The position numbers were made by a program, and so were the translations under genes. Below, one piece after another: positions 1-64,000 of a stretch of DNA of 64,000 nt. How positions within the stretch are numbered: the first letter of the stretch is position 1; every line of letters begins with the position of its first letter. Location: contig JAGBDN010000082.1 in NCBI GenBank assembly GCA_017937485.1, positions 1-64,000 on the forward strand. The letters are read 5' to 3'. Below the pieces are notes generated by a model that had not been told where the DNA came from, ran no database searches, and was given only the letters and a program-made list of their open reading frames with translations. This stretch comes from Thermoguttaceae bacterium. Its GTDB lineage: Bacteria; Planctomycetota; Planctomycetia; Pirellulales; Thermoguttaceae.

Positions 1-5
1 CCTAA

Positions 6-77
6 GGCCCCATCGTTTAACGGTTAGGACACGGCCCTTTCAAGGCCGCGATACGGGTTCGATTCCCGTTGGGGTCA
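6..77 (+). tRNA. tRNA-Glu (anticodon TTC), copy 1
   Basis: A 72-nt cloverleaf. The acceptor strand GGCCCCA pairs with TGGGGTC, the anticodon loop is CTTTCAA giving anticodon TTC, and the T-arm carries GGTTCGATTCC. The discriminator base is A and CCA is not encoded. It is identical over its full length to the copy at 175-246. Confidence 0.97.
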
Positions 78-174
78 TTCGACGTTTCCCCCGTTTTTCC
101 CGTTCTTCGTCGTTAACGTTCGCGTTAACCTCGGGCGGCGAAAAATGAAAACGCCGACTTTTAAAAACTCCTAA

Positions 175-246
175 GGCCCCATCGTTTAACGGTTAGGACA
201 CGGCCCTTTCAAGGCCGCGATACGGGTTCGATTCCCGTTGGGGTCA
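175..246 (+). tRNA. tRNA-Glu (anticodon TTC), copy 2
   Basis: Sequence identical to the tRNA at 6-77, including the short 5' flank CCTAA, so the pair arose by tandem duplication with a 169-bp period. It is followed within 4 nt by a strong hairpin plus T-run, so the two tRNAs are probably one transcript ending there. Confidence 0.97.
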
Positions 247-249
247 TTT

Positions 250-274
250 AACCGCTCTTAGGAGCGGTTTTTTT
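250..274 (+). terminator. Rho-independent terminator of the tRNA-Glu pair
   Basis: Stem AACCGCTC / GAGCGGTT with loop TTAG, followed by six T residues. It directly follows the second tRNA-Glu. Confidence 0.85.
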
Positions 275-409
275 ATGTTCGCGTCGAACGTTCTCTTCTC
301 GACGACGTCGATTTCGAGCGTTCGTTCGCCCTCTTATTTTGCGCGTCTTCCGCATTTTAACGCTTCCGACGCGCCTCCTTCCCTCTTTCCCCCGTTCGCG
401 AGTCGAAAA

Positions 410-1327
410 ATGGCCCCGGAAAAAAAAGATTTTAATCAAACGGTTTACAACGAAGATTTGAGCCGCGATATGGAGGCGTTGATCGCGATCGCGATTCGCG
501 AAGACTCGCAAACGGACGGCGACCTGACGAGCCTCGCGTTGATTCCGGACGACGTCCCGGGTCGCGCCGCGGTCGTCGCTCGGGAAGCGGGCGTCGTCGC
601 CGGTCTCGTTTTCGCCGAACGCCTTATCCAAATGGTCGACGAGCGGTTAAATTGGGAAGGTTGCGTCGACGACGGAACTTCCGTTCAGCGCGGCGACCGT
701 CTCGGCGTCATTTCCGGCCCGACCCTTGCGATGCTGACGGCGGAGCGTCTCCTTCTTAACTTGGTCGGTCGACTTTCCGGCGTCGCGACCGCGGCCCGGC
801 GTTACGTCGACGCGATCGCCGGCTTGAACGCGAATATTTACGACACCCGCAAAACGACGCTCGGTTGGCGCCGTCTCGAAAAATACGCCGTTCGCTGCGG
901 CGGCGCGCGCAACCACCGCTCCGGCCTTTACGACGCCATCCTCATTAAAGACAACCACTTAGCGTTCGGCGGCATTACCGACTTCGGCCCGGGCGAAGCG
1001 GTTCGTCGCGCCCGCAAGTACCTTGAAACGCGCTTCGGAACGGAAAATACGCCGATGCTCGAGATCGAAGTCGACTCGCTCGAACAACTCGCGCAAGTTT
1101 TGCCGGAGAATCCGGACGTCGTCCTTCTCGACAATATGTCGCCGGAAACGATGCGCGAAGCGGTCGCGATGCGCGACGCGTCCGGCTCGACGGCGGAACT
1201 CGAAGCGTCGGGCGGCGTCAATCTCGAAACGGTTCGCGCCAAAGCGGAATCGGGCGTCGAACGCGTTAGCGTCGGGGCGATCACCCACTCGGCGCGCGTT
1301 CTCGATATTGGTCTCGACTGGATTTGA
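410..1327 (+). CDS. nadC: Nicotinate-nucleotide pyrophosphorylase (carboxylating), quinolinate phosphoribosyltransferase
   Basis: Makes nicotinate mononucleotide from quinolinate and PRPP, with CO2 release, in de novo NAD synthesis; cytosolic. The 305-residue protein has the family signatures in order: EDSQTDGDLTS near the N-terminus, TRKTTLGWRRLEKYAV at about 146-161, GGARNHR at 164-170 and KDNH at 180-183, then a glycine-rich C-terminal barrel end (EASGGVNL, SVGAIT). Length is normal for NadC. The frame is open upstream to 275, but the first 45 codons look unlike the family, so ATG 410 is preferred; its ribosome-binding site is weak. nadA and nadB are not nearby. A bidirectional terminator follows. 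Confidence 0.93.
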   Translation: MAPEKKDFNQTVYNEDLSRDMEALIAIAIREDSQTDGDLTSLALIPDDVPGRAAVVAREAGVVAGLVFAERLIQMVDERLNWEGCVDDGTSVQRGDRLGVISGPTLAMLTAERLLLNLVGRLSGVATAARRYVDAIAGLNANIYDTRKTTLGWRRLEKYAVRCGGARNHRSGLYDAILIKDNHLAFGGITDFGPGEAVRRARKYLETRFGTENTPMLEIEVDSLEQLAQVLPENPDVVLLDNMSPETMREAVAMRDASGSTAELEASGGVNLETVRAKAESGVERVSVGAITHSARVLDIGLDWI

Positions 1328-1382
1328 CGGTAAAGCCGAATTTAACGTTTGACTAATCGTTAAATTTCCCCTATTTTCGTTT

Positions 1383-1424
1383 AAAAAAGCGTTCCGTTTC
1401 CTTTTCGGGTCGGAACGCTTTTTT
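1383..1424. terminator. Bidirectional terminator between nadC and the convergent gene at 1486
   Basis: Perfect 14-bp inverted repeat AAAAAAGCGTTCCG / CGGAACGCTTTTTT with a 14-nt loop. It has A and T runs on the two sides, so it can end both convergent transcripts. Confidence 0.85.
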
Positions 1425-1485
1425 GTTCGCGTTCGTTTCCTCGTTTGCCGCTTCGCTATTTCTCGTTTCTCCCCTCCGCTCGGCG

Positions 1486-2325
1486 TTAAAATCGTCCTAT
1501 TTTCGCGAAATCGCCCGACTTATCCCAACGCGCCAAATCGTCCGGCGTTTTCCAGCGATAATCGACGCCCGCCGCCTTCCAAAAAGCCCGCCGAACGAGC
1601 GAAACGCAATTTTCCGTCGCCGCGTCGTCTCGCAAAATCGGCGTCAGCGACGCGCTCCAAGAATAACGCGGCCCGCTCAACCGCGTCTTCCCTTCTTCCC
1701 GTTTCCCCGTTTTTTCGCCGTTCTCCTCCTTTCCCCAACCGTTAAATTCAACGTTTTCCGATAGATTCCCCATTTCCGCCATTTCCGCGTTCCCAGTTTG
1801 CGGCGGACGCAACGGCGGCGTCGACTTCCCTTCGACCGCGACGCGACTTTCGGCCCAAACCGCCGCCCGGCGCGCCGTTTTCGAATCGAAAAATCGAACG
1901 ACGCAAACGTCGGAATACCGCGCCAAAAAACCGTTTATCGGCGCCGTTACGATTCCGTCCGCCGACTTTTGCGCTTCGACGACGCAATCTCCGTTCGCTC
2001 CGACGATCGCAAGATGATTCCAAAACCCGGGCGTTCCGTTTCGCTCTTCCTCTTCCCAACGCGCCGCCAAAATATCGCCGGGTCGCAACTCGCGAACGTT
2101 CAACCGCGTTGCCGACGCCGGAGTCGCTAAAATCCGCCCGTTCCCTCCGCCTCCGCCGGTTAGCCAAACGCCCGCCGCTCTTTTCTCAACCTCGACCGCC
2201 TTTTTCGCTTCTCCCGTTTCAAGATTGAGCGCCGCGACGTCGCCGAAAAAAAAGACGCAAAACGCCGCCGTCCCGACGAAACAACGTTTCTTTCGTTTTC
2301 CCTCTTTCGTTCTCCACTTTTCCAT
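1486..2325 (-). CDS. Exported YiiX-like permuted NlpC/P60 (papain-fold) hydrolase
   Basis: A 279-residue protein with a basic, hydrophobic N-terminal segment (CFVGTAAFCVFFF) that looks like a signal or anchor. The core carries ELRPGDILAAR, then FWNHLAIVG with the candidate catalytic His at about 104, VVEA, and finally ENCVSLVRRAF with the candidate Cys at about 240. His before Cys is the order of the circularly permuted YiiX/YebB-type papain fold, whose members act on amide or thioester bonds, often in the cell wall or on lipids. A Lys/Glu/Gly-rich low-complexity insert sits just before the Cys motif. ATG 2325 is chosen because GGGAG lies 11 nt upstream; an in-frame TTG at 2343 has no such site. 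The substrate is unknown. Confidence 0.7.
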   Translation of the reverse strand: MEKWRTKEGKRKKRCFVGTAAFCVFFFGDVAALNLETGEAKKAVEVEKRAAGVWLTGGGGGNGRILATPASATRLNVRELRPGDILAARWEEEERNGTPGFWNHLAIVGANGDCVVEAQKSADGIVTAPINGFLARYSDVCVVRFFDSKTARRAAVWAESRVAVEGKSTPPLRPPQTGNAEMAEMGNLSENVEFNGWGKEENGEKTGKREEGKTRLSGPRYSWSASLTPILRDDAATENCVSLVRRAFWKAAGVDYRWKTPDDLARWDKSGDFAKIGRF

Positions 2326-2549
2326 TTTCTTTATTTCTCCCAACTTCTCGCTTTGTCAAGAAAAAAGTTTTTCTCCGCCCTTCGTTTGATATAATCGATC
2401 GCCTTCGCCGCGTCGAGTTTAACGGCGACAAAAAGAAAAATTTACTTTAAAATTCATTCGACAAGAAACAGAAAAACGCCGCGCGTTTCGCCGCTCGACG
2501 TTTCAAAAGAGTCGTTTAAACAGAGCGTTCGTTGGGCTTTTAATCGAGC

Positions 2550-4142
2550 TTAATCGTTTTCAACGTCCGCCGCGCTCCCCGAGATTTCGGCGGCGTCGAC
2601 GTTAAACGTCTTCTCGTCGTTTCCTTTTTCCGTTCCCTCGACGTTAAAACGCGTCCAAAAAAAGAAACGCGGAACCCGACAGGCAAGCCGCGCCCGTCCC
2701 GTCGCGACCGCCTTGCGAAGCGCCGCGTCGTTCGGAAAATCAAGTTCAAAAAGCGCGCCGTTCGCCGAACGTTCGCGAACGCGCGATCGAATCGGCGCCC
2801 AACGCCGCCCTTTCTCGCTCGCTTCGGCTTCTTCGTCCGCTTTCGTTTCCGTTCGCGACTCGTTTTCCGCGTCCGAAACGTCGAAAACGTCGCTCGCTCC
2901 CGCCTTATCGTTTCCGGCGTCGATTACCAGCGCAAAATCTCCCTTATCGCACCAAACGCGATGCGAATCGAACGCGTCGAACGCCTCCGCGAACTCGAAA
3001 CGAACGCGCGCCGTCGTCTCGCCGTTCTCTTTAATCGTCGTTTCGCCGACGGTCGCGACCGCGTCGCCGCTTTGAAAAACAGTCGGAAAATCAACGTTTA
3101 AATCGGTCGCCCGACTCGCCGTCGTTACGTCGCTTTCCTTACTTTCCTCTTTTTCGTTTTTTCCTTTCATCGCGTTTTCGAACGCGACCGGTCCCAACGG
3201 CGTCGTCCAAACGCGAAAATCGCCGCCGATCAGCCCCTCAAAAACGCCGACGACCGCCGTTTTCCCTTCGCCGTTCCTCTCGTTTTCCCCGTTTTCTCGG
3301 CTTTTTCCGTTCTTCTCGTTTCCTTCGCTCGCGCCGTTTTCTCGGCTTTTCTCCTTCTTCTCGTTTCCTTCGCCCGCGCCGTTTTCTCGGTTTTCTTCGT
3401 TCCCTTCGTTCAACGCCGTTTCTTCCTCGTCGACGCGCTCCCAAATCGTTTCGAGCGTCAATTCCGACGCGTCAAACTCCGGCGCAAGTTCCGGCGCGGA
3501 AAAACGCCCGCTCGGACGCCAACGTTTCCCGTCGGCGTCGCGGCGTTCGAACGCGCTCCAATCGGGCGCAAGGTAAACGATTCGCAACGGACGCTCCCAA
3601 CGCAACCGAACGCGCCCCCGCAAAAGTTCGCCGTTCTTCCTATTTTCGCGATTCCCCCCTTCCGCCTCGTCTTCTCTTTCTTCTTTATCTTCGCCGTTTT
3701 GACCTTCCGACTCTTCCGAAGCGACCGTTTCAAACGTCGTTTCGAAAGCGGCGACGCAGTCGTTCGACGCTTTTTCCCGATAACGGGCCTCGGCGAGTTC
3801 AAAACGCTGCCGCGCTTCCGCTCCAATTTCGCCGTTCGTTAAAAACCGCCGATCTTGCCAAATCGGCTCAAACTCCGCAAAGCGCTCAAAAAGCGCGTCT
3901 TCCGCTTCGTTCCGTTCGACCAAAAGCGGCGACTCGCAACGCCCGAGCGTCTCGAAAAACGCCTCTTCCAACGCCGCGCTTTCTTCGCCGTTCTCCTTTA
4001 ATCCCGTCCAACCGCCCAAACCGTCGCTCGACGCGCCCCAAGCCAACGCCGTCGCCGCGATAAGCCCCCATACCGCGACGACGCGTTTTCCGCCGCCGCT
4101 TCCAGGCCGCCAAAGTTTCTTTATTCGATCTACTTTCCCCAT
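2550..4142 (-). CDS. Secreted low-complexity protein of unknown function, downstream partner of the YhaN-like ATPase
   Basis: A 530-residue protein with one hydrophobic segment near the N-terminus (VVAVWGLIAATALAWG), suggesting export or membrane anchoring. The rest is very acidic and rich in Glu, Asn and Gly. It includes a repeated 15-residue unit GASEGNEKNGKSREN / GAGEGNEKKEKSREN encoded by a 45-bp tandem repeat. I recognise no domain. It starts 41 bp after the stop of the large ATPase on the same strand, so the two are probably co-transcribed. There is no clear Shine-Dalgarno sequence before ATG 4142. Codon and base use match the neighbours, arguing for a real gene. Confidence 0.65.
   Translation of the reverse strand: MGKVDRIKKLWRPGSGGGKRVVAVWGLIAATALAWGASSDGLGGWTGLKENGEESAALEEAFFETLGRCESPLLVERNEAEDALFERFAEFEPIWQDRRFLTNGEIGAEARQRFELAEARYREKASNDCVAAFETTFETVASEESEGQNGEDKEEREDEAEGGNRENRKNGELLRGRVRLRWERPLRIVYLAPDWSAFERRDADGKRWRPSGRFSAPELAPEFDASELTLETIWERVDEEETALNEGNEENRENGAGEGNEKKEKSRENGASEGNEKNGKSRENGENERNGEGKTAVVGVFEGLIGGDFRVWTTPLGPVAFENAMKGKNEKEESKESDVTTASRATDLNVDFPTVFQSGDAVATVGETTIKENGETTARVRFEFAEAFDAFDSHRVWCDKGDFALVIDAGNDKAGASDVFDVSDAENESRTETKADEEAEASEKGRRWAPIRSRVRERSANGALFELDFPNDAALRKAVATGRARLACRVPRFFFWTRFNVEGTEKGNDEKTFNVDAAEISGSAADVEND
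3291..3390 (-). repeat. 45-bp tandem repeat inside the secreted unknown gene
   Basis: Two near-identical 45-bp units (3291-3335 and 3336-3380), differing by a few substitutions, followed by the start of a third. They keep the reading frame and encode a 15-residue Gly/Glu/Asn/Lys/Arg-rich unit. Confidence 0.85.
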
Positions 4143-4183
4143 TTTTTCATTTCAACGTCGTTCGTCGCCCGCCAACTCGCCCG

Positions 4184-7100
4184 TCAATCGCCAAAACGTT
4201 TCGGCGCCAACGGAACGACCGCGTCCGCCCCGACGATTTTTTCAAACGCCGCCTTCGTCGACTCGCGACACGTCAGCAAAATAACTTGCCTATTTTCCGC
4301 AAATTCCGCCAAGACCCGCAGCGTTTCCGCGGAGCGCGCGTCGTCGAAGTTGACGAGCGCGTCGTCGGTCAAGAGCGGCAACGATTCCGCGTTTTCGCAA
4401 TATTTGCGGATATGCGCCAACCGCAACGCTAAAAACAATTGTTCGCGCGTTCCGGAACTCAATTCTTTCGGCGTTTTCGCAACGCCGTCCCGTTGCACCG
4501 CTTGAAACGAATCGCCTTTGGCGCTCGGAACGATTCGCGTATACCGCCCCGCCGTCAGCCGTCCGAAAATCTCCTCCGCGTCGGCTAAGATTTGCGGACG
4601 TTTTTCTTCTTCGCAACGCCGGAGAGAATTTTCCAACGCCTGAAACGCCAAAAGTCGCGGCGCGTAAAGTTCGACCGCCTCGCGCAATCCGCTCAACTCC
4701 AATTCGCGTTCGACGGAAAAACTCGACGCGCCCTCTTTTTCTTCGGCGGCCCGAATTTTCGCGCGAATCTCCACCTCTTGCGCTTCCAATCGTTTTAGCT
4801 CCGCTTCGAGCGCCGCCTCCTCGGTTTCGAGTTCGGCCAAACGCGTTTCCGGCTCGTCGCTTTCGGCGTCGCGCAACGCTTCGAGCCGACGTTCGAACTC
4901 GGCGTCGTCGCAATCTTCGAAGACGGCGCGCAACAGTTCGACGGCTCCGACGCGCCGTTCGTTCAAACGCCGCGCTTCGTCCGCCGCCTCCGCGACGCGC
5001 AAAAATTCGGCGCCGTTCGCCGCTCCCGCCGCTTCGAGCGCCGCCCGTTTTCGCTCTTCGTTCGCGGCGATCGCCTTCGTTTTCGCGCCGACGCGAGCGG
5101 TCGTCTCGTCTCGATTCCGCGTTTCGTTCCGCCAATCCGCCTCGGCGCTCAACGCGTCTTGGAGTCGGTCGGCCCAAACGACGACCGCGTCTTCGGCTCG
5201 CGTTCGCCCGTCCGTCGGCGCTTCGACGCCGAGCGCCGCCGCCAACGTTTCGCATTCCGCGTCGAACTCCGCCAGCCGCGCTTTGCGCTCGTCCAACGCC
5301 CGCCGCGCTTCGTCGATTCGCGCCGCTTCGACGCGCAACGCCGCCCGCTTCTCCAACGTCTCCGCCAACTCGGCGAAGGAACGCGCCGCGCCGTCCGGCC
5401 AATCCTCGTTATTCTCCGCGTTTTCCGCCTTTTCCTTAAACAGCTCAGTCGGCCCGTCTTGCCGATTTACCGCAAACGCCGCGTTTTTTCCCGTTCCCTT
5501 CGCCGCGTCGACGCAAAGCGCTCGCAGTCGCGCCGCCAACTCGGCGCGCGCCTCCGCCGACGTTCGCTCGTCGAGTTCGAAACGTCTAATTCGCGCCTCC
5601 GCCTCCGTTCGACGACGCGCTCGTTCCTCCGCCGCCCGCTCGCCGTCGAGCCAACGCTCGACCCGGTTTCGCGCTCGTTCCAACAGCCGTTCGACTCGCC
5701 GCGCCGCCGACGCCGCCCGATCGGCGCGCGCTTCGAACGCCGCTTTCTCCGCTTCCGACGCTTCGCTCCGATCTTCCTCAAATCGCCAATCTTCCCAATC
5801 GAACGTTTCGCCTTCCGCGTCGTCGAGCCAACGCGCCGCCGCTTCAACCGTTTCGGTCAACGCGTTCCTCAAACGGCGCTCCTCGGCAAGCCAATCGTTC
5901 GCCCGACGCTCCGCCGCTCGCGCCGCCGTTCGCCAATCGCTCCAAAGGCCCCGCCATTCGCGCCCTTCGGCTAACGAAAAATCGGGTCGCAACGGAATCC
6001 CCGCGCGCCGCCAAAGCTCGACCGCCCCGCGACGCGCTTCCTCCGCCGCCTCTTCGGCCCGCCGCGCTCGTTCGGCGACCGCCTCCGCCGCCTCCGCTTT
6101 CCGCGTTCGCTCGTCTCGCGCCGCCTCCCATTCGGCCAACGCTTTCGCGTTTTCACAACGATAATCGGCGACCGCGTCCGCTTCGCTCAACGCCCGTTCA
6201 AACGCCGCGACCGTTTCGCTTTCGCCGACCGCCCCGTTTTCTTTTTCTCTATTTTCCGCGACTTCTCGCTCTCGCCCGAACCAACGCGCCTTCAACGCCC
6301 GCCAACGTTCGTCCCGTTCGCGACGCAGACGCGCCAACTCCTCCGCCGCCGCTTCCCAGTCGGTCGACGCGCTCAACCGCTCGTCGAGTCGCGCCAACTC
6401 TTCGGCGAGCCGACGGCCCTCCGCTCGCGCCGCGTCGAGTTCCTTCTCCGCCGCCGCGTTCGCCCGCTCCAATTCCTCCAACGTCGCTTCGAGCGGAGCG
6501 TCCGCGGTCGCCAACGCCGCGCGATTCGCCGCCCAATCGCCGCCGGTCGCGCTCGGGTCGCTCGACGTTTCGAACGCCGCCGCGATCAGCCGCCGCGCCG
6601 TTTTCTCCGCGTCGCGACAAGCGACGGCGAGCGTCGGCGCCTCCTTCGCCCAACGGTCGAGCGCGCCGAGCGCCGCCCCAAACGCTCCGGCGACCCGCTC
6701 ATAATCGGCGACGTCGGCGCTCCGGTCGCGTTCGCCGAACTCCTCGACGCGACGCGTCGCGGCCGTTTCCGCTTCCCGCTCGATCGCGTCGAGTTCGTCG
6801 AGCCGTTCGCGCCGCATCTTCGCCGCCGTTCGCGCTTCTTCGGCAAGCTTACGTTCCTCCTCGGCGCCCCGTCGCGCTTGTTGGAGCGTCTTTTCCAACG
6901 CGACTTCGACCGCCGCCGCGACGTCCCAAAGTCGACTCGGTTCGACGCCCGCCTCCCAAGCGCGACGCTCCAACGCCTCCGCTTCGCGCCGCAGACGCGC
7001 CACCTCGATCGGAAGCGTCTCTCGTTCCCGCGCGATCTCCTCGACTCGACGGAACGCCCGTTGAATCCGCGCTTTTTCGTCGACGAACGCCGGTCGCAAC

Positions 7101-8080
7101 TCGATTCGCTCCAACCGCGTTCGCGTCGCGTCCAAATTCTCGTTCAACTCCGCCAACTCGGCTTGCAGACGCTCGTTCGTCTCGCAAAGCGCGTTCCATT
7201 CCGCCGCGCCGCCGCTCGGAAACGCCGCCAATCGCTCCGGAGGAAAAGGAGACGCCGCGAAAAACGCCGCCGCTTCGCGCTCGGCCGCCTCCGCCTCTTC
7301 GAACCGTTTTCGAGCGTTTTTCAACCGCTCCCAATATCGCCGCCGCTCGTCGTTGACGCGCCGCCGTTCCCGAATCGTCTCCAACTCTTGCGCGAGTTTC
7401 GCCCGCGCCTTCGTCGCGTCGACGTATTCCCGGGTCGACGGCGCCGAATTTTTGCGTTTCTTGTCGATTTCGCCCAACCGCCGAATCGCCATATTGATTT
7501 TCGGTTTCGAGGCCCGCGCGTCGGCGTTAAAAAACGCGTCGAGTTCCTTTTTTAACGATTTTTTCGTTTCGTTAAAAAGGTTCGCGTCGCCGAGCCCGAT
7601 CCCGTAAATCAGCTCCGACAGCCCGCTTTCCGCCAGCAGTTTTTCCCCTTGCGCCAAATCTTCGTATGAAAAGCCGAAATACGACGCGAAAAAACGCCGA
7701 TTCGCGCCGTTCAAGAGAGAATAAAACGCCGATTCGTCGAGCGTCTCGTCGACGCCGGTCGCCGCGTTTCGCAACGACGCCGCAAAGGTCGTCCGCCGCC
7801 GCGCTTCGCCGAGTTTCCAACTTCGCTCGAGCCGACCGACGCGTCCGTCGTCGAGCCGAAACGTCGCCGTTCCGCTCAACGTCGTCGCGCCGACGCCGGA
7901 AAAGAACCGCTCTCCGCCGCCGCTCGGAACGTCGAAAAGAAGATTGCGGACAAACTCCAAAAAAGTCGACTTTCCGGCCTCGTTCGGCCCGAACGCCAAC
8001 CAAAAATTGCGCCCGGTAAAGTCGAAATAGCGTTTCGTCGATTCGCCGTAAGAAACGATTTCCGCTTCGTCAATCCGCAT
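4184..8080 (-). CDS. YhaN-like SMC/AAA ATPase (RecF/Rad50 superfamily)
   Basis: A 1298-residue protein with split ATPase halves. The Walker A motif GPNEAGKST is at residues 31-39. The C-terminal half carries the ABC signature LSSGT at about 1207-1211 and a Walker B/D-loop-like LLTDDALVNFD at about 1236-1246, then an ILLTCRE strand. About 900 residues of Glu/Arg/Ala-rich coiled coil lie between. No CXXC zinc hook is visible, so it resembles Bacillus YhaN rather than Rad50/SbcC. Relatives act in DNA ends or repair and normally sit beside a metallophosphatase-type nuclease (YhaM/SbcD-like). None is present here; instead a secreted unknown gene follows by 41 bp. ATG 8080 places the first strand (MRIDEAEIVSYG) as in the family. 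Confidence 0.85.
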   Translation of the reverse strand: MRIDEAEIVSYGESTKRYFDFTGRNFWLAFGPNEAGKSTFLEFVRNLLFDVPSGGGERFFSGVGATTLSGTATFRLDDGRVGRLERSWKLGEARRRTTFAASLRNAATGVDETLDESAFYSLLNGANRRFFASYFGFSYEDLAQGEKLLAESGLSELIYGIGLGDANLFNETKKSLKKELDAFFNADARASKPKINMAIRRLGEIDKKRKNSAPSTREYVDATKARAKLAQELETIRERRRVNDERRRYWERLKNARKRFEEAEAAEREAAAFFAASPFPPERLAAFPSGGAAEWNALCETNERLQAELAELNENLDATRTRLERIELRPAFVDEKARIQRAFRRVEEIARERETLPIEVARLRREAEALERRAWEAGVEPSRLWDVAAAVEVALEKTLQQARRGAEEERKLAEEARTAAKMRRERLDELDAIEREAETAATRRVEEFGERDRSADVADYERVAGAFGAALGALDRWAKEAPTLAVACRDAEKTARRLIAAAFETSSDPSATGGDWAANRAALATADAPLEATLEELERANAAAEKELDAARAEGRRLAEELARLDERLSASTDWEAAAEELARLRRERDERWRALKARWFGREREVAENREKENGAVGESETVAAFERALSEADAVADYRCENAKALAEWEAARDERTRKAEAAEAVAERARRAEEAAEEARRGAVELWRRAGIPLRPDFSLAEGREWRGLWSDWRTAARAAERRANDWLAEERRLRNALTETVEAAARWLDDAEGETFDWEDWRFEEDRSEASEAEKAAFEARADRAASAARRVERLLERARNRVERWLDGERAAEERARRRTEAEARIRRFELDERTSAEARAELAARLRALCVDAAKGTGKNAAFAVNRQDGPTELFKEKAENAENNEDWPDGAARSFAELAETLEKRAALRVEAARIDEARRALDERKARLAEFDAECETLAAALGVEAPTDGRTRAEDAVVVWADRLQDALSAEADWRNETRNRDETTARVGAKTKAIAANEERKRAALEAAGAANGAEFLRVAEAADEARRLNERRVGAVELLRAVFEDCDDAEFERRLEALRDAESDEPETRLAELETEEAALEAELKRLEAQEVEIRAKIRAAEEKEGASSFSVERELELSGLREAVELYAPRLLAFQALENSLRRCEEEKRPQILADAEEIFGRLTAGRYTRIVPSAKGDSFQAVQRDGVAKTPKELSSGTREQLFLALRLAHIRKYCENAESLPLLTDDALVNFDDARSAETLRVLAEFAENRQVILLTCRESTKAAFEKIVGADAVVPLAPKRFGD

Positions 8081-8408
8081 ATTTCCCCCAATCCCCCTAT
8101 TCTTTCGTTCCCGACGCCGTTTCCTCGTCGCGCCGCCGCTTTCTTTCGTCTTTTTTCAACCAAAAAAGCAATTTCGATTCAAATTTAATTTTTCAACCCG
8201 AAACGGAATCAAATTTTATTCGACGTTAAAACGTTTTTTAATTTCCGCAACGATTTAACGCGCCGCCGCGTCTCGCAACCCGATCGGTCGTTATTCCGAG
8301 TTTGCCCTTATTAATATTATACGCCGGACGCGACGCTCCGTTTCCTTATTAATAACGACAAGCGCGCCGCTCGTTTCCGAACGCCGCGCTCCTCTTGTTT
8401 CTTTTCGC
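8081..8408. other. Gene-free stretch between panB and the YhaN-like gene
   Basis: An AT-rich 328-bp gap. It contains a minus-strand TATAAT at 8316-8321 without a good -35, the motif TTTGCCCTTATTAATATTATA at 8301-8321, a second TTATTAATAA at 8346-8355, and a hairpin next to panB. I see no gene. Confidence 0.6.
8361..8390 (-). terminator. Terminator-like hairpin downstream of panB
   Basis: A 13-bp stem with one mismatch and one G-T pair (AGCGCGGCGTTCG on the minus strand) around a short loop, 19 bp after the panB stop. The T-run on the minus side is poor, so it may act as an end-stabilising structure instead. Confidence 0.45.
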
Positions 8409-9227
8409 TTATTTTTTCGCGCCGAACGACTCCGCGTCCCCCGGAAAACGCTCCGCTTTCACGTCGGCGACGTACTCGCGGAAGCCTTCGCCGATCAGCC
8501 CGCCGAGGTCGCGGTAAACCCGCGCGTGTTTCGGCGTTTTACTCGGGTCTTTTTCCGAAAAATTGAAGAGGTCGTGAAAGACGAGCACCTGCCCGTCGCA
8601 TCCGACGCCGGAACCGATCCCGATCGTCGGAATCGTCAGCCGCTTCGAAAGCTCCGCCGCGTGTTCCCGCTCGACGCACTCCAAAACGACCGCGAACGCT
8701 CCGGCTTCCTGAATCGCCGTCGCGTCTTCGAGGAGTTGATCCCAATCGCGCTGCACCTTGTATCCGCCGAGCGCCTTGACGCTTTGCGGAACAAGCCCGC
8801 AGTGTCCGAGAACCGGAATCCCCGCCGCGACGACCGCCCGAACCGTCTCCGCTCGCGACGCGCCGCCCTCGATCTTGACCGCCGTCGCCTCCGTTTCCTT
8901 CAAGATGCGCGCGCAAGCCCGAACCGCTTCGTCCGGCCCGAGTTGGCAATAAGGAAACGGAACGTCGACGACGACCATCGCCCGCTCCGCCGCCCGCGCG
9001 ACCATTTCCGCGTGATAGATCATCTGGTCGAGCGTCGCGCCCAACGTCGTCGAACGTCCTTGCACGACGGTCGCCAACGAATCGCCGACGAGAAGGATAT
9101 CGAGCCCCGCCGCGTCCGCCATTCGCGCCGTCGGATAATCGTAAGCGGTAACGACGGCGATCTTTTCGCCGCGTTTTTTCATTTCCAAAATTTTCAAAAC
9201 GGAATTCGCTCCCGCTTTATTGGCCAT
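8409..9227 (-). CDS. panB: 3-methyl-2-oxobutanoate hydroxymethyltransferase (ketopantoate hydroxymethyltransferase)
   Basis: Transfers a hydroxymethyl group from 5,10-methylene-THF to 2-oxoisovalerate to give ketopantoate, the first committed step to pantothenate and coenzyme A. The 272-residue protein has the family motifs VTAYDYPTAR, LLVGDSLATVVQG, VKIEGG, GHCGLVPQSV and the VLECV strand with the catalytic Glu. Length is typical. The chosen ATG 9227 has AAAGGAG upstream; an upstream in-frame start at 9281 would add 18 atypical residues. panC and panD are not adjacent. The downstream CoA gene coaC lies 40 kb away in another operon. Confidence 0.95.
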   Translation of the reverse strand: MANKAGANSVLKILEMKKRGEKIAVVTAYDYPTARMADAAGLDILLVGDSLATVVQGRSTTLGATLDQMIYHAEMVARAAERAMVVVDVPFPYCQLGPDEAVRACARILKETEATAVKIEGGASRAETVRAVVAAGIPVLGHCGLVPQSVKALGGYKVQRDWDQLLEDATAIQEAGAFAVVLECVEREHAAELSKRLTIPTIGIGSGVGCDGQVLVFHDLFNFSEKDPSKTPKHARVYRDLGGLIGEGFREYVADVKAERFPGDAESFGAKK

Positions 9228-9340
9228 CGTCGCTCCTTTTATTTCTTGTCTTAAATTTCCAAAACTCTTACGCAGTTCCACCGTCGACGCGCGCCGTTCG
9301 CCCGGCTTTTCCGCGTCTTTATTTTCTCCGCGTCGATCGT

Positions 9341-10417
9341 TTATTCAGGTTTGGCGATCAAACCTTCGACGTATTTCGACGTTACGCGCTCAAAAGTGCT
9401 TTGCGGTTGATTGTAATTAAAGTTTTCCGGTCGAATCGTCGCGTCGTTTCGCACCACCGTCGAATACTCGACCGTAAAAATATCGTTGCGCGTCTTCTCC
9501 TCGTTTTCCGCGAGGGAAAAATAGACGATTTTATACGGAAACGGCCAGTCGACGCCAAAATAAATTTCGACGTTTCCCGGCAAATTTTCATTTAAATAAG
9601 GTTCGAACTTGTCGACGCCCAACCTTTGTTTCGACGTTTTCCAAAACGCCTCGCGCGCCCGCCCCGTTATCTTAACGACTTCCGCTCCCTTAAACGGCTC
9701 CGCTCGTTCGATCCGCGGTTCGAACCGATAAACCGTCGTCAAACGCCGCAACGTCCCGGCCAATCCGCCGAGCCCCGGCAAACCGTTCATCGCGCAAGGG
9801 CCCTCGACGCCGACCGCCGCCAACTCCTCGGGACTCAAACTCGCCAAACCGTTCGACAACTCCGCGACGTCGATTCGCGTCAACGACTTCGCCCCTTCCA
9901 ACGACGTATACGTCCAAAGCGCTTGGCGGTCGCAATCGCAAACGATCTCCAAAACGTTCTCCTCGCCGTCGTCGCGAGCTTCCTTCGCGCTCCCCCGAGC
10001 GACCGAGGCCCGCAGCCGATACCGAACGTTCTCCAACGTCGACCGCCGCGCCGCGCTCTCGCCCGACGACGCGCTCGCCTCGCTCGTCTCCTCGTATCGA
10101 CCGCGTCCAAAATACCGCTCGCCGAAAAGACGCGCTTCAAAATCCAAATCCGCCGAAACCGAACGCAAGCCCTCAAGCCGGGCGATCGCCTCGCGCAACA
10201 AACGCTCCGACGGCGACGCCGGCGCGACCCGCTCCGCCTCTTCGACGCTCGACGCCGGAAACGTCGCCTCGACCGCGCCCGCGACCTCGTCCAACGTTCG
10301 CTCCAACGAAAACGACGCGACGCAAGCCGCCGAAGCCGCGGCGACGCCCCAAAGAAGCGATTTCGCCGTCGTTTTCCTCCAATTCCTCGCGCCGTTTCTC
10401 GCCGCCGTTTTCTCCAT
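9341..10417 (-). CDS. Exported LolA-like hypothetical protein
   Basis: A 358-residue protein with a basic N-terminus and a hydrophobic stretch (LLWGVAAASAACVASF) consistent with a Sec signal. The mature part has alternating beta strands, including VVKITGRAREAFW and a C-terminal NVEIYFGVDWPFPYKIVYF followed by a YSTVV strand. This resembles the single-sheet LolA/lipoprotein-carrier fold seen in many planctomycete exported proteins. I infer a periplasmic protein that may bind a hydrophobic ligand. It is divergent from the gene at 11037, with 619 bp between. The next gene on the same strand, panB, starts 113 bp downstream and is functionally unrelated. Confidence 0.55.
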   Translation of the reverse strand: MEKTAARNGARNWRKTTAKSLLWGVAAASAACVASFSLERTLDEVAGAVEATFPASSVEEAERVAPASPSERLLREAIARLEGLRSVSADLDFEARLFGERYFGRGRYEETSEASASSGESAARRSTLENVRYRLRASVARGSAKEARDDGEENVLEIVCDCDRQALWTYTSLEGAKSLTRIDVAELSNGLASLSPEELAAVGVEGPCAMNGLPGLGGLAGTLRRLTTVYRFEPRIERAEPFKGAEVVKITGRAREAFWKTSKQRLGVDKFEPYLNENLPGNVEIYFGVDWPFPYKIVYFSLAENEEKTRNDIFTVEYSTVVRNDATIRPENFNYNQPQSTFERVTSKYVEGLIAKPE

Positions 10418-10588
10418 CTTTCCCGCTTTCCCTAATATTCTTGCCGCGCGCCGCGCAAAACGCCGATTCGAACCGTCGCGCGGTTCGCAAGGATCGCGCG
10501 TAATTTAACGTTCGTGCGCTTAATGAGCGTCGAACGTATTTTAGCGACGGACGTTCGCGGTTCTTGTCGAGAATCGCAAGGTTTTTCC

Positions 10589-10617
10589 TTGAAAAATTTC
10601 CAGTGTTGAATTATAAT
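10589..10617 (+). promoter_or_regulatory. Sigma70-type promoter of a candidate small RNA
   Basis: TTGAAA at 10589-10594, a 17-nt spacer, and a perfect TATAAT at 10612-10617. Transcription would begin near 10624. Confidence 0.65.
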
Positions 10618-10623
10618 AAAAGT

Positions 10624-10704
10624 TATTCGGTTTAAACTTGCGCCGCGCAAAGCCGTCGTAGCGCATTGTACCAAATATAACGATTTTGCGCTACCGTTTT
10701 TTTC
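10624..10704 (+). ncRNA. Candidate small RNA, about 80 nt
   Basis: It starts just after the promoter at 10589-10617. It contains a small hairpin TTGCG/CGCAA and ends with the perfect 8-bp stem GTAGCGCA / TGCGCTAC around a 21-nt loop, followed by CG and a T-run. No open reading frame of note is inside. It could instead be a leader with an attenuator for the gene at 11037. Confidence 0.45.
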
Positions 10705-11036
10705 GCAAAATCTCGGTTTTCCTTAAAAATATCAACGGAGGCCCGCGCGGTCTTCCGATAACCCCAAAGAAATTTCGTTAAAAATTTTATCGATGCGTCG
10801 ATTTTTAACGTCCGCCCGTCGTCGATCGGAGACATTTCCGGCGTCGAGCGCCGTTTTCGTCGGGCTTTCGTCCGTTCGGAACGCGGCGCGTCGTTAGTCG
10901 TTCGTCTCGTCGTCCTTTTCGTTTCGCGTCTCCGACGCGTTGCGAATTTGGCGCGATTCGTCGAACGACGCGAACTTTAACAAAGGGCGTCGGGCAAAAT
11001 CTTCGACCCTCAGACCTCACATTGGAGACAAAACAG

Positions 11037-11894
11037 ATGCGTTGCAAAGTACTGTTATTGGCGCTTACCGTCGTCGTCGCTTGCGGAGCGGGCCCGTTCC
11101 GCGGCGGTTTTCTCGGTCGTCCCGCGGCGCCGGCCCCGGCTCCGGCTCCGGTCGCGCCGTTGCAAACCGCCGTTGTCGCGCAACCGCGTCAAACGGAAAT
11201 CGCTCAAATTCTCTTCAAAGGCGCCGACGGCATGAACATTAATTGGGACGTCGTCTCCCTCGGCGATTTCGCTTCCGCGCCGTTGGTCAGCCCGGGTCTC
11301 CAAAACTTCGCGACGGCCAAAAGCTATCGTTTGAAGTTGTCGAACATTCCGAATCGCCCGAATTTGACCCTCTACCCGACGCTGACGATCAACGCCGTTA
11401 CGCCGCGCACGAAGGCTTACCTCGACCACAACGCGATTCCGGTGAAGTTCACCGACGCCGACTTCGACCAAGTCCAAAGCGGCAACTTCGTTACGAAAGT
11501 GATCTTCCTCCCGTCGGCGCAATTCCAAAATCTCGCGCTCGTCGGCGGCGTCGACACGATCGTCAACACCCAACTCCCGGCCGGCGTCGACCCGATCGTC
11601 GAAGCGCAAAATCGCGGCGCGATCCTCGCCGTCGTTCAAATCGGGAACAAAGACCTCTCGCTCCAAGGCTCGACTTTCAACCCGTCGACCCTTTCCGCAA
11701 TTCCGTCGCAACAAATCCCGATCTCCGGCGTCAACGCTCCGGCTTTCGGAACCCCGGCCAACGGCCCCGTTCCGGCCGAGCTTCCGACCGTTTCGGTTCC
11801 GGAACAACCGAGAATGCTGATCGAACCGGCCAACCCGAATCCGGCGACCGGTATTCCGTCCGTTGAAAACTGGGGCGGCAGCAACTTCAACTAG
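11037..11894 (+). CDS. Planctomycete-type secreted protein, paralogue A
   Basis: A 285-residue exported protein with a short Sec signal ending near an Ala/Gly region (LLLALTVVVACGAG), then a proline/alanine-rich linker. The core has YRLKLSNIPNRP, LTLYPTLTI, HNAIPVKFTDADFDQ, GNFVTKVIFLP, VDPIVEAQNRGAILAVVQIG. I know this pattern only as an uncharacterised planctomycete family; role and localisation beyond export are unknown. ATG 11037 follows GGAGA by 8 nt. A TTG at 11022 overlaps that site and is rejected. The gene is followed by a strong terminator, then by a diverged paralogue at 12150. Confidence 0.75.
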   Translation: MRCKVLLLALTVVVACGAGPFRGGFLGRPAAPAPAPAPVAPLQTAVVAQPRQTEIAQILFKGADGMNINWDVVSLGDFASAPLVSPGLQNFATAKSYRLKLSNIPNRPNLTLYPTLTINAVTPRTKAYLDHNAIPVKFTDADFDQVQSGNFVTKVIFLPSAQFQNLALVGGVDTIVNTQLPAGVDPIVEAQNRGAILAVVQIGNKDLSLQGSTFNPSTLSAIPSQQIPISGVNAPAFGTPANGPVPAELPTVSVPEQPRMLIEPANPNPATGIPSVENWGGSNFN

Positions 11895-12149
11895 TAAGTT
11901 TCGCTCCCTCGTTTAACTTCGCGCCGAAAACGTTTAATCGCGTTTTCGGCGTTTTGTCGACGCGCTCCTTCGACGCTCGCCGACTTTTACGCGCCCTTTA
12001 GAACCGGCGAACACGGTCTCGTTCCTTCGGCTTGCGACAAGAACAAAGACGAACGTTCGCGTTCTAACCGGCGACGTCGCGCGGCGACGCGGCGTTTTTG
12101 TTTCTTGGAAGTCTTTTGAAGACGGAACCCTCAAAATAGAAAACCCTCA
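11895..12149. other. Spacer between the two planctomycete secreted paralogues
   Basis: 255 bp. Holds the terminator of paralogue A at 11922-11955. The rest, up to the weakly signalled start of paralogue B, has no recognised element. Confidence 0.5.
11922..11955 (+). terminator. Terminator of paralogue A
   Basis: Perfect 11-bp stem CGCCGAAAACG / CGTTTTCGGCG, 8-nt loop, then TTTT. Located 28 nt after the stop codon. Confidence 0.8.
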
Positions 12150-13070
12150 ATGAGCCGCAAACGTCTTTTCCAACGCGCCGCGTCGACCCTTTCGACGTTC
12201 GTTCGTCGTTCGTCGTTCGCGTTCGCCGCGTTCGCCGTCCTCCTTAACGCCGGTTTCGCCGTCGCGCAAAATCCCGGTTCGCATTACCTGCACCGTCCGT
12301 CCTTGCCGACCGGCGAGCTTGCGAGCTTTTACCGTTTGAGCGGCGCCGATCTCGAAAGCGCCCAACCGGTCGCTTGGCGCCTTCCGAAGGGCGTTCGCGT
12401 CGGAATCGCCGCGCCCGGCGGCTACGTCTTCAACGCGAAAATCGACGCCGACGAAGCCCGTTTTCCTTGGCTCGCCAACGCGTTCGCGCTCCAACCGGGC
12501 CGCGTTTACCGCTTCCAATTGACCGACATTCCGTTCAATCCGGATCGCGCCCTTTATCCGACGCTCGAACTGGTCGGACGTCTGAATCCGCCGGCCGGTC
12601 GCGAATGGGACTTCCCGATCGAAATCGACTTGCCGCAAGCCGACCTCGAACTCGCGCTCCAAGGCAACTTGGTAACGCGCGTCGTTTTCCTTGAAAACTC
12701 CGAAAACGCTCGTCCGACCGACGCCGACCGCTCGACCGCCGACTTAACGGTCGAAGTTCCAAACAATTACGACCCGGTCGCCGTCGCCGCGTCGAAGGGT
12801 CGCGTTCTCGCGATTCTCCGCGTCGGGAGCCGCGCGCCGGTCGACCTGCCGAACGCCGAAAACTCCTTCTACTTCGGGTTGCCGCCGTTCTCGCTCGCGC
12901 CGTCGAGCCTGCGACCGCTCGCGTCGACGCCGGAAACGTTCGACGTCGTCGAAGGCCCGGAAACGACCGAAACAACCGAAACGCCGGAAACGAGCGACGC
13001 CGTCGAAGCGCCCGAAACGCTCGAAGCGTCGGAACCGGAAACCGCGCCCGCCGCGGAACCGGCCGCTTAA
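12150..13070 (+). CDS. Planctomycete-type secreted protein, diverged paralogue B
   Basis: A 306-residue exported protein with an N-terminal signal (SSFAFAAFAVLLNAGFAVAQ). It aligns by eye with the protein at 11037: YRFQLTDIP, ALYPTLEL, LALQGNLVTRVVFLE and KGRVLAILRVGSRAP match the paralogue in order and spacing. The HNAIP segment is replaced and the C-terminus is a Glu/Thr/Pro-rich low-complexity tail of about 45 residues. The pair most likely arose by duplication and divergence. There is no clear Shine-Dalgarno site before ATG 12150. Function unknown. Confidence 0.7.
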   Translation: MSRKRLFQRAASTLSTFVRRSSFAFAAFAVLLNAGFAVAQNPGSHYLHRPSLPTGELASFYRLSGADLESAQPVAWRLPKGVRVGIAAPGGYVFNAKIDADEARFPWLANAFALQPGRVYRFQLTDIPFNPDRALYPTLELVGRLNPPAGREWDFPIEIDLPQADLELALQGNLVTRVVFLENSENARPTDADRSTADLTVEVPNNYDPVAVAASKGRVLAILRVGSRAPVDLPNAENSFYFGLPPFSLAPSSLRPLASTPETFDVVEGPETTETTETPETSDAVEAPETLEASEPETAPAAEPAA

Positions 13071-13118
13071 TAATCGCGTCTCCGCGAACGGTCGCGACGA
13101 CCGCCTTCAAATTTTCCC

Positions 13119-13154
13119 AACGGCGACGGGTTCCTCCCTTCGCCGTTAATTTTT
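13119..13154 (+). terminator. Terminator of paralogue B
   Basis: Perfect 8-bp stem AACGGCGA / TCGCCGTT with a 13-nt loop, followed by AATTTTT. Confidence 0.7.
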
Positions 13155-13169
13155 AGCCTAAAAATCAAA

Positions 13170-13928
13170 ATGACCGTCGATTTCGATCTCTTTCAAGGCG
13201 CGGCGCGTTCGACCGACGCGGACGCCGCGTTCCCGTTTCGACTCGTTTTAGGGAGCCGTTCGCCGCGCCGTCGCGGGCTCTTGACTTCCGCCGGTTATCG
13301 TTTCGCCGTTCTTCCCGCCGACGACGCCGTCGAGGAACGCGAACCGCTCGACGGTCTTTCGCCGTCGGAACTCGTCGACCGTTTGGCGTTCGTCAAAGCG
13401 CGCGACGTCGTTCGCCGCCTCCGCCCGCTCGTCGAACCGCAAAGCTCGCCCGTTTCTCCCGAACCGAACGAAACAACCGCGTTGCGCCAAGAGTTCAACG
13501 CGATTTTCGGCGCGTCGAACGCTCCGTTCGTCGTTCTTTCTTGCGACTCGGTCGCGGTTTGCGACGGCGAAATTTTAGGAAAGCCCGCCGACCGCGCCGA
13601 CGCCGAACGAATGCTCCGCCTTTTGAGCGGCGCCGAACACGAAGTGCGCACCGGACTTTGTCTTTGGGCGACGCCGGGCGACCGCGTTTTGCGCCGCGTC
13701 GAAATCTCGCGACTTTGGATGGCGCCCCTTTCCGAAGAACGGCTCGCGTCCTACCTCGAAAGCGGTCTTTGGGAAGGCAAAGCCGGAGCGTTCGGTTATC
13801 AAGACGGAAACGATTGGTTGCGTTTGACTTACGGTTCCGAATCGAACATCGTCGGGCTTCCGCTCGCCGCGCTCGCCGACTCGTTGCGAACGCTCGCCGC
13901 CGAAATCGCGCCGTCAAAATCGCGTTAA
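13170..13928 (+). CDS. maf: Maf-like nucleoside triphosphate pyrophosphatase
   Basis: Maf/YhdE-family enzymes hydrolyse non-canonical or pyrimidine NTPs to NMP and pyrophosphate, preventing misincorporation. The 252-residue protein has LVLGSRSPRRRGLL near residue 25, VLSCDSVAVCDGEILGKP with the catalytic Asp, MLRLLSGAEHEVRTGL, and the C-terminal EGKAGAFGYQDG and SNIVGLPL motifs. An N-terminal extension of about 20 residues and a Pro/Glu-rich insert near residue 95 make it longer than the usual 190-200. No strong ribosome-binding site precedes ATG 13170, so the start could be slightly further in. Confidence 0.88.
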   Translation: MTVDFDLFQGAARSTDADAAFPFRLVLGSRSPRRRGLLTSAGYRFAVLPADDAVEEREPLDGLSPSELVDRLAFVKARDVVRRLRPLVEPQSSPVSPEPNETTALRQEFNAIFGASNAPFVVLSCDSVAVCDGEILGKPADRADAERMLRLLSGAEHEVRTGLCLWATPGDRVLRRVEISRLWMAPLSEERLASYLESGLWEGKAGAFGYQDGNDWLRLTYGSESNIVGLPLAALADSLRTLAAEIAPSKSR

Positions 13929-14383
13929 CCGACGCCGCGCAATCGACGCAACCGCTTCAACCGTTCCAACTAACCCAACCGACTCAAGCAACTCAACCGT
14001 TCTAACAGTTTTAATCAACTCAAACGTTTTCTCCCCTTCAACGCTCCCGGTCGTTTCACCGCCGGCGCCGCCCGATCGCTTCGTTTGAAGGACGCAAACG
14101 AGTCGCGCAAGAAATAAAAAAACGCCGACAAGTTTCCCCGTCGACGTTTTCTCGGCGCGTTCGCCGTCGAAACCTCGTACTTTTTCGACGTCCAACGCGA
14201 CCGCTCAACGCGTTTTTTTCGTCTCGCCGCGGCAACCCGATCCGCGACGCGCCGCCCGAACGTTCCCTCGAAAACGCTCGGGTAACGCGTTATACGCTCG
14301 TTATTTTAAGCGTTGTTTAACGTTAACGTCGTCTCAACGTTATTGGTTAAACGTCGACGCCCGTTTGCGCCGCCGTTCAAATT
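13929..14383. other. Gene-free stretch between maf and the small conserved gene
   Basis: 455 bp. It begins with a run of degenerate, roughly 9-11-bp CAACCG/CAACTC words (about 13940-14005). It contains an imperfect hairpin AAAACGCCGAC / GTCGACGTTTT at about 14117-14150 that may serve as terminator. Reading frames across it lack gene-like composition. Confidence 0.55.
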
Positions 14384-14626
14384 TCAGCTCGTCGGATGAA
14401 TTTCGCTAATCGAGCGACCAAGTTTGCGCTGTCCGGAAGAACTCGACGAAACGCGACGTTTGGTCGTCGTTTCCGCCGGCGCGTCGCTTTGCAGGAACGC
14501 CATAATTTTGTCGCGAGCCACTTCCGGTTCGTGCGGCGCGCCCATTTGTTCGACGGCGTCCGAAACGCCCATCAACACCGACCGTTTAACGCCCTCGCGA
14601 ATCCATTCGAAAAAATTAAAATCCAT
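14384..14626 (-). CDS. Small conserved planctomycete-type protein
   Basis: 80 residues. The N-terminal half, DFNFFEWIREGVKRSVLMGV then SDAVEQMGAP, looks like an amphipathic helical pair and is of a kind I have seen as a conserved hypothetical in planctomycetes. The C-terminal half is Ser/Thr/Lys/Arg-rich and ends in RKLGRSISEIHPTS. AAGGGGAAACG lies just before ATG 14626. No signal peptide. Function unknown; the recognition is from memory and is not proof. Confidence 0.65.
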   Translation of the reverse strand: MDFNFFEWIREGVKRSVLMGVSDAVEQMGAPHEPEVARDKIMAFLQSDAPAETTTKRRVSSSSSGQRKLGRSISEIHPTS

Positions 14627-15281
14627 CGTTTCCCCTTCCTTGGTATCGTCGCTTCCCGTTCGTTCCGGCGCGCTCCGTCGCGCTTTTTTTCGGCGAACGT
14701 CTGAAGTATCTTCCTTATTTATCCGATCGACGCGCCGCGTTCTCCGCTTATTTGCGCTCGACCGCCGAAACTTTTCCGCGACGTTCGCGGGAACTCGCGC
14801 TCCTCGCCCAACGCCGCGCCGTTTCGGTTTTCCAATTCCTCGTTGGAAATTAGCGACGCTTTCAAACGCCCGACGAAATCGCTTTCGCCTTCGACCGTTT
14901 TACGTCGTCGGTCGCGAGAATAACAAAAAAAAAGCGCGACGTCCAGCCCTTTTTTTAAAAGCGCGGCCGTTTTTAGCAATTTTAACGATTCTTATTTTTT
15001 TTCTAAACTTTCCGGCGACGTTTGCCGATACCAACATTGTCGGAGGTTCGCCCGGTTCCCAACGAACGTCGCGGCTTCCCTTCCGACGTCGCCTTGTCGA
15101 AAAATTTTGCCGCGTTTTACGTTTTTACGCGTTTTACTCGGCCCGCCTTTTCCTTGTCGTTTACGACGCCTTTTCATTTCACGTTATTGTTTTAACCGTT
15201 AAATTCGGCGCGTTTCCTTCGCTCGCCTTTTATTTTCCTTTTCGCTATTCCAGCCATTTTCCGCATTTTAAAGGAGCCGTT
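14627..15281. other. Gene-free divergent region upstream of the heptad-repeat gene
   Basis: 655 bp between divergent starts. It has several A/T tracts (14924-14960, 14994-15003) and no recognised gene. Frames that stay open into the downstream gene have atypical composition. The promoter of the downstream gene was not identified. Confidence 0.5.
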
Positions 15282-16652
15282 ATGTCGTCGCAACTCCAAG
15301 ACGCGCCGCAAACCGAGCCGCTCGAAACGACCATCGTTACGCCCGAACAATTTATCGCGTTGGAACAAGCTCGTTTGGAAAAATGGGCCGGTTCGCTTCG
15401 AGAGCGCGAAGAAGCCCTCGACCGTCGCTCCGGCGTTTTGAACGCTCGCGTCGCCGGACTCGAAGCGGCGGCTCGCCGTTGCGCCGAAGAAGCGTTGGAG
15501 GTTCAAGAACGAACGCGCCAAATGGACGCGCAAACGAACGAACTGACGCGAACCGCTTGCGAACTCGACGCCCGAGCGGCCGAACTCGAACGTTTGGAAC
15601 TCGAAAACGCCGAAACGACGCGCCGCGCCGCCGCCCGACGCGCCGAAATCGACGAGAAAGAACGAGAAATCGACGAAAAAGCGCGAACGCTCGACCGCCA
15701 AACGCGCGAACTCGAAATCGCCGAGCGAGAACGCGCCGCTCAACTCGTCGAACGCGAACGCGCCCTCGAAACGCGCGAACTCGAAATCGTCGAACGCGAA
15801 CGAACGCTCGACGCGAAAGAACGAACGTTCGCGCAAAAAGACCGAACGTTCAACGTCAAAGCGCGCGAATTTGAAGTTCGCGAACAAGAACGCGAAGAAA
15901 CGCTCGACGAAAAGGAACGCGTCGCCGCTCAAAAAGAACGAACGCTCAACCTGTTCGAACGCGAAGTCGAAGCGAAAGCGCTCGAAATCGACGAAAAAGA
16001 ACGAACCGTCGCGCAAAAAGAGCGAACGTTGATCGCTCGCGAACGCGAACTCGACGAAAAAGAACGAAAATGCGGCGCCCGCGAAATCGAAATCGGCGCT
16101 CGCGAACTCGAACTCGACGAAAAAGAACGCCTCGTCGACGAACGCGAACGCGCGCTCAAACTTAAAGAACGCGAACTCGAAACGAAGGCGCTCGAACTCA
16201 ACGCGAAAGCCCTTGAAGTCGCCGACAAAGAACGAACGCTCGGCGAACGCGCCCGCGAACTCGGGAAAAAAGAGCGAGAATTTAGCGTCCGCATTCTCGA
16301 ATTCGACGCGAAAGCGCTCGAAATCGACGAAAAAGAACGAACGTTCGGCGCCAAAGAACGCGCGTTCGGCAAAAAGGAACGCGAAATCAGCGAAAAAGAA
16401 CGCGAACTCGACGCCAAAACGCTTGTCGTCGACGAAAAAGCGCGCAAATGCGACGAAAAGGAACGCGCGTTCGGCCTCAAAGAACGCGAAATCGGCGAAA
16501 AAGAGCGCGAACTCGACGCCAAAGAACGCGAGTTCGGCGAAAAGGAACGCGATTTCGGCGAACGCACCCGCCGCGCTTTCGAAACGCTCCGCAACCAACG
16601 CGCGATTTTGCTCCAACTCCGTCAAGAAATCGAACGCGAAGCCGCCGCTTAG
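15282..16652 (+). CDS. Heptad-repeat coiled-coil protein
   Basis: A 456-residue cytoplasmic protein with no signal. After about 120 ordinary residues it becomes about 44 back-to-back seven-residue units (residues ~123-432) of the form [LIVF]-x-x-K-E-R-[ET], for example LDEKERT, VAQKERT, FGAKERA, ending in a short LRNQRAILLQLRQEIEREA tail. Only one hydrophobic residue per heptad is regular, so it could form a long single helix or weak coiled coil, about 45 nm if fully helical. AAAGGAG lies 6 nt before ATG 15282. The gene is followed by two twin hairpins and a strong terminator. A scaffold or spacer role is an inference; no homologue is named. Confidence 0.75.
   Translation: MSSQLQDAPQTEPLETTIVTPEQFIALEQARLEKWAGSLREREEALDRRSGVLNARVAGLEAAARRCAEEALEVQERTRQMDAQTNELTRTACELDARAAELERLELENAETTRRAAARRAEIDEKEREIDEKARTLDRQTRELEIAERERAAQLVERERALETRELEIVERERTLDAKERTFAQKDRTFNVKAREFEVREQEREETLDEKERVAAQKERTLNLFEREVEAKALEIDEKERTVAQKERTLIARERELDEKERKCGAREIEIGARELELDEKERLVDERERALKLKERELETKALELNAKALEVADKERTLGERARELGKKEREFSVRILEFDAKALEIDEKERTFGAKERAFGKKEREISEKERELDAKTLVVDEKARKCDEKERAFGLKEREIGEKERELDAKEREFGEKERDFGERTRRAFETLRNQRAILLQLRQEIEREAAA
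15648..16579 (+). repeat. 21-bp in-frame tandem repeat array
   Basis: About 44 consecutive degenerate 21-bp units encoding heptads. Words such as GACGAAAAAGAACG and GCGCAAAAAGAACG recur. The repeat keeps frame and also leaves the antisense strand open (15192-16625), which is a by-product of the repeat. Confidence 0.85.
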
Positions 16653-16685
16653 TCGGTCGCGTCGTTCGCTCCCGCCTTCGACGTT

Positions 16686-16750
16686 CGAACGTTCGATTGT
16701 CCCCGAACGCTCGGCGTCCCTCCGGAACGTCGATTGTCCCCGACGTTCCG
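16686..16750 (+). other. Twin hairpins with identical 8-nt loops
   Basis: Hairpin 1: 16686-16695 pairs with 16704-16713 (10 bp, one mismatch). Hairpin 2: 16723-16732 pairs with 16741-16750 (10 bp, perfect). Both loops are exactly ATTGTCCC, while the stems differ by changes that preserve pairing. They lie in the 3' region of the heptad-repeat gene, just before its terminator. Confidence 0.7.
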
Positions 16751-16755
16751 ACGAC

Positions 16756-16794
16756 CGCGCCGCCTCGTCCTGCCGACGAGCGCGGCGCGTTTTA
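16756..16794 (+). terminator. Strong terminator of the heptad-repeat gene
   Basis: A long GC stem (CGCGCCGC plus CTCGTC against GACGAG plus GCGGCGCG, one bulge) with a 6-nt loop and TTTTA immediately after. Confidence 0.8.
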
Positions 16795-17153
16795 CTTCCC
16801 CTTCCTTTCCTTAGCGTCCGTTTGACTTCCGATTCTTCCGGTCGTTCTTAAAATAACGGCCCCGACGACGCGTCTTTTGAAAACCGCCCCCGTTTGCGTT
16901 CCGCGACTTCTTGCCAAGAACGGCGACGCGAGTAAAATTATTTGCGGGCGCTTCCGACGCCGTCGTCGACGAGCCCGCGCCCCGCAAACGTTGCAACCGC
17001 CGCCCCGTCGCCGCCGTTAACGCCGTTTTCGGTCGCGTTCGGGTCGATTAACCGACGTTTTTCCCCCTTATTATATATTAATACGCAACGAAACGACGCG
17101 AAAAGTCGTCCGCTTGGCCGCGCCGTTTCATTTTACAACGCCGGAGAATTCCG

Positions 17154-19400
17154 ATGCCGACCTTCCGTTCGACGCGCGCCGCCGTTTTCGCCGCGATTTT
17201 CTTCGTTTTGGGGAGCGGAACGTTCCTCCCGAACGCCGTTCAATTCGACCGCGCCGCCGGATTCGCGCAAGACGCCGCCGTCGAAACGCTCGACGCGGGC
17301 CCGTTCGGCTTCGGCGCGGGCGATTCCGCCGCGACCGCTCCGTCTTCCGGCGATTCTCCGTTTGTCGCGCCGTCGTTGCTCGCGCCGTTCGGCGCCGATC
17401 CGGTCGACTCGGCGAGCGCCGACGCGGCCCCGCTTACCGTCGCCGCGCAACTCGCCCCGATTCCCGATTCGGTCAACGCTCCGGAAATCGCCGAGTCGGG
17501 ACGAACGCTCGTCGGCTTTTTAACGCTGCAAACGACCGCCGCGCCCGGTTGGCATATTTACTCGCCGACGCAAGGGGACGGCGGTTCCCCGACGAAAATT
17601 TCGGTCGACGCCGCGCCGTCGTTCGAAGTCGGCCCGTTCCGCCTCGCGACGCCCTTTAAAATCGTCGAGTCGACCGGCTTCAAGCTCGAAGAGTTGACCG
17701 GAACCGCCGACTGGATCGCGCCGCTGACGGTCGCCGCCGACGCCGCGCCCGCCGACGTCGCCGCGTTCCTCGCCGACTTGAAAGCGACCGGCAAAGTCTC
17801 CGCGCTCGCTTGCTCCGACGGCGAAGGCGGCTCCTGCTTCCCGCAAAACGTCGAGTTCTCCGCCGCCTTCGACGCGTCCCGCGACGCCGCGCCGATTTGG
17901 GCCGCCGCCGAAAAACTCGCTTCCGCCGCGTCGACCGCCGCCGCGTCGAAAACGGAAACCTCCGCCGACGTCGCGACCGACGAAAAAACCGACAAAATCG
18001 CTAAAATCGAGCAAACCGACGCCGACGCGCCCGCCGAAAAGACGAGCTTCGCGTCGCGCCGTTTCGCGCTTTTGCTCCTTTACGCGTTTTTGGGCGGCCT
18101 TATTTTGAACGCGACGCCCTGCGTTTTGCCGGTCGTCGGGCTGAAGATTATGTCCTTTTTCGACCAAGCCGGTCAAAAGCGTTCGAAGGCGTTTATGTTG
18201 AACGTTTGGTATACGCTCGGCGTTTCGGTCGTTTTTTTCGCGCTCGCGTTCGCCAGCGTCGGGTTGAGTTTTCTCTTCACCCGAGCGCTTTTCCAGGTCT
18301 TGATGAGCGTTATCGTTTTCGCGTTGGCGCTGAGCTTGACGGGGCTTTGGGAACTGCAAGCGCCGGCGTTTTTAGGCGGTCAAAAGTCGAACGAGCTGAC
18401 CTCGAAGGAAGGCTCCGTCGGCGCGTTCTTTAAGGGGCTGATTACGACCCTTCTCGCGATCCCCTGCGGCGCTCCGCTTTTGAGTCCGACGCTCGACTGG
18501 GCGGCCGAAACGGCGCGTCAAGGCGAAATCGGTTTGGTCGTCGTCGTTTACTTAGTGATCGGCGTCGGGATGTCGTCGCCGTTCCTGCTCGCGGGCGCGT
18601 TCCCGGAACTGTTGAAATTTTTCCCGAAACCGGGCGCTTGGATGGATACGTTCCGCAAGACGATGGGTTATTTCCTCCTGATCGCGGTCGTTTGGATTCT
18701 TTACTCGGCGCCGCTCGACTATCAGCTTCCGACGGTCGCGCTCCTCTTCGCGATTTGGTTCGCTTGCTGGAATATCGGGCGCAACCAATTCGAATACGGC
18801 CCGGACGCGTTCAAGAAGAAGGCGGTCGGTTGGGGCGTTTCGACGCTCGTCGTCGCCGCCGTCGTCTTCGCGTCCTTCGACTTCCCGGGCAATCCGTTCG
18901 AAACGACGCTCCGTCCGGCGGTCGAAAAGAAGATGCTCCGTTGGGCCGAGCGCGCCGAAAAAGCCGGGCTCTTGGCCGTCGAAAAAGAGAAGCCTTGGCG
19001 ACTTTTCGACCGCGCGACGCTCGACGCCGAACTCGCGGCGGGCCGAATCGTCGTCGTCGACTTCACCGCCGACTGGTGCGTCAACTGCAAGTTCCTTGAA
19101 AAGACGATTCTGCATACGCCGGAAGCGCTCGACGCGCTCTCCGCTCGCGGCGTCGTTACGATGACCGCCGACTGGACGAACCAAGACGCGCAAACGCCCG
19201 ACGTCTTGGCGATCAACGAACTCCTCGACGCGACCGGCGCCCGGCAAGTCCCGAAACTGATGTTTTTCTCGCCGGACGACCCGGAAAATCCGGTCGTGTT
19301 GAGCGGCCTTTACTCCGCCGACAAGTTTTTCGAAACGTTAAACAACGTCGCGCCGGAAAACTCGGTCGCGTCCCCGAAATCGGAAACGCCGGAAAAATAA
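17154..19400 (+). CDS. dsbD: Thiol:disulfide interchange protein DsbD
   Basis: Carries electrons from cytosolic thioredoxin across the inner membrane to periplasmic reductases and cytochrome c maturation. The 748-residue protein has all three family parts: a signal peptide and N-terminal alpha-type domain with CSDGEGGSC (Cys about 220 and 228), an eight-helix membrane domain with ATPCVLP and IPCGAP cysteines, and a C-terminal thioredoxin domain with WCVNC at about 641-645. An Ala/Ser-rich linker of about 50 residues precedes the membrane domain. ATG 17154 follows CGGAGA with good spacing. It is the sole redox gene here; thyX follows by 204 bp. Confidence 0.93.
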   Translation: MPTFRSTRAAVFAAIFFVLGSGTFLPNAVQFDRAAGFAQDAAVETLDAGPFGFGAGDSAATAPSSGDSPFVAPSLLAPFGADPVDSASADAAPLTVAAQLAPIPDSVNAPEIAESGRTLVGFLTLQTTAAPGWHIYSPTQGDGGSPTKISVDAAPSFEVGPFRLATPFKIVESTGFKLEELTGTADWIAPLTVAADAAPADVAAFLADLKATGKVSALACSDGEGGSCFPQNVEFSAAFDASRDAAPIWAAAEKLASAASTAAASKTETSADVATDEKTDKIAKIEQTDADAPAEKTSFASRRFALLLLYAFLGGLILNATPCVLPVVGLKIMSFFDQAGQKRSKAFMLNVWYTLGVSVVFFALAFASVGLSFLFTRALFQVLMSVIVFALALSLTGLWELQAPAFLGGQKSNELTSKEGSVGAFFKGLITTLLAIPCGAPLLSPTLDWAAETARQGEIGLVVVVYLVIGVGMSSPFLLAGAFPELLKFFPKPGAWMDTFRKTMGYFLLIAVVWILYSAPLDYQLPTVALLFAIWFACWNIGRNQFEYGPDAFKKKAVGWGVSTLVVAAVVFASFDFPGNPFETTLRPAVEKKMLRWAERAEKAGLLAVEKEKPWRLFDRATLDAELAAGRIVVVDFTADWCVNCKFLEKTILHTPEALDALSARGVVTMTADWTNQDAQTPDVLAINELLDATGARQVPKLMFFSPDDPENPVVLSGLYSADKFFETLNNVAPENSVASPKSETPEK

Positions 19401-19604
19401 CGCCGCGCCTCCCCCAAATTGCCCGTTTTAACTCGAAAGGTCGGCGGCCCGTTTCCCCGAAATTCCGCCGCCGACCTCGACGCCCAACCGCCCGACGGCG
19501 TTCGTTTCGAAACCGCGCGATTTCCGTTCCCTCCGCCGTCCGCCCATTTCCCCCGTTTTATTCACTTCCCTTATTTTAACGCTTTGTCCCAAGAAAGGCC
19601 CCCG

Positions 19605-20492
19605 ATGTCGTCGAACCGCGCCGCGCTTGAAGAACTCCGTTGGCAAAAATTTCCCGTTTTGAACGACGGTTTCGTCGCTCTCGTCGACGCGATGGGCGAC
19701 GACGCCGCGATCGCCCAAGCGGCCCGCGTCAGTTACGGCGCCGGCACCCGCTCCGTTTCGGACGACCGCCAACTCATTCGCTATTTGGCGCGGCACCGAC
19801 ACACGACGCCGTTCGAAATGGCGGAAATCAAGATTTTAGTTCGCGTTCCGATGGACGTTTGGCGCCAATGGATTCGGCACCGCAGCGCGTCCGTTAACGA
19901 ATATTCGACCCGATATTCCGTCGCCATCGACTCCGCGAACGCGACCGCTCCGGACGCTTGGCGCCGTCAAGCGACGTCGAACCGTCAAGGGAGCGAAGGC
20001 GCCTTCGACGCGGAAATCGGCGCCGAGCTGACCGCCTCCGAAGCGGCGTTCCAACGCTCCGCTCGCGAACTTTACGAACGCCGCGTCGAACTCGGCGTCG
20101 CTCGCGAACAGGCGCGCAAGGACTTGCCCCTTTCGACGTACACGGAGGCCTATTGGAAGATCGACCTGCACAACCTTTTCCATTTCCTTAGTTTGCGAAT
20201 GGAGAAACACGCGCAGCTTGAAATCCGCGAATACGCGACGACGATCGGCGAAAAGATCGTCCGTCCCCTTTTCCCGATCGCTTACGACGCGTTCGTCGAC
20301 TACAACCTCGGCGCCCAAACGCTTTCGCGGCTCGAACAAGAAACGATCGCCCGCTTGGCCGCGACGAAACCGCTCCCGGCGAGCGTCGCCGATTTCCTCG
20401 AATGCGGCGACCCGAGTTGGCAAGGACTCGAACGTTGCCGCGAACGAGACGAAGCGCTCGAAAAGTTGACGCGTCTCGGCCTCGTTCGCTAA
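19605..20492 (+). CDS. thyX: Flavin-dependent thymidylate synthase
   Basis: Makes dTMP from dUMP using methylene-THF as carbon donor and FAD/NADPH as reductant. The 295-residue protein has the ThyX motif RHRSASVNEYSTRYS beginning near residue 91, plus HTTPFE ahead of it. Further on come ARKDLPLSTYTEAYWKIDLHN and LRMEKHAQLEIREYA, which carry substrate-binding Arg and Gln. Length is at the long end for the family. ATG 19605 follows AAGAAAGG; the frame is open upstream, but those residues are Pro/Phe-rich and unlike ThyX. Its presence suggests the organism may lack ThyA, which cannot be checked here. Confidence 0.95.
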   Translation: MSSNRAALEELRWQKFPVLNDGFVALVDAMGDDAAIAQAARVSYGAGTRSVSDDRQLIRYLARHRHTTPFEMAEIKILVRVPMDVWRQWIRHRSASVNEYSTRYSVAIDSANATAPDAWRRQATSNRQGSEGAFDAEIGAELTASEAAFQRSARELYERRVELGVAREQARKDLPLSTYTEAYWKIDLHNLFHFLSLRMEKHAQLEIREYATTIGEKIVRPLFPIAYDAFVDYNLGAQTLSRLEQETIARLAATKPLPASVADFLECGDPSWQGLERCRERDEALEKLTRLGLVR

Positions 20493-20633
20493 GCGGCTTC
20501 CGCGGCGCCGCCAATCCAACGACAAAATTCAACCTTGGCGACAAACCTTATTTAACGCTCAGTTTTCTCCGTTTTCTTCGACTTTAACGCGACGTTTGGC
20601 GCTTCGCTCCCGAACGTCGCCAAGGAGCGCGAT

Positions 20634-22028
20634 ATGAAACGCCGTTCTATTTTCCCCGTTCTTCCTATTTTACTCGCGACGCCGATTTTAACGCCGTTCG
20701 CCGCGTTCGAGTCGCCCGTCGACGCGTTCGTCGTCGGGCAAACCGCCGCGCAAGAACCGATCGCGACCGACGACGAAGACGGCGAAATCGACTTTCAACT
20801 TGTCGCGCCCGGCGAATTCGATCTCGCTCCGGACGACGCGCCGACGCTCGAAATCGACGCCGACTCCGACCGCCCGGCGATTCCGCTCGCCGTCGAGCCG
20901 TCCGAGAGCGCCGCCCCCGACGTTTTGGAAGCGGAAACGCTCGACGAAACCGAAATTGAACGGTTGTCGCAAGAACCGTTGTTTCAAGAATTTTCCGCCG
21001 CGTTCGACGAAGCCGCTCCCCTTCCGGCGCTTCCGAACCTCGACGCGCTCGACGCCGCGCAAGACGCCGACGCGCTCCTTCAAAACGGCGACGCTCAACC
21101 GACGGCGAACCTTCCCGTCTCCCCCAATTCGCCCAATCTAACGCCGGACGCCGCCGCGAAACTCGCTTCGTCGACCGCCGCGCTCGACGAAATTTTAGCG
21201 ATCGCCGCCGTCGACCTCGACTCGCTCCAATTGACGGAAACGGAACGAGCGATTTTAACGCGCCTCGACGCCGAAATCGCGCGACTCGCTCCCCTTTGGC
21301 TCGACGCCGAGCTAAATCGCAACGTCGTCGGCCGCCGCGAACGCGTTTGGGAACGCGCCGAAACGCCTATTTTTCCCAATTCCGCCAATTCGTCCGAAGC
21401 GCCCGGACGTCCCTTTTTCGCCCGGCCCGACGTCGCCGAACGTTCGACCGGCGTCCGTTTTGAAGTCAACGACCCGAAACCGGTCGCGTCGGCGTCCGAT
21501 TGGGCGCTCGCGCCGGCGGCTCCGTTCTTCTTCGAAGTTTCCGATCCCGCGACCGGCGACGTTTTTTACACGAAGGCCGGCGACTTCGAGCCGTTCGAGG
21601 GAGGCGCGGCGCTCGTTCGCGGCGACCGCGTTTTCGTCGCGACGGTCGAACCGGGCCCGAACGCGTCGACGCGGCGAGCGGAGCGAACCCGAATTTTGAA
21701 AAACGGCCAAATCCAAGGCGTCGACGCGAACGGAAAACGCGTTATCGATTTCAACGTCGGAACGTTTTCCTTGTATTTGTTCGACAATCCGGCGCGATTG
21801 GCGTCCGTCGACGGCGTTTTCTTCGTTCCGACGGCGGAATCGGGGGAACCGCGCCCGGCGAAACTCCCGGCAAACGCGCAAGTCGGCGTCGAATCGGGCC
21901 GCCTTCTCCTTTCGAACGGCCGTCCGGACGAAATTTTCGCTCGAATCGTCGTCCTTTGCAAGTCGAAAAAGCGGCTCGTCGAGATTTTGACGCAACCGCG
22001 CCTCGCCCCGGAAACGCCGACGCGTTGA
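20634..22028 (+). CDS. Exported protein with a flagellar rod/hook-like (FlgF/FlgG-type) domain
   Basis: A 464-residue protein with a Sec signal (SIFPVLPILLATPILTPFAAF) and a long acidic, Ala/Pro-rich middle. Residues ~285-455 read like the core of FlgG-family rod proteins: FFFEVSDPATGDVFYTKAGDF (family pattern FFxVxxPxTGxxxYTRxGxF), then ILKNGQIQGVDANG, GTFSLYLFDNPARL, DGVFFVPTAESGEP, VGVESGRLLLSN. The FlgG C-terminal SNVDxxxE is degraded to SNGRPDE. True rod proteins have no cleaved Sec signal and sit in flagellar operons; neither holds here. It may be a repurposed extracellular domain. AAGGAG precedes ATG 20634. Confidence 0.6.
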   Translation: MKRRSIFPVLPILLATPILTPFAAFESPVDAFVVGQTAAQEPIATDDEDGEIDFQLVAPGEFDLAPDDAPTLEIDADSDRPAIPLAVEPSESAAPDVLEAETLDETEIERLSQEPLFQEFSAAFDEAAPLPALPNLDALDAAQDADALLQNGDAQPTANLPVSPNSPNLTPDAAAKLASSTAALDEILAIAAVDLDSLQLTETERAILTRLDAEIARLAPLWLDAELNRNVVGRRERVWERAETPIFPNSANSSEAPGRPFFARPDVAERSTGVRFEVNDPKPVASASDWALAPAAPFFFEVSDPATGDVFYTKAGDFEPFEGGAALVRGDRVFVATVEPGPNASTRRAERTRILKNGQIQGVDANGKRVIDFNVGTFSLYLFDNPARLASVDGVFFVPTAESGEPRPAKLPANAQVGVESGRLLLSNGRPDEIFARIVVLCKSKKRLVEILTQPRLAPETPTR

Positions 22029-22090
22029 CGCTCGGTCGACGTTCGCCGGTCGCCTTTTCCTCGCCCCGATTTTTCGTTAAACCTTTCCCA

Positions 22091-22126
22091 AACGCCCGAC
22101 GTTTCCGCGACGCCGGGCGTTTTTTC
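22091..22126 (+). terminator. Terminator of the rod-like protein gene
   Basis: Stem ACGCCCG / CGGGCGT around a 15-nt loop, followed by TTTTTT. Confidence 0.8.
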
Positions 22127-22193
22127 TCGCTCATTTTTCCCGCGTTTCACCTCTTCCCCCTATTTTTAACGTCGACGTCCCCCAAAGCCGACG

Positions 22194-22246
22194 AAAAAAG
22201 GGACGCTCGAGCCGCCGACGCGTCCCGAAACGTCCCTTCTTTTTTC
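22194..22246. terminator. Bidirectional terminator for the GH106-like gene and its convergent neighbour
   Basis: Stem AAGGGACG (22198-22205) with CGTCCCTT (22231-22238). An A-run on the left gives U residues on the minus strand, and a T-run on the right serves the plus strand. Confidence 0.75.
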
Positions 22247-22321
22247 GCCGTCGAACGAGTTCGCCCCGCCCGACGCGTTTTAACGGCGATTCGCCAAACC
22301 GCCTATTTTACCGCGGCGCGT

Positions 22322-25300
22322 TCATTTTGTCGCGTCGTTCGTTTTCTCCGTCGTCGCCGAAGCGTTCGAATCGTCCGTTTCGCGCAACTCGAACGCCTTT
22401 TCGCGCCGAATTTCAACCGGGCCGAAGAGACCGGACTCCGCCGCCCCCTTGTATCGCGACGGCAAATCGGCGTAATAGTTCGCCAAGGTGTTATAAACGA
22501 CGACTTCCAGCCGGTTTTCGCCCGGTTGCAACGCGTCGGAAACGTCGAGCCGCCAAGGCGACGTCGGCAAATCCCCGACTTCCCGCCCGTTCAGCAGCAC
22601 CCGACAACTCGCGCTAACCTTGCCGAGGTCGAGCCAAACTCGCTCGTTCGCCGACTTTGCACTGTTTGCGCCGTTCGCTTCTTCCGCGTCTTTTGTCCCG
22701 CTTTCCCAAACAAACGTTTTCCCGTATTTCGCGCCGCCCGAATAACCGGCCAAAACGCCGCGACCGTTCCAGTCGCCGAGTTCCGCCGTCCCGACGCCGC
22801 AATCGAGCCGAATCGGTTCCGGGAAGACGGCCCCGCCGCAGACGCCCGGTTCCGGTTCGATTTCGAGCGCGACGGTCGCCGCCCGTTCGAACGGTTCGTC
22901 GAATTTCAGCGTTTCCCAACAAATCGTCCGTTCGGAAAACGCCGCGAAAACGTCGTTTGAGGCCGCGTCGCCTTCCGACGCCGAGCGTTTGCCGCGCCAA
23001 AAATTCTTTCCAGCGACGCCGATCGATTTCCGTTCGAAACTCGCCGAATCGACCGGTTTCCCGTCGACGACGACCGACTTCAGCGTCCCGCGCAACGGAA
23101 TCGACGCGCCGTTCCAACCCGGAGGCGCGACGAAGCGGAACCAATACGTCGGGCGTTCCGCCGCCGTTCCGAAAACGTCGAAGTCGAGAACGCCGGGCCG
23201 GTCGAACCAAACGGTCGAAAGAGGCGTCCGTTTCCCGGCGACCGTCGCGGCGCGGTTCGCCGCTTCGTCGTTCCAAGCGCCGTTATCGGTTCCGTTTTCG
23301 ACGCAAAGCGCCGTCGCAACCTTTTGGCCGCCCTTCCCGCTTTCGCTATTTTCGCTATTTTCGCTATTCTCGCCGTTTTCCGCCGCCGTTCGAGCGACAA
23401 ACGCGAACGAACGCCGTCCCGCCGCGTCGTATCGGAGCAAAACCGGCGATTTCGCGCCGTCTTTCGCGACGACGAGCGCCGTCGTCGGGTCGTCGAAGTC
23501 GAATCGTTTCCCGTCGACGAAAAGCGCGCCCGGAGCGTCGCCGCCGACGCAAACGTCGACCGGAACCGCCGCCGCTTCGCCGCTCGCCGGAGCGTTCGCG
23601 ACCGCCGCCGTCGACCAAAGGTAATAAATCGAACCGGCGTCCTCCGGCGCGAAAACGGTCTCGTTATGCGCGCCCGCGTTCTTCCCGAGCCCGATGAAGC
23701 GCGAGTCGATCCGCTCTTTCAGCCCGTGATAACCTTGGCGCCCCGGGTTGCCTTCGATCCCCCAACGCCAAGAGAAGCCGAGCGGCGCCCAGCGGAACTC
23801 GCGCCCGTCGACGACGACCGGAACGCTCGGGTCGACCGTTCGCAACGCCGCCAACTTCGCGTCGAGCGCCGCGACGTCGACGTCCGCCGGGAACGGGCCG
23901 AGCCGCCAAAACTTTTGTCCGAAATCGCAAAGAACGCTTTTCGCCCCGTCGAACGACGGCGCCGCGTCTTGCCCCGTTTGCCCATTTTTCTTATTTCCGC
24001 CGTCTTTCGCCGTTTCGTCGAACGCCGCGACGCAATCGAACCGCCGCGCTTCCGCTCCGAGCGTTTCTTCGGAAATCGGCAAGCGGAAGTCGCCGAATCG
24101 GTTGTTCAGCGTCGGCAAAAGTTCGAACGACCATTCGCCGTCGAGCTTGAGCGGCGCGACCGTTTCCGGCGCCGTCCCGACGAGCGTTCGTTCGGAACCG
24201 TCGGCGGTCGTCAGCCGAATCGTTTTTTGCCGATTTTGCGGATTTTGCGCGTCGGCCGCCGCGAACGCTTTCGCCGTCCAGCCGCCGTTTTTCGCGTCGA
24301 CGTTCAGCTCGGCGATCTCCGCGACGTCGGTTTCGAGCGCGGTCAAGCGCCGCGTCGGCTTTTCGTTCTTCCAAAAGACGACGATACCGGCCTCCGTCTT
24401 CTCGAACGGCCAACGGAGCGTCGTCGTTCCGGCGTTCGGCCCGTCGTTCGTTTCGAACGCCTCGACGATTTCGCGCCGCGAACCGTCCCAAGCGTTCCAA
24501 AATTCCGCTCGACCTTGCGCCGGGAACGTCAGCCAAGCGCCCTTGGCGCCGCGCATCACGAAGAAAAGTTCCGCGTCGTCCGACGTTCGCCGCGACGCCG
24601 CGCAAGGCGCCCCGGTCTTCGCGTCGAAAACTTCTTTCGGGAAACGCCCCAAAAATTCGTTAAAGTTCGCCCAAAGCGCCGCGTCGTTCCCGCCGCTTGT
24701 TCCGCCGCCGATCGCTTCGGAGTTGACGCCGGTTCGATGCAGGACGTGAACGTTCCAAACGTCGACCGGGCGCGTTCCGTCCAAATCGGTTCCGAGCCGC
24801 CAAGCCTTCGCCGCCGTTTCTTTATTTTGCGCGGCTTGCCCATTTTCCGCTTTTTTCCCGTTCCCCGCCGCCGCGACGTTCGGCCCGTCGAGCGAATAAC
24901 GGAAATCCTCCGTCGAGGCGACCGTCTTTCCGTCCCGAACGAGCGCGACGAAGAACCCGGCGGAACCGCGACGCGGCGTCCCGTCTCCGTCGCGACCGTC
25001 GATCGTCAAAACGTCGCCGTCTTTCAGCTTCAGCGTTCCGCTCCAGCCGCCGGAATAATCGGCGTTATCGCAAATTTTTCGCTCGCCGACGTAAAGCGCC
25101 CCGGCGTTGTCGCAGAAGAAGCGAACTTTCAACTCGACCGGCTTATCGCCCAAGCCGTTCGCGACCCACTTGAAGAAAACGTTCTTTTGCAGTTCGGAAC
25201 TCCAAGCCCAACGCCCTTCGAAGCCGCCGTCGTACCGCCGAACCTTCGAAAGTTCGCCGTTTTTCCCAACGAGCGTTCCTTTCTCCGTTTCTTTATTTTG

Positions 25301-27583
25301 CGCGGTTTGCGTATTTTCGCCGTTTTCTTCGTTTTCGCTAAAATTCGCCGAAATCAGCGCGCCGACGCCGCCGTTTTCGTTCGTTCGAACGGTCGAGCGT
25401 TTCCCCGTTTTCGCTTCGGCGGCGGTCAAGCCGAAAATTTCGCGAACCGCCGCGTCGAGTTCCGCGTCCTCGCGACCGGCGCGGTCGGACGCTTCCGGCA
25501 AGGCGCCGAGCGCGACGACCGTCCCGCCGGCGCGATAAAATTCGAGCGCTTTCGCCAACGTCGACCAACGAATCCCGCGCGACGCCGGCAACACAAGAAC
25601 GCGGTGTTCCGAATCGCCGATAATCAGCCGCGCGCCGTCGACTTTCGCCCGTTTCAGCGAGTCGTCGTCGACGAAGAGCAAATCGCGCCCGGTCGCGTAA
25701 ATTTTTTCGGCGGCGGCGAACGCGACCGAGTGCGAACGCTGTCCGTCGAGCCGCGCTTGGTACGACGTTACCGGGTACAAGACGAGGAAATCGGCGCATT
25801 GAACGCCGCGAGTCAGCGCGAACGACGCCCGCTCAAAGTACTTCAAAAACGCGCCGAACGTCTCCCAATAAGGTTGGCGGAAGTGATAGCAAGGGGGCGC
25901 CCATTCCCAAAAACCGCCGTAAGTCGTATAATACAACCCGTGTAAATTCAACAGGTTCGCGCCGAAAAGGAAGTTTTCGTTCGACGCGAAAAGCAACCGC
26001 TCCGGCGTCGCGCCCCAACCGAACGAGTGATACCCTTCGAGCCAAACGCGGGGCCGCTTATAAAAGTGCGCGATCGACGCCGAAACCTTGTTCTTAATGA
26101 AGTCGGCATGTCCGCCCGGGGTGTCGTGTCCCGGCGCGGTGTACCAACGGACGGAACTAAAATAATCGCCGAATTCGACCGGATTCTTTCCCCGTCCGCC
26201 GGAGTCGCAAGCGTAAATCCGTCCCTTCGACGCGTGCCAATCGAAAATCGGACGGAAATAACGCTCTTCCGCGAGCCGCACTCGGAGATCGGCGAAGTCG
26301 AGCCGGTTTTTCTCCGTTCGCGCCCCGACGTCGGCGTCGAAAACCGCCGGGAGCGCCGCCCAAAGGGGATAACCTTTGCGCGCCGCGAAGACTTCGGCCA
26401 AGTCGTCGGCCCAAATCCGGTCGCCGGTGCCGAGTTGCAGTTCGTCTTGGAAGAAGTAATTCAGCCCGAGCGTCGTTTCCGGGCCCGTCGTTTTTACCTT
26501 ATTTTCCGAAACGACCGCGTTCGCCGAATTCGCGCTGTCTCCCCCATTTTTCGCCGCCGCGCTATCTTGTTTATTTTGTTTATTCTTCGCGTCTTGCGCA
26601 AGGGTCGCCAACGTTCGCGTTTCGAACGGTTGGAAGAAGCGGGCGACGACCGTCTTCCCGGCTTCCGGGTGCAGCGGGTTCAACGTTTGCGGAACGCGCC
26701 GCGCTTTAAAAAACCAAATTTCAACTTCGGCGCCGTCTTTCGCCCCGTCGAGTTTAGCGATTTCAACGAGTTTACCATCGTTTTCCGCCCGCAACGCTTC
26801 GACGTCCGCCCCAAGCGCGACGAAACGCTCCGCGTCGAGCTTTCCGCCGTCGCCGACCGGGTAAGCGACCGCTTGAACGAGCGTGTCGTCCGCCGTCGAG
26901 TTTAACGATTTTAACGTTTCCGTCGCCGCCAACGTCGCCGCGAACCGCCCTTGCGCGTCGACTTTTACCCGTTCTTTCGCCGCGACGTAAAGGGTTCGGC
27001 TTTGCAGCTCCGCGTCGCGATAAATCAAGCGGTCGAAGAGGTTCGTCGGCGAGTTTTGCCAGTCGAGGGTGTACCCGCTAAGCCCGACGCCCATCCCGTA
27101 TTCCCGACAGCGCGCCGCGACGGCGTCGAACGCGTCGAACCATTCGGCGGTCAACGGTTCCGGGTCGTTCGGGTAAGTCAACCAGTTCGGTTGTTTTTCG
27201 TCGCGGACGTCTTGGTGCGCGTAATTGATTTGAACGCCGGAGATTCCGCCCTTTTTCGCCAATTCGTCGATTTGCCAAAGGAGCCGCTCGGCGTCGAGCT
27301 TTTCGCCCGTCCACCACCAAAACGGGACTTCGCCGTATCCGGCCGGCGGCGTCGCGAACCCGGTTTTCCAATCGACCGCCGCGTCCGGAGCAAACGCCGA
27401 AACGTCGCCGAACGCCTTCGCGTCCCAAGCCGTCTCCGTCGCCTCCGCCGTTTTCGCCGCCTTCGTTATCGTTCGCGTTTCCGGCCCGTCGTTCGCCCAA
27501 ACGTCGAACGAACCGCCAAGCGCCGCCGTTAAAATCGACGCGACCGTTAAAGCCGCCGTTTTACGTCGCAACCGTTTTCGCAC
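22322..27583 (-). CDS. Very large exported GH106-like glycosidase (alpha-L-rhamnosidase type)
   Basis: About 1753 residues with a Sec signal (RKTAALTVASILTAALGG). The mature N-terminus starts with the GH106-like signature: FATPPAGYGEVPFWWWTGEKLDA is split here as FATPP, PFWWWTGEKLD, LLWQIDELAKKGGISGVQI. A catalytic-domain barrel follows, then beta-sandwich modules. The end carries VWLDLGKVSASCRVLLNGREVG and the LVVYNT-type galactose-binding fold typical of the family. Known members release rhamnose from plant pectin. Several Asn/Gln/Glu/Lys-rich low-complexity inserts interrupt the modules. I prefer GTG 27583 (AAGGGG 6 nt upstream) over TTG 27604. A single-gene unit, probably for glycan use. 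Confidence 0.75.
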   Translation of the reverse strand: MRKRLRRKTAALTVASILTAALGGSFDVWANDGPETRTITKAAKTAEATETAWDAKAFGDVSAFAPDAAVDWKTGFATPPAGYGEVPFWWWTGEKLDAERLLWQIDELAKKGGISGVQINYAHQDVRDEKQPNWLTYPNDPEPLTAEWFDAFDAVAARCREYGMGVGLSGYTLDWQNSPTNLFDRLIYRDAELQSRTLYVAAKERVKVDAQGRFAATLAATETLKSLNSTADDTLVQAVAYPVGDGGKLDAERFVALGADVEALRAENDGKLVEIAKLDGAKDGAEVEIWFFKARRVPQTLNPLHPEAGKTVVARFFQPFETRTLATLAQDAKNKQNKQDSAAAKNGGDSANSANAVVSENKVKTTGPETTLGLNYFFQDELQLGTGDRIWADDLAEVFAARKGYPLWAALPAVFDADVGARTEKNRLDFADLRVRLAEERYFRPIFDWHASKGRIYACDSGGRGKNPVEFGDYFSSVRWYTAPGHDTPGGHADFIKNKVSASIAHFYKRPRVWLEGYHSFGWGATPERLLFASNENFLFGANLLNLHGLYYTTYGGFWEWAPPCYHFRQPYWETFGAFLKYFERASFALTRGVQCADFLVLYPVTSYQARLDGQRSHSVAFAAAEKIYATGRDLLFVDDDSLKRAKVDGARLIIGDSEHRVLVLPASRGIRWSTLAKALEFYRAGGTVVALGALPEASDRAGREDAELDAAVREIFGLTAAEAKTGKRSTVRTNENGGVGALISANFSENEENGENTQTAQNKETEKGTLVGKNGELSKVRRYDGGFEGRWAWSSELQKNVFFKWVANGLGDKPVELKVRFFCDNAGALYVGERKICDNADYSGGWSGTLKLKDGDVLTIDGRDGDGTPRRGSAGFFVALVRDGKTVASTEDFRYSLDGPNVAAAGNGKKAENGQAAQNKETAAKAWRLGTDLDGTRPVDVWNVHVLHRTGVNSEAIGGGTSGGNDAALWANFNEFLGRFPKEVFDAKTGAPCAASRRTSDDAELFFVMRGAKGAWLTFPAQGRAEFWNAWDGSRREIVEAFETNDGPNAGTTTLRWPFEKTEAGIVVFWKNEKPTRRLTALETDVAEIAELNVDAKNGGWTAKAFAAADAQNPQNRQKTIRLTTADGSERTLVGTAPETVAPLKLDGEWSFELLPTLNNRFGDFRLPISEETLGAEARRFDCVAAFDETAKDGGNKKNGQTGQDAAPSFDGAKSVLCDFGQKFWRLGPFPADVDVAALDAKLAALRTVDPSVPVVVDGREFRWAPLGFSWRWGIEGNPGRQGYHGLKERIDSRFIGLGKNAGAHNETVFAPEDAGSIYYLWSTAAVANAPASGEAAAVPVDVCVGGDAPGALFVDGKRFDFDDPTTALVVAKDGAKSPVLLRYDAAGRRSFAFVARTAAENGENSENSENSESGKGGQKVATALCVENGTDNGAWNDEAANRAATVAGKRTPLSTVWFDRPGVLDFDVFGTAAERPTYWFRFVAPPGWNGASIPLRGTLKSVVVDGKPVDSASFERKSIGVAGKNFWRGKRSASEGDAASNDVFAAFSERTICWETLKFDEPFERAATVALEIEPEPGVCGGAVFPEPIRLDCGVGTAELGDWNGRGVLAGYSGGAKYGKTFVWESGTKDAEEANGANSAKSANERVWLDLGKVSASCRVLLNGREVGDLPTSPWRLDVSDALQPGENRLEVVVYNTLANYYADLPSRYKGAAESGLFGPVEIRREKAFELRETDDSNASATTEKTNDATK
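23343..23378 (-). repeat. 9-bp tandem repeat encoding Glu-Asn-Ser units
   Basis: Three copies of CGCTATTTT (plus strand) and a decayed fourth, in frame, encoding an ENSENSENSESG stretch inside the GH106-like protein. AT-rich against the local GC-rich context. Confidence 0.75.
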
Positions 27584-27781
27584 CGTTTTCCCCTTAACTT
27601 TCAATAATCAATTAAAACGACAATTCAAGAATTTTATTCGATTCGACGCGCCGCGTCCAACCGAAAAGAAAACCGCCGACGCAACGACGGTCGCCCCATT
27701 ATAACAGAATCGTCGGGAAAAATCAAGAAAACGCGAGCCGCCGTTCCAAGAAACCGCGAAAACGTCGAGCTAAACGCCCGC

Positions 27782-28666
27782 TTAAAACGCCGCGCCGGTC
27801 AAAAAGTCGACGTCGAACGGCTTGGCGACGACGCGAACGGCGCCGAGGCCGGATTTTTGCTCCAAGAAATCAACTTCGTCGCGACGCGGCGCAAAGCCGA
27901 GAACGTCGAGCGCCGCCGCCGGAAACGCCGTTCGAATCGCTCGCAACTCGTCGAGCAAACTTGCCGCCGCGAGATCGACCGCGTCGACAACGACCCGCGT
28001 CGGCGAGAAATCGGCGAAACGTTCGAGCCGTCGAACCGCGCCGAGCCGAACGGAAGCGCCGCGTTCGGCGAACTCGTCCCGCAACAGCCGCCCCAACGCC
28101 GCGTCGCCGCCGGGAAAAATCGCGACCGATTCCGCCGGAGTTCCCAATTTCGCCGTTTTTTCCGAATTTAACGTCGTCGTTTCCGACGTCGTTTCGCTCC
28201 GCCCCCGCTTCGCTTCCCGTCGAGCCTCCGCGACGCGCCAATCCCCCCAAGTTTCCAGGGGCGACGCGACGAAAAGCCCGGCGCTTTCTGCGAAAAAGCG
28301 GAAAAACTCGCGTCGCCCGGTCGAGCGCCAAGTTTCCGGATAAAAACGCCGCGTTCCGGGAAAGGTCGCGCCGGTTCGGTTCTCGCCTTCGCAAAGCGTC
28401 CCGGCGACGAGCGCGATCGGCGCAAGGGGCGCGATTCTCCGCAAACGCTCGACGTCTGCGGGCGAAAATTCGTTCGGAAACGACCGGCAAAGAACGAAAA
28501 AATCGACGTCGAAAAGCGTTCGCGCCGTCGAATCGTCCAAAGCGCCGCCGTCGAACGCATCGAAAGCGACCGTCGACGCGCCGAAACGCTCCGCCGCTTC
28601 CCAAACGTCTCGCTCGACCGCTCGAAATTCTTCCCGCGACCTCCCGCCGCCTAAAAAAATCTTCAT
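27782..28666 (-). CDS. Protein with degenerate response-regulator-like domain(s)
   Basis: 294 residues, no signal. The C-terminal ~110 residues look like a CheY-type receiver: VAIFPGGDAALGRLL, then VVVDAVDLAAASLLDELRAI, LDVLGFAPR, and VVAKPFDVDFL with the Lys-Pro of the receiver fold. The acidic phospho-acceptor environment is not clear. The N-terminal half (MKIFLGGGRSREEF to about 130) may be a second such domain. A Ser/Thr/Glu/Lys-rich linker joins the halves. ATG 28666 is chosen because GAAGGAACG precedes it; an upstream start at 28708 adds 14 unlikely residues. Phosphorylation-independent sensing is an inference. Confidence 0.5.
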   Translation of the reverse strand: MKIFLGGGRSREEFRAVERDVWEAAERFGASTVAFDAFDGGALDDSTARTLFDVDFFVLCRSFPNEFSPADVERLRRIAPLAPIALVAGTLCEGENRTGATFPGTRRFYPETWRSTGRREFFRFFAESAGLFVASPLETWGDWRVAEARREAKRGRSETTSETTTLNSEKTAKLGTPAESVAIFPGGDAALGRLLRDEFAERGASVRLGAVRRLERFADFSPTRVVVDAVDLAAASLLDELRAIRTAFPAAALDVLGFAPRRDEVDFLEQKSGLGAVRVVAKPFDVDFLTGAAF

Positions 28667-28983
28667 CCGCGTTCCTTCAAACCGCTCGTTTCCGCAAATC
28701 CAACGCAACCGCTAAAATTATCGCGGTCGTTTTCATCATCATAACCGAAACGGCTAAAAAAACAACCGGGGGGCGCGATATTCTCCCTCCTTTTTGCGTA
28801 TTTTTCCTATTTTATCGTTCCCGCGTCCTATTTAACCGCCTTTAACGCCGTCCGGCAATAAAAAAACCGCTCGAACGCGACGGTTCGAACGGTTTTCAAC
28901 TTTTTAACGAGGCGCCGTTAACGACCGACCGTCCCTCGAATCGACCGACGGCTCGGCTTTGCGCCCCCTTTCGCCGTCGACGC
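28667..28983. other. Gene-free stretch with terminator
   Basis: 317 bp. Contains the terminator at 28863-28896 near its right-hand end and AT-rich pyrimidine tracts around 28780-28830. No gene seen. Confidence 0.6.
28863..28896 (-). terminator. Terminator downstream of the Tat-exported metallo-hydrolase
   Basis: Stem AAAACCG-TCGAA / TTCGA-CGGTTTT with one mismatch. The A-run on the left makes the U-run on the minus strand. Confidence 0.7.
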
Positions 28984-30033
28984 TCAACCGCCGACGACGA
29001 TTTTTTCGCCCCAAACGGGGAGCAAGACGGAATCGCTCGCGCATTTTGCGCAAATTCCCAGTCCGTACTTGTACGACCAGCGCCATTTGTCGATATCGTG
29101 CGCCAGTTCGAGAATATGGGAAAGCAAGGTAAGTTTCGGCTTCAACGTTTCCTTAACGCATTTCGGAACGTCGAGTCCGACGGCCAAGTGCGGAATGAAG
29201 ACGTCGACCGGTTTTTCCGGCGTCAACTGCGCGAAATTGCAAGCGTCGCCGACGTGATAAACGACGCGATTTCCCGTCGCCGCGCCGCAATCGATCTCGT
29301 AAGTCGAGACGAAGCGGCGGAGTTTCGCGTTGTGATCGACCAAATTAACGCGGATTTTCGCGTCGCCGAACTCGTACTCGCCGCCGTTCGGGCCGGTCTT
29401 CCAGCGATTGTCGAGGAAATTCGAAACGACGGGTTTTCCCGCCGCCTCCATCGCTTGGATAAAGGAGCGCGTGAAGTGGTCGCCGTGGTTGTGCGTGATC
29501 AGCGTGAAATCGACAAGCGGCTCCAACTCCGGCGCGCGGCGGTGCCGAACGTCGATCGCGAACGTTTGCGTCGGCGTTTTGACGACGTAACCCATATTGT
29601 AAATTTGCCAAAAAACGACGGTTCCTTCGGCGACTTCGGTCGTCGGAACTTCGCGCAAAATCTTGTCGAATCCGGCGTCGAGGAAGCGCAAAACGCCCCG
29701 TTCGGCGATCCAACGCGCCGCGTTCTCGGGCGAACCGTTGAAATAATCGTTAAAATCCTTCGCTTCGAGCCGGTCGACCGAACGCTGAATCGTCAGCGCC
29801 GCTTTCAACCGCTCGTCCGACCACTTCGGACCCGACGTTTCGCTCAAAACGCGAATCGCGGCGGCGATTTCGTCGGCGGTCGGCTCCGGCCCGTCGCTAA
29901 ATTCGGCGGCGAAAATCCGCTTCCAATCGCTCGCGCCGACGCCGTTCGCCGTCGCCAACGCGCCCCAAATCAGCGCCGTTCGTTTCAAAAATTCGCGACG
30001 CGTCGCCGCGCCGTTTTGCGTTGAACCGTTCAT
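28984..30033 (-). CDS. Tat-exported metallo-beta-lactamase-fold hydrolase
   Basis: 349 residues. The N-terminus NGAATRREFLKRTALIWGAL is a twin-arginine signal (RREFLKR). The MBL core has TLITHNHGDHFTRSF (the HxHxDH zinc motif), then VVSNFLDN, VNLVDHNAKLR, YHVGDACNFAQL with the metal-bridging Asp, and VFIPHLAVGLDVP. The pattern is closest to UlaG/RomA-like hydrolases. The C-terminus has a Cys pair (GICAKCASD). Substrate unknown. ATG 30033 follows GGAGGCGATACG. Export by Tat suggests a metal-loaded periplasmic enzyme. It is followed on the same strand by the receiver-like gene after a terminator, so it is probably monocistronic. Confidence 0.75.
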   Translation of the reverse strand: MNGSTQNGAATRREFLKRTALIWGALATANGVGASDWKRIFAAEFSDGPEPTADEIAAAIRVLSETSGPKWSDERLKAALTIQRSVDRLEAKDFNDYFNGSPENAARWIAERGVLRFLDAGFDKILREVPTTEVAEGTVVFWQIYNMGYVVKTPTQTFAIDVRHRRAPELEPLVDFTLITHNHGDHFTRSFIQAMEAAGKPVVSNFLDNRWKTGPNGGEYEFGDAKIRVNLVDHNAKLRRFVSTYEIDCGAATGNRVVYHVGDACNFAQLTPEKPVDVFIPHLAVGLDVPKCVKETLKPKLTLLSHILELAHDIDKWRWSYKYGLGICAKCASDSVLLPVWGEKIVVGG

Positions 30034-30171
30034 CGTATCGCCTCCGCTTTCGTTGTTTATCGCGTCAAAAACGCCGGAAACTCGCCGCTCCTCGCGGTCG
30101 CCGAGCGCGCCGTCGCCTTTTATTATAACGCCAAAACGCGGAAATCGCAACGAGAAAAACGCGGCGCCGCC

Positions 30172-30816
30172 CTATTTTTTCCCCTTCTCGACCTCCGCAA
30201 GACGCGGGTTTAAGCGCACGGCTTCGTCGCGGTCAATTTTGATCAACTTAATCGCCGGAAAGCGCGCGTAGGTAATTTTCCCGAAACGCCGCGTCAACTC
30301 GGCGACGTCGTTTTGCAAAAAGCCCCAAATTCGCGGGTCGGGTTCGCGCTTCAACCAAGCGTCGGCGTATTGGGCGACGATCGCGTCGTATTTTTTCCGG
30401 GACGAACCGTGCGCGTAATTTTTTCCGCCGAAACGCCGAACGTCGCCGTTAAACTCCGGCGCGATGTGGTAAAGCTCGTGCGTCAACGTTTGAATTTTAT
30501 CGTTCAACGGCAACGCGATAAACCTCGGGATATAAACGGTTAGAATATAGAGCAACTTCCGCCCGTTCGCGTCGACGACGTCGGGCGCTTTCCAAAACGC
30601 GCCGCGTCGGCAAGTCGCGAGCGCCCCGGCTTCAAAACGCAACGGCGTCAGCGACGCAAAAACGCCGGTCGGCTCGGCGTCGCGCGTTCTGCGGCAAGCG
30701 AAACCGACGTAATCGAGATCGTACTTTTGGAAAATCGGCGTCTTAGCGCAAATATCGCGGCAAACGACGCTCAACGCGTCCGTGTAATTGAAAGATTTCA
30801 AGGTTCCCAAACGCAA
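30172..30816 (-). CDS. HELYH putative zinc metallopeptidase
   Basis: About 214 residues. The key motif is QTLTHELYHIAPEFNGDVRRF: an HExxH-type helix (HELYH) with a downstream Asp/Arg, followed by YAHGSSRKKYD. Upstream it has FACRRTRDAEPTGVFASLTPLRF and a YIPRFIALPLNDK segment. This layout matches a small bacterial family of predicted metallopeptidases; activity is unproven. No signal peptide. The start is uncertain: the frame opens with TTG at 30816, another TTG is at 30801, and neither has a clear Shine-Dalgarno site. The upstream side has a run of short CAAAACAAG-like words. Confidence 0.55.
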   Translation of the reverse strand: MRLGTLKSFNYTDALSVVCRDICAKTPIFQKYDLDYVGFACRRTRDAEPTGVFASLTPLRFEAGALATCRRGAFWKAPDVVDANGRKLLYILTVYIPRFIALPLNDKIQTLTHELYHIAPEFNGDVRRFGGKNYAHGSSRKKYDAIVAQYADAWLKREPDPRIWGFLQNDVAELTRRFGKITYARFPAIKLIKIDRDEAVRLNPRLAEVEKGKK

Positions 30817-30834
30817 ATTGGCAAAACAAGCAAA

Positions 30835-30867
30835 ATAAGCAAGATAAACAAGAAATTACAAGAACGG
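30835..30867. repeat. Degenerate 9-10-bp direct repeat near the HELYH gene start
   Basis: Consecutive words CAAAATAAG, CAAGATAAA, CAAGAAATTA, CAAGAAC. Upstream (promoter-side) position on the minus strand. It resembles the CAACCG-word run at 13940-14005. Confidence 0.45.
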
Positions 30868-30949
30868 TTCGCTCAACGCAAAGGGGCGAGTTCGCGTTTG
30901 AACCGAACGGAATTCCCGACGGAAGGAAAGCCTCGCGTTCAAAAGCGAT

Positions 30950-31000
30950 AAAAAAACGAGCCCCGCCGACTTTTAATCGCCGACAAAGGCTCGTTTTCGT
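30950..31000 (-). terminator. Terminator of the alpha operon (after rplQ)
   Basis: Stem AACGAGCC (30955-30962) with GGCTCGTT (30988-30995), extended by an inner GCCGAC / GTCGGC pairing. The A-run at 30950-30955 gives the U-run on the minus strand. It lies 23 bp after the rplQ stop. Confidence 0.8.
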
Positions 31001-31022
31001 TATTTCGAGTCGAAACTCAAAA

Positions 31023-31610
31023 TCATTCGACCGTCGGAATGGCCGGCGCGGCTTTCGCGTTGCGGCTGTCGTTTTCGCCGACGAATTCGATGATCGCGCG
31101 CTTACCGGCGTCGCCGAGACGCGGGGTCGCGAGCTTCAGAATGCGGGTGTAACCGCCGGGACGTTCGACGTAACGCGGAGCGATTTTGTCGAAGAGAATC
31201 CCGACCGCTTCGCGAGCGACGGACGAGGAACCGAACGCGCTGTAAACGGCGCGACGAGCGGCGAGCGCCGGAGCGGCCGCTTTGTTCCATTCTTTCCAAC
31301 CTTCGCCTTCGCGCCAGGCTTTCCACTCGGCGGAGCCTTTTTCGGCTTTGCAAGCGAGAGCGTCGGCGGCGGCGATCGATTTTTGAGCGCGGACGGCTTT
31401 CGTCACGAGCTTTTCAACGAACGGGCGAAGTTCCTTCGCTTTCGGGAGGGTCGTAACGATGCGGCCCTTGACCTTCGGCGCTTGTTCTTTCGAGTCGTAA
31501 GCGTCGTCTTCGCGTTCGGTGAGAACGAGAGCGAGCGCGAGGTTCTTCAAAAGAGCGCGTTGGTGGTTCGGGTTGCGCCCAAATTTTCTACCAATTCTTC
31601 TGTGTCGCAT
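31023..31610 (-). CDS. rplQ: 50S ribosomal protein L17
   Basis: [25 protein letters not shown] is split here as [20 protein letters not shown] and LKNLA; the [15 protein letters not shown] and [12 protein letters not shown] motifs are canonical. At 195 residues it is well above the usual 120-130. An insert of about 45 residues lies between VRAQKS and [10 protein letters not shown], a smaller one at [16 protein letters not shown], and a tail follows the last strand. Such inserts are known in planctomycete L17. Last gene of the alpha operon, 45 bp after rpoA, followed by a terminator. Confidence 0.96.
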
Positions 31611-31655
31611 GGTACTAACTATATACTATCTAAATATTAGGCTGTTTTCAAATGG

Positions 31656-32675
31656 TCAAACGAACTTCCCGCCTTGGGAGTTCGACGCGGCGGGAATGCG
31701 CATACCGAGGCGCAAACCGATCGCCGTCAACTTTTCCTTCACTTCGTTCAGCGTCGTTTCGCCGAAGTTGCGAACTTCGAGGAGGCTGTCTTCGTTGCGG
31801 ACGACCAACTCGCGAACGGTGGTGATGTTTTCGTTTTCCAAGCAGTTCGTCGCTCGCACGGAGAGATTCAAGTCGGAAAGCGTCATCGCCAATTTCGCTT
31901 CGAGAGCCGGATCGAGGCCCGCGGCGCCGGACGTCTTGGCGCGGCTGAACACGTTCCCTTCCAAACGATCGTATTGGACGAACGGATTCAGGTGTTTGCG
32001 CAAAATCTTCGACGCTTCGACCAACGCCATTTCCGGGTCGATCGAGCCGTCGGTCCAGATTTGCATCACCAAACGGTCGTAGTTCGTTTTTTGGCCGACG
32101 CGAGTTTCTTCGACGTTATATTGAACTTTGACAACCGGGCTAAACGAAGCGTCGAGCGGGATGTGCCCGATTTCTTCGTTGCGGTCGCGATACGACGCTT
32201 GCTCGGTCGCCGGAACGTAACCGCGACCGTTTTCAACGACCATTTCCAAGCTGAACGGAACGTCGTCGGTCAAAGTCGCGATCACCAGTTCGGGGTTGAT
32301 GATTTCAACCTCGGAATCCGGAATAACGTCGGCGCCGGTAACGACGCCCGCTTTATTCTTTTCGATGCGGATAACGCGCGGTTTATCGTCGTGGGAGCGA
32401 ACGACAAGAGACTTGACGTTCAAGGCGATCTCGGTAACGTCTTCCATCACGCCCGGCAAGGAAGTGAACTCGAGTTGCGCGCCGCGAAGTTTCATCTTCG
32501 TAACCGCGCTCCCCTCCAAGCTCGACAAAAGAACTCGGCGGAGGCTGTTCCCAACCGTGACGCCGAAACCGCGTTCAAAGGGTTCGGCGTAAAATTTTCC
32601 ATACGTCGGAGTGAAAGCGTCGCGATCGCAAACGACTTTGCTGGGAAGCTCCAACCCTCTCCATCTAATTCTCAT
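31656..32675 (-). CDS. rpoA: DNA-directed RNA polymerase subunit alpha
   Basis: 339 residues. The N-terminal dimerisation domain has [33 protein letters not shown], and the [21 protein letters not shown] region. The C-terminal domain has [36 protein letters not shown] and [13 protein letters not shown], the helices that touch UP elements and regulators. ATG 32675 follows CTGGAGCG. Gap of 228 bp to rpsD upstream, longer than typical within an alpha operon. Confidence 0.97.
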
Positions 32676-32903
32676 GTTCGGTTCGCTCCAGTTTGATTTT
32701 GGATATCGAATTCTCGACAAAATTTCAATTCGATTCGCCGACGATAAGTTCGAGGTTCCGCGTTCGTTTCGTCGAGACGACTAACTCGACGCGTCGCCAA
32801 GCAACGTCGAAGGGCGAAACCGCGCGTCGCCGGCTCGCCGTCGCGTAAACGACGAACCGACAAGGCAAAACGGAAAAGTCGAACGGCGATTTGCCGCGCG
32901 CTA

Positions 32904-33590
32904 CTATTTCGAGCAAAGCTCGACGATCAGTTGCGGGTTGACCGGCAAGGAAACGTCGTCGTAAACCGGGTTGCGGAGAACGGCGCCGCTCGGAACGTCG
33001 CCGTCGTTGCGGACGAGGAAGTCCGGAACGGCGCGACCGTTCATACCGGCGATCGCTTCGTTAACGATGGCGAGCGAACCGGGTTTCTTCGCTTTGCCGC
33101 CTTCGCGTTTGTAAACTTTGACGGAAACGACGTCGCCCGGGCGAACGAGGTAGCTCGCGACGTCGAGACGACGACCGTTGACGCAGATGTGCCCGTGCGA
33201 AATCAACTGACGAGCTTGCGCGCGGGAAACGCCGAAACCAAGGCGGTAAACGACGTTGTCCAAACGACGTTCGAGCAAGGACATAAGGACTTGACCCGTG
33301 TTCCCCTTGGAACGTTCGGCCATTTGATAGTACTTGCGGAATTGAGCTTCAAGAACGCCGTAGAACGTCTTGACCTTTTGTTTTTCGCGAAGTTGTTCGC
33401 CGTATTCGGTCATCTTGCCGCGTTTGGCGCCGTGCATACCCGGCGGGAGAACGGCGGAACGACCGTCGCGGCGGCTTTCGCCGGCGCGAGCGAAGGGGCA
33501 CTTGTCGGATTCGCAACGCGCGCCCTTCAGGAAGAGCTTAACGCCTTCGCGTCGGCAACGTTTGCATACGGGACCCAAAGTACGAGCCAT
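32904..33590 (-). CDS. rpsD: 30S ribosomal protein S4
   Basis: 228 residues, slightly long. MARTLGPVCKRCRREG and the Cys-containing start, then LRRLDNVVYRLGFGVSRAQARQLISHGHICVNGRR in pieces (LDNVVYRLGF, SRAQARQLISHGH) match S4. The C-terminal end is VYDDVSLPVNPQLIVELCSK. S4 nucleates 30S assembly and often represses the alpha operon by binding its mRNA. ATG 33590 is chosen by the family start. Confidence 0.97.
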   Translation of the reverse strand: MARTLGPVCKRCRREGVKLFLKGARCESDKCPFARAGESRRDGRSAVLPPGMHGAKRGKMTEYGEQLREKQKVKTFYGVLEAQFRKYYQMAERSKGNTGQVLMSLLERRLDNVVYRLGFGVSRAQARQLISHGHICVNGRRLDVASYLVRPGDVVSVKVYKREGGKAKKPGSLAIVNEAIAGMNGRAVPDFLVRNDGDVPSGAVLRNPVYDDVSLPVNPQLIVELCSK

Positions 33591-33708
33591 ATTACTGCTC
33601 CAATATTCTAAAGTTCGTGTATGTTTTTCTTTGAATGTCAAGCGGGATCAAACGAGCGCGGAAATCAAACGCGCTTCGCGATCAAACCGCGAACAACGTT
33701 CCAATCGC

Positions 33709-34092
33709 TCAAACGCGACGACGTTTCGGCGGACGGCAACCGTTGTGCGGAAGCGGCGTAACGTCTTCGATCGTTTTGACGGTGAGACCGGCTTGCGCGA
33801 GGGCGGTAATCGCCATATCGCGACCGCTACCCGGGCCTTTGACGCGAACGTCGATTTCTTTCATACCGAACTTCTTCGCTTTATCGGCGGCTTGTTGCGC
33901 GGCCATTTGACCGGCGAACGGCGTGCTCTTACGGCTTCCTTTGAAGCCGCTGGTGCCGGCGGTAGCCCAACAAAGCGTGTCGCCTTTCATATCGGTGATC
34001 GTCACGTTAGTGTTGTTGAAACTAACTTTGATGTGAGCGACGCCGCTGGCGACATTTCTCTTAACCTTACGTTTCTTCGAAACTTTAGCCAC
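33709..34092 (-). CDS. rpsK: 30S ribosomal protein S11 (GTG start)
   Basis: 127 residues. [50 protein letters not shown] and [10 protein letters not shown] are S11 hallmarks, ending in [13 protein letters not shown]. No ATG is available near the conserved start. The GTG at 34092 follows TTGGAGA with 8-9-nt spacing and is taken as the start; the open frame to 34188 is upstream noise. Confidence 0.96.
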
Positions 34093-34281
34093 TCTAATAT
34101 CTCCAATTAAACTCTCGACCGACGCGAACTCAAACAACCGCGTTCGGCGAGCGATAAAATGCGCGATGAATCGAACGACCGTCGTCAAACCGAAACAACA
34201 ACGACTTGCGAGCGATCGTCGAAAATTCGACTATACGACGTTCTTGCTTCTCGACGAAGCAAACGTCGGTTAACGCGAACC

Positions 34282-34662
34282 TTATCGGTCCTTGACGCCC
34301 TTCTTGCCGGCGACGGTCTTTTTCGGACCTTTGCGGGTGCGCGCGTTCGTTTTCGTGCGCTGACCGCGAACGGGGAGACCTTTGCGGTGGCGAATGCCGC
34401 GATAGCAGCCAATTTCGCGAAGACGGGCAATATTTTGGTTAATTTGACGACGGAGTTGACCTTCAACGACGTAATCGTTGTCGAGAAGAACGGCCAATTT
34501 GGCGACTTCTTCTTCTTTAAGATCCTTCGCGCGCATAGTCGGATCGATATTGGCCTTGCGGCACAATTCGGCGGCGGTTTGCGGGCCGACGCCGTAAAGG
34601 TACGTCAGCGAAATCGCGGTAGGACGATTATTCGGAATGTCAACACCCAAAAGACGAGGCAT
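34282..34662 (-). CDS. rpsM: 30S ribosomal protein S13
   Basis: 126 residues. [54 protein letters not shown] in pieces ([25 protein letters not shown]) and a basic tail are canonical. AGGAGAAGTTAG precedes ATG. A 189-bp gap separates it from rpsK. Confidence 0.97.
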
Positions 34663-34810
34663 CTAACTTCTCCTGTTTTTTGATTTTGTTTCGACTCGAC
34701 GGCTCTAACCGGAGGCTCGTCGCGTCGAGAAGACCCGAGCGAGCGCAAAGACGTTTAAAACATTACCCGAACGTCGTCTTCCGCCTTTGAACTCGTCGAC
34801 GCTAATACGC

Positions 34811-34924
34811 TCAACCTTGACGTTGCTTGTGGCGGGGGTTCGCACAAATAACGTAGATCTTACCCTTACGTTTCACGACTTTGCAGTTTTCGCAAATTCG
34901 CTTAACACTAGCTTGAACTTTCAT
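34811..34924 (-). CDS. rpmJ: 50S ribosomal protein L36
   Basis: A 37-residue protein read directly from the DNA: it begins [17 protein letters not shown] and ends NPRHKQRQG, with the zinc ligands C11, C14, C27 and H32 typical of the zinc-binding (C+) form of L36. It sits just upstream of rpsM, as in most bacteria. infA, often its neighbour, is absent. Confidence 0.93.
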
Positions 34925-35017
34925 TGTTAAAATCTCGCGTGTTCTTATTGAAGTTAACGACGGCTCGACCGGCGAAATCGGAGGCGAGACGCGCCGCGTT
35001 TAGTCAATAGTCAACTT

Positions 35018-35045
35018 ATTATAGCTCGACCGCCCCTAAGCGCAA
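35018..35045 (-). promoter_or_regulatory. Predicted promoter of rpmJ and the alpha operon
   Basis: Minus-strand TATAAT at 35023-35018, 16-nt spacer, weak -35 TTGCGC at 35045-35040. A CCGCCCCT / AGGGGCGG hairpin at 35030-35052 overlaps the -35 and could terminate or dampen read-through from map. Confidence 0.5.
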
Positions 35046-35111
35046 GGGGCGGCCAAGAAAAATTAACCGTTCTTTCGCCTTTTTTTTCAAAAAAATCAGA
35101 GGCTAGCCGGA

Positions 35112-35942
35112 TTATTTGTTATATTCGTAACGTTCAAAAAACGTTTCGACCATTTTTTTCTCTTCTTCGGTCTCGGGGGGGCCGGTCAAGACGATCGGGC
35201 CGGACTTCAGAATTCCAACGGTATGTTCTTCGTGCGCGCTCAAACTTCCGTCGGCGGTCGAAATCGTCCAATAATCGCGAAGCTGCTTAACGCGCTTGCC
35301 GCCGACGTTGACCATCGGCTCGATCGCGATCACGACGCCCGGCTTGATTTGAAAATCGCCGCCGCGCAAGAATTCCGGATAAACGAAGTTCGGAACCTGC
35401 GGATCTTCGTGCATACGTCGCCCGATCCCGTGCCCCACGAAGGATTCGACGACCGAAAAACCGCGTTCGCGAACGTATTTTTCCATTTGGCGAGCGACGT
35501 CGCTCCAATATTTCGCCGTTTGCAGTTTTTCGATCGCAAGCCCAAGAACGCCCCGCGTCGTTTCCACCAACTTCTTCGCTTCGTCGGAAACTTCGCCGAC
35601 TAGGCTCGTGTAAGCCGCGTCGCCGCACCAACCGTCGATTTTGCAACCGGTGTCGACGCTCACGACGTCGCCTTCTTGAATAACGCGATCGCCCGGAATC
35701 CCGTGAACAACCTGATCGTTGACGGAGATACAGGTAACCGCCGGATAAGGAACGCGACCCGGCACGCCTTTAAACATCCCGACGGCAAAGTTGCGCGTAA
35801 AGAGTTTCTCGACTTCGGCGTCGATTTCCTTCGTCGTGATTCCCGGGCGAATAATCTTGCGAATCAGCTCGTGCGCCGTCCAAGTAAGGAGCCCGGCCTT
35901 ACGCATTTTCCAAATATCTTTTTCCGTTTTTAAGGAGAGCAA
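35112..35942 (-). CDS. map: Methionine aminopeptidase type I (TTG start)
   Basis: Removes the initiator methionine from nascent proteins. 276 residues: KTEKDIWKMRKAGLL, VVHGIPGD, DVVSVDTGCKIDGWCGDAAYT (first metal Asp ligands), SFVGHGIGRRMHEDPQVPNF (His ligand), IAIEPMV (Glu) and HEEHTVGI (Glu). The only good start is TTG 35942: AAAGG lies 9-10 nt upstream and the protein then begins as the family does. ATG 36161 would add 73 residues of Arg-rich sequence. The gene follows adk, as in many spc operons. Confidence 0.93.
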   Translation of the reverse strand: MLSLKTEKDIWKMRKAGLLTWTAHELIRKIIRPGITTKEIDAEVEKLFTRNFAVGMFKGVPGRVPYPAVTCISVNDQVVHGIPGDRVIQEGDVVSVDTGCKIDGWCGDAAYTSLVGEVSDEAKKLVETTRGVLGLAIEKLQTAKYWSDVARQMEKYVRERGFSVVESFVGHGIGRRMHEDPQVPNFVYPEFLRGGDFQIKPGVVIAIEPMVNVGGKRVKQLRDYWTISTADGSLSAHEEHTVGILKSGPIVLTGPPETEEEKKMVETFFERYEYNK

Positions 35943-36196
35943 GGGAAGCCGCCTTTCAACTTGTCGTCGACCGCGTTCGTTTCGACGCCGCCCGAAAAAC
36001 GGAGCGAACACAACAAACCGAACCGAAGCTCGAACGACGAACGGTGATAAAAGCGCGTTCAAAAACGCGCAAATCGACGGCTCGAACCTTCGCCCGAACC
36101 GCCGCCAAGCGCGCCGCGGAAAAACGAAAAACATCGTTCTCCGGCCCGCGCGCTCTTTCACGGTCGCTAAACCGCGTTTTTCAAACGACGCGACGA

Positions 36197-36748
36197 TTAT
36201 TTATATTCGTCGAGAACGGCCTTAATACGCCCGTAAATTTCCTCGACCGTGCCGAGACCGTCGATTTTACGAAGAATACCGGCTTTCGTGTAATAACCGA
36301 CGAGCGGTTCGGTTTGTTCGCGGTAAGCGACGAGGCGACGCTTGATAACTTCCGGTTGGTCGTCGGCGCGACCGCGGGAAGCCAAACGCTTGAACAACTC
36401 GTCTTCCGGAACGGCCAGTTCGAGAACGACGTCGAGCGGCGCGTTCTTCTCGGCCAAAACCTTGTCGAGCGCTTCGGCTTGCGCGATGGTGCGCGGGAAA
36501 CCGTCGAGAAGGCAACCGTCCTTCGCTTCGTCGAGACGTTCGACGACGACGCCGACGACGACTTCGTCCGGAACCAACGCGCCGCTCGACATATACTTTT
36601 CGGCTTCAATCCCGATCGGCGACTTCGCGGCGACCGCGGCGCGAAGAGCGTCGCCGGTCGAAAGATGAAACAGTTTATATTCCGCGACGATATTTTCCGC
36701 TTGGGTGCCCTTCCCGGCTCCCGGAGGCCCGACAAAAACAACTCTCAT
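36197..36748 (-). CDS. adk: Adenylate kinase
   Basis: Interconverts 2 ADP with ATP and AMP. 183 residues, the short form with a minimal lid. FVGPPGAGKGTQAENI is the P-loop, FHLSTGDALRAAV the AMP-binding helix, CLLDGFPRTIAQA the DGFPR motif, and LASRGRADDQPEVIKRRL the short-lid region with the usual Arg residues. No Cys4 zinc lid is present. Between secY and map as in typical spc operons. A predicted promoter lies about 50-80 bp upstream. Confidence 0.96.
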   Translation of the reverse strand: MRVVFVGPPGAGKGTQAENIVAEYKLFHLSTGDALRAAVAAKSPIGIEAEKYMSSGALVPDEVVVGVVVERLDEAKDGCLLDGFPRTIAQAEALDKVLAEKNAPLDVVLELAVPEDELFKRLASRGRADDQPEVIKRRLVAYREQTEPLVGYYTKAGILRKIDGLGTVEEIYGRIKAVLDEYK

Positions 36749-36801
36749 TATTATTGCGTCCTATCGCGCTCCGACGGCCAAAGCGCCGTCGAACGCGCCT
36801 A

Positions 36802-36829
36802 ATATTATTGAATATTTATTAAACTTCAA
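36802..36829 (-). promoter_or_regulatory. Predicted promoter of adk
   Basis: Minus strand TTGAAG at 36829-36824, 16-nt spacer, TAATAT at 36807-36802. Lies in the 174-bp secY-adk gap. Confidence 0.5.
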
Positions 36830-36922
36830 ACAACGAAACGACTCGCCGCCTCGAAAACCGAACCGGCAAGTCGCGTCGTTTAACAAGCGAAGCCGCGCCG
36901 ACGCGACTTCAACAAGCGGCGA

Positions 36923-38293
<1,371 letters not shown>

Positions 38294-38526
38294 GCGAATC
38301 CTCGAAGTTTCAACTAACGCGACGTTTCCCAAAGCGCTACGCAAACGGTCGTCAAACGTTCGCCCGCGCGATCGCAGTCCTTAGGGTCGCGACGCGTTAT
38401 CTGTTATTTTCATCTCGTCCGCCAACAACAAGGAAAACGAGCGACAGTCCGTTGCGAAAAGCCTAAAGACGTTTCGCCGTTTGACAACGGACGCGCCGCC
38501 GACCATTAATTTCGGACGACTTCATT

Positions 38527-38554
38527 ATTTTAAAAAATTTTTCGTTTTCAACAA
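38527..38554 (-). promoter_or_regulatory. Predicted promoter of secY
   Basis: Minus strand TTGTTG at 38554-38549, 16-nt spacer, TAAAAT at 38532-38527. Strongly A/T-rich DNA just upstream could act as an UP element. Confidence 0.5.
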
Positions 38555-38667
38555 GACGGGCCGTCGCCAAAAGCGACCGCGAAACGACAATTTCGGCAAA
38601 AATTTTCTTAAAAATTCAAAAAAATTTTAAAGAAACGCTCGCCCGTTCGCCTGCGCCGCTCGACGAC

Positions 38668-38713
38668 AAAAAAAAAACGTTCGGTTCGAAGAAATCCAAA
38701 CCGAACGATTTTT
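38668..38713. terminator. Terminator after rplO
   Basis: Perfect 9-bp stem CGTTCGGTT / AACCGAACG at 38678-38686 and 38699-38707, with nine A residues on the left, giving a long U-run on the minus strand, and ATTTTT on the right. Confidence 0.8.
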
Positions 38714-38770
38714 CGACGGTCGCCGCGCGCTCGCCGAACGAACGGCGGCGACAAACCTTCACGAAAAAGG

Positions 38771-39268
38771 TCAGTTAGCCTTCTTCGCCTTCATCTTGTT
38801 CTTGACGACCGGTTTTTTGCCGGGCAGAATTTCAATTTTGCCGCCGGCTTTTTCAACCGCTTCTTTCGCGCCTTCGGAAACGCGATGAACTTTGAAGTTG
38901 AACGCTTTCGGCATTTCGTCGGAACCGATCAATTTGACGATCGATTTCGCGCTCTTGATGAGCCCGCGTTCTTCGAGGACTTCCGGCGTGATTTCGACCG
39001 AACCGTCGAACTTACGCAGAACGGCTTTCAAAGCGACGCTCTCGACGACGTCCGCGAAAACTTTGTTGTTGAAACCGCGTTTCGGAATACGACGAACCAA
39101 CGGGAGTTGACCGCCTTCGAAAACCGGAGAAAGCGAGAAACCGGCGCGAGCGCCTTGACCGTTGCTACCGCGACCGGCGGTTTTGCCGTTCCCGGAACCC
39201 GGGCCGCGACCGACGCGATCTTTTTTAACATTCTTACGAATGCCTTCGTTAATCGTATTAATATTCAT
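38771..39268 (-). CDS. rplO: 50S ribosomal protein L15
   Basis: 165 residues: [39 protein letters not shown], and a C-terminal [21 protein letters not shown]. Its start overlaps the rpsE stop (TAATG), so translation is probably coupled. rpmD (L30), normally between rpsE and rplO, is missing. Confidence 0.97.
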
Positions 39269-39750
39269 TAGAGTTCGACTCCTCGCAAATTCTCGATTTG
39301 AGACTTGGTTCGCAGCTTATTGAGAGCGTCGAGCGTCGCCTTAACAAGGTTAGCCGAGTTGGCGCTTCCGTACGATTTCGTCAAAATGTCGTGAATACCG
39401 CAGGCTTCGCAGACCGCGCGAACGGCGGCGCCGGCGATAACCCCGGTACCGGGACGAGCCGGAAGAAGGAGGACGCGAGAAGCGCCGAAACGACCTTCGA
39501 CGGCGTGCGGAATCGTCGAGCCTTGCATGCAGATCGAAGCGAGTTTACGCGTTCCGTCTTGAACGGCTTTGTTAACGGCCGGCGGAACTTCGTTCGCTTT
39601 GCCGTAACCCCACGCGACTTTGCCTTTACCGTCGCCGACGACGACCAAAGCGGTGAAAGAGAACCGACGTCCGCCCTTCACGGTCGCCGAACATCTGCGG
39701 ATTTTGACGACCTTGTCGACCAACCCGCCTTCATGATTATTATCGGACAT
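39268..39750 (-). CDS. rpsE: 30S ribosomal protein S5
   Basis: 160 residues: [82 protein letters not shown], and a final [12 protein letters not shown]. Typical S5. Overlaps rplO by one base. Confidence 0.97.
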
Positions 39751-39821
39751 GGCTTATTCTTATTCTTTTAAGGATTTATTCTATCGTATTCTGTAAAATC
39801 GCTAGCGCGAATCGCAACGAA

Positions 39822-40208
39822 TCACTCGTCGCCTTTGCCGCCGATATCGAGACCGGCGTCGCGGGCGGCGTCGGCCAAAGCCTTGACGCGACCGTGATAT
39901 TTGTAACCTTTACGGTCGAAGGCGACGGCGGTAACGCCGGCGGCGAGAGCGCGTTCGCCGATCATTTTACCGACAATTTCGGCCGCGGCGACGTTGCCGC
40001 CGTTCGGGTTCGATTCGCGGAAATCCTTTTCGTAAGTGCTCGCGCTGGCCAAAGTTTTGCCGGCGAGGTCGTCGACGACTTGGCAGCTGATATGACGCGC
40101 GCTACGGAAGACGCACAGACGCGGACGAGTACTGTTCTTTTTAACGGCGTTGGAAACTCGGAATTTGCGAGTAACGCGTTGTTTGTTCAAACGCAGTTGT
40201 TTTCTCAC
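39822..40208 (-). CDS. rplR: 50S ribosomal protein L18
   Basis: 128 residues: [55 protein letters not shown] in pieces, [18 protein letters not shown]. Binds 5S rRNA. It is 154 bp downstream of rplF, with no recognised element in the gap. Confidence 0.96.
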
Positions 40209-40361
40209 GTTAATACCACACGATTTGATTAAAATTTTTAAATTGCGTTGAAGGCGATCGCCGGTTTCGCAACGAGCGTCGCCGAGCGAAGAAAATCGCT
40301 CGAGCGACCGAAACCCCTCGTCTTGCGAACGGCGCGACCGCCACGAGAGCGGAGAGCGTTA

Positions 40362-40913
40362 TTACTTCTTGCCCGCCGCCTTGCTTTCCTTGCGACGAAT
40401 GACTTCGCCTTCGTACTTGATCCCTTTGCCCAAGTACGGTTCGGCCTTTTTAATCGCGCGGACTTCCGCGGCGAATTGACCGACGAGTTGTTTGTCGCAA
40501 CCGCTGACGTGAACGTGTTGTTGATCGGGGCACTTAACTTCGAGACCCGCCGGGATCGGCTTGTGGATCTCGTTCGCAAAACCGACGCGGACTTGCAAAA
40601 CGTTGCCGGCGATAGCGGCCAAGTAGCCGGTTCCGAAGATTTCGAGTTTCTTTTCGTAACCTTGGGAAACGCCGGTAACCATATTTTGAACGAGAGCGCG
40701 GGTCAACCCGTGCATAGCGTTCGCGACGCGCGTTTCGAACAAACGGTCGACGATCAATTCTTTCGCTTCTTCGTCGTAGCGGAGGCCGACTTCCGGACGG
40801 AAGGTTTGGCTCAGTTCGCCTTTCGGGCCTTTGACCGTCAATTCGCGGTCGTTTTTGATTTCGACGGAGACGCCGTTCGGAACGACGACCGGTTTCTTAC
40901 CAATTCTCGACAT
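40362..40913 (-). CDS. rplF: 50S ribosomal protein L6
   Basis: 183 residues: MSRIGKKPVVVPNGVSVEI, LTVKGPKGELSQ, MHGLTRALVQNMVTGVSQGY, IPAGLEVKCPD, and the end PYLGKGIKYEGEVIRRKESKAAGKK in pieces. Canonical. Preceded by an unusually long 300-bp gap with a predicted internal promoter. Confidence 0.97.
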   Translation of the reverse strand: MSRIGKKPVVVPNGVSVEIKNDRELTVKGPKGELSQTFRPEVGLRYDEEAKELIVDRLFETRVANAMHGLTRALVQNMVTGVSQGYEKKLEIFGTGYLAAIAGNVLQVRVGFANEIHKPIPAGLEVKCPDQQHVHVSGCDKQLVGQFAAEVRAIKKAEPYLGKGIKYEGEVIRRKESKAAGKK

Positions 40914-41213
40914 GTTCGTTTAACCTTACTGCTGAAATGTGTTAGCTTTTGATCGCAATCTTTATTCCAGACGACGATATTTCGACGCGCTTACCGCCCC
41001 TCGCCCCTCAAATTCATTTTCGTCCAACAATTTAATATCGTTATGGGACTCGCGTCTTTGTTCGGGGAAATCGGGCGCGTCAAGGAAACGCGCGACGCTC
41101 AAGCGTCCAACGACGCTTAAGAAATAAGCATACCTTATTTTGACGATTCGTCAATCCGCCGCGCCCTCAAAACGGGCGCGGAAACGGATTTTTTTTCATT
41201 TTTTGGCGAAAAA
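40914..41213. other. Gene-free 300-bp gap between rpsH and rplF
   Basis: Contains a GC hairpin CCGCGCCC / GGGCGCGG at about 41159-41184 (T-run only on the plus side), a palindrome TGACGA-T-TCGTCA at 41141-41153, and a predicted promoter. Confidence 0.55.
41127..41154 (-). promoter_or_regulatory. Predicted internal promoter ahead of rplF
   Basis: Minus strand TTGACG at 41154-41149, 16-nt spacer, TATGCT at 41132-41127. The -35 lies in the palindrome TTGACGAATCGTCAA. Confidence 0.5.
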
Positions 41214-41609
41214 TCACCAAATTTCGCAGAGAACTTCGCCGCCGACGTTTTGCGCGCGCGCTTCGCGGTCGCTAACGACGCCTTTGTTCGTGCTAAGAAT
41301 GCTGATGCCGAGACCGTTAAGAACCGGCTTCAGGTCTTTCGGACCGCAGTAGCAACGGCGACCCGGCTTGCTGATTTTACGGATCGATTGGATAACGCGT
41401 TCCCCGCTCGGGCCGTATTTCAGTTGAATGCGAATGAAGTTCGTCGGAGCGCCTTCGACGATTTGGTATTCCCAAATGTATCCTTCGCGCTTGAGAACGT
41501 CGACGACGCCAAGCTTAAGTTTCGAGAACGGCACGTCGAGCGTTTCGTGTTCGACTTTAATAGCGTTGCGGATACGGGTCAGCATATCGGCAATGGGATC
41601 TGTCATCAT
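41214..41609 (-). CDS. rpsH: 30S ribosomal protein S8
   Basis: 131 residues: TDPIADMLTRIRNAIKV, VPFSKLKLGVVDVLKREGYI, and the C-terminal GLGISILSTNKGVVSDREAR then GGEVLCEIW. Two ATG codons are adjacent; 41609 is taken because AAGGAG is 8 nt upstream. In E. coli S8 represses the spc operon. Confidence 0.97.
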   Translation of the reverse strand: MMTDPIADMLTRIRNAIKVEHETLDVPFSKLKLGVVDVLKREGYIWEYQIVEGAPTNFIRIQLKYGPSGERVIQSIRKISKPGRRCYCGPKDLKPVLNGLGISILSTNKGVVSDREARAQNVGGEVLCEIW

Positions 41610-41627
41610 TGTACTGTTCTCCTTAAA

Positions 41628-41813
41628 CTACCAGCTCGCTTTTTGAACGCCGGGGATGAGCCCTTGGTTCGCCAATTCGCGGAAACAAATGCGGCAGACG
41701 CCAAATTTGCGATAGACGGCGCGCGGACGACCGCAAATCTTGCAACGATTTTCGCGTCGAGTGCTGAATTTCGGCTCGCGATTCGCTTTATTGATTTTTG
41801 CTTTACTCGCCAT
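41628..41813 (-). CDS. rpsN: 30S ribosomal protein S14, zinc-binding form
   Basis: 61 residues, the short zinc-ribbon type. [25 protein letters not shown] is seen as CKICGRP and CRICFRELA (CxxC...CxxC), then [16 protein letters not shown] 41813 gives the standard 61-residue length; an upstream start at 41834 would add seven residues. Confidence 0.95.
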
Positions 41814-41839
41814 TTTATCAATAACCTTTACCAAGTATT

Positions 41840-42391
41840 TTATTCTTTACCAGTTTTGAACGGCATACCGAATTCGCGAAGGAGTTCGCGCGCTTCGTCG
41901 TCGCTATCGACGTTCGTAACGAACGTGATATTCATACCTTGGCTCTTCGTGTATTTGTCCGGGTTAAGTTCCGGGAACACGAGTTGTTCGCTGAGGCCGA
42001 GGTTGTAGTTGCCGCGTTTGTCGAAGCTGTTCGGGTTCAAGCCGCGGAAGTCGCGAACGCGCGGGAGGACGATCGAGATGAGGCGATCCATAAATTCGTA
42101 CATACGAGCGCCGCGCAAGGTAACCTTGCAACCGATGTTCATCCCTTCGCGCAGGCGGAAACCGGCGATCGAACGACGAGCCGACGTAACAACCGGTTTT
42201 TGGCCGGTGATTTGGGTCAAAACGTCGAGCGCTTCTTCCAAGTATTTTTTATCTTGAATCGCGCTCCCAACGCCCATATTCACGACGATTTTTTCGAGTT
42301 TCGGAATGGAGTGGACGTTCGTTTTGCCGAGCTTCTTTTCCAAGCTCGAGGCAATTTGCGTGTTGTATTTTTCTAAAAGTCTAGGCGTCAT
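41840..42391 (-). CDS. rplE: 50S ribosomal protein L5
   Basis: 183 residues: [79 protein letters not shown], and [20 protein letters not shown]. Canonical 5S rRNA-binding protein. Confidence 0.97.
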
Positions 42392-42409
42392 ATTCCTGTA
42401 CCTGTTCTA

Positions 42410-42742
42410 CTAGCGTTTCGAGGCGACGGTTTCTTCGACGAAGGCGCCGCACTTTTTGCAGGCGCGGAATTTTTTGCCGGCTTCGTCAAATTTATAACCG
42501 ACGCGGGTCGGTTTGTTGCACTTCGGGCAAACAAACATCACCTTGCCGACCGGAACCGGCATCAGTTTCGAAAGGCGACCGCCTTGCATATTCTTTTGCG
42601 AACGACGAACGTGACGTTTCACTTCGTTGACGCCTTCGACGGTAACTTTGCCTTCTTCGCGATTGACGGAGAGGACTTTGCCTTGTTGGCCGCGATTCTT
42701 ACCGGAAAGAACGACGACCGTGTCGTTAGTTTTGATACGCAT
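42410..42742 (-). CDS. rplX: 50S ribosomal protein L24
   Basis: 110 residues: MRIKTNDTVVVLSGKNRGQQ, GKVLSVNREEGKVTVEGVN, and a C-terminal CPKCNKPTRVGYK ... CKKCGAF zinc-like Cys4 pattern. ATG 42742 has GAGGTGGTCTGAG upstream and lies one base after the rplN stop, so the two are coupled. Confidence 0.96.
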   Translation of the reverse strand: MRIKTNDTVVVLSGKNRGQQGKVLSVNREEGKVTVEGVNEVKRHVRRSQKNMQGGRLSKLMPVPVGKVMFVCPKCNKPTRVGYKFDEAGKKFRACKKCGAFVEETVASKR

Positions 42743-42743
42743 C

Positions 42744-43112
42744 TCAGACCACCTCGCTCGCAAGACTGACAATCTTCATAAAGCCGAGATCGCGGAGTTC
42801 GCGACCGACGGCGCCAAAAATACGAGTCCCGCGCGGGTTTTTGTCGTTGTCGACCAAAACGGCGGCGTTTCCGTCGAAGCGGATATAGCTTCCGTCTTCG
42901 CGGCGGGTCGGTTGTTTCGTGCGGACGATAACGGCCTTCACGACTTGACCCTTTTTGATTTGGCTACCGGGAATAACCGACTTCACGGAGCAAATGATGA
43001 TATCGCCGAGGCCGGCGGTGCGACGGTGGGTGCCGCCCAACACTTTAATGCACTGCAGTTCTTTAGCGCCCGTGTTGTCAGCGGAGTCCAAACGAGTCTG
43101 CATCTGAATCAT
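42744..43112 (-). CDS. rplN: 50S ribosomal protein L14
   Basis: 122 residues: [100 protein letters not shown]. Fully canonical. Confidence 0.98.
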
Positions 43113-43217
43113 GGTTGTTACTCGCTTCCACTAATTTGGTGTTTTCTTCAATTCCCTAACTCGCCGCGGAGCGTTTTGCGTCGCGCGGCGGGACGGCGAA
43201 CGACTTAAACGTCGTTC

Positions 43218-43475
43218 TCAGCCGTCAATTTTCTCCGCTTTCTTGACGATGCTCACGAGCGTCCAGCGCTTCAGCTTGGACGTCGGACGGCTTTCTTCGA
43301 TCTCGACGACGTCGCCGACGGAAGTTTCGTCGTTTTCGTCGTGCATATAGCAGACGGTGCGCGTGCGGACGTATTTGCCGTATTTCGGATACTTCTTAAT
43401 ACGCGGAATTTCAACGCGTCGGGTTTTCTTCATTTTGTCGGTCTTAACGACGCCGACCAACTTCATCTTAGGCAT
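43218..43475 (-). CDS. rpsQ: 30S ribosomal protein S17
   Basis: 85 residues: LVGVVKTDKMKKTRRVEI, KYGKYVRTRTVCYMHDEND, SVGDVVEIEESRPTSKLKRW. Canonical short form. The N-terminal segment differs slightly from the common GxVVSxKMxKT pattern. Confidence 0.95.
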   Translation of the reverse strand: MPKMKLVGVVKTDKMKKTRRVEIPRIKKYPKYGKYVRTRTVCYMHDENDETSVGDVVEIEESRPTSKLKRWTLVSIVKKAEKIDG

Positions 43476-43531
43476 ATGTATCCTCGCTTTGAAAGACCTT
43501 GGCGCGTTTGCGGCGCCGTCGACGGACTTTC

Positions 43532-43720
43532 TTAACCGTTAATTTCGTGTTGAATCGTTTTGATTTGAGCGATGATTTTCTTCGCTTTGCCGACTTCGCT
43601 CGGCGAATCCAAGCGTTCCATTCGGGCTTGAACGCGAAGTTTGAACAACTTTTCGGTCGTTTCTTTGAGCAGACTCGCGCGTTGTTCGTCGCTCATTTCT
43701 CGAATTTCTTTGGCCTTCAT
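43532..43720 (-). CDS. rpmC: 50S ribosomal protein L29
   Basis: 62 residues: MKAKEIREMSDEQRASLLKE, LFKLRVQARMERLDSPSEV, KIIAQIKTIQHEING. The family normally reads LRFQxATGQLENP at the same place, so the match is good. Confidence 0.94.
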   Translation of the reverse strand: MKAKEIREMSDEQRASLLKETTEKLFKLRVQARMERLDSPSEVGKAKKIIAQIKTIQHEING

Positions 43721-43846
43721 TTTATCTCTCGAACTCTTCGTCGAGCGCGACCGTTTTGATCGAACTCGATTTCAAGGTTGTGTTCTAACGGTCGAGCGAA
43801 TCGCCCGCCGCCTTGCGACGGCGGAACGATTAACTTCGACTTGCGA

Positions 43847-44263
43847 TCAGATGCTCTTGCGACGAATCAGGCGGCACTTGACGGGCATCTTGTGCGCCAG
43901 ACGGTTGAAGCAGAGCTTCGCGGTTTCTTCCGGAACGCCCGCGACTTCGTACATAACCGTGCCCGGTCGAACGACCGCGGCCCAGTATTCCGGTTCCCCT
44001 TTACCCTTACCCATACGAGTTTCGAGCGGAATCGAGGTGATCGGCTTGTGCGGGAAAATGCGGATGTAAAGCTTACCTTCGGCGCGGAGATATTGTTGCG
44101 CCGCGATACGACCGGCTTCGATCGTTTGCGCGCTAATCCAGCCGCCTTCGAGCGTTTGGAGCCCGAAATCGCCAAAACTGACAGCTTGGCCGCGGGTCGC
44201 GTTACCGCTTATACGCCCTCTTTGTACTTTTCGGTGCTTGACTCTTTTCGGCATTCTGGCCAT
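43847..44263 (-). CDS. rplP: 50S ribosomal protein L16, overlapping rpsC
   Basis: 138 residues from ATG 44263 (GCGAGGA 8 nt upstream); ATG 44254 is an alternative. MPKRVKHRKVQRGRISGNA, GDFGLQTLEGGWISAQTIEA, RRKSI end and KPITSIPLETRMGKGKGEP are L16. Conserved L16 residues lie inside the 3' end of rpsC, so the genes overlap by about 60 bp in different frames. Confidence 0.96.
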   Translation of the reverse strand: MARMPKRVKHRKVQRGRISGNATRGQAVSFGDFGLQTLEGGWISAQTIEAGRIAAQQYLRAEGKLYIRIFPHKPITSIPLETRMGKGKGEPEYWAAVVRPGTVMYEVAGVPEETAKLCFNRLAHKMPVKCRLIRRKSI

Positions 44264-44918
44264 TGTTATCGTCCTCGCTATATTCGCCTTGATTAACCCA
44301 AACTTGAATCCCAATGTGACCTTGCGCGATCTTGGCTTCCGCGAAGCCGTAATCGATTTTCGCGCGAAGAGTCGAGAGCGGAATCGAACCGACCGATTGC
44401 TTTTCGCAGCGCGCCATTTCAGCGCCGCCGAGACGTCCGGCCAGTTGAATCTTGATGCCCTTGGCGCCCTTTTCCATCGCTTTGCTCATCGCGTGTTTCA
44501 TAACGCGGCGGAAGCTGGCGCGTTTGCAAAGTTGATCGCCGATATCTTCCGCGACCAATTGAGCGACCAATTCCGGATCTTCGACTTGTTCAATCTTCAG
44601 ATTGATGCGACGACCGGTGAGGTTTTGAAGCTCGTTTTGAAGTTCTTCAATCTTTTCGCCCTTGCGACCGATCAGGAGACCCGGACGAGCGGCGAAGAGA
44701 ATAACGCGAACTTCGTCGCGGGTGCGTTCGATTTCGATCTTCGCGATCGCCGGATAAACCGGAACGCCGTCTTTATTCTTTTGCTTCTTAATGAAGTCGC
44801 GGATTCGCTTGTCTTCGACGAGGAGCGCGGAAAATTCTTTTTTCGGAGCGTACCAACGGCTCTTCCAATCTTCCATAACGCCGACGCGAAACGCGACGGG
44901 ATTGACCTTTTGACCCAT
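44202..44918 (-). CDS. rpsC: 30S ribosomal protein S3
   Basis: 238 residues: MGQKVNPVAFRVGVMEDWKS, IGRKGEKIEELQNELQNLTG, VAEDIGDQLCKRASFRRVMK, GAKGIKIQLAGRLGGAEMAR, LRAKIDYGFAEAKIAQGHIG, and IQVWVNQGEYSEDD. A Asn/Gln/Lys-rich C-terminal extension of about 20 residues runs into rplP. Confidence 0.97.
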   Translation of the reverse strand: MGQKVNPVAFRVGVMEDWKSRWYAPKKEFSALLVEDKRIRDFIKKQKNKDGVPVYPAIAKIEIERTRDEVRVILFAARPGLLIGRKGEKIEELQNELQNLTGRRINLKIEQVEDPELVAQLVAEDIGDQLCKRASFRRVMKHAMSKAMEKGAKGIKIQLAGRLGGAEMARCEKQSVGSIPLSTLRAKIDYGFAEAKIAQGHIGIQVWVNQGEYSEDDNNGQNAEKSQAPKSTKRAYKR

Positions 44919-44969
44919 GACTTAGTAGTCCTTGTATCTAATGGCGATTTCGCCCGTGCTAGCTAACTA

Positions 44970-45323
44970 TTATTCCAAGACGACGCTGATGTGGCTCGAG
45001 CGACGTTTGATCACCGTGGACATACCGCGCGAACCAGCCTTCCAACGACGAGCCATCGGGCCGCCGTCGACGCGAACGTCGACGATACGAAGATCTTCGA
45101 TCGACGCAGCGCGGAGGTCTTCGGCGTTGTGCATCGCGCTTTTCAGGACTTTTTCAAGCATACGCGCGCCGCGGTTCGGATAGCATTGCAGGAGCGTCAT
45201 CGCTTCGTCGGCGTATTTGCCGCGAATCAAGTCCGCGAAAACGCGAACTTTTTGAGCGCTAATCTGCGCAAACTTATGTTGCGCGCGATAACGAGGAACT
45301 TGGTTCAATTTTTCTTGTTGCAT
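44970..45323 (-). CDS. rplV: 50S ribosomal protein L22
   Basis: 117 residues: HKFAQISAQKVRVFADLIRG, YADEAMTLLQCYPNRGARML, VLKSAMHNAEDL, VRVDGGPMARRWKAGSRGMS. ATG 45323 is preferred because TAGG is about 8 nt upstream; the frame also has a GTG at 45332. Confidence 0.96.
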   Translation of the reverse strand: MQQEKLNQVPRYRAQHKFAQISAQKVRVFADLIRGKYADEAMTLLQCYPNRGARMLEKVLKSAMHNAEDLRAASIEDLRIVDVRVDGGPMARRWKAGSRGMSTVIKRRSSHISVVLE

Positions 45324-45341
45324 TGTTCGCACCTATCCGAA

Positions 45342-45608
45342 TTATTTGCCTTTGCCGCCGTGGCCGCGGAAAACGCGAGTCAACGAGAATTCGCCCAGCT
45401 TGTGGCCGACCATTTCTTCGGTAACGAAAACCTTCAAAAACGCTTTGCCGTTGTGAACGAGGAACGTGTGGCCGACAAATTCAGGAACGATCGTGCAAGC
45501 GCGCGCCCAAGTCTTAACCGGTTCTTTTTTGCCCTGTTGATCGAGCTTTTCGATTTTAGCGAAAAGTTTATAATCAACGAACGGACCCTTTTTAAGTGAT
45601 CTACTCAT
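45342..45608 (-). CDS. rpsS: 30S ribosomal protein S19
   Basis: 88 residues: [77 protein letters not shown]. Canonical. Confidence 0.97.
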
Positions 45609-45656
45609 TTATTTTCCAGTTGAAGTTTTCTTATTTTGTTGCGGAAAACTAAACCG

Positions 45657-45689
45657 CGGGAGGAAAGCGGAGGCTTCCTTATCCTCCCG
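45657..45689. promoter_or_regulatory. Structured element between rplB and rpsS
   Basis: Perfect 8-bp stem CGGGAGGA (45657-45664) with TCCTCCCG (45682-45689), enclosing an inner AAGC-GGAG-GCTT hairpin, inside a 103-bp gap. No U-run follows on the minus strand, so it looks like an mRNA structure rather than a terminator. Confidence 0.55.
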
Positions 45690-45711
45690 TCAATTTACAA
45701 ACCAATCGCTA

Positions 45712-46569
45712 TCAGGAAAGTTTCAGGACGCCGTAGCGACGGCTGCGGCGACGGCGAATGATCGCCTTGTTCGACGGCTTCTTATGTTTGCGGGTCGAAG
45801 TGCCTTTGGTCGGTTTGCCCGTCGGGCTGACCGGATGGCGACCGCCCTTGGTGCGGCCTTCGCCGCCGCCGTGCGGGTGGTCGATCGGGTTCATCGCGGT
45901 GCCGCGGACGTACGGGCGACGACCGAGCCAACGGCTGCGACCGGCTTTACCGAGGACGATGTTCATATGTTCGCCGTTCCCAACGACGCCGATGACGGCG
46001 CGGCAGGAGCTCGGAACACGGCGGATTTCGCCGCTCGGGAGCGTGATTTGCGCCCAGTTTTCTTCGCGAGCGACGAGCGTCGCTTTCGAACCGGCGCTGC
46101 GGCACATACAACCGCCGCGACCCGGGCGAAGTTCGATGTTGTGAATTTCGGAACCGAGCGGAATCTTGTTCAACGGGAGGCAGTTCCCAACGCGCGGTTC
46201 GGCGGCGGCGCCGCTATTAAGCGTCATACCGACGGTAACGCCTTCCGGAGCGACGACATAGCGTTTTTCGCCGTCGGCGTAAACCAAGAGCGCGATACGA
46301 GCGGTGCGGTTCGGGTCGTATTGAATCGAGGCGACGCGCGCCGGAATCCCGTCCTTATTGCGACGGAAGTCGATCAAACGAAGTTGACGTTTGTGGCCGC
46401 CGCCGCGATGGCGAACGGTGATGACGCCTTGGTTGTTGCGACCGTTGCAACGACGCTTCGGACGGAGAAGGCTTTTTTCCGGCTTCGCGCCTTTCGTCAG
46501 CTCGGCAAAGTCGCTGACGCTCATATTTCGCCGACCCGCGTTATTCGGTTTGTATCGTCGAATACCCAT
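45712..46569 (-). CDS. rplB: 50S ribosomal protein L2
   Basis: 285 residues: [85 protein letters not shown]-type turn, and [20 protein letters not shown] near the peptidyl-transferase loop. Canonical. Confidence 0.98.
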
Positions 46570-46628
46570 TATTTTAATCTCGCTATTAAATTACGTTGAT
46601 TTTTTCTTCAATTCGAAACGCAGGCCGA

Positions 46629-46946
46629 TCAATAAAGGTCGAGACGATATTCGTCGTCCAACTTGACCATCGCTTTTTTCCACGATTTCGTGCAACCGAC
46701 GCCCTTGCGAGTGCGGCGTTTTTTGCCTTGACGGTTTTGAGTGCTGACGGCGACGACTTTGACGTCGTAGAGCGCTTCAATCGCGTCTTTGATATCGAGT
46801 TTCGAAGCCAATTTGTTAACTTCGAAAGTGTAAGTGTTGCGCGCCGACGAGTTGTGGAAAGCTTTTTCGGTAACGATCGGGCGAATAATGACTTGATACG
46901 GCTCGAGAACGAGTTTGGTATCGGTAACGTCTTTGCATTGAGGCAT
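46629..46946 (-). CDS. rplW: 50S ribosomal protein L23
   Basis: 105 residues: LEPYQVIIRPIVTEKAFHNS, RNTYTFEVNKLASKLDIKDA, IEALYDVKVVAVSTQNRQGK, then a basic stretch and KSWKKAMVKL. Docking site for trigger factor and SRP at the tunnel exit. Confidence 0.96.
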   Translation of the reverse strand: MPQCKDVTDTKLVLEPYQVIIRPIVTEKAFHNSSARNTYTFEVNKLASKLDIKDAIEALYDVKVVAVSTQNRQGKKRRTRKGVGCTKSWKKAMVKLDDEYRLDLY

Positions 46947-47003
46947 TGTCTTATTCCTTATTTTTCAGGTTCGTTTATTTTCTTGCGTTCAACCTAGCTA
47001 AGC

Positions 47004-47633
47004 TCAGGCTTCAACGCGAGTTTTAACGAACGCATCCATCGCCGATTTCGTAACCAAAAGTTGTTTCGGTCGAAGAATTTCGTAAGCGTTCAGGTCGGAA
47101 ACGGGAAGGATTTTCGCCGTCGGAATATTGCGAACGCTGAGGTACATATTCGCGTCGTATTTGTCGACGACGACGAGAACCGTCTTTTCGATCGCGAGTT
47201 TGCCGAGAACGTCGGCGACGACTTTCGTTTTCGGAGCTTCGACTTGAAGAACGTCGATAACCTTGACGAATTCGGCGCGAACTTTTTCAGCCATCGCCAT
47301 ACGAGTCGCCATTTTCAGCGCTTTGCGCGGGAGACGATACGACCAATCTTTCGGGGTCTTGGCGAAGATATGACCGCCGCCGCGACGAACGCCGCTGCGT
47401 TTATGACCGGCGCGAGCGTTGCCCGTGCCCTTTTGGCGGTACATCTTTTTACGGGAACCGGAAACTTCGGAACGAGTCTTCGTTTTCGCGGAACCTTGAC
47501 GAAGGTTCGCTTGGTACATCACGACGGCGTCGTGAAGCAACTGTTTGCTGACCTTCGGCGCCATCGCGTCGAGATCGAGTTCGTAGGACCCGACTTGGGC
47601 GCCGGTCTTGTCGTAAATCGGTAAGTTAGTCAT
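47004..47633 (-). CDS. rplD: 50S ribosomal protein L4
   Basis: 209 residues: LPIYDKTGAQVGSYELD, LLHDAVVMYQANLRQGSAKT, KTRSEVSGSRKKMYRQKGTG, NARAGHKRSGVRRGGGHIFA, PKDWSYRLPRKALKMATRMA. In E. coli L4 controls the S10 operon through the leader; a long leader also exists here upstream of rpsJ. Confidence 0.97.
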   Translation of the reverse strand: MTNLPIYDKTGAQVGSYELDLDAMAPKVSKQLLHDAVVMYQANLRQGSAKTKTRSEVSGSRKKMYRQKGTGNARAGHKRSGVRRGGGHIFAKTPKDWSYRLPRKALKMATRMAMAEKVRAEFVKVIDVLQVEAPKTKVVADVLGKLAIEKTVLVVVDKYDANMYLSVRNIPTAKILPVSDLNAYEILRPKQLLVTKSAMDAFVKTRVEA

Positions 47634-47693
47634 TTTAACTCAATATTCAAATTAAATATTTATTTTCTTATTTGCGTTTACGTCGTCCGAAAA

Positions 47694-48413
47694 TCAGGCG
47701 AGGCGCCATTTGTTATGTTTCGGAGCCGGCAATTTGTTGGTCGGACGAATCGCGACGTAGGAGCCGATCGGGCCCGGGACGGCGCCGCGAATGACGAGCA
47801 AATTATTTTCTTTATCGACAACGACAACCTTTTGATTGCGAACCGTGCACTTGGCGTTGCCATAGTGCCCCGGCATACGCTTCCCTTTCGGGGTGCGGCT
47901 CGGGTAGGCGCTGCAACCGGTCGAACCGAGGTGACGGTGGCATTTCTTAACGCCGTGCGTCGCGCGTTGACCGCTGAAATTGTGGCGTTTCATAGCCCCG
48001 GCGTAACCGCGACCTTTACTGCGAGCCGTAACGTCGACCGCGACGACGTCGTTAAAAACTTCGACGTCGTAGTTTTGACCGACTTCGAAACCTTCGACCG
48101 GAACGCGAAATTCACGAATGAAACGTTTCGGTTCGCAGTCCGCTTTCTTCGCGACTTCGACGCCCGCCGCGACAGCCGCCTTTTGACGTTTGCTGTCGAT
48201 ATTGGCGACGTGGCCGCGTTCGCTTTTGCTAGCGAGACGACGCGGTTTGTCTTTGTAACCGAGTTGGACGGCTTCGTAACCGTCGCGTTCCATCGTCTTC
48301 ACTTGAAGAACGCAGCACGGACCCGCTTGAATAACGGTAACAGGAATCACTTCTCCCTGTTCGGTGTATAACTGGCTCATACCGAGTTTTTGCCCAAGTA
48401 AACCGATACCCAT
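47694..48413 (-). CDS. rplC: 50S ribosomal protein L3
   Basis: 239 residues: MGIGLLGQKLGMSQLYTEQG, EVIPVTVIQAGPCCVLQVKT, KGRGYAGAMKRHNFSGQRAT, HGVKKCHRHLGSTG, GKRMPGHYGNAKCTVRNQKV, and IRGAVPGPIGSYV. Canonical. Confidence 0.97.
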   Translation of the reverse strand: MGIGLLGQKLGMSQLYTEQGEVIPVTVIQAGPCCVLQVKTMERDGYEAVQLGYKDKPRRLASKSERGHVANIDSKRQKAAVAAGVEVAKKADCEPKRFIREFRVPVEGFEVGQNYDVEVFNDVVAVDVTARSKGRGYAGAMKRHNFSGQRATHGVKKCHRHLGSTGCSAYPSRTPKGKRMPGHYGNAKCTVRNQKVVVVDKENNLLVIRGAVPGPIGSYVAIRPTNKLPAPKHNKWRLA

Positions 48414-48520
48414 ATCTCTTTTTCCTCTATATGTCTATCGCAGACAGATTTTATTTAAATCGCATTGCGGCCCGTCTATCGTTGGGTGAAGGCCGTTACG
48501 ACGTTTAATTTCAGTGCAGA

Positions 48521-48850
48521 TTAACGAGCGCCCGTCGCTTTAATCTTAATATCGACGCCGGCCGGAAGGTTCAGCTTGTTCAACGCGTCGATCGTTTTCG
48601 CGGTCGCTTGAACGATGTCGATAACGCGCTTGTGCGTGCGAATTTCGAATTGTTGGCGAGCTTTTTTGTTAACGTGCGGGCTGGAAAGGACGGTGTATTG
48701 TTCAATACGCGTCGGGAGCGGAATCGGGCCCCGAACGATCGAGCCGGTACGTTTAGCGGTTTCAACGATTTCAAGCGCGCTTTGATCAAGCGTGGCGTGA
48801 TCGTAGGCTTCCATACGAATTCTGATGATGGCGTTGTCGGAAGTCGACAC
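48521..48850 (-). CDS. rpsJ: 30S ribosomal protein S10 (GTG start)
   Basis: 109 residues: [83 protein letters not shown] 48850 is the start: CGGAG lies 7-8 nt upstream and no ATG is available. First gene of the supercluster; tuf, fusA, rpsG and rpsL are not upstream. Confidence 0.96.
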
Positions 48851-49242
48851 TGTAATTCTCCGTTCTTTCCAAACCTGATTGACAAATATCCGGAATCGGC
48901 GTCGACTCCCAGCGCAATTTTGGCGCTATTTTTTATTTTCGACGCGCAATTCTTGTTTTACGCAATTCCCTCGCCGCGGTTCGCAACTGGGGAAAATCGA
49001 TTTTGCTCGATAATTTTCAAATGTTGCAGTCGCCGACTAATTTAGCCAACCCGTTGAGCGAAAGGGGGCTTTCTCTACTCAAAGAACGTCAATGTGAAAC
49101 TCGCGTTAGCCGAAGTTCCGATCGAAACCGCGGTCAAACGTCGCCCTCTTGGCGTCTTGGCTCACTGCGCTTAGCATCGTAAGAATTTGCAAGCGGCGCT
49201 CGTCGACGTTCTTTGTCGCCGGTAATTTGCAACGACTTTTGC

Positions 49243-49270
49243 ATTATAATCGACGAACGGCGTTGCACAA
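49243..49270 (-). promoter_or_regulatory. Predicted promoter of the S10 supercluster
   Basis: Minus strand TATAAT at 49248-49243, 16-nt spacer, weak -35 TTGTGC at 49270-49265. It would give a long leader before rpsJ. Confidence 0.4.
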
Positions 49271-49274
49271 GGGG

Positions 49275-49309
49275 GAAAAATGAAAAAATCCCCATTTTTT
49301 TCATTTTTC
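49275..49309. terminator. AT-rich inverted repeat after coaC
   Basis: GAAAAATGAAAAAAT (49275-49289), loop CCCC, and its complement with one extra T (49294-49309). Each 3' arm is T-rich, so it can act as an intrinsic terminator on either strand. Confidence 0.5.
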
Positions 49310-49503
49310 ACGGTAAATTAGGTAAAAGCGGTAACTTTTCGCGTAAATTCGGCAAATTTCCACTTGCCCGACGTTTTTTCTTTACCGTTTTCAAACAAGC
49401 GTTTTTATTACAATCGCTACAACCGCTACCGCGCTCTCGCGAATTTTCCAAGACATTTTCAACTTGCGGACGTCAATCAACCCTACCTAGAACCGCGGCG
49501 CAA

Positions 49504-50070
49504 TTACCGCTTGGCCCGCAACGCCGTTAGAATAGCGCCAAAAATCGTCTCCGGCTCGGCCATCCGCCCCACGCCCGCCTCGCCGCAGCTAAAACGCCCG
49601 GTTTCGGGGCCGACGATCGTCGCGCCGTCTTCAATCAGTCGCCGAAGATTCCGTTGCGTCGCCGGTTTTTCCCACATCGCGGCGTTCATCGCGGGCGCGT
49701 AAATCATCGTTCCCGTGAACGCAAGGATTGTCGCGGACATTAAGTTATCCGCAAAACCGGCGGCCGCCTTCGCCATCGTGTTCGCCGTCGCGGGCGCGAC
49801 GCAAAAAACGTCCGCTTGACGCGCCAACTCAATATGAGGATGCGCGAGATTCGGCCCCCACATTGAAGTCGCGACCGGTCTTGAAGAGAGAGCCTCGAAC
49901 GTTTTCGGCGCGACCAGCTTCGTCGCCGCTTCGGTCATAACAACCGTAACGCCAAGCCCGGCCTTTCGCGCCAAACTCGTCAACGCCGCCGCTTTATACG
50001 CGGCGATTCCGCCGCAAACGCCGAGCAACAACTCGCGCCCGGCGACGTCGGAAAAATCGCGTTCGCTCAT
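49504..50070 (-). CDS. coaC: Phosphopantothenoylcysteine decarboxylase, stand-alone
   Basis: Decarboxylates 4'-phosphopantothenoyl-L-cysteine in CoA synthesis with FMN. 188 residues: LLLGVCGGIAAYKAAAL, LAHPHIELARQADVFCVAPA with the active-site His, ATANTMAKAAAGFADNLMSA, YAPAMNAAMWEKPATQRN (PAMNxxMW) and the GRMAEPE end. In most bacteria this is the N-terminal half of CoaBC; here the CoaB synthetase half is missing and must be elsewhere. It starts 15 bp after rpoZ. Confidence 0.92.
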   Translation of the reverse strand: MSERDFSDVAGRELLLGVCGGIAAYKAAALTSLARKAGLGVTVVMTEAATKLVAPKTFEALSSRPVATSMWGPNLAHPHIELARQADVFCVAPATANTMAKAAAGFADNLMSATILAFTGTMIYAPAMNAAMWEKPATQRNLRRLIEDGATIVGPETGRFSCGEAGVGRMAEPETIFGAILTALRAKR

Positions 50071-50085
50071 CCTAATTCAGAGAAA

Positions 50086-50352
50086 TCACTCAAAAGAGGA
50101 AAGAAAGGAATCGTCGACGTTTTCCGTCGCGGACGGAACGTTCTCAACGACTTCGCCGTCCATATTCAAATAGATTTTATCTTCCAAAATCTCTTGAATA
50201 ACAATTTGCAAGTTGTCTTTTTTATCCGCCGAGGAAACAAACGGACGTTGGCTTTTATTCAGAACGACAAGCCGCTTCTGAATCAACGCGGAGAGACGAA
50301 AACGACCGCCGACTTTCTCGATCAGCTTTTCTTCTTTGAGTTCTTCAATCAT
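50086..50352 (-). CDS. rpoZ: DNA-directed RNA polymerase omega subunit (RpoZ-like)
   Basis: 88 residues. VGGRFRLSALIQKRLVVLNK matches the conserved GGRFxLxxLxxKR part of omega, followed by RPFV. Helps fold and recruit beta-prime. Position between gmk and coaC matches the common gmk-rpoZ-coaBC order and supports the call. The C-terminal acidic part diverges from the E. coli protein. Confidence 0.8.
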   Translation of the reverse strand: MIEELKEEKLIEKVGGRFRLSALIQKRLVVLNKSQRPFVSSADKKDNLQIVIQEILEDKIYLNMDGEVVENVPSATENVDDSFLSSFE

Positions 50353-50440
50353 TTTTGCTACTCCTCGACGCCGCCGCGTCGTTTTTTAACTTTTCGTTTT
50401 GCTTTCGTTTATTTCGCGCGCCGCCCACGTCGGGCCGCGA

Positions 50441-51040
50441 TTATTTTTCGCTCAAAAAAGCGAGTATTTTCTTATACGCTTCGTCCAGGTCGTCGTTAAC
50501 GACGCGCCGACGATAAAAGCCGCTCGCGGCCAATTCCGACTCGGCTTGCGCGACGCGCTTTTCAATTTCCGCGTCGTCTTCCGAACCGCGCCCTTTCAAA
50601 CGTTCGCGCAACGCTTCGATCGACGGCGGTTCGATAAAGATCGTCTCCGCGTCGGGATACGTCGCCGCGACGCTCGCAGCGCCCTTCACGTCGATCTCCA
50701 AAACGACCCAATCGCCGCGTTTAAGGGCCGTTTCCACGTCCTCGCGAAGCGTCCCGTAAAGCGCGCCGCCCGCGTAAACCTCAAACGACTCTAAAAACTC
50801 GCCCGCTTCGCGTCGCCGCAAAAATTCGTCGCGACTCAAAAAACGATAATCGACGCCGTCGACTTCGCCGGGACGCGGAGAACGCGTCGTCGCGGAAACG
50901 CTCGAAACCAACGGAAAATCGGTTTCGGCAAAAAGCCGTTTCAGGAGCGTTCCCTTCCCGACGCCGGACGGGCCGGAGAAAACCAAAACCCGCCCTCGAC
51001 GCGTCGAAGCGTCGCTTATTCGTTCGCTTTCGTTTTTCAT
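50441..51040 (-). CDS. gmk: Guanylate kinase
   Basis: Phosphorylates GMP to GDP. 199 residues: VLVFSGPSGVGKGTLLKRLF (P-loop), VSATTRSPRPGEVDGVDYRF (GMP binding), FLESFEVYAGGALYGTLRED, DWVVLEIDVKGAASV, TIFIEPPSIEALRERLKGRG. Canonical. It lies 28 bp downstream of yicC. Confidence 0.96.
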   Translation of the reverse strand: MKNESERISDASTRRGRVLVFSGPSGVGKGTLLKRLFAETDFPLVSSVSATTRSPRPGEVDGVDYRFLSRDEFLRRREAGEFLESFEVYAGGALYGTLREDVETALKRGDWVVLEIDVKGAASVAATYPDAETIFIEPPSIEALRERLKGRGSEDDAEIEKRVAQAESELAASGFYRRRVVNDDLDEAYKKILAFLSEK

Positions 51041-51068
51041 TTTTGCGCCGCCCGTTTATCGCCGAACG

Positions 51069-51974
51069 TCATTCGACGTTTTGCACCATCTCGCGAATCC
51101 GCTCGATTCCCGACTTCATCTCGACGACGCGCGCCAACACGTCGGGAGAATTCGCCTTCGAACCGATCGTATTCGTTTCGCGAAACATTTCCTGCGTAAT
51201 AAAATCAAGTTTTTTACCGCAGGCCGCTTCGTTTTCCATCGTTTCTTCGAATTGCTTCAAATGCGAATAGAAACGAACGATTTCTTCGGAAATATCGACG
51301 CGATCGGTATAAACGGCAATCTCGCGAATCAAATCGCTCGGCTCAAGCGTCGCGCCTTCGTCGGCCAAAATCTTAGCGACGCGCTCGGTCAAACGTCGAC
51401 GATAATTCTCGACGACGGTCGGAGCCAAGGTTTCCACCTCGCCGATCAACCGGCGCAACTCGTCCAAATTCTCGGTCAAGTCGCGTTTCATCGACTCGCC
51501 TTCCGCTTCGCGCATCGCTTGCATCTGTTCGAGCGCGGCGTCGACGGCGCGAGCGATCGCGTCCCAAAGCCGCTCCGGCAACCCCGCTTTATCGACGGAA
51601 CGCGACGCGTCCTGCAGAACGCCGGGCAAACGCAAATAATCGACGAAAGCCCCTAAATTCTCGGAAGCGACGAGCTCCGGATTCTCGCCGGCAAAACGCT
51701 TCGCTTCCGTCAAATACCGTTTCAACGCGCCAAAATCAACGCCGATTTCCGCGTCCGTCGTCTCTCTTTCAAGACGCAACGAGAAATTCACCGAGCCGCG
51801 CGCCAACTTCGTTCGCAACCGCTCTTCAATCTTCGATTCAAGAACCGCGAAACCGTCGGGCAAACGCGTCGACGTTTTCAAAAAGCGATTGTTCACCGCT
51901 TTAATTTCCGTCGAAATCACATAACCGTCTTCGCAGATCGAAGCCGCGCCGAACCCGGTCATACTTGTCAACAT
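51069..51974 (-). CDS. yicC: YicC-family endoribonuclease
   Basis: 301 residues: MLTSMTGFGAAS, TEIKAVNNRFLKTSTRLPDG, ERLRTKLARGSVNFSLRLER, and the C-terminal EIAVYTDRVDISEEIVRFYS, HLKQFEETMENEAACGKKLD, FITQEMFRETNTIGSKAN. Family members cleave RNA, including small-RNA regulators such as RyhB in E. coli. Directly upstream of gmk, the usual place. Confidence 0.95.
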   Translation of the reverse strand: MLTSMTGFGAASICEDGYVISTEIKAVNNRFLKTSTRLPDGFAVLESKIEERLRTKLARGSVNFSLRLERETTDAEIGVDFGALKRYLTEAKRFAGENPELVASENLGAFVDYLRLPGVLQDASRSVDKAGLPERLWDAIARAVDAALEQMQAMREAEGESMKRDLTENLDELRRLIGEVETLAPTVVENYRRRLTERVAKILADEGATLEPSDLIREIAVYTDRVDISEEIVRFYSHLKQFEETMENEAACGKKLDFITQEMFRETNTIGSKANSPDVLARVVEMKSGIERIREMVQNVE

Positions 51975-52080
51975 TGCGCGCCTCTATTTCCCCAAGCGAC
52001 TAACAACGCCCGAACGCCGCGCCTTTTCGTCGCGACGTTCCCAAAGCTATTCGTTTCAAACGCTCGCGCGTTCTTGCGAC

Positions 52081-52533
52081 TTATTCGGCCGGAGCGGCTT
52101 CAGTCGGAGCCGCGTCGGTCGCCGGAGCGGATTCCGCCGGAGCCGCGTCGGTCGCCGGGGCCGTTTCAGCCGGGGTCGCGTCGGTCGCCGGAGCCGTTTC
52201 AGCAGGAGCGGTCGCGTCGGTCGCCGGAGCCGTTTCAGCAGGAGCGGTCGCGGCGGCCTCGACGCCGACCATATCTTGGAGAGACGAACCGGATTTCATT
52301 CCGAGAATATGACGACCGCCGATGCACGCGACGAACCAAATAATCGCCGCGACGACGGTAATGCGCATAAAAACGTCGCTCGTCTTAGCGCCAAACGCGC
52401 TGTTGCCGCCCATCCCGCCGAACGCGCCGACCAAACCGCCGCCCTTGCCGCGTTGCAGCAAAATAATCAGAATCAGGAAGAGCGACAACAAAACCATAAA
52501 CAGGAACAGGAGCGATTGCAGGAAAGCGGCCAT
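52081..52533 (-). CDS. secG: Preprotein translocase subunit SecG with an Ala-Pro repeat tail
   Basis: 150 residues. Two membrane helices (LLFLFMVLLSLFLILIILLQ and ITVVAAIIWFVACIGG) frame the SecG loop RGKGGGLVGAFGGMGGNSAF. After residue ~95 a tail of about 55 residues repeats the unit TAPAETAPATDA about four to five times with small changes. The tail is absent in most SecG. Usual downstream neighbour of tpiA. Confidence 0.9.
   Translation of the reverse strand: MAAFLQSLLFLFMVLLSLFLILIILLQRGKGGGLVGAFGGMGGNSAFGAKTSDVFMRITVVAAIIWFVACIGGRHILGMKSGSSLQDMVGVEAAATAPAETAPATDATAPAETAPATDATPAETAPATDAAPAESAPATDAAPTEAAPAE
52085..52255 (-). repeat. In-frame GC-rich repeats encoding the SecG tail
   Basis: Four to five 33-36-bp units of GCCGGAGCCG / GTCGCGTCGG-type words encode the APAETAPATDA repeats. 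The two longest units are nearly identical at the DNA level, suggesting recent expansion. Confidence 0.8.
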
Positions 52534-52886
52534 ATTTCAAAATCCCATAAGTCGCCAAAAACGCCTCGTTTTCGGCATAATGTCTAAAATTTTCTCATTC
52601 GCAACGTTTATTCGTCGTCGACGCGAACGCCTTGCGACCGCAAGGAGCGACCAAAGCCCCGACGCCCGACGTCGCGCGCCGCCCTTTATTATAACCGGAA
52701 TCTCCGCAAACGCAAGCGGCCCCGACGACGACGCGACGCGTTCTTCAAAAATTTTTCTCTTATTTTAACAAAAACAAGAAAAATCTTGAAAAACGCGTCG
52801 TTCTAAACGTTAAAAACGCCAATTCGCGCCGTCGTCGAGACGGTTCTCGCCTTCGCAGGAACGGCGCGACGCGTTCAACGCTCGGC
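52534..52886. other. Gene-free stretch between tpiA and secG
   Basis: 353 bp. AT-rich segment at 52747-52790, no recognised gene. A minus-strand GCATAATG near 52577 could include a weak secG promoter. The gap suggests secG may be transcribed separately from tpiA. Confidence 0.45.
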
Positions 52887-53642
52887 TCAACGAACGTTGT
52901 TGATGATTTCCATAAAGGCGTCGACCTTCAAGGAAGCGCCGCCGACAAGCGCGCCGTCGACGTCCGGCTTGCTGAGAATTTCTTTCGCGTTCGAGCCCTT
53001 GACGCTGCCGCCGTATTGAATGCGGACGACGTCGGCGACTTCTTTGCCGTAACGTTCGGTCAACCAAGCGCGAACGTCGGCGTGAACTTCTTGCGCTTGT
53101 TCCGGGGTCGCGACCTTGCCGGTGCCGATCGCCCAAACCGGTTCGTAAGCGATAACGCATTTCTTCATTTCTTCGGCGGTAACGCCGGAGAAGGAGCCGT
53201 CGAGTTGACGACGGTTGACGTCGTTGGTAACGCCCGCTTCGCGTTCTTTGAGGAGTTCGCCGATGCAGACGATCGGGCAGAGACCGGCGGCCAACGCGGC
53301 GCGAACCTTCAGGTTGACTTGTTCGCTCGATTCGCCCATAATGTGGCGGCGTTCGCTGTGGCCGAGAATGACGTATTGGCAGCCGACGTCGGTCAGCATC
53401 GCCATTTCGAGTTCGCCGGTGAACGCGCCCGCGGCTTCAAAGTAAGCGTTTTGCGCGCCGACGCCGACGTTGGAGCCGTTCAGAATTTCGCAAACCGGTT
53501 GAACGTAGAGGCTCGGGGGGCAAACAGCGATATCGACTTCGGAAACGCCCGCCGCCGCGTCTTTCAGGCCTTGCGCCAACGCTTTCGCGGAATCGAGTTT
53601 CAGGTTCATCTTCCAGTTGCCGGCAATCAAGAGACGTCGCAT
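52887..53642 (-). CDS. tpiA: Triosephosphate isomerase
   Basis: Interconverts dihydroxyacetone phosphate and glyceraldehyde 3-phosphate. 251 residues: LLIAGNWKMNLKL (active-site Asn/Lys), YVILGHSERRHIMGES (catalytic His), VIAYEPVWAIGTGKVATPEQ (catalytic Glu and flexible loop), RIQYGGSVKGSNAKEIL. Canonical. First gene of the tpiA-secG-yicC-gmk-rpoZ-coaC group. Confidence 0.97.
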   Translation of the reverse strand: MRRLLIAGNWKMNLKLDSAKALAQGLKDAAAGVSEVDIAVCPPSLYVQPVCEILNGSNVGVGAQNAYFEAAGAFTGELEMAMLTDVGCQYVILGHSERRHIMGESSEQVNLKVRAALAAGLCPIVCIGELLKEREAGVTNDVNRRQLDGSFSGVTAEEMKKCVIAYEPVWAIGTGKVATPEQAQEVHADVRAWLTERYGKEVADVVRIQYGGSVKGSNAKEILSKPDVDGALVGGASLKVDAFMEIINNVR

Positions 53643-53912
53643 TTTTTATCCTTCTTAGGTTCAAATTTTCAACGTTTTCCGACGCGCGCCGCCGTCTCGG
53701 AGTCGAGGGAGCGGAAGGCTCGTCTTAAAATTCCTTCAACGGCTCATTTTACCCCTTCTTTTTTCTTTCGCAAGGGGGGCCGTTCCCTTTTCTCCCTTCA
53801 ACCGTTCTTAGAAGCGCCGATTTTCCGCAAAACCCGCGTTTTCCTCCCCGTTCGCCGCTTTTTAACCTCCCGCCCAAACCGTCCAAACCCTCTAACTTTA
53901 AATTTCGACGAC

Positions 53913-53942
53913 AAAAAAAGCCCGCCGAAGAAATCGACGGGC
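53913..53942 (-). terminator. Strong minus-strand terminator with no upstream gene
   Basis: Stem GCCCG-CGA / TCG-CGGGC with one mismatch and a 5-nt loop, followed on the minus strand by seven U residues (A-run at 53913-53919). It lies between tpiA and the divergent gene at 54747, so it must end a transcript that carries no recognised protein gene. Confidence 0.75.
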
Positions 53943-54451
53943 AAATCAGAACGCGGCGCGCCGACCCCAAAGCCGACGAGAGCGAAAGAACGCGAAAACC
54001 GACGCGACTTCAACCTGTTCGACGCAACTCGAACGCGGTCAAGACCGAAAATCGCCGCGAGAATGAAAGTCGGAGCCAAGAGCCCCTCCGGCCTCCTCGC
54101 GACGCGTCGACGGCGGTTCCCCTCGAACGTCTCTTTTTTCGCCGTTCGCGGATTTAGACCGTTCAGAAAATCCGAGAAGTCTAAAAAACGCAACGCTAAA
54201 ACGCCGACGACCGACGCGCCGAAACGACGCCGTCGAAAAGCGTTTTAAAAAACGAAATTCCGAAACTTCAAACGTCGAAAATTGAAAATAATTGCGGACT
54301 TCCCGTCGACGACCCCGCGCCGAGCCGCAAACGCTCGAACGACAAGGGCGCAAGCCGACGCCGCCTAAAGTCGGTTTTCTTCGCTTCGGAATTTCGGCAA
54401 GTCAAAAAAACAAACGCCTTAAACGGGATCGGCGCCGTCTCTTTGCCTTAC
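53920..54451 (-). ncRNA. Candidate non-coding transcript of about 540 nt
   Basis: Bounded by the promoter at 54458-54486 and the terminator at 53913-53942. I compared it by eye with RNase P RNA, tmRNA, 6S RNA and SRP RNA; none of their conserved cores is present. Composition is AT-rich in the first 250 nt and GC-rich later. Confidence 0.4.
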
Positions 54452-54457
54452 GCTCTC

Positions 54458-54486
54458 ATTATACCAAGTCCGCAAGCGAAAAGCAA
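54458..54486 (-). promoter_or_regulatory. Extended -10 promoter driving the candidate RNA
   Basis: Minus strand TGGTATAAT (TATAAT at 54463-54458 with an upstream TG), 17-nt spacer, -35 TTGCTT at 54486-54481. Confidence 0.6.
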
Positions 54487-54746
54487 ACTTTTTTCCCTTT
54501 ATTTTTTCTATTTTTTCAGAAAATTTAACGTCGACGTCGCTTCCGGCGTCCGGTCGCGCCAAAAATTACGATAAAACCGCCTTCAAACGCTCAAATCTCG
54601 TTCCAATCCTAAAAATTTTCGCGTCTTCCTTCGACGCTTTCTTGCTTTTCGCCGCCCCGCCGGTTATAATGTCCGATTATTCGACGGTTTTTCGGCGTTT
54701 TTTACGCGCCGTCGTCCGCCTTAACGTTCCACTCCAAGGTTTCGCA

Positions 54747-55913
54747 ATGTTTCCCAATTCCCTCAATCCTCCCGGTTTCTCCACTTCCCGCCGCCGTTTC
54801 GTTCGCAACCTCGCGACGTCCGGCGCCGCCCTTTGCGCCGCGTCTTGCGGACTTTCGCTCGACGCCGCCGCGTTCGCCCGCTCGCTTGAAAACGACGCCG
54901 CCCGCAAACCGATCGACGTCGACTTAAGCGGCGACCCCGGCGTTTCCGACGCCGAAATGGAAGCGATTTACGAGCAAATCAAAACGCCTTATAAACAAGG
55001 CGTTATCGTCCCGCAAGAGAACGGAAACCCGGTCGACTCGGCGAACGTCTTCCGCAAAGACGGCGTTTGGCATATGGTCTACCTTTGTTTCCTCGACAAA
55101 ACCGGGTACGTCGCCAAATTAGCCAAGAGCGACGACCTCGTCCGCTGGGAAACGCTCGGCGTCGTCGCGCCGTTCCGCCGAACCGGCTGGGACGCTTGGC
55201 AAGTTTCGCCGTCCGCCGCGCTCGTCGACCATACTTGGGGCGGCTCTTACGAGATTCAAAAGTACAAAAACAAATATTGGTTCACTTATATCGGCGGCGC
55301 CGGGAAAGGTTACGAGCCCGACCCGCTCAAAATCGGACTCGCTTGGACGGACGACGCCGCCTCGCCGAAGGAATGGAGCCGCCTCGACCGCCCGATTATG
55401 GCCCCGGAAGACCCGGACGCCCGCGCGTTCGAGAAGACGACGCTCTACAAAACGAGCGTTATTTGGGACAAAGAACGCCGCCTCGGCTCGCAATTCGTCT
55501 GTTTTTACAACGGCAAAGCGATCGAAAACGGCCGCTCGGTCGAGCGAATCGGAATAGCGGTTTCGGACGATCTCGTCGACTGGCGCCGCTTCGAAAACGG
55601 CCCGATTATCGACAACGGAAGCGGCATTTCCGGCGACCCGCAAGTCGTTCGGCTCGGCGATTATTGGGTTATGTTCTACTTCGGCGCGTTTTGGAAGCCG
55701 AAGGCGTTCGACACGTTCGCCGTTTCGAAAGACCTCGTTCATTGGCGCCGCTGGGAGGGCCCGCACCTCGTCGAGCCGTCGGAAGATTACGACGCGACTT
55801 ACGCCCACAAGCCTTGGGTCGTTTTCCACAACGGCGTCGTTTACCACTTCTACAACGCCGTCGGGAGCCAAGGCCGCTGCCTCGCGTTGGCGACCTCGAA
55901 ACCGCTCAAATAA
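54747..55913 (+). CDS. Tat-exported five-bladed beta-propeller glycosidase (GH43/GH117-like)
   Basis: 388 residues. A twin-arginine signal (SRRRFVRNLATSGAALCAAS). The mature part shows the blade motifs of GH43/GH62/GH117-type propellers: DSANVFRKDGVWHMVYL, AKSDDLVRWETLG, YEIQKYKNKYWFTYI, IAVSDDLVDWRRFENGPII, DPQVVRLGDYWVMFYFG, AVSKDLVHWRRWEGPHLV, HKPWVVFHNGVVYHFYNAVG. Repeated S-x-D-L-x-x-W elements mark the blades. Substrate unknown. ATG 54747 follows CCAAGG. Located 166 bp upstream of another exported glycosidase, on the same strand. Confidence 0.75.
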   Translation: MFPNSLNPPGFSTSRRRFVRNLATSGAALCAASCGLSLDAAAFARSLENDAARKPIDVDLSGDPGVSDAEMEAIYEQIKTPYKQGVIVPQENGNPVDSANVFRKDGVWHMVYLCFLDKTGYVAKLAKSDDLVRWETLGVVAPFRRTGWDAWQVSPSAALVDHTWGGSYEIQKYKNKYWFTYIGGAGKGYEPDPLKIGLAWTDDAASPKEWSRLDRPIMAPEDPDARAFEKTTLYKTSVIWDKERRLGSQFVCFYNGKAIENGRSVERIGIAVSDDLVDWRRFENGPIIDNGSGISGDPQVVRLGDYWVMFYFGAFWKPKAFDTFAVSKDLVHWRRWEGPHLVEPSEDYDATYAHKPWVVFHNGVVYHFYNAVGSQGRCLALATSKPLK

Positions 55914-56079
55914 CGTTCCTTAACAACGTCGAAACAAGACGAAACCGGTTTATTAAACCCGGCGTCGCCCGTTATATTTCACGGCGCGTCTTCCTTTTCC
56001 GAACGCGCCGCCGCTGGTATTAGCAAAACTTATAACCCGCGTTTACTCCCCCTTTCATCCCTTTTTTGAAAACGCTCAA

Positions 56080-58380
56080 ATGAAAACAAATATCAAATCC
56101 GCCTTAAAAACGGCGTTCGTCGCGTCGGTTCTCGCCGGTTCGTTCGCCGTCGATTTCAATCGAGCGACCGCCGCCGAGCTGAAAGAACCGCTCGACCGCG
56201 AGAAAATTGTCGCGCGGCATCGTATTCGCTCCGAAAATCTTAATTTGAAACTTCCCGTCGGGAACGGCAACTTCTGTTTCAACGTCGACGGCACCGGACT
56301 CCAAACGTTCGGCGGCGACGTCCTCGCGCACTGGGGTTGGTACTCCGAACCGCTTTTGGCGAAGTATACTTGGGCCGACGTTCCGCAAACCGGCACTTAC
56401 CTGCAAGGCCGCTTGAAAGGGAACGACCCCTTCCCGAAAGATCGCGGCGACCTTTACCAATGGGTGCGCAACAACCCGCATCAAGCGAACTTAGCGCGCG
56501 TTCGGTTCGTTCGCGACGACGGGGCCGAGTTGAAGCCGAACGAAATCTCGAACGTCCGCCGCGACCTCGACCTTTGGACGGGCCTGCACTCGACGACGTT
56601 CGAACTCGACGGCGAAACCGTTTCGGTCGCGACTTGCGTCGGCGACGACAAGAACCTCGACTCGACGGTCGCCGTCCGCGTCGACTCGCCGCTGATTCGC
56701 TCCGGCGCGCTCTCGATTGTCGTCGACTTCCCTTACCAATCGCTGAAACGCGGCGCTTGGACGGGCGATTTCTCCGCCGACGCGCCGAAAACCGACTTCG
56801 CCGTTTCCGTTCCGAACGGTTTTAACGAAAGCAACGGCGAAAATACGCAAAATAGCGAAGCGGCGCAAAGTTCCGGCGCGCTGATCGTCAAGCGCAACCT
56901 CTCGAACGAATACGCCGAGGGCGTCGTCGGCGATTACTCGTATTCGGTTCGCGTCGATTGGACGAACGGCGTCGGCGCTCAAATCGGCGAAACGTCGTCG
57001 ATTCGCGTTTCCGGAATCGACGTTAAAACCGACAAAACCGGCGCCGCTTCGCAACCGCTCGACCTCCTCTTGACTTTCGACGGCGGCGATTACTCTTGCC
57101 AACCGACCGACGATTCCGTTTTTTCGGCGCGGACGCCCCAATTTGACGCGGTGAAGGCGGAGTCGGCGGCGCGTTGGGAAACGTTTTGGCGTTCCGGCGC
57201 CGCGGTCGACCTCTCGGAAAGCGCCGACCCGCGTTGGAAGGAACTCGAACGCCGAATCGTCCTTTCGCAGTTCCAACTCCGAACGAACAGCGCCGGGAAT
57301 TGGCCGAGTTCGGAAGCGGGCCTGTTGACGGTCGACAACTGGAGCGGTCGCTTCCATCTTGAAATGACCTGGTGGCACCTCGCGCATTACTTCCTTTGGA
57401 ACCGCGCCGAACTCGCCGACGACGCCCTTAAAATTTACCCGACCGTTAAAGACGGCGCCCGCGCGCTCGCCGAACAGCTCGGATACAAGGGTTTCAAATG
57501 GCAAAAAGAGATCGCGCCGGACGGTCGCACCGCGCCTTGGCAGGGAAACCTCGTTCTCCTTTGGAAGCAGCCGCACCCGATTTTCTTCGCGGAACTCGAT
57601 TACCGTCGCAATCCGACCCGCGAAACGCTGTTAAAATGGGCGGAGATTGTCGAAGAAACCGCCGAACATATGGCCGATTACCCGGTTCGCGACGCCGACG
57701 GCGTTTATCATTTGGCGCCGAATATGCCGCCGAGCGAACAAGGAACGACGAAAGACTGCGTTTTCGACCTCGCGTATTGGCGTTGGGGTCTCGACGCGGC
57801 GAACCGTTGGCGCGAACGGCTCGGGCAAGATCGGGTCGCGCTTTGGGACGAAGTTCGCCAAAATCTCGCGCCGCTCCCGCAAAAAGGCGGCGTTTTCGTT
57901 CACTCCGCCGAATGGTTCGACTCGTTCGAAAAGCGGAATTGGGAACACCCGGACCTGATCGGCGTCCTTGGAATGCTCCCGCCGCTCGACGGAGTCGACC
58001 AAGCGACGGCGCGTCGAACGCTCGAAAAAGTCGTCGCCGAATGGCAGTGGCCCCGCTGCTGGGGCTGGGACTTCCCTTGGACGGCGATGGCGGCGACGCG
58101 CGTCGGGCGCCCGGATTTGGCGGTCGAAATGCTCCTTAACGACTCGCCGCGCAACGTTTACGACGAACGCGGCGTCAACCTCGGCGGGCCTTGCCCTTAT
58201 CTCCCGGGAAACGGCGGGCTCCTTTACGCCGTCGCGGCGATGTGCGCCGGATTCGATTCGGAAGCCGACGCCGCGGTCGACCCGGCGAAACGTCCCGCGC
58301 CTCCGACGTCCGGCGACTCCGGCCCCGGTTTCCCGGAAGGCTGGTCGGTCAAATGGGAAAATTTGAAACCGGCGCTCTAA
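56080..58380 (+). CDS. Exported six-hairpin (alpha/alpha)6-barrel glycosidase-like protein
   Basis: 766 residues with a Sec signal (FVASVLAGSFAVDF). The N-terminal beta domain contains LPVGNGNFCFNVDGTGLQTF, a motif I associate with GH65/GH95-like proteins; the C-terminal half has the barrel helices LEMTWWHLAHYFLWNRAELA, GRTAPWQGNLVLLWKQPHPI, DCVFDLAYWRWGLDAANRWR and GWDFPWTAMAATRVGRPDLA. A short Asn/Ser/Glu-rich insert lies at about residue 248. Substrate unknown. Likely co-expressed with the propeller enzyme upstream. Confidence 0.65.
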   Translation: MKTNIKSALKTAFVASVLAGSFAVDFNRATAAELKEPLDREKIVARHRIRSENLNLKLPVGNGNFCFNVDGTGLQTFGGDVLAHWGWYSEPLLAKYTWADVPQTGTYLQGRLKGNDPFPKDRGDLYQWVRNNPHQANLARVRFVRDDGAELKPNEISNVRRDLDLWTGLHSTTFELDGETVSVATCVGDDKNLDSTVAVRVDSPLIRSGALSIVVDFPYQSLKRGAWTGDFSADAPKTDFAVSVPNGFNESNGENTQNSEAAQSSGALIVKRNLSNEYAEGVVGDYSYSVRVDWTNGVGAQIGETSSIRVSGIDVKTDKTGAASQPLDLLLTFDGGDYSCQPTDDSVFSARTPQFDAVKAESAARWETFWRSGAAVDLSESADPRWKELERRIVLSQFQLRTNSAGNWPSSEAGLLTVDNWSGRFHLEMTWWHLAHYFLWNRAELADDALKIYPTVKDGARALAEQLGYKGFKWQKEIAPDGRTAPWQGNLVLLWKQPHPIFFAELDYRRNPTRETLLKWAEIVEETAEHMADYPVRDADGVYHLAPNMPPSEQGTTKDCVFDLAYWRWGLDAANRWRERLGQDRVALWDEVRQNLAPLPQKGGVFVHSAEWFDSFEKRNWEHPDLIGVLGMLPPLDGVDQATARRTLEKVVAEWQWPRCWGWDFPWTAMAATRVGRPDLAVEMLLNDSPRNVYDERGVNLGGPCPYLPGNGGLLYAVAAMCAGFDSEADAAVDPAKRPAPPTSGDSGPGFPEGWSVKWENLKPAL

Positions 58381-59741
58381 TCGCAACTTAGCGTCGTTTC
58401 TCAAACAACCGACAACTTTCCAGCGCCGCCGCGTTTCCCTTTCGTCGAAACGCGGCGGCGCGTTCGTTTTCCCCCTCGGCGCGAACGCCTTCCCTTCCTA
58501 TTCTTCTTATTTCTCCTTTTTTCTCATCGTTCGGCGAAAAAATTCTCTTTTTTCGAAAAAATTTCCTTTTTTTCGAGCCGTTTCCCTCTCGACGCTATCT
58601 CATAGAATAAAGAGAACGAGAGTTCGCTTGACGGAAAGTTTTAAGACTCGACGGCGCGCCCGGTTTATCGCCGACGCGGAAGCGGAAGCGCTTCGACGAA
58701 AAGCGCGAAAACCGGAACGCCGCCGGAGTCGGTCGCTCCCTTGGGGTCTTAAAACGTCCAAAAATCCGTTCAAGGATTAAGAGCCGATTTTTAAAACGGA
58801 AAACGTCGCAGATTTGTCAAGAACGCAACGTTCAGCGAGAAAATCGCAACGTTTTTCACGCGTCCAAGTTGACGCGAGGCTCAAAAACCGCCCTTCGAGA
58901 AAACGACTAAGAAAGTAGAATTAAGAACTAACCCGACTCGCGTTAAGCGCCGCGTCTAGGTTGTCGAGCCGACCGCCGAAACGCGAACGCCGCCGCGACC
59001 AAACGTCGGTTCGCTCGGTTCGTTTCTCTCTTTTAGACGCCGCGAAGGGCCCCATTTTTTTTGCAGACCGCAAGGCCCCGGCGGCGTCCTTCAGCGCTCT
59101 TCCGTTTCGACGGAGGACGCGGCCGCAAGCGCGGGAATTAATCGTTCGGACGGGCGACTTAACGGTCGAACGTTTGAAATTCGGCGGTTTTCCGTCGAAG
59201 GGCGAGTTTTCCGCCGTTTCGCGTCGGGAGCGTTTCGACGTTCTCGGCGAAACGACGGAGGATTTTAGCAGCCCGAGGCCGTCAAAAAACGAACGCGGAT
59301 AGACGTTTTTTTCGTCGTTCGACGCGATTTTCGCAACGTTTTCGTTCGCGCAATTCGTTTTAGAACGCCGAAATCGCCGCGTTTCGCGACGGAAAATTCC
59401 CTTCAAAGGCGGCGCGACCGTCCGCTTCCGTTCGGCTTTCGTCGGACGCGACGCGAAACCGGTCGCCGTTCGCCCGAGATTAAGCCTTCCGCGAAAGAGA
59501 GCGATCTCTTTCCCCGCCCGACGCGTCAAGGGCGGCTGGCGAAATCTCGTTCCCTTTTACCTATTTTGACGCCGTTTGCGCGTTCGTTTTCGACTAACGC
59601 TTTAAAATTCAAACGCCGTTCGATTTATCGAATCGCGTCGCGCCAATCCGCGGCGGCGTCCTATTTCGCTAAGAAAGTTATCGAAAAATCAACGCTTTTT
59701 CAAAAGCGACAGGAATACAAAATAAACGCAAAGGAAATCAA
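58381..59741. other. 1.36-kb gene-free region
   Basis: Begins with a strong terminator. 58530-58575 has three copies of the word TTTTTTCGA-like within pyrimidine/A-rich DNA, followed by TCATAGAATAAAGAG at 58599-58613, a possible promoter. The rest alternates AT-rich and GC-rich. The longest frame (58921-59529, minus) is Arg/Ser/Lys-rich and not convincing. Confidence 0.55.
58423..58470 (+). terminator. Terminator of the six-hairpin glycosidase gene
   Basis: Perfect 15-bp stem GCGCCGCCGCGTTTC / GAAACGCGGCGGCGC with a 9-nt loop, then GTTCGTTTT. Confidence 0.8.
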
Positions 59742-60467
59742 ATGGCGAAAACCGTCCAAACGACCTTCACCAAGCAAAAACGCCAGCTCGCGAAAGCGAA
59801 CGCCCTCATCGGAACGATTCGCGCCCAAGAGACGCGAACGCAACGTTTCGACGCCGACGCCAAGCTCGAAACGGAGGAACGAACGGCGTATATCGTCGAC
59901 GCGCCGGAAAATATCGCGTCGCAAGTCGTCGAAATTATCGCCGACGTCGTCCGCCAACACGGCGCGCGGCAACGGGCGAACTCCGTCTCGAAGGGACGTT
60001 TCGAGTTTTGCGGAATCGAAGCCGACTTAACCGTCCCGCAACTTCGCGCGCTCCAAGAAGCGCAAACGACGCTCGCCGCGCTCGTCGACAAACTGCCGGT
60101 CGAGAACAAACGACGGATTCCCAACGGCGAACTCGACGGTCGCCCGGCGTTTTTCTCGCCGCTCCAAAAGATTTTTGAAACGAAAACACGCGCCGTTCCA
60201 TACGAAGAGACGGCGTCGACGCGCGTTCGCACTTACGAAGAGAAATACGACGTTCTTCTTTACCAAACGCGGACGGTCGAAATCGATTACGGCCTCCCGA
60301 CGGCGACGGTCGCCCGGCTGAAAACGCTCGTCGAAGACCTCGCGACCGCGATTCAAGTCGCGATCGACGAAGCGAACGCTCAAGCTCGGGACGACGACGC
60401 GTTTCTGAACGACGTCGCGGCCAAAATCCTCGCCGAATTCGAACGCCAATGGAAACCGGAGCAATAA
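59742..60467 (+). CDS. Helical protein of unknown function
   Basis: 241 residues, no signal or membrane segment, mostly predicted helical. Regions: LAKANALIGTIRAQETRTQR, then FEFCGIEADLTVPQLRALQE, LAALVDKLPVENKRRIP, a strand pair around YDVLLYQTRTVEIDYGLPT, and a C-terminal helix LVEDLATAIQVAIDEANAQA. The order KLPV-x-strands-DEAN-helix reminds me of an uncharacterised bacterial family (DUF7873-like), but I cannot confirm this. AAAGGA lies about 9 nt before ATG 59742. Isolated: 1.36 kb of gene-free DNA upstream, and the next gene is convergent. Confidence 0.6.
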   Translation: MAKTVQTTFTKQKRQLAKANALIGTIRAQETRTQRFDADAKLETEERTAYIVDAPENIASQVVEIIADVVRQHGARQRANSVSKGRFEFCGIEADLTVPQLRALQEAQTTLAALVDKLPVENKRRIPNGELDGRPAFFSPLQKIFETKTRAVPYEETASTRVRTYEEKYDVLLYQTRTVEIDYGLPTATVARLKTLVEDLATAIQVAIDEANAQARDDDAFLNDVAAKILAEFERQWKPEQ

Positions 60468-60576
60468 GACCAAACGCTAACGGCGCCGCCCCAACCTCCG
60501 GCAACGCTAACAGCGCCGTCGTCCGTTCTTGCGGCGCCGCGTTTTCTATTCAACGCTTTAAAAGAAGCGCCGTTCC

Positions 60577-61692
60577 TTACTTCCCGCCGCTTTCGCGCCA
60601 ATCGAGATAATCCGCGAGCGCGGAACGCCAATCGGGCAAGCGATAAACGCCGTCAAGCTCGCCGTATTTCACCGATCTTAACGCGGTAAACGCCGACTGC
60701 GGCGCCGAAAAGCCGTATTCTTTCGACGAAATGCCGGCGATTTGAACGTTCGTCAAGCCGCGACGCTCAGCGATGAACTCCGCGACGTCGCGAGCCGTCC
60801 CTCGCGAACCGCCGCTCAAGTGATAAAGCCCGGTCGCGCCGGTTCGAACGAGCGTTTTCAGCGCGCAAAGAACGTCGACCGCCCAAGTCGGCTCGACGAT
60901 TTTATCGTTCAGCGCGGAGAGTCGCCGCGTCCGCTTGAACGCTTTTAAGAGCGATTCGACCAGATTCCCGGACGAATATTCCGTCGTTTCGCCAAAAATC
61001 GACGACGTTCGCAAAATCAACGATTTCGGCGCTTCCGCCGCGATTCGCTCGCTTTCGAGCTTCGTTTTCGCGTACACGCTCGCCGGATTCGGCTTGTCTA
61101 ACTCGGAAAACGCCGGCGCTTCCGGCGCGATCGTTAAAATCGGGCGCGCGTTCCCCCATTCGTCGAAAACGACTTCTTGGGAAGCGGCGGAATTTGGGAG
61201 AATTAGCGAACTCGGCGCCGTCCGGTTTTCGACGTTTCCACCTTCGCTATTTTGCCCGTTCTCTCCGTTTTGAAGCGATTTCGCCCCTTCGTTCGGCTCG
61301 GGAAGTCGAGTTAAACGGTCGCGATAAAAGATTTCGCCGCACCCGAACTGAACAAGGAGCGAACCGGTTCGACGAACGGCCTCTTTCAGGTTGGCGACGG
61401 CGTTCGCGTGTACGTTTCGGGCGGTGTTCGCTCGCGTTTCGAGCCAATCGATCAGGTTGACGCCCGCCGCGTTGACGACGACGTCCGGCTTAAAATCGCT
61501 CAACGTTTCGACGACAAAAAGGCGCGAACAAAGGTCGAAGTCGGGCAAATTCAACGGAATAACGACGTCGTTCGATTCGACGACCGGGCCGCCGACGTTC
61601 GCCGCGATTCGCCGTTCGACCCGCGGGTCGTTCCAATAATTCGCGATCGCGCTCCCCAGCGTTCCCATCGCGCCGACGACGACGATTTTCAT
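60577..61692 (-). CDS. RmlD-like NAD(P)-dependent sugar reductase/epimerase
   Basis: 371 residues of the extended short-chain dehydrogenase class: IVVVGAMGTLGSAIANYW (Rossmann start), DVVVNAAGVNLIDWLETRAN, YAKTKLESERI with the catalytic Tyr/Lys (YxxxK), LILRTSSIFGE, TWAVDVLCALKTLVRTGATG and LYHLSGG. It matches dTDP-4-dehydrorhamnose reductase best, but a Asn/Gly/Glu-rich insert of about 60 residues follows FGCGEIFY. No other rhamnose genes are nearby, so the substrate is uncertain. ATG 61692 follows AGGAAGG; upstream residues look spurious. Confidence 0.75.
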   Translation of the reverse strand: MKIVVVGAMGTLGSAIANYWNDPRVERRIAANVGGPVVESNDVVIPLNLPDFDLCSRLFVVETLSDFKPDVVVNAAGVNLIDWLETRANTARNVHANAVANLKEAVRRTGSLLVQFGCGEIFYRDRLTRLPEPNEGAKSLQNGENGQNSEGGNVENRTAPSSLILPNSAASQEVVFDEWGNARPILTIAPEAPAFSELDKPNPASVYAKTKLESERIAAEAPKSLILRTSSIFGETTEYSSGNLVESLLKAFKRTRRLSALNDKIVEPTWAVDVLCALKTLVRTGATGLYHLSGGSRGTARDVAEFIAERRGLTNVQIAGISSKEYGFSAPQSAFTALRSVKYGELDGVYRLPDWRSALADYLDWRESGGK

Positions 61693-61730
61693 TCCGCGTC
61701 CTTCCTCTATTTCCCCCAAACCGCCTAATC

Positions 61731-61873
61731 CGCGACGCCCAAGAGACGCTCGCCCTCAAAACCGCCGCGCAAACCGTTAAAACCGCGCCGTCAAAATCGC
61801 TAGAACCGTTAAAACAGCTTAAAAAGCCGTTAAAATCGCGACGCCAAGAAACGCTCGTCTCAAAAAACGCCGC
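61731..61873. repeat. Imperfect 38-bp direct repeat with AACCGTTAAAA words
   Basis: CGCGACGCCCAAGAGACGCT at 61731 recurs as CGCGACGCCAAGAAACGCTC at 61837, continuing into CTCAAAA-CGCCGC (copies 61731-61768 and 61837-61873). Between them are three copies of (A)CCGTTAAAA. It lies upstream of the RmlD-like gene and downstream of the BMC gene. Confidence 0.65.
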
Positions 61874-61928
61874 CTTCCCGTCCCAATCGCCGGTTTTAAC
61901 CCCTAAACCGCCGCAAAAATCGCGACGA

Positions 61929-62498
61929 TTAAATATAATCGGCGAACAATTCCTTTTCCGGACGCGGCAAAACGACCGCCGACGCCAACAGCCCGCGATC
62001 TTTAATCCCTTCGACCGCCGCGTCGACCGCCGCTTGAACGTTCGCGAGCGAGCCGGTCATCAAAAGGAGGCCCTTCCCGCCCATCGCCATCGCCAAACTG
62101 AGCCGGAAGAGCGTTACGTCGGCGGCTTTCGCGGCGACGTCGGCGGCGACGACCGCGGAAACGGCGCTGAACGTCTCGACGACGCCGAGCGCGCCGACCG
62201 TCTCGGGCCCCAAAACGACCGACTGCGTCATCGCCGGGAAAACCGCCGGATGCACGTTCGCGACGGTCAACGAGTCGATCGTCGACGTTCCGCCGACCCG
62301 TTTCGCCGTTTCCATCGCCGCCTCGACGTCGCCGATCGCGCCGGAAAAAACGATCAAATACTTGCCCGAACAGATCGTTCGAGCGATCAAGAGCGTCGTC
62401 GACGCGGCTTTCATCAGCGCGTCTTGAACTTGATACCCGACGCCGACGCTCGACAATTCGATCGCCCCGACGGCGGCGTTATTCGCTTTCCCAGCCAT
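61929..62498 (-). CDS. Tandem-domain bacterial microcompartment shell protein (BMC-T)
   Basis: 189 residues with two BMC domains. Domain 1 starts AVGAIELSSVGVGYQVQDAL and contains CSGKYLIVFSGAIGDVEAA; domain 2 starts TVGALGVVETFSAVSAVVAA and contains GGKGLLLMTGSLANVQAAVD. Two BMC domains make a pseudohexameric trimer, of the PduT/EutL-like class; CSGKY resembles the pore region of PduT-type proteins that hold a cluster, but a cluster is not shown. No BMC-H, BMC-P or encapsulated enzyme is in the window. ATG 62498 follows AGGGAACG. Confidence 0.85.
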   Translation of the reverse strand: MAGKANNAAVGAIELSSVGVGYQVQDALMKAASTTLLIARTICSGKYLIVFSGAIGDVEAAMETAKRVGGTSTIDSLTVANVHPAVFPAMTQSVVLGPETVGALGVVETFSAVSAVVAADVAAKAADVTLFRLSLAMAMGGKGLLLMTGSLANVQAAVDAAVEGIKDRGLLASAVVLPRPEKELFADYI

Positions 62499-62896
62499 TA
62501 TCGTTCCCTAAAACTTTCGTTTCAACGTTATTCGAAGCGTTTTTTACTCGTCGCAGAACGCGCCGTTTGCGCAAATTCGCCGACTTCGCTAAATCCTCAA
62601 AATTTTCGACGCTCGGTCGAACGCCGAAAATTCGACGCTTTCATTTTACGCCGAAAATCGTTCGCCGTCAAGACGCCGCGCCCTTTGCGCCCCTTCGAAA
62701 GCGGTTCGCGCCCGCCTTGCAACCCTTACATTCCGCGCAACCGGCGTTTTCGTTCTCCCGACTTCCGGTCGCGCCCCCTCTCCCTCGACTTATTTTGGGG
62801 CGATTTTTAGGAAAATTTTAGGCGCGTTTTCGCAAAATTTTGTCCTTAATATATTATTAAGGGCAAATTAAGAGCGCGCGCCGCTTCGAAATCGCG
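62499..62896. other. Gene-free region upstream of the BMC gene
   Basis: 398 bp. It holds the perfect inverted repeat CCTTAATA-TAT-TATTAAGG at 62844-62862, next to TTTGCCCTTA on the minus strand (as at 8301-8310). Otherwise no gene or clear promoter. Confidence 0.55.
62844..62862. repeat. AT-rich perfect inverted repeat
   Basis: CCTTAATA (62844-62851), spacer TAT, TATTAAGG (62855-62862). It lies 34 bp past the nucleotidyltransferase stop and 346 bp upstream of the BMC-T start; function not clear. Confidence 0.6.
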
Positions 62897-63541
62897 TCAA
62901 GGCGACCATTCGAGAACGCCGTCGACCGGCCGCTCGCGCCGCCAAGCGACAAACGCCGCCCAATCGCGGACGCCGCCTTCCAAAACCGCCCGATAAATTT
63001 CGATTCCGGCGATCTTCTCGGCGTCCGGCGCCGCCTCTTTAATCGTTAAAATCGCTCGTTTCGTCTCCGGCGTCAACGCGGCGGCGATTCGGTCGGCGAC
63101 GTCTTCGAAGTAACCGTCGTATTTCGAGTTCCGCTCGATATGAATCAAGTCGAGCGCCCATTCGAGCGCCGTTTCCTCCGGTTCGCTCGGGTCGACGAGC
63201 CCAACGCGCCATTGAACGCAACGCTCCTCGGTCGCGAGAAAGTTTGCAAACTCGACCCGTCGAACGCCCGGCCGACTTGCCAACGCGCCGACCGCTCGGA
63301 ACGACTCCGCGACGTCGACCTGATCGGAGTAAATATGCAAGTCGACGTCGCGACGGTTCGGCGTCGTCAGCCCCATTCGCAACGAGCCGACGAGATTGAC
63401 CGTCGCGCCAAGTTTTTCCCAAATTGCGACGACGCCGCAACGCTCCAACAAACGCCGCGCCGCCTCCGCCGCTTTTTCGCTCCGCTCGAACAACGCCGTC
63501 GTTTCATTTTGCGCGTTCGCCGCAATTTCCGCGTTTTCCAT
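62897..63541 (-). CDS. Nucleotidyltransferase-fold protein
   Basis: 214 residues. NLVGSLRMGLTTPNRRDVDL is a Pol-beta-type nucleotidyltransferase signature (GS followed about 11 residues later by DxD), continuing HIYSD. Then WRVGLVDPSEPEETALEWAL with possible third acidic residues, LDLIHIERNSKYDGYFED, and a helical C-terminus. The acceptor is unknown. Of two starts, ATG 63541 is chosen because GGAGGGG is 3-4 nt upstream; ATG 63553 has weaker AGAGGA. It has a near-consensus promoter with a palindrome, so it is likely strongly but controllably expressed. Confidence 0.65.
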   Translation of the reverse strand: MENAEIAANAQNETTALFERSEKAAEAARRLLERCGVVAIWEKLGATVNLVGSLRMGLTTPNRRDVDLHIYSDQVDVAESFRAVGALASRPGVRRVEFANFLATEERCVQWRVGLVDPSEPEETALEWALDLIHIERNSKYDGYFEDVADRIAAALTPETKRAILTIKEAAPDAEKIAGIEIYRAVLEGGVRDWAAFVAWRRERPVDGVLEWSP

Positions 63542-64000
63542 TATCCCCTCCATTCCTCTAACCGCTTTCTTCGACCGACTTTGACGATTTTATCGTTTCT
63601 TAAAGAATATTTTCAAACAAAAACATTAAAATTCAAAAATACCGCGTTTTTCCGCGAAGTTTGCCTTCTTTTTTCGTCAAAAACGCTCATTATAAGCGAC
63701 GCTTATATTACGTCAAGAGTCGACGAAAGATTTTTTTGAAAAGACGATTATCGTCAATATTTTCAAAAGAAGAGAAAACAAAACGGCGGAAAAGAGAACG
63801 AATTGCGCCGACGCCGCGCCCGACGCAAGAAGCCTCGGACGCGACGACGGCGGCAAGCGGTCGTTTCGGCGTTTCGCCGCTTGCCTATTTTGCGCCGGTT
63901 CGCTCAAAAGAGCGTTTTATTTAACCGACGCGCTTCGTCTAAAGCGCCGATTCCATCAATCGACGTCAAACTTTGCCGCTATTAAAGAATTTAACGGCGC
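63542..64000. other. Upstream region of the nucleotidyltransferase gene, to the window end
   Basis: 459 bp. Contains the palindromic promoter at 63689-63716 and AT-rich DNA around it. No further gene is seen to the end of the window. Confidence 0.55.
63689..63716 (-). promoter_or_regulatory. Near-consensus promoter with overlapping perfect palindrome
   Basis: Minus strand TTGACG at 63716-63711, 16-nt spacer, TATAAT at 63694-63689: 11 of 12 consensus bases. A perfect inverted repeat TATAAGCG-A-CGCTTATA at 63691-63707 covers the -10 and spacer, as an operator would. Start would be near 63682, leaving a leader of about 140 nt. Confidence 0.75.

Follow-up and report, generated by a model that had tools for sequence, protein, structure and literature searches.

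A satellite PduT-like shell gene and a separate PduS gene as a candidate electron port of a PVM-type microcompartment in Thermoguttaceae

Why does a tandem BMC shell gene (BMC-T) stand alone in a Thermoguttaceae genome, and what could its product do there? The gene lies in a window of 64,000 nucleotides (i.e., the whole stretch of DNA analysed, C39:1-64000) on a contig of 75,641 bp; the source assembly comprises 4.37 Mb in 116 contigs and is 91% complete. The original prediction described a tandem BMC gene with no other shell gene nearby, flanked by a nucleotidyltransferase and a sugar reductase, and considered two possibilities: a satellite shell gene, or the fold serving some unrelated purpose.

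The open reading frame starts with ATG and encodes a tandem BMC-domain protein of 189 aa. Profile searches placed two PF00936 domains in it, at 113.8 bits (cut-off 24.5), and the AlphaFold model (mean pLDDT 89.8) has as its top Foldseek matches 3nwg, a Desulfitobacterium microcompartment protein, and 3n79 and 3pac, both of which are PduT (E 1e-21 to 2e-21). Two PF00936 domains in a single chain together with the subunit fold place the protein among standard BMC-T, for which a trimeric (pseudohexameric) arrangement within a shell is predicted. Sequence alignment to PDB 3pac (E 4.6e-36) pairs TICSGK in our protein with TICPGK in PduT and brings C43 onto the [4Fe-4S] cysteine of PduT; the motif CSGKY fits the C-P/S/A-G-K/R/S-Y/F pattern given in PMC6325248. 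C43 is accordingly placed as the pore cysteine of a PduT-type BMC-T, with cluster ligation predicted. Because the score against the NCBIfam PduT equivalog TIGR02526 (113.6 bits) stays under the cut-off of 250.3, we label the protein PduT-like, not PduT.

BMC-T is present in 80 of the 101 sampled Thermoguttaceae genomes at 48-98% identity, including three near relatives at 96-98%, and this conservation excludes a chance ORF and upholds the predicted tandem gene. The nearest relatives that carry a name (98% identity) are two Thermoguttaceae MAGs from goat and water-deer rectum. No family copy has an internal stop, those of G208 and G229 being fragments, and 29 positions are at least 97% conserved in the family alignment. 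Contamination or misassembly was ruled out, the three near relatives sharing the same RmlD-like neighbour as well as the high identity.

A search of the whole genome with PF00936 returned four domain hits, corresponding to both halves of BMC-T on C39 and two single-domain genes on contig C44, while all three hits to PF03319 fall on C44. Neither profile finds a further shell gene on C39, whether within the window or along the 11.6 kb that follow it. The isolation noted in the original prediction thus extends over the entire 75.6-kb contig, and no full BMC locus follows just beyond position 64,000. Downstream of BMC-T, the sugar reductase was recovered as an RmlD-like gene of the dTDP-4-dehydrorhamnose reductase family (Table 1). 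Of the 34 further loci examined for comparison, only 11 show it next to BMC-T, and its position is therefore probably a matter of local synteny; we do not take it as part of the shell system, and a function tied to it was rejected on the same count. Upstream, the nucleotidyltransferase label could not be confirmed, as the product gave no match at E<=1e-3 in Pfam or NCBIfam; homologues of this gene were recovered from just three of those 34 loci, belonging to the three nearest relatives. The intervening gap holds a promoter-like site that would allow separate transcription of BMC-T. Its pattern, itself copied from the site, occurs once in the window against a mean of 0.06 in shuffles, and a second promoter-like match (62525-62497) overlaps the BMC-T start codon.

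Table 1. Features around the BMC-T gene, in window coordinates.
Feature	Position	Strand	Basis
RmlD-like (dTDP-4-dehydrorhamnose reductase family), downstream of BMC-T	60577..61692	-	PF04321; below rmlD cut-off
BMC-T, PduT-like, C43	61929..62498	-	PF00936 x2, 3pac alignment, AlphaFold, Foldseek
Promoter-like site TTGACG-17-TAAAAT, in the 398-bp gap upstream of BMC-T	62643..62671	-	consensus match only
218-aa protein, upstream of BMC-T	62897..63553	-	no Pfam/NCBIfam match

The remaining shell genes are found on C44, in a row encoding PduL, a YbjQ-like protein, two BMC-H, acetate kinase (AckA), BMC-P, AldDH, BMC-P, an RpiB-like protein, BMC-P, class II aldolase and an M24 peptidase, i.e., two BMC-H, three BMC-P and no BMC-T. 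Judged by its sequence this is the PVM (fucose/rhamnose) gene set; its order recurs in one set of family and outside loci compared, and its gene content in another. We call it PVM-type, a variant, because the lactate/malate dehydrogenase is absent; the best match in the genome, at 33% identity, lies on C106. A DeoR-family regulator is usual beside PVM loci and present in many family loci; tblastn gave no hit for one beside the C44 locus (L006/L007) or beside L156, L221-L224 and L230, the loci without it belonging to the window genus and some relatives.

Since the genome's PVM-type locus lacks a BMC-T and sits on another contig, the gene in the window is a satellite shell gene. The original prediction had offered this alternative and had suggested looking for BMC-H and BMC-P genes elsewhere and for a fucose/rhamnose locus without BMC-T, and the C44 locus provides both. 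No BMC-associated genes lie immediately beside BMC-T, in agreement with the description of satellites in Axen 2014 (PMC4207490); the same source, citing PVM work, reports that functional metabolosomes without BMC-T are known. In the single-contig relative G011, BMC-T maps to 3.354 Mb, about 2.0 Mb from the PVM locus, which lies near 1.316 Mb. In two other relatives the PVM gene run closes with the aldolase and BMC-T comes directly after it, starting 15 bp (G260) or 34 bp (G223) further on, and in G216 the aldolase is followed by pduS and then BMC-T. A PVM-type locus in the same genome, together with BMC-T abutting the PVM aldolase in relatives, argues strongly against the fold being put to an unrelated use. 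Neither BMC-P nor BMC-T nor PduS was detected in G218, G243, G256 and G268, the four genomes sampled from genus g129, and the organelle seems to have been lost there as a whole.

The window genome also carries, on contig C113, a solitary gene for a PduS-like protein of 444 aa. Its domains are, in order, PF01512 (Complex1_51K), PF10531 (SLBB), PF13534 (Fer4_17) and PF13375 (RnfC_N); two tetracysteine motifs (residues 251-261 and 295-306) are spaced as in Citrobacter freundii PduS, a GxGxxG is present, and all eight motif cysteines are conserved in 44 of 44 aligned sequences. Domain order, both four-cysteine motifs and GxGxxG assign the protein to PduS, and NADH oxidation with FMN and two [4Fe-4S] clusters is predicted for it. 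An identity as RnfC of an Rnf complex was rejected: RnfC_N is C-terminal (375-439) and there is no second RnfC_N protein, a genome-wide PF13375 search (assembly 91% complete) having returned this one alone. The protein scores just under the rnfC cut-off (232.2 against 245.95 bits), and no rnf genes were recognised beside it in the C113 gene list, judged by eye. The pduS/BMC-T pair is thus split in this genome between C113 and C39, each gene lying more than 13 kb from the contig ends. The Fe-S cysteine, the split-off PduS partner and the absent dehydrogenase are points that did not form part of the original prediction.

We compared the distribution of both genes in 198 genomes sampled from the class and 101 sampled from the family Thermoguttaceae. 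In the class sample, the genomes with a close PduS (E<1e-150) are exactly the six that have a full-length BMC-T (E<1e-60). Some match to the BMC-T query occurs in 152 of the 198 genomes, and among the matches listed those outside the six are short; five further genomes give weaker, RnfC-like matches to the PduS query (E 1e-30 to 1e-41). In the family sample, 72 genomes have PduS and BMC-T (G213 being counted from a match seen only in the upstream-neighbour comparison), 8 have BMC-T only, 7 PduS only and 14 neither, where absence of PduS means no match at E<=1e-60 in assemblies that are 76-90% complete. Five of the eight genomes with BMC-T and no detected PduS belong to the window's own genus, and nine family genomes have BMC-P with neither BMC-T nor PduS. 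Within the family pduS is the commonest immediate neighbour of BMC-T: it lies upstream on the same strand and stretch in 44 of the 80 BMC-T genomes, at 3.7 kb in G240 and within 600 bp in the other 43, whose loci would therefore count as satellite-like. PduS is encoded elsewhere in the other 28 genomes with both genes, including the window genome, and contig breaks may account for the separation in some of them.

The presence of PduS also follows the pore cysteine. Outside the family, all 67 loci with the cysteine have an adjacent pduS and none of the 19 without it does, although many of these 86 genomes are related and not independent, and 18 of the 19 cysteine-less loci extend at most about 1.5 kb per side, so that no PduS there means not adjacent. 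The 86 loci comprise 59 (L097 having been dropped as Thermoguttaceae) and 27 examined from a phylum search in which 75 of 392 genomes matched at E<=1e-15. The cysteine is kept in 77 of 80 readable BMC-T sequences (79 from the family, where G208 is unreadable, plus G115), and within the family it is lost in 3 of the 8 genomes without PduS versus 0 of 71 with PduS. Serine replaces it in G217, G267 and G275, which form a single clade and have no detected PduS; read from the tree, the joint loss of cysteine and PduS is one event, not three. The stem of this clade measures 0.72 versus a median end branch of 0.14. Two genomes of the window genus, G291 and G293, keep the cysteine with no detected PduS, and the G293 branch reaches 1.04. 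An argument from branch length is nevertheless weak, because G216 is also on a long branch (0.71) despite having PduS and the cysteine. Pairing of pduS with pduT in GRM loci (PMC6325248) and interaction of PduS with PduT in Pdu (PMC2982820) have been described, and the correspondence between cysteine and PduS extends this published pairing.

Several observations accompany this pattern. The BMC-T proteins of L192 (G217), L193 (G267), L177 (G275) and L207 (G293) carry C-terminal tails of about 45-60 aa that are rich in charged residues (234-248 aa in total); all four genomes are without detected PduS, and three of the four proteins lack the Fe-S cysteine. A pduS-BMC-T pair from another planctomycete family (L074/L166, genome G115) is nested within the Thermoguttaceae tree, with a PVM locus and dehydrogenase on another contig, and reflects either transfer or contamination (estimate 6%). 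In L095 and L096, from Aminicenantes and Acidobacteriota MAGs, the pair shares one stretch with aldolase, AldDH, AckA, PduL and BMC-P genes. Their BMC-T is a weakly placed sister of the family BMC-T (support 93/44), and this lineage is a possible source of the module.

The second difference concerns NAD+ regeneration, for which PMC4207490 predicts an enzyme of the lactate/malate dehydrogenase type in PVM. The dehydrogenase of outside PVM loci belongs to PF00056/PF02866, as shown for two of them. In 21 of 21 outside-family loci it follows the aldolase in the same orientation, with a gap of 34-402 bp in 19 loci and wider gaps of 627 and 939 bp in the other two; all 21, G115 included, were chosen from the BMC-P list and have the dehydrogenase. 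Across the class sample a close copy is found in 147 of 153 BMC-P-positive non-family genomes (G178, G130 and G175 by partial hits), whereas none of the 40 BMC-P-negative genomes has one, nor does any of the 5 family genomes, BMC-P counts not separating PVM from other BMC types where loci are unread. In the family sample only 3 of 101 genomes have it, all from genus g140, and the remaining matches are 31-41% identical. None was seen in the 21 family loci read, of which L161 ends at the aldolase and L223 about 0.6 kb past it; for these two genomes the absence comes from the genome-wide search. Five more family loci (L286, L287, L294, L297, L298) are also without it, L286 lacking the aldolase too. 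Besides the 21 family loci, 26 others were read for dehydrogenase and BMC-T, i.e., the 21 above and 5 chosen because the search had found none.

In three relatives, the slot of the dehydrogenase after the aldolase is occupied by BMC-T (G260, G223) or by pduS and BMC-T (G216). Loss of the dehydrogenase and gain of PduS/BMC-T are not strictly exchanged. Six non-family class genomes have BMC-P with neither dehydrogenase nor PduS/BMC-T (G079, G098, G122, G070, G147, G183); for five of them the PVM loci themselves were read and show the same absence (L281-L285, from G079, G122, G098, G070 and G183), G147 being assessed by search only. Conversely, the genes coexist in G229 (g140) and G115, which have all three, and in G250 (g140), which has the dehydrogenase and PduS. 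The swap amounts in essence to a single event on a single branch, which makes the large counts non-independent.

We consider it likely that BMC-T and PduS together act as an electron port that re-oxidises NADH in the PVM organelle of a low-oxygen lineage. The BMC-T trimer would carry a [4Fe-4S] cluster in its central pore, held by C43, and would be incorporated into the shell of the PVM-type microcompartment whose genes lie on another contig of this genome. Inside the shell, class II aldolase would release lactaldehyde, from which AldDH would produce lactyl-CoA and NADH. Most PVM organelles are thought to re-oxidise this NADH through the locus-encoded lactate/malate dehydrogenase, a gene that this lineage is without. 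Here PduS, a putative flavoprotein with FMN and two [4Fe-4S] clusters, would oxidise NADH at the luminal side of the shell and hand the electrons to the BMC-T cluster, from which they would leave for a cytosolic acceptor, and the two proteins would have taken over from the dehydrogenase.

Enzymes of the PduS type, with FMN and two [4Fe-4S] clusters, oxidise NADH and bind PduT (PMC2982820). Potentials reported for PduS and PduT rise from the PduS flavin (-262 or -150 mV) to PduT (+99 mV) (PMC6325248, PMC2982820), and a redox role for the [4Fe-4S] shell protein PduT is put forward as a hypothesis in PMC6325248 and PMC8547011. The clusters of PduS and PduT are described as O2-sensitive (PMC6325248), which would fit a low-oxygen family. 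Against the electron port, the distant dehydrogenase homologue on C106 should be noted. NADH could be recycled by another alcohol or lactate dehydrogenase, and PduS could serve another task, by analogy with corrin reduction in Pdu.

BMC-T might instead be a satellite shell protein that tunes permeability to substrates or cofactors, any cluster being structural or incidental while an ordinary dehydrogenase recycles NADH. Altered permeability is the general role that Sutter 2021 (PMC8217296) proposes for satellite shell genes, and the eight family genomes that retain BMC-T without detected PduS, three of them without the cysteine, indicate that the protein can persist as a shell tile. Such a role is nonetheless unlikely: cysteine and adjacent pduS agree in all 86 outside loci, and no gene is found immediately beside BMC-T in the family more often than pduS. 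The cysteine-less stem and the G293 branch, both far above the median, look as if constraint had changed upon PduS loss and point weakly in the same direction.

The flow of electrons might also be reversed, with PduS and BMC-T feeding electrons into the organelle, e.g., to a corrinoid or radical enzyme. C. freundii PduS is a corrin reductase (PMC2982820), and PduS of GRM loci has been suggested to supply electrons for radical-enzyme activation (PMC6325248). The genes scanned in the C44 locus, however, include no diol dehydratase, B12 adenosyltransferase or glycyl radical enzyme, and an internal electron sink is therefore not visible in the main locus; the reported potentials favour outward flow as well, and we regard inward flow as quite improbable. 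Still less probable is that BMC-T is a fossil, either a functionless leftover of horizontal acquisition or a fold put to a use unrelated to the microcompartment. The gene does stand alone, in a local context common only to near relatives and with PduS split away. Conservation largely refutes this idea, given the retention of the gene in most of the family, free of internal stops and with many highly conserved positions; moreover, BMC-T is missing from the four g129 genomes that are also without BMC-P, and in G260 and G223 it stands right behind the PVM aldolase, as it does in G216 with pduS in between.

All components of the proposed electron port are of known kinds. BMC-T resembles PduT of the Citrobacter and Salmonella Pdu systems in its tandem BMC fold (3n79 and 3pac at E ~2e-21, 36-37% identity) and in the aligned pore cysteine, and the C113 flavoprotein has all four Pfam domains of Pdu PduS as well as its two tetracysteine motifs. 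Unlike in Pdu, no B12-dependent diol dehydratase is found among the scanned genes of the host locus, BMC-T remains under the PduT equivalog cut-off, and BMC-T and pduS lie outside the BMC locus and, in the window genome, apart from each other. The gene pair and its cysteine motif also recall PduS/PduT of GRM systems, GRM5 having the pair in 57 of 57 loci (PMC6325248) and occurring, as does the PVM-type locus here, with a class II aldolase (PMC4207490); in contrast to GRM, no glycyl radical enzyme was seen in the C44 locus and the pair is a satellite. With PVM of Planctomycetes and Verrucomicrobia (PMC4207490) the C44 locus has in common aldolase, AldDH, PduL, AckA, two BMC-H and three BMC-P, and it differs from them in the absent lactate/malate dehydrogenase and the added satellite Fe-S-type BMC-T and PduS. 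A further parallel is lmo1185, the PduT-like BMC-T of Listeria eut, which is hypothesised to be a redox carrier when the alcohol branch regenerates too little NAD+ (PMC8547011); unlike our gene, lmo1185 lies within the eut cluster, serves another substrate and has its electrons linked to extracellular electron transfer (PMC8547011).

Our literature search on PduS/PduT or BMC-T in planctomycetes found no description of this module in the texts consulted, and the supplementary tables of Sutter 2021 may list the satellite. As far as this search goes, what is new is a satellite and, here, split module of PduS and Fe-S-type BMC-T serving a PVM-type organelle. Within the same scope, two further points are new: the module goes together with a lost PVM dehydrogenase, and a single clade is without both PduS and the pore cysteine. 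The module may lie at a great distance from the organelle locus and may even be split, and surveys limited to BMC loci will therefore miss it.

Related organelles with the same aldolase/AldDH/PduL/AckA core thus carry the dehydrogenase, the PduS/Fe-S pair, both (G229, G115), neither, or a shell protein without the cysteine, and such variants provide a comparative series for asking whether a shell cluster exports electrons. Tentatively, and at slightly below even confidence, we propose that the Thermoguttaceae, as a whole low-oxygen family, rebuilt a sugar organelle by dropping its dehydrogenase and sending electrons through an Fe-S cluster in the shell, and that one clade of the window genus later lost both PduS and the pore cysteine. 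If this is true, the serine-type clade would be a natural knock-out that separates the role of the shell protein as a wire from its role as a tile.
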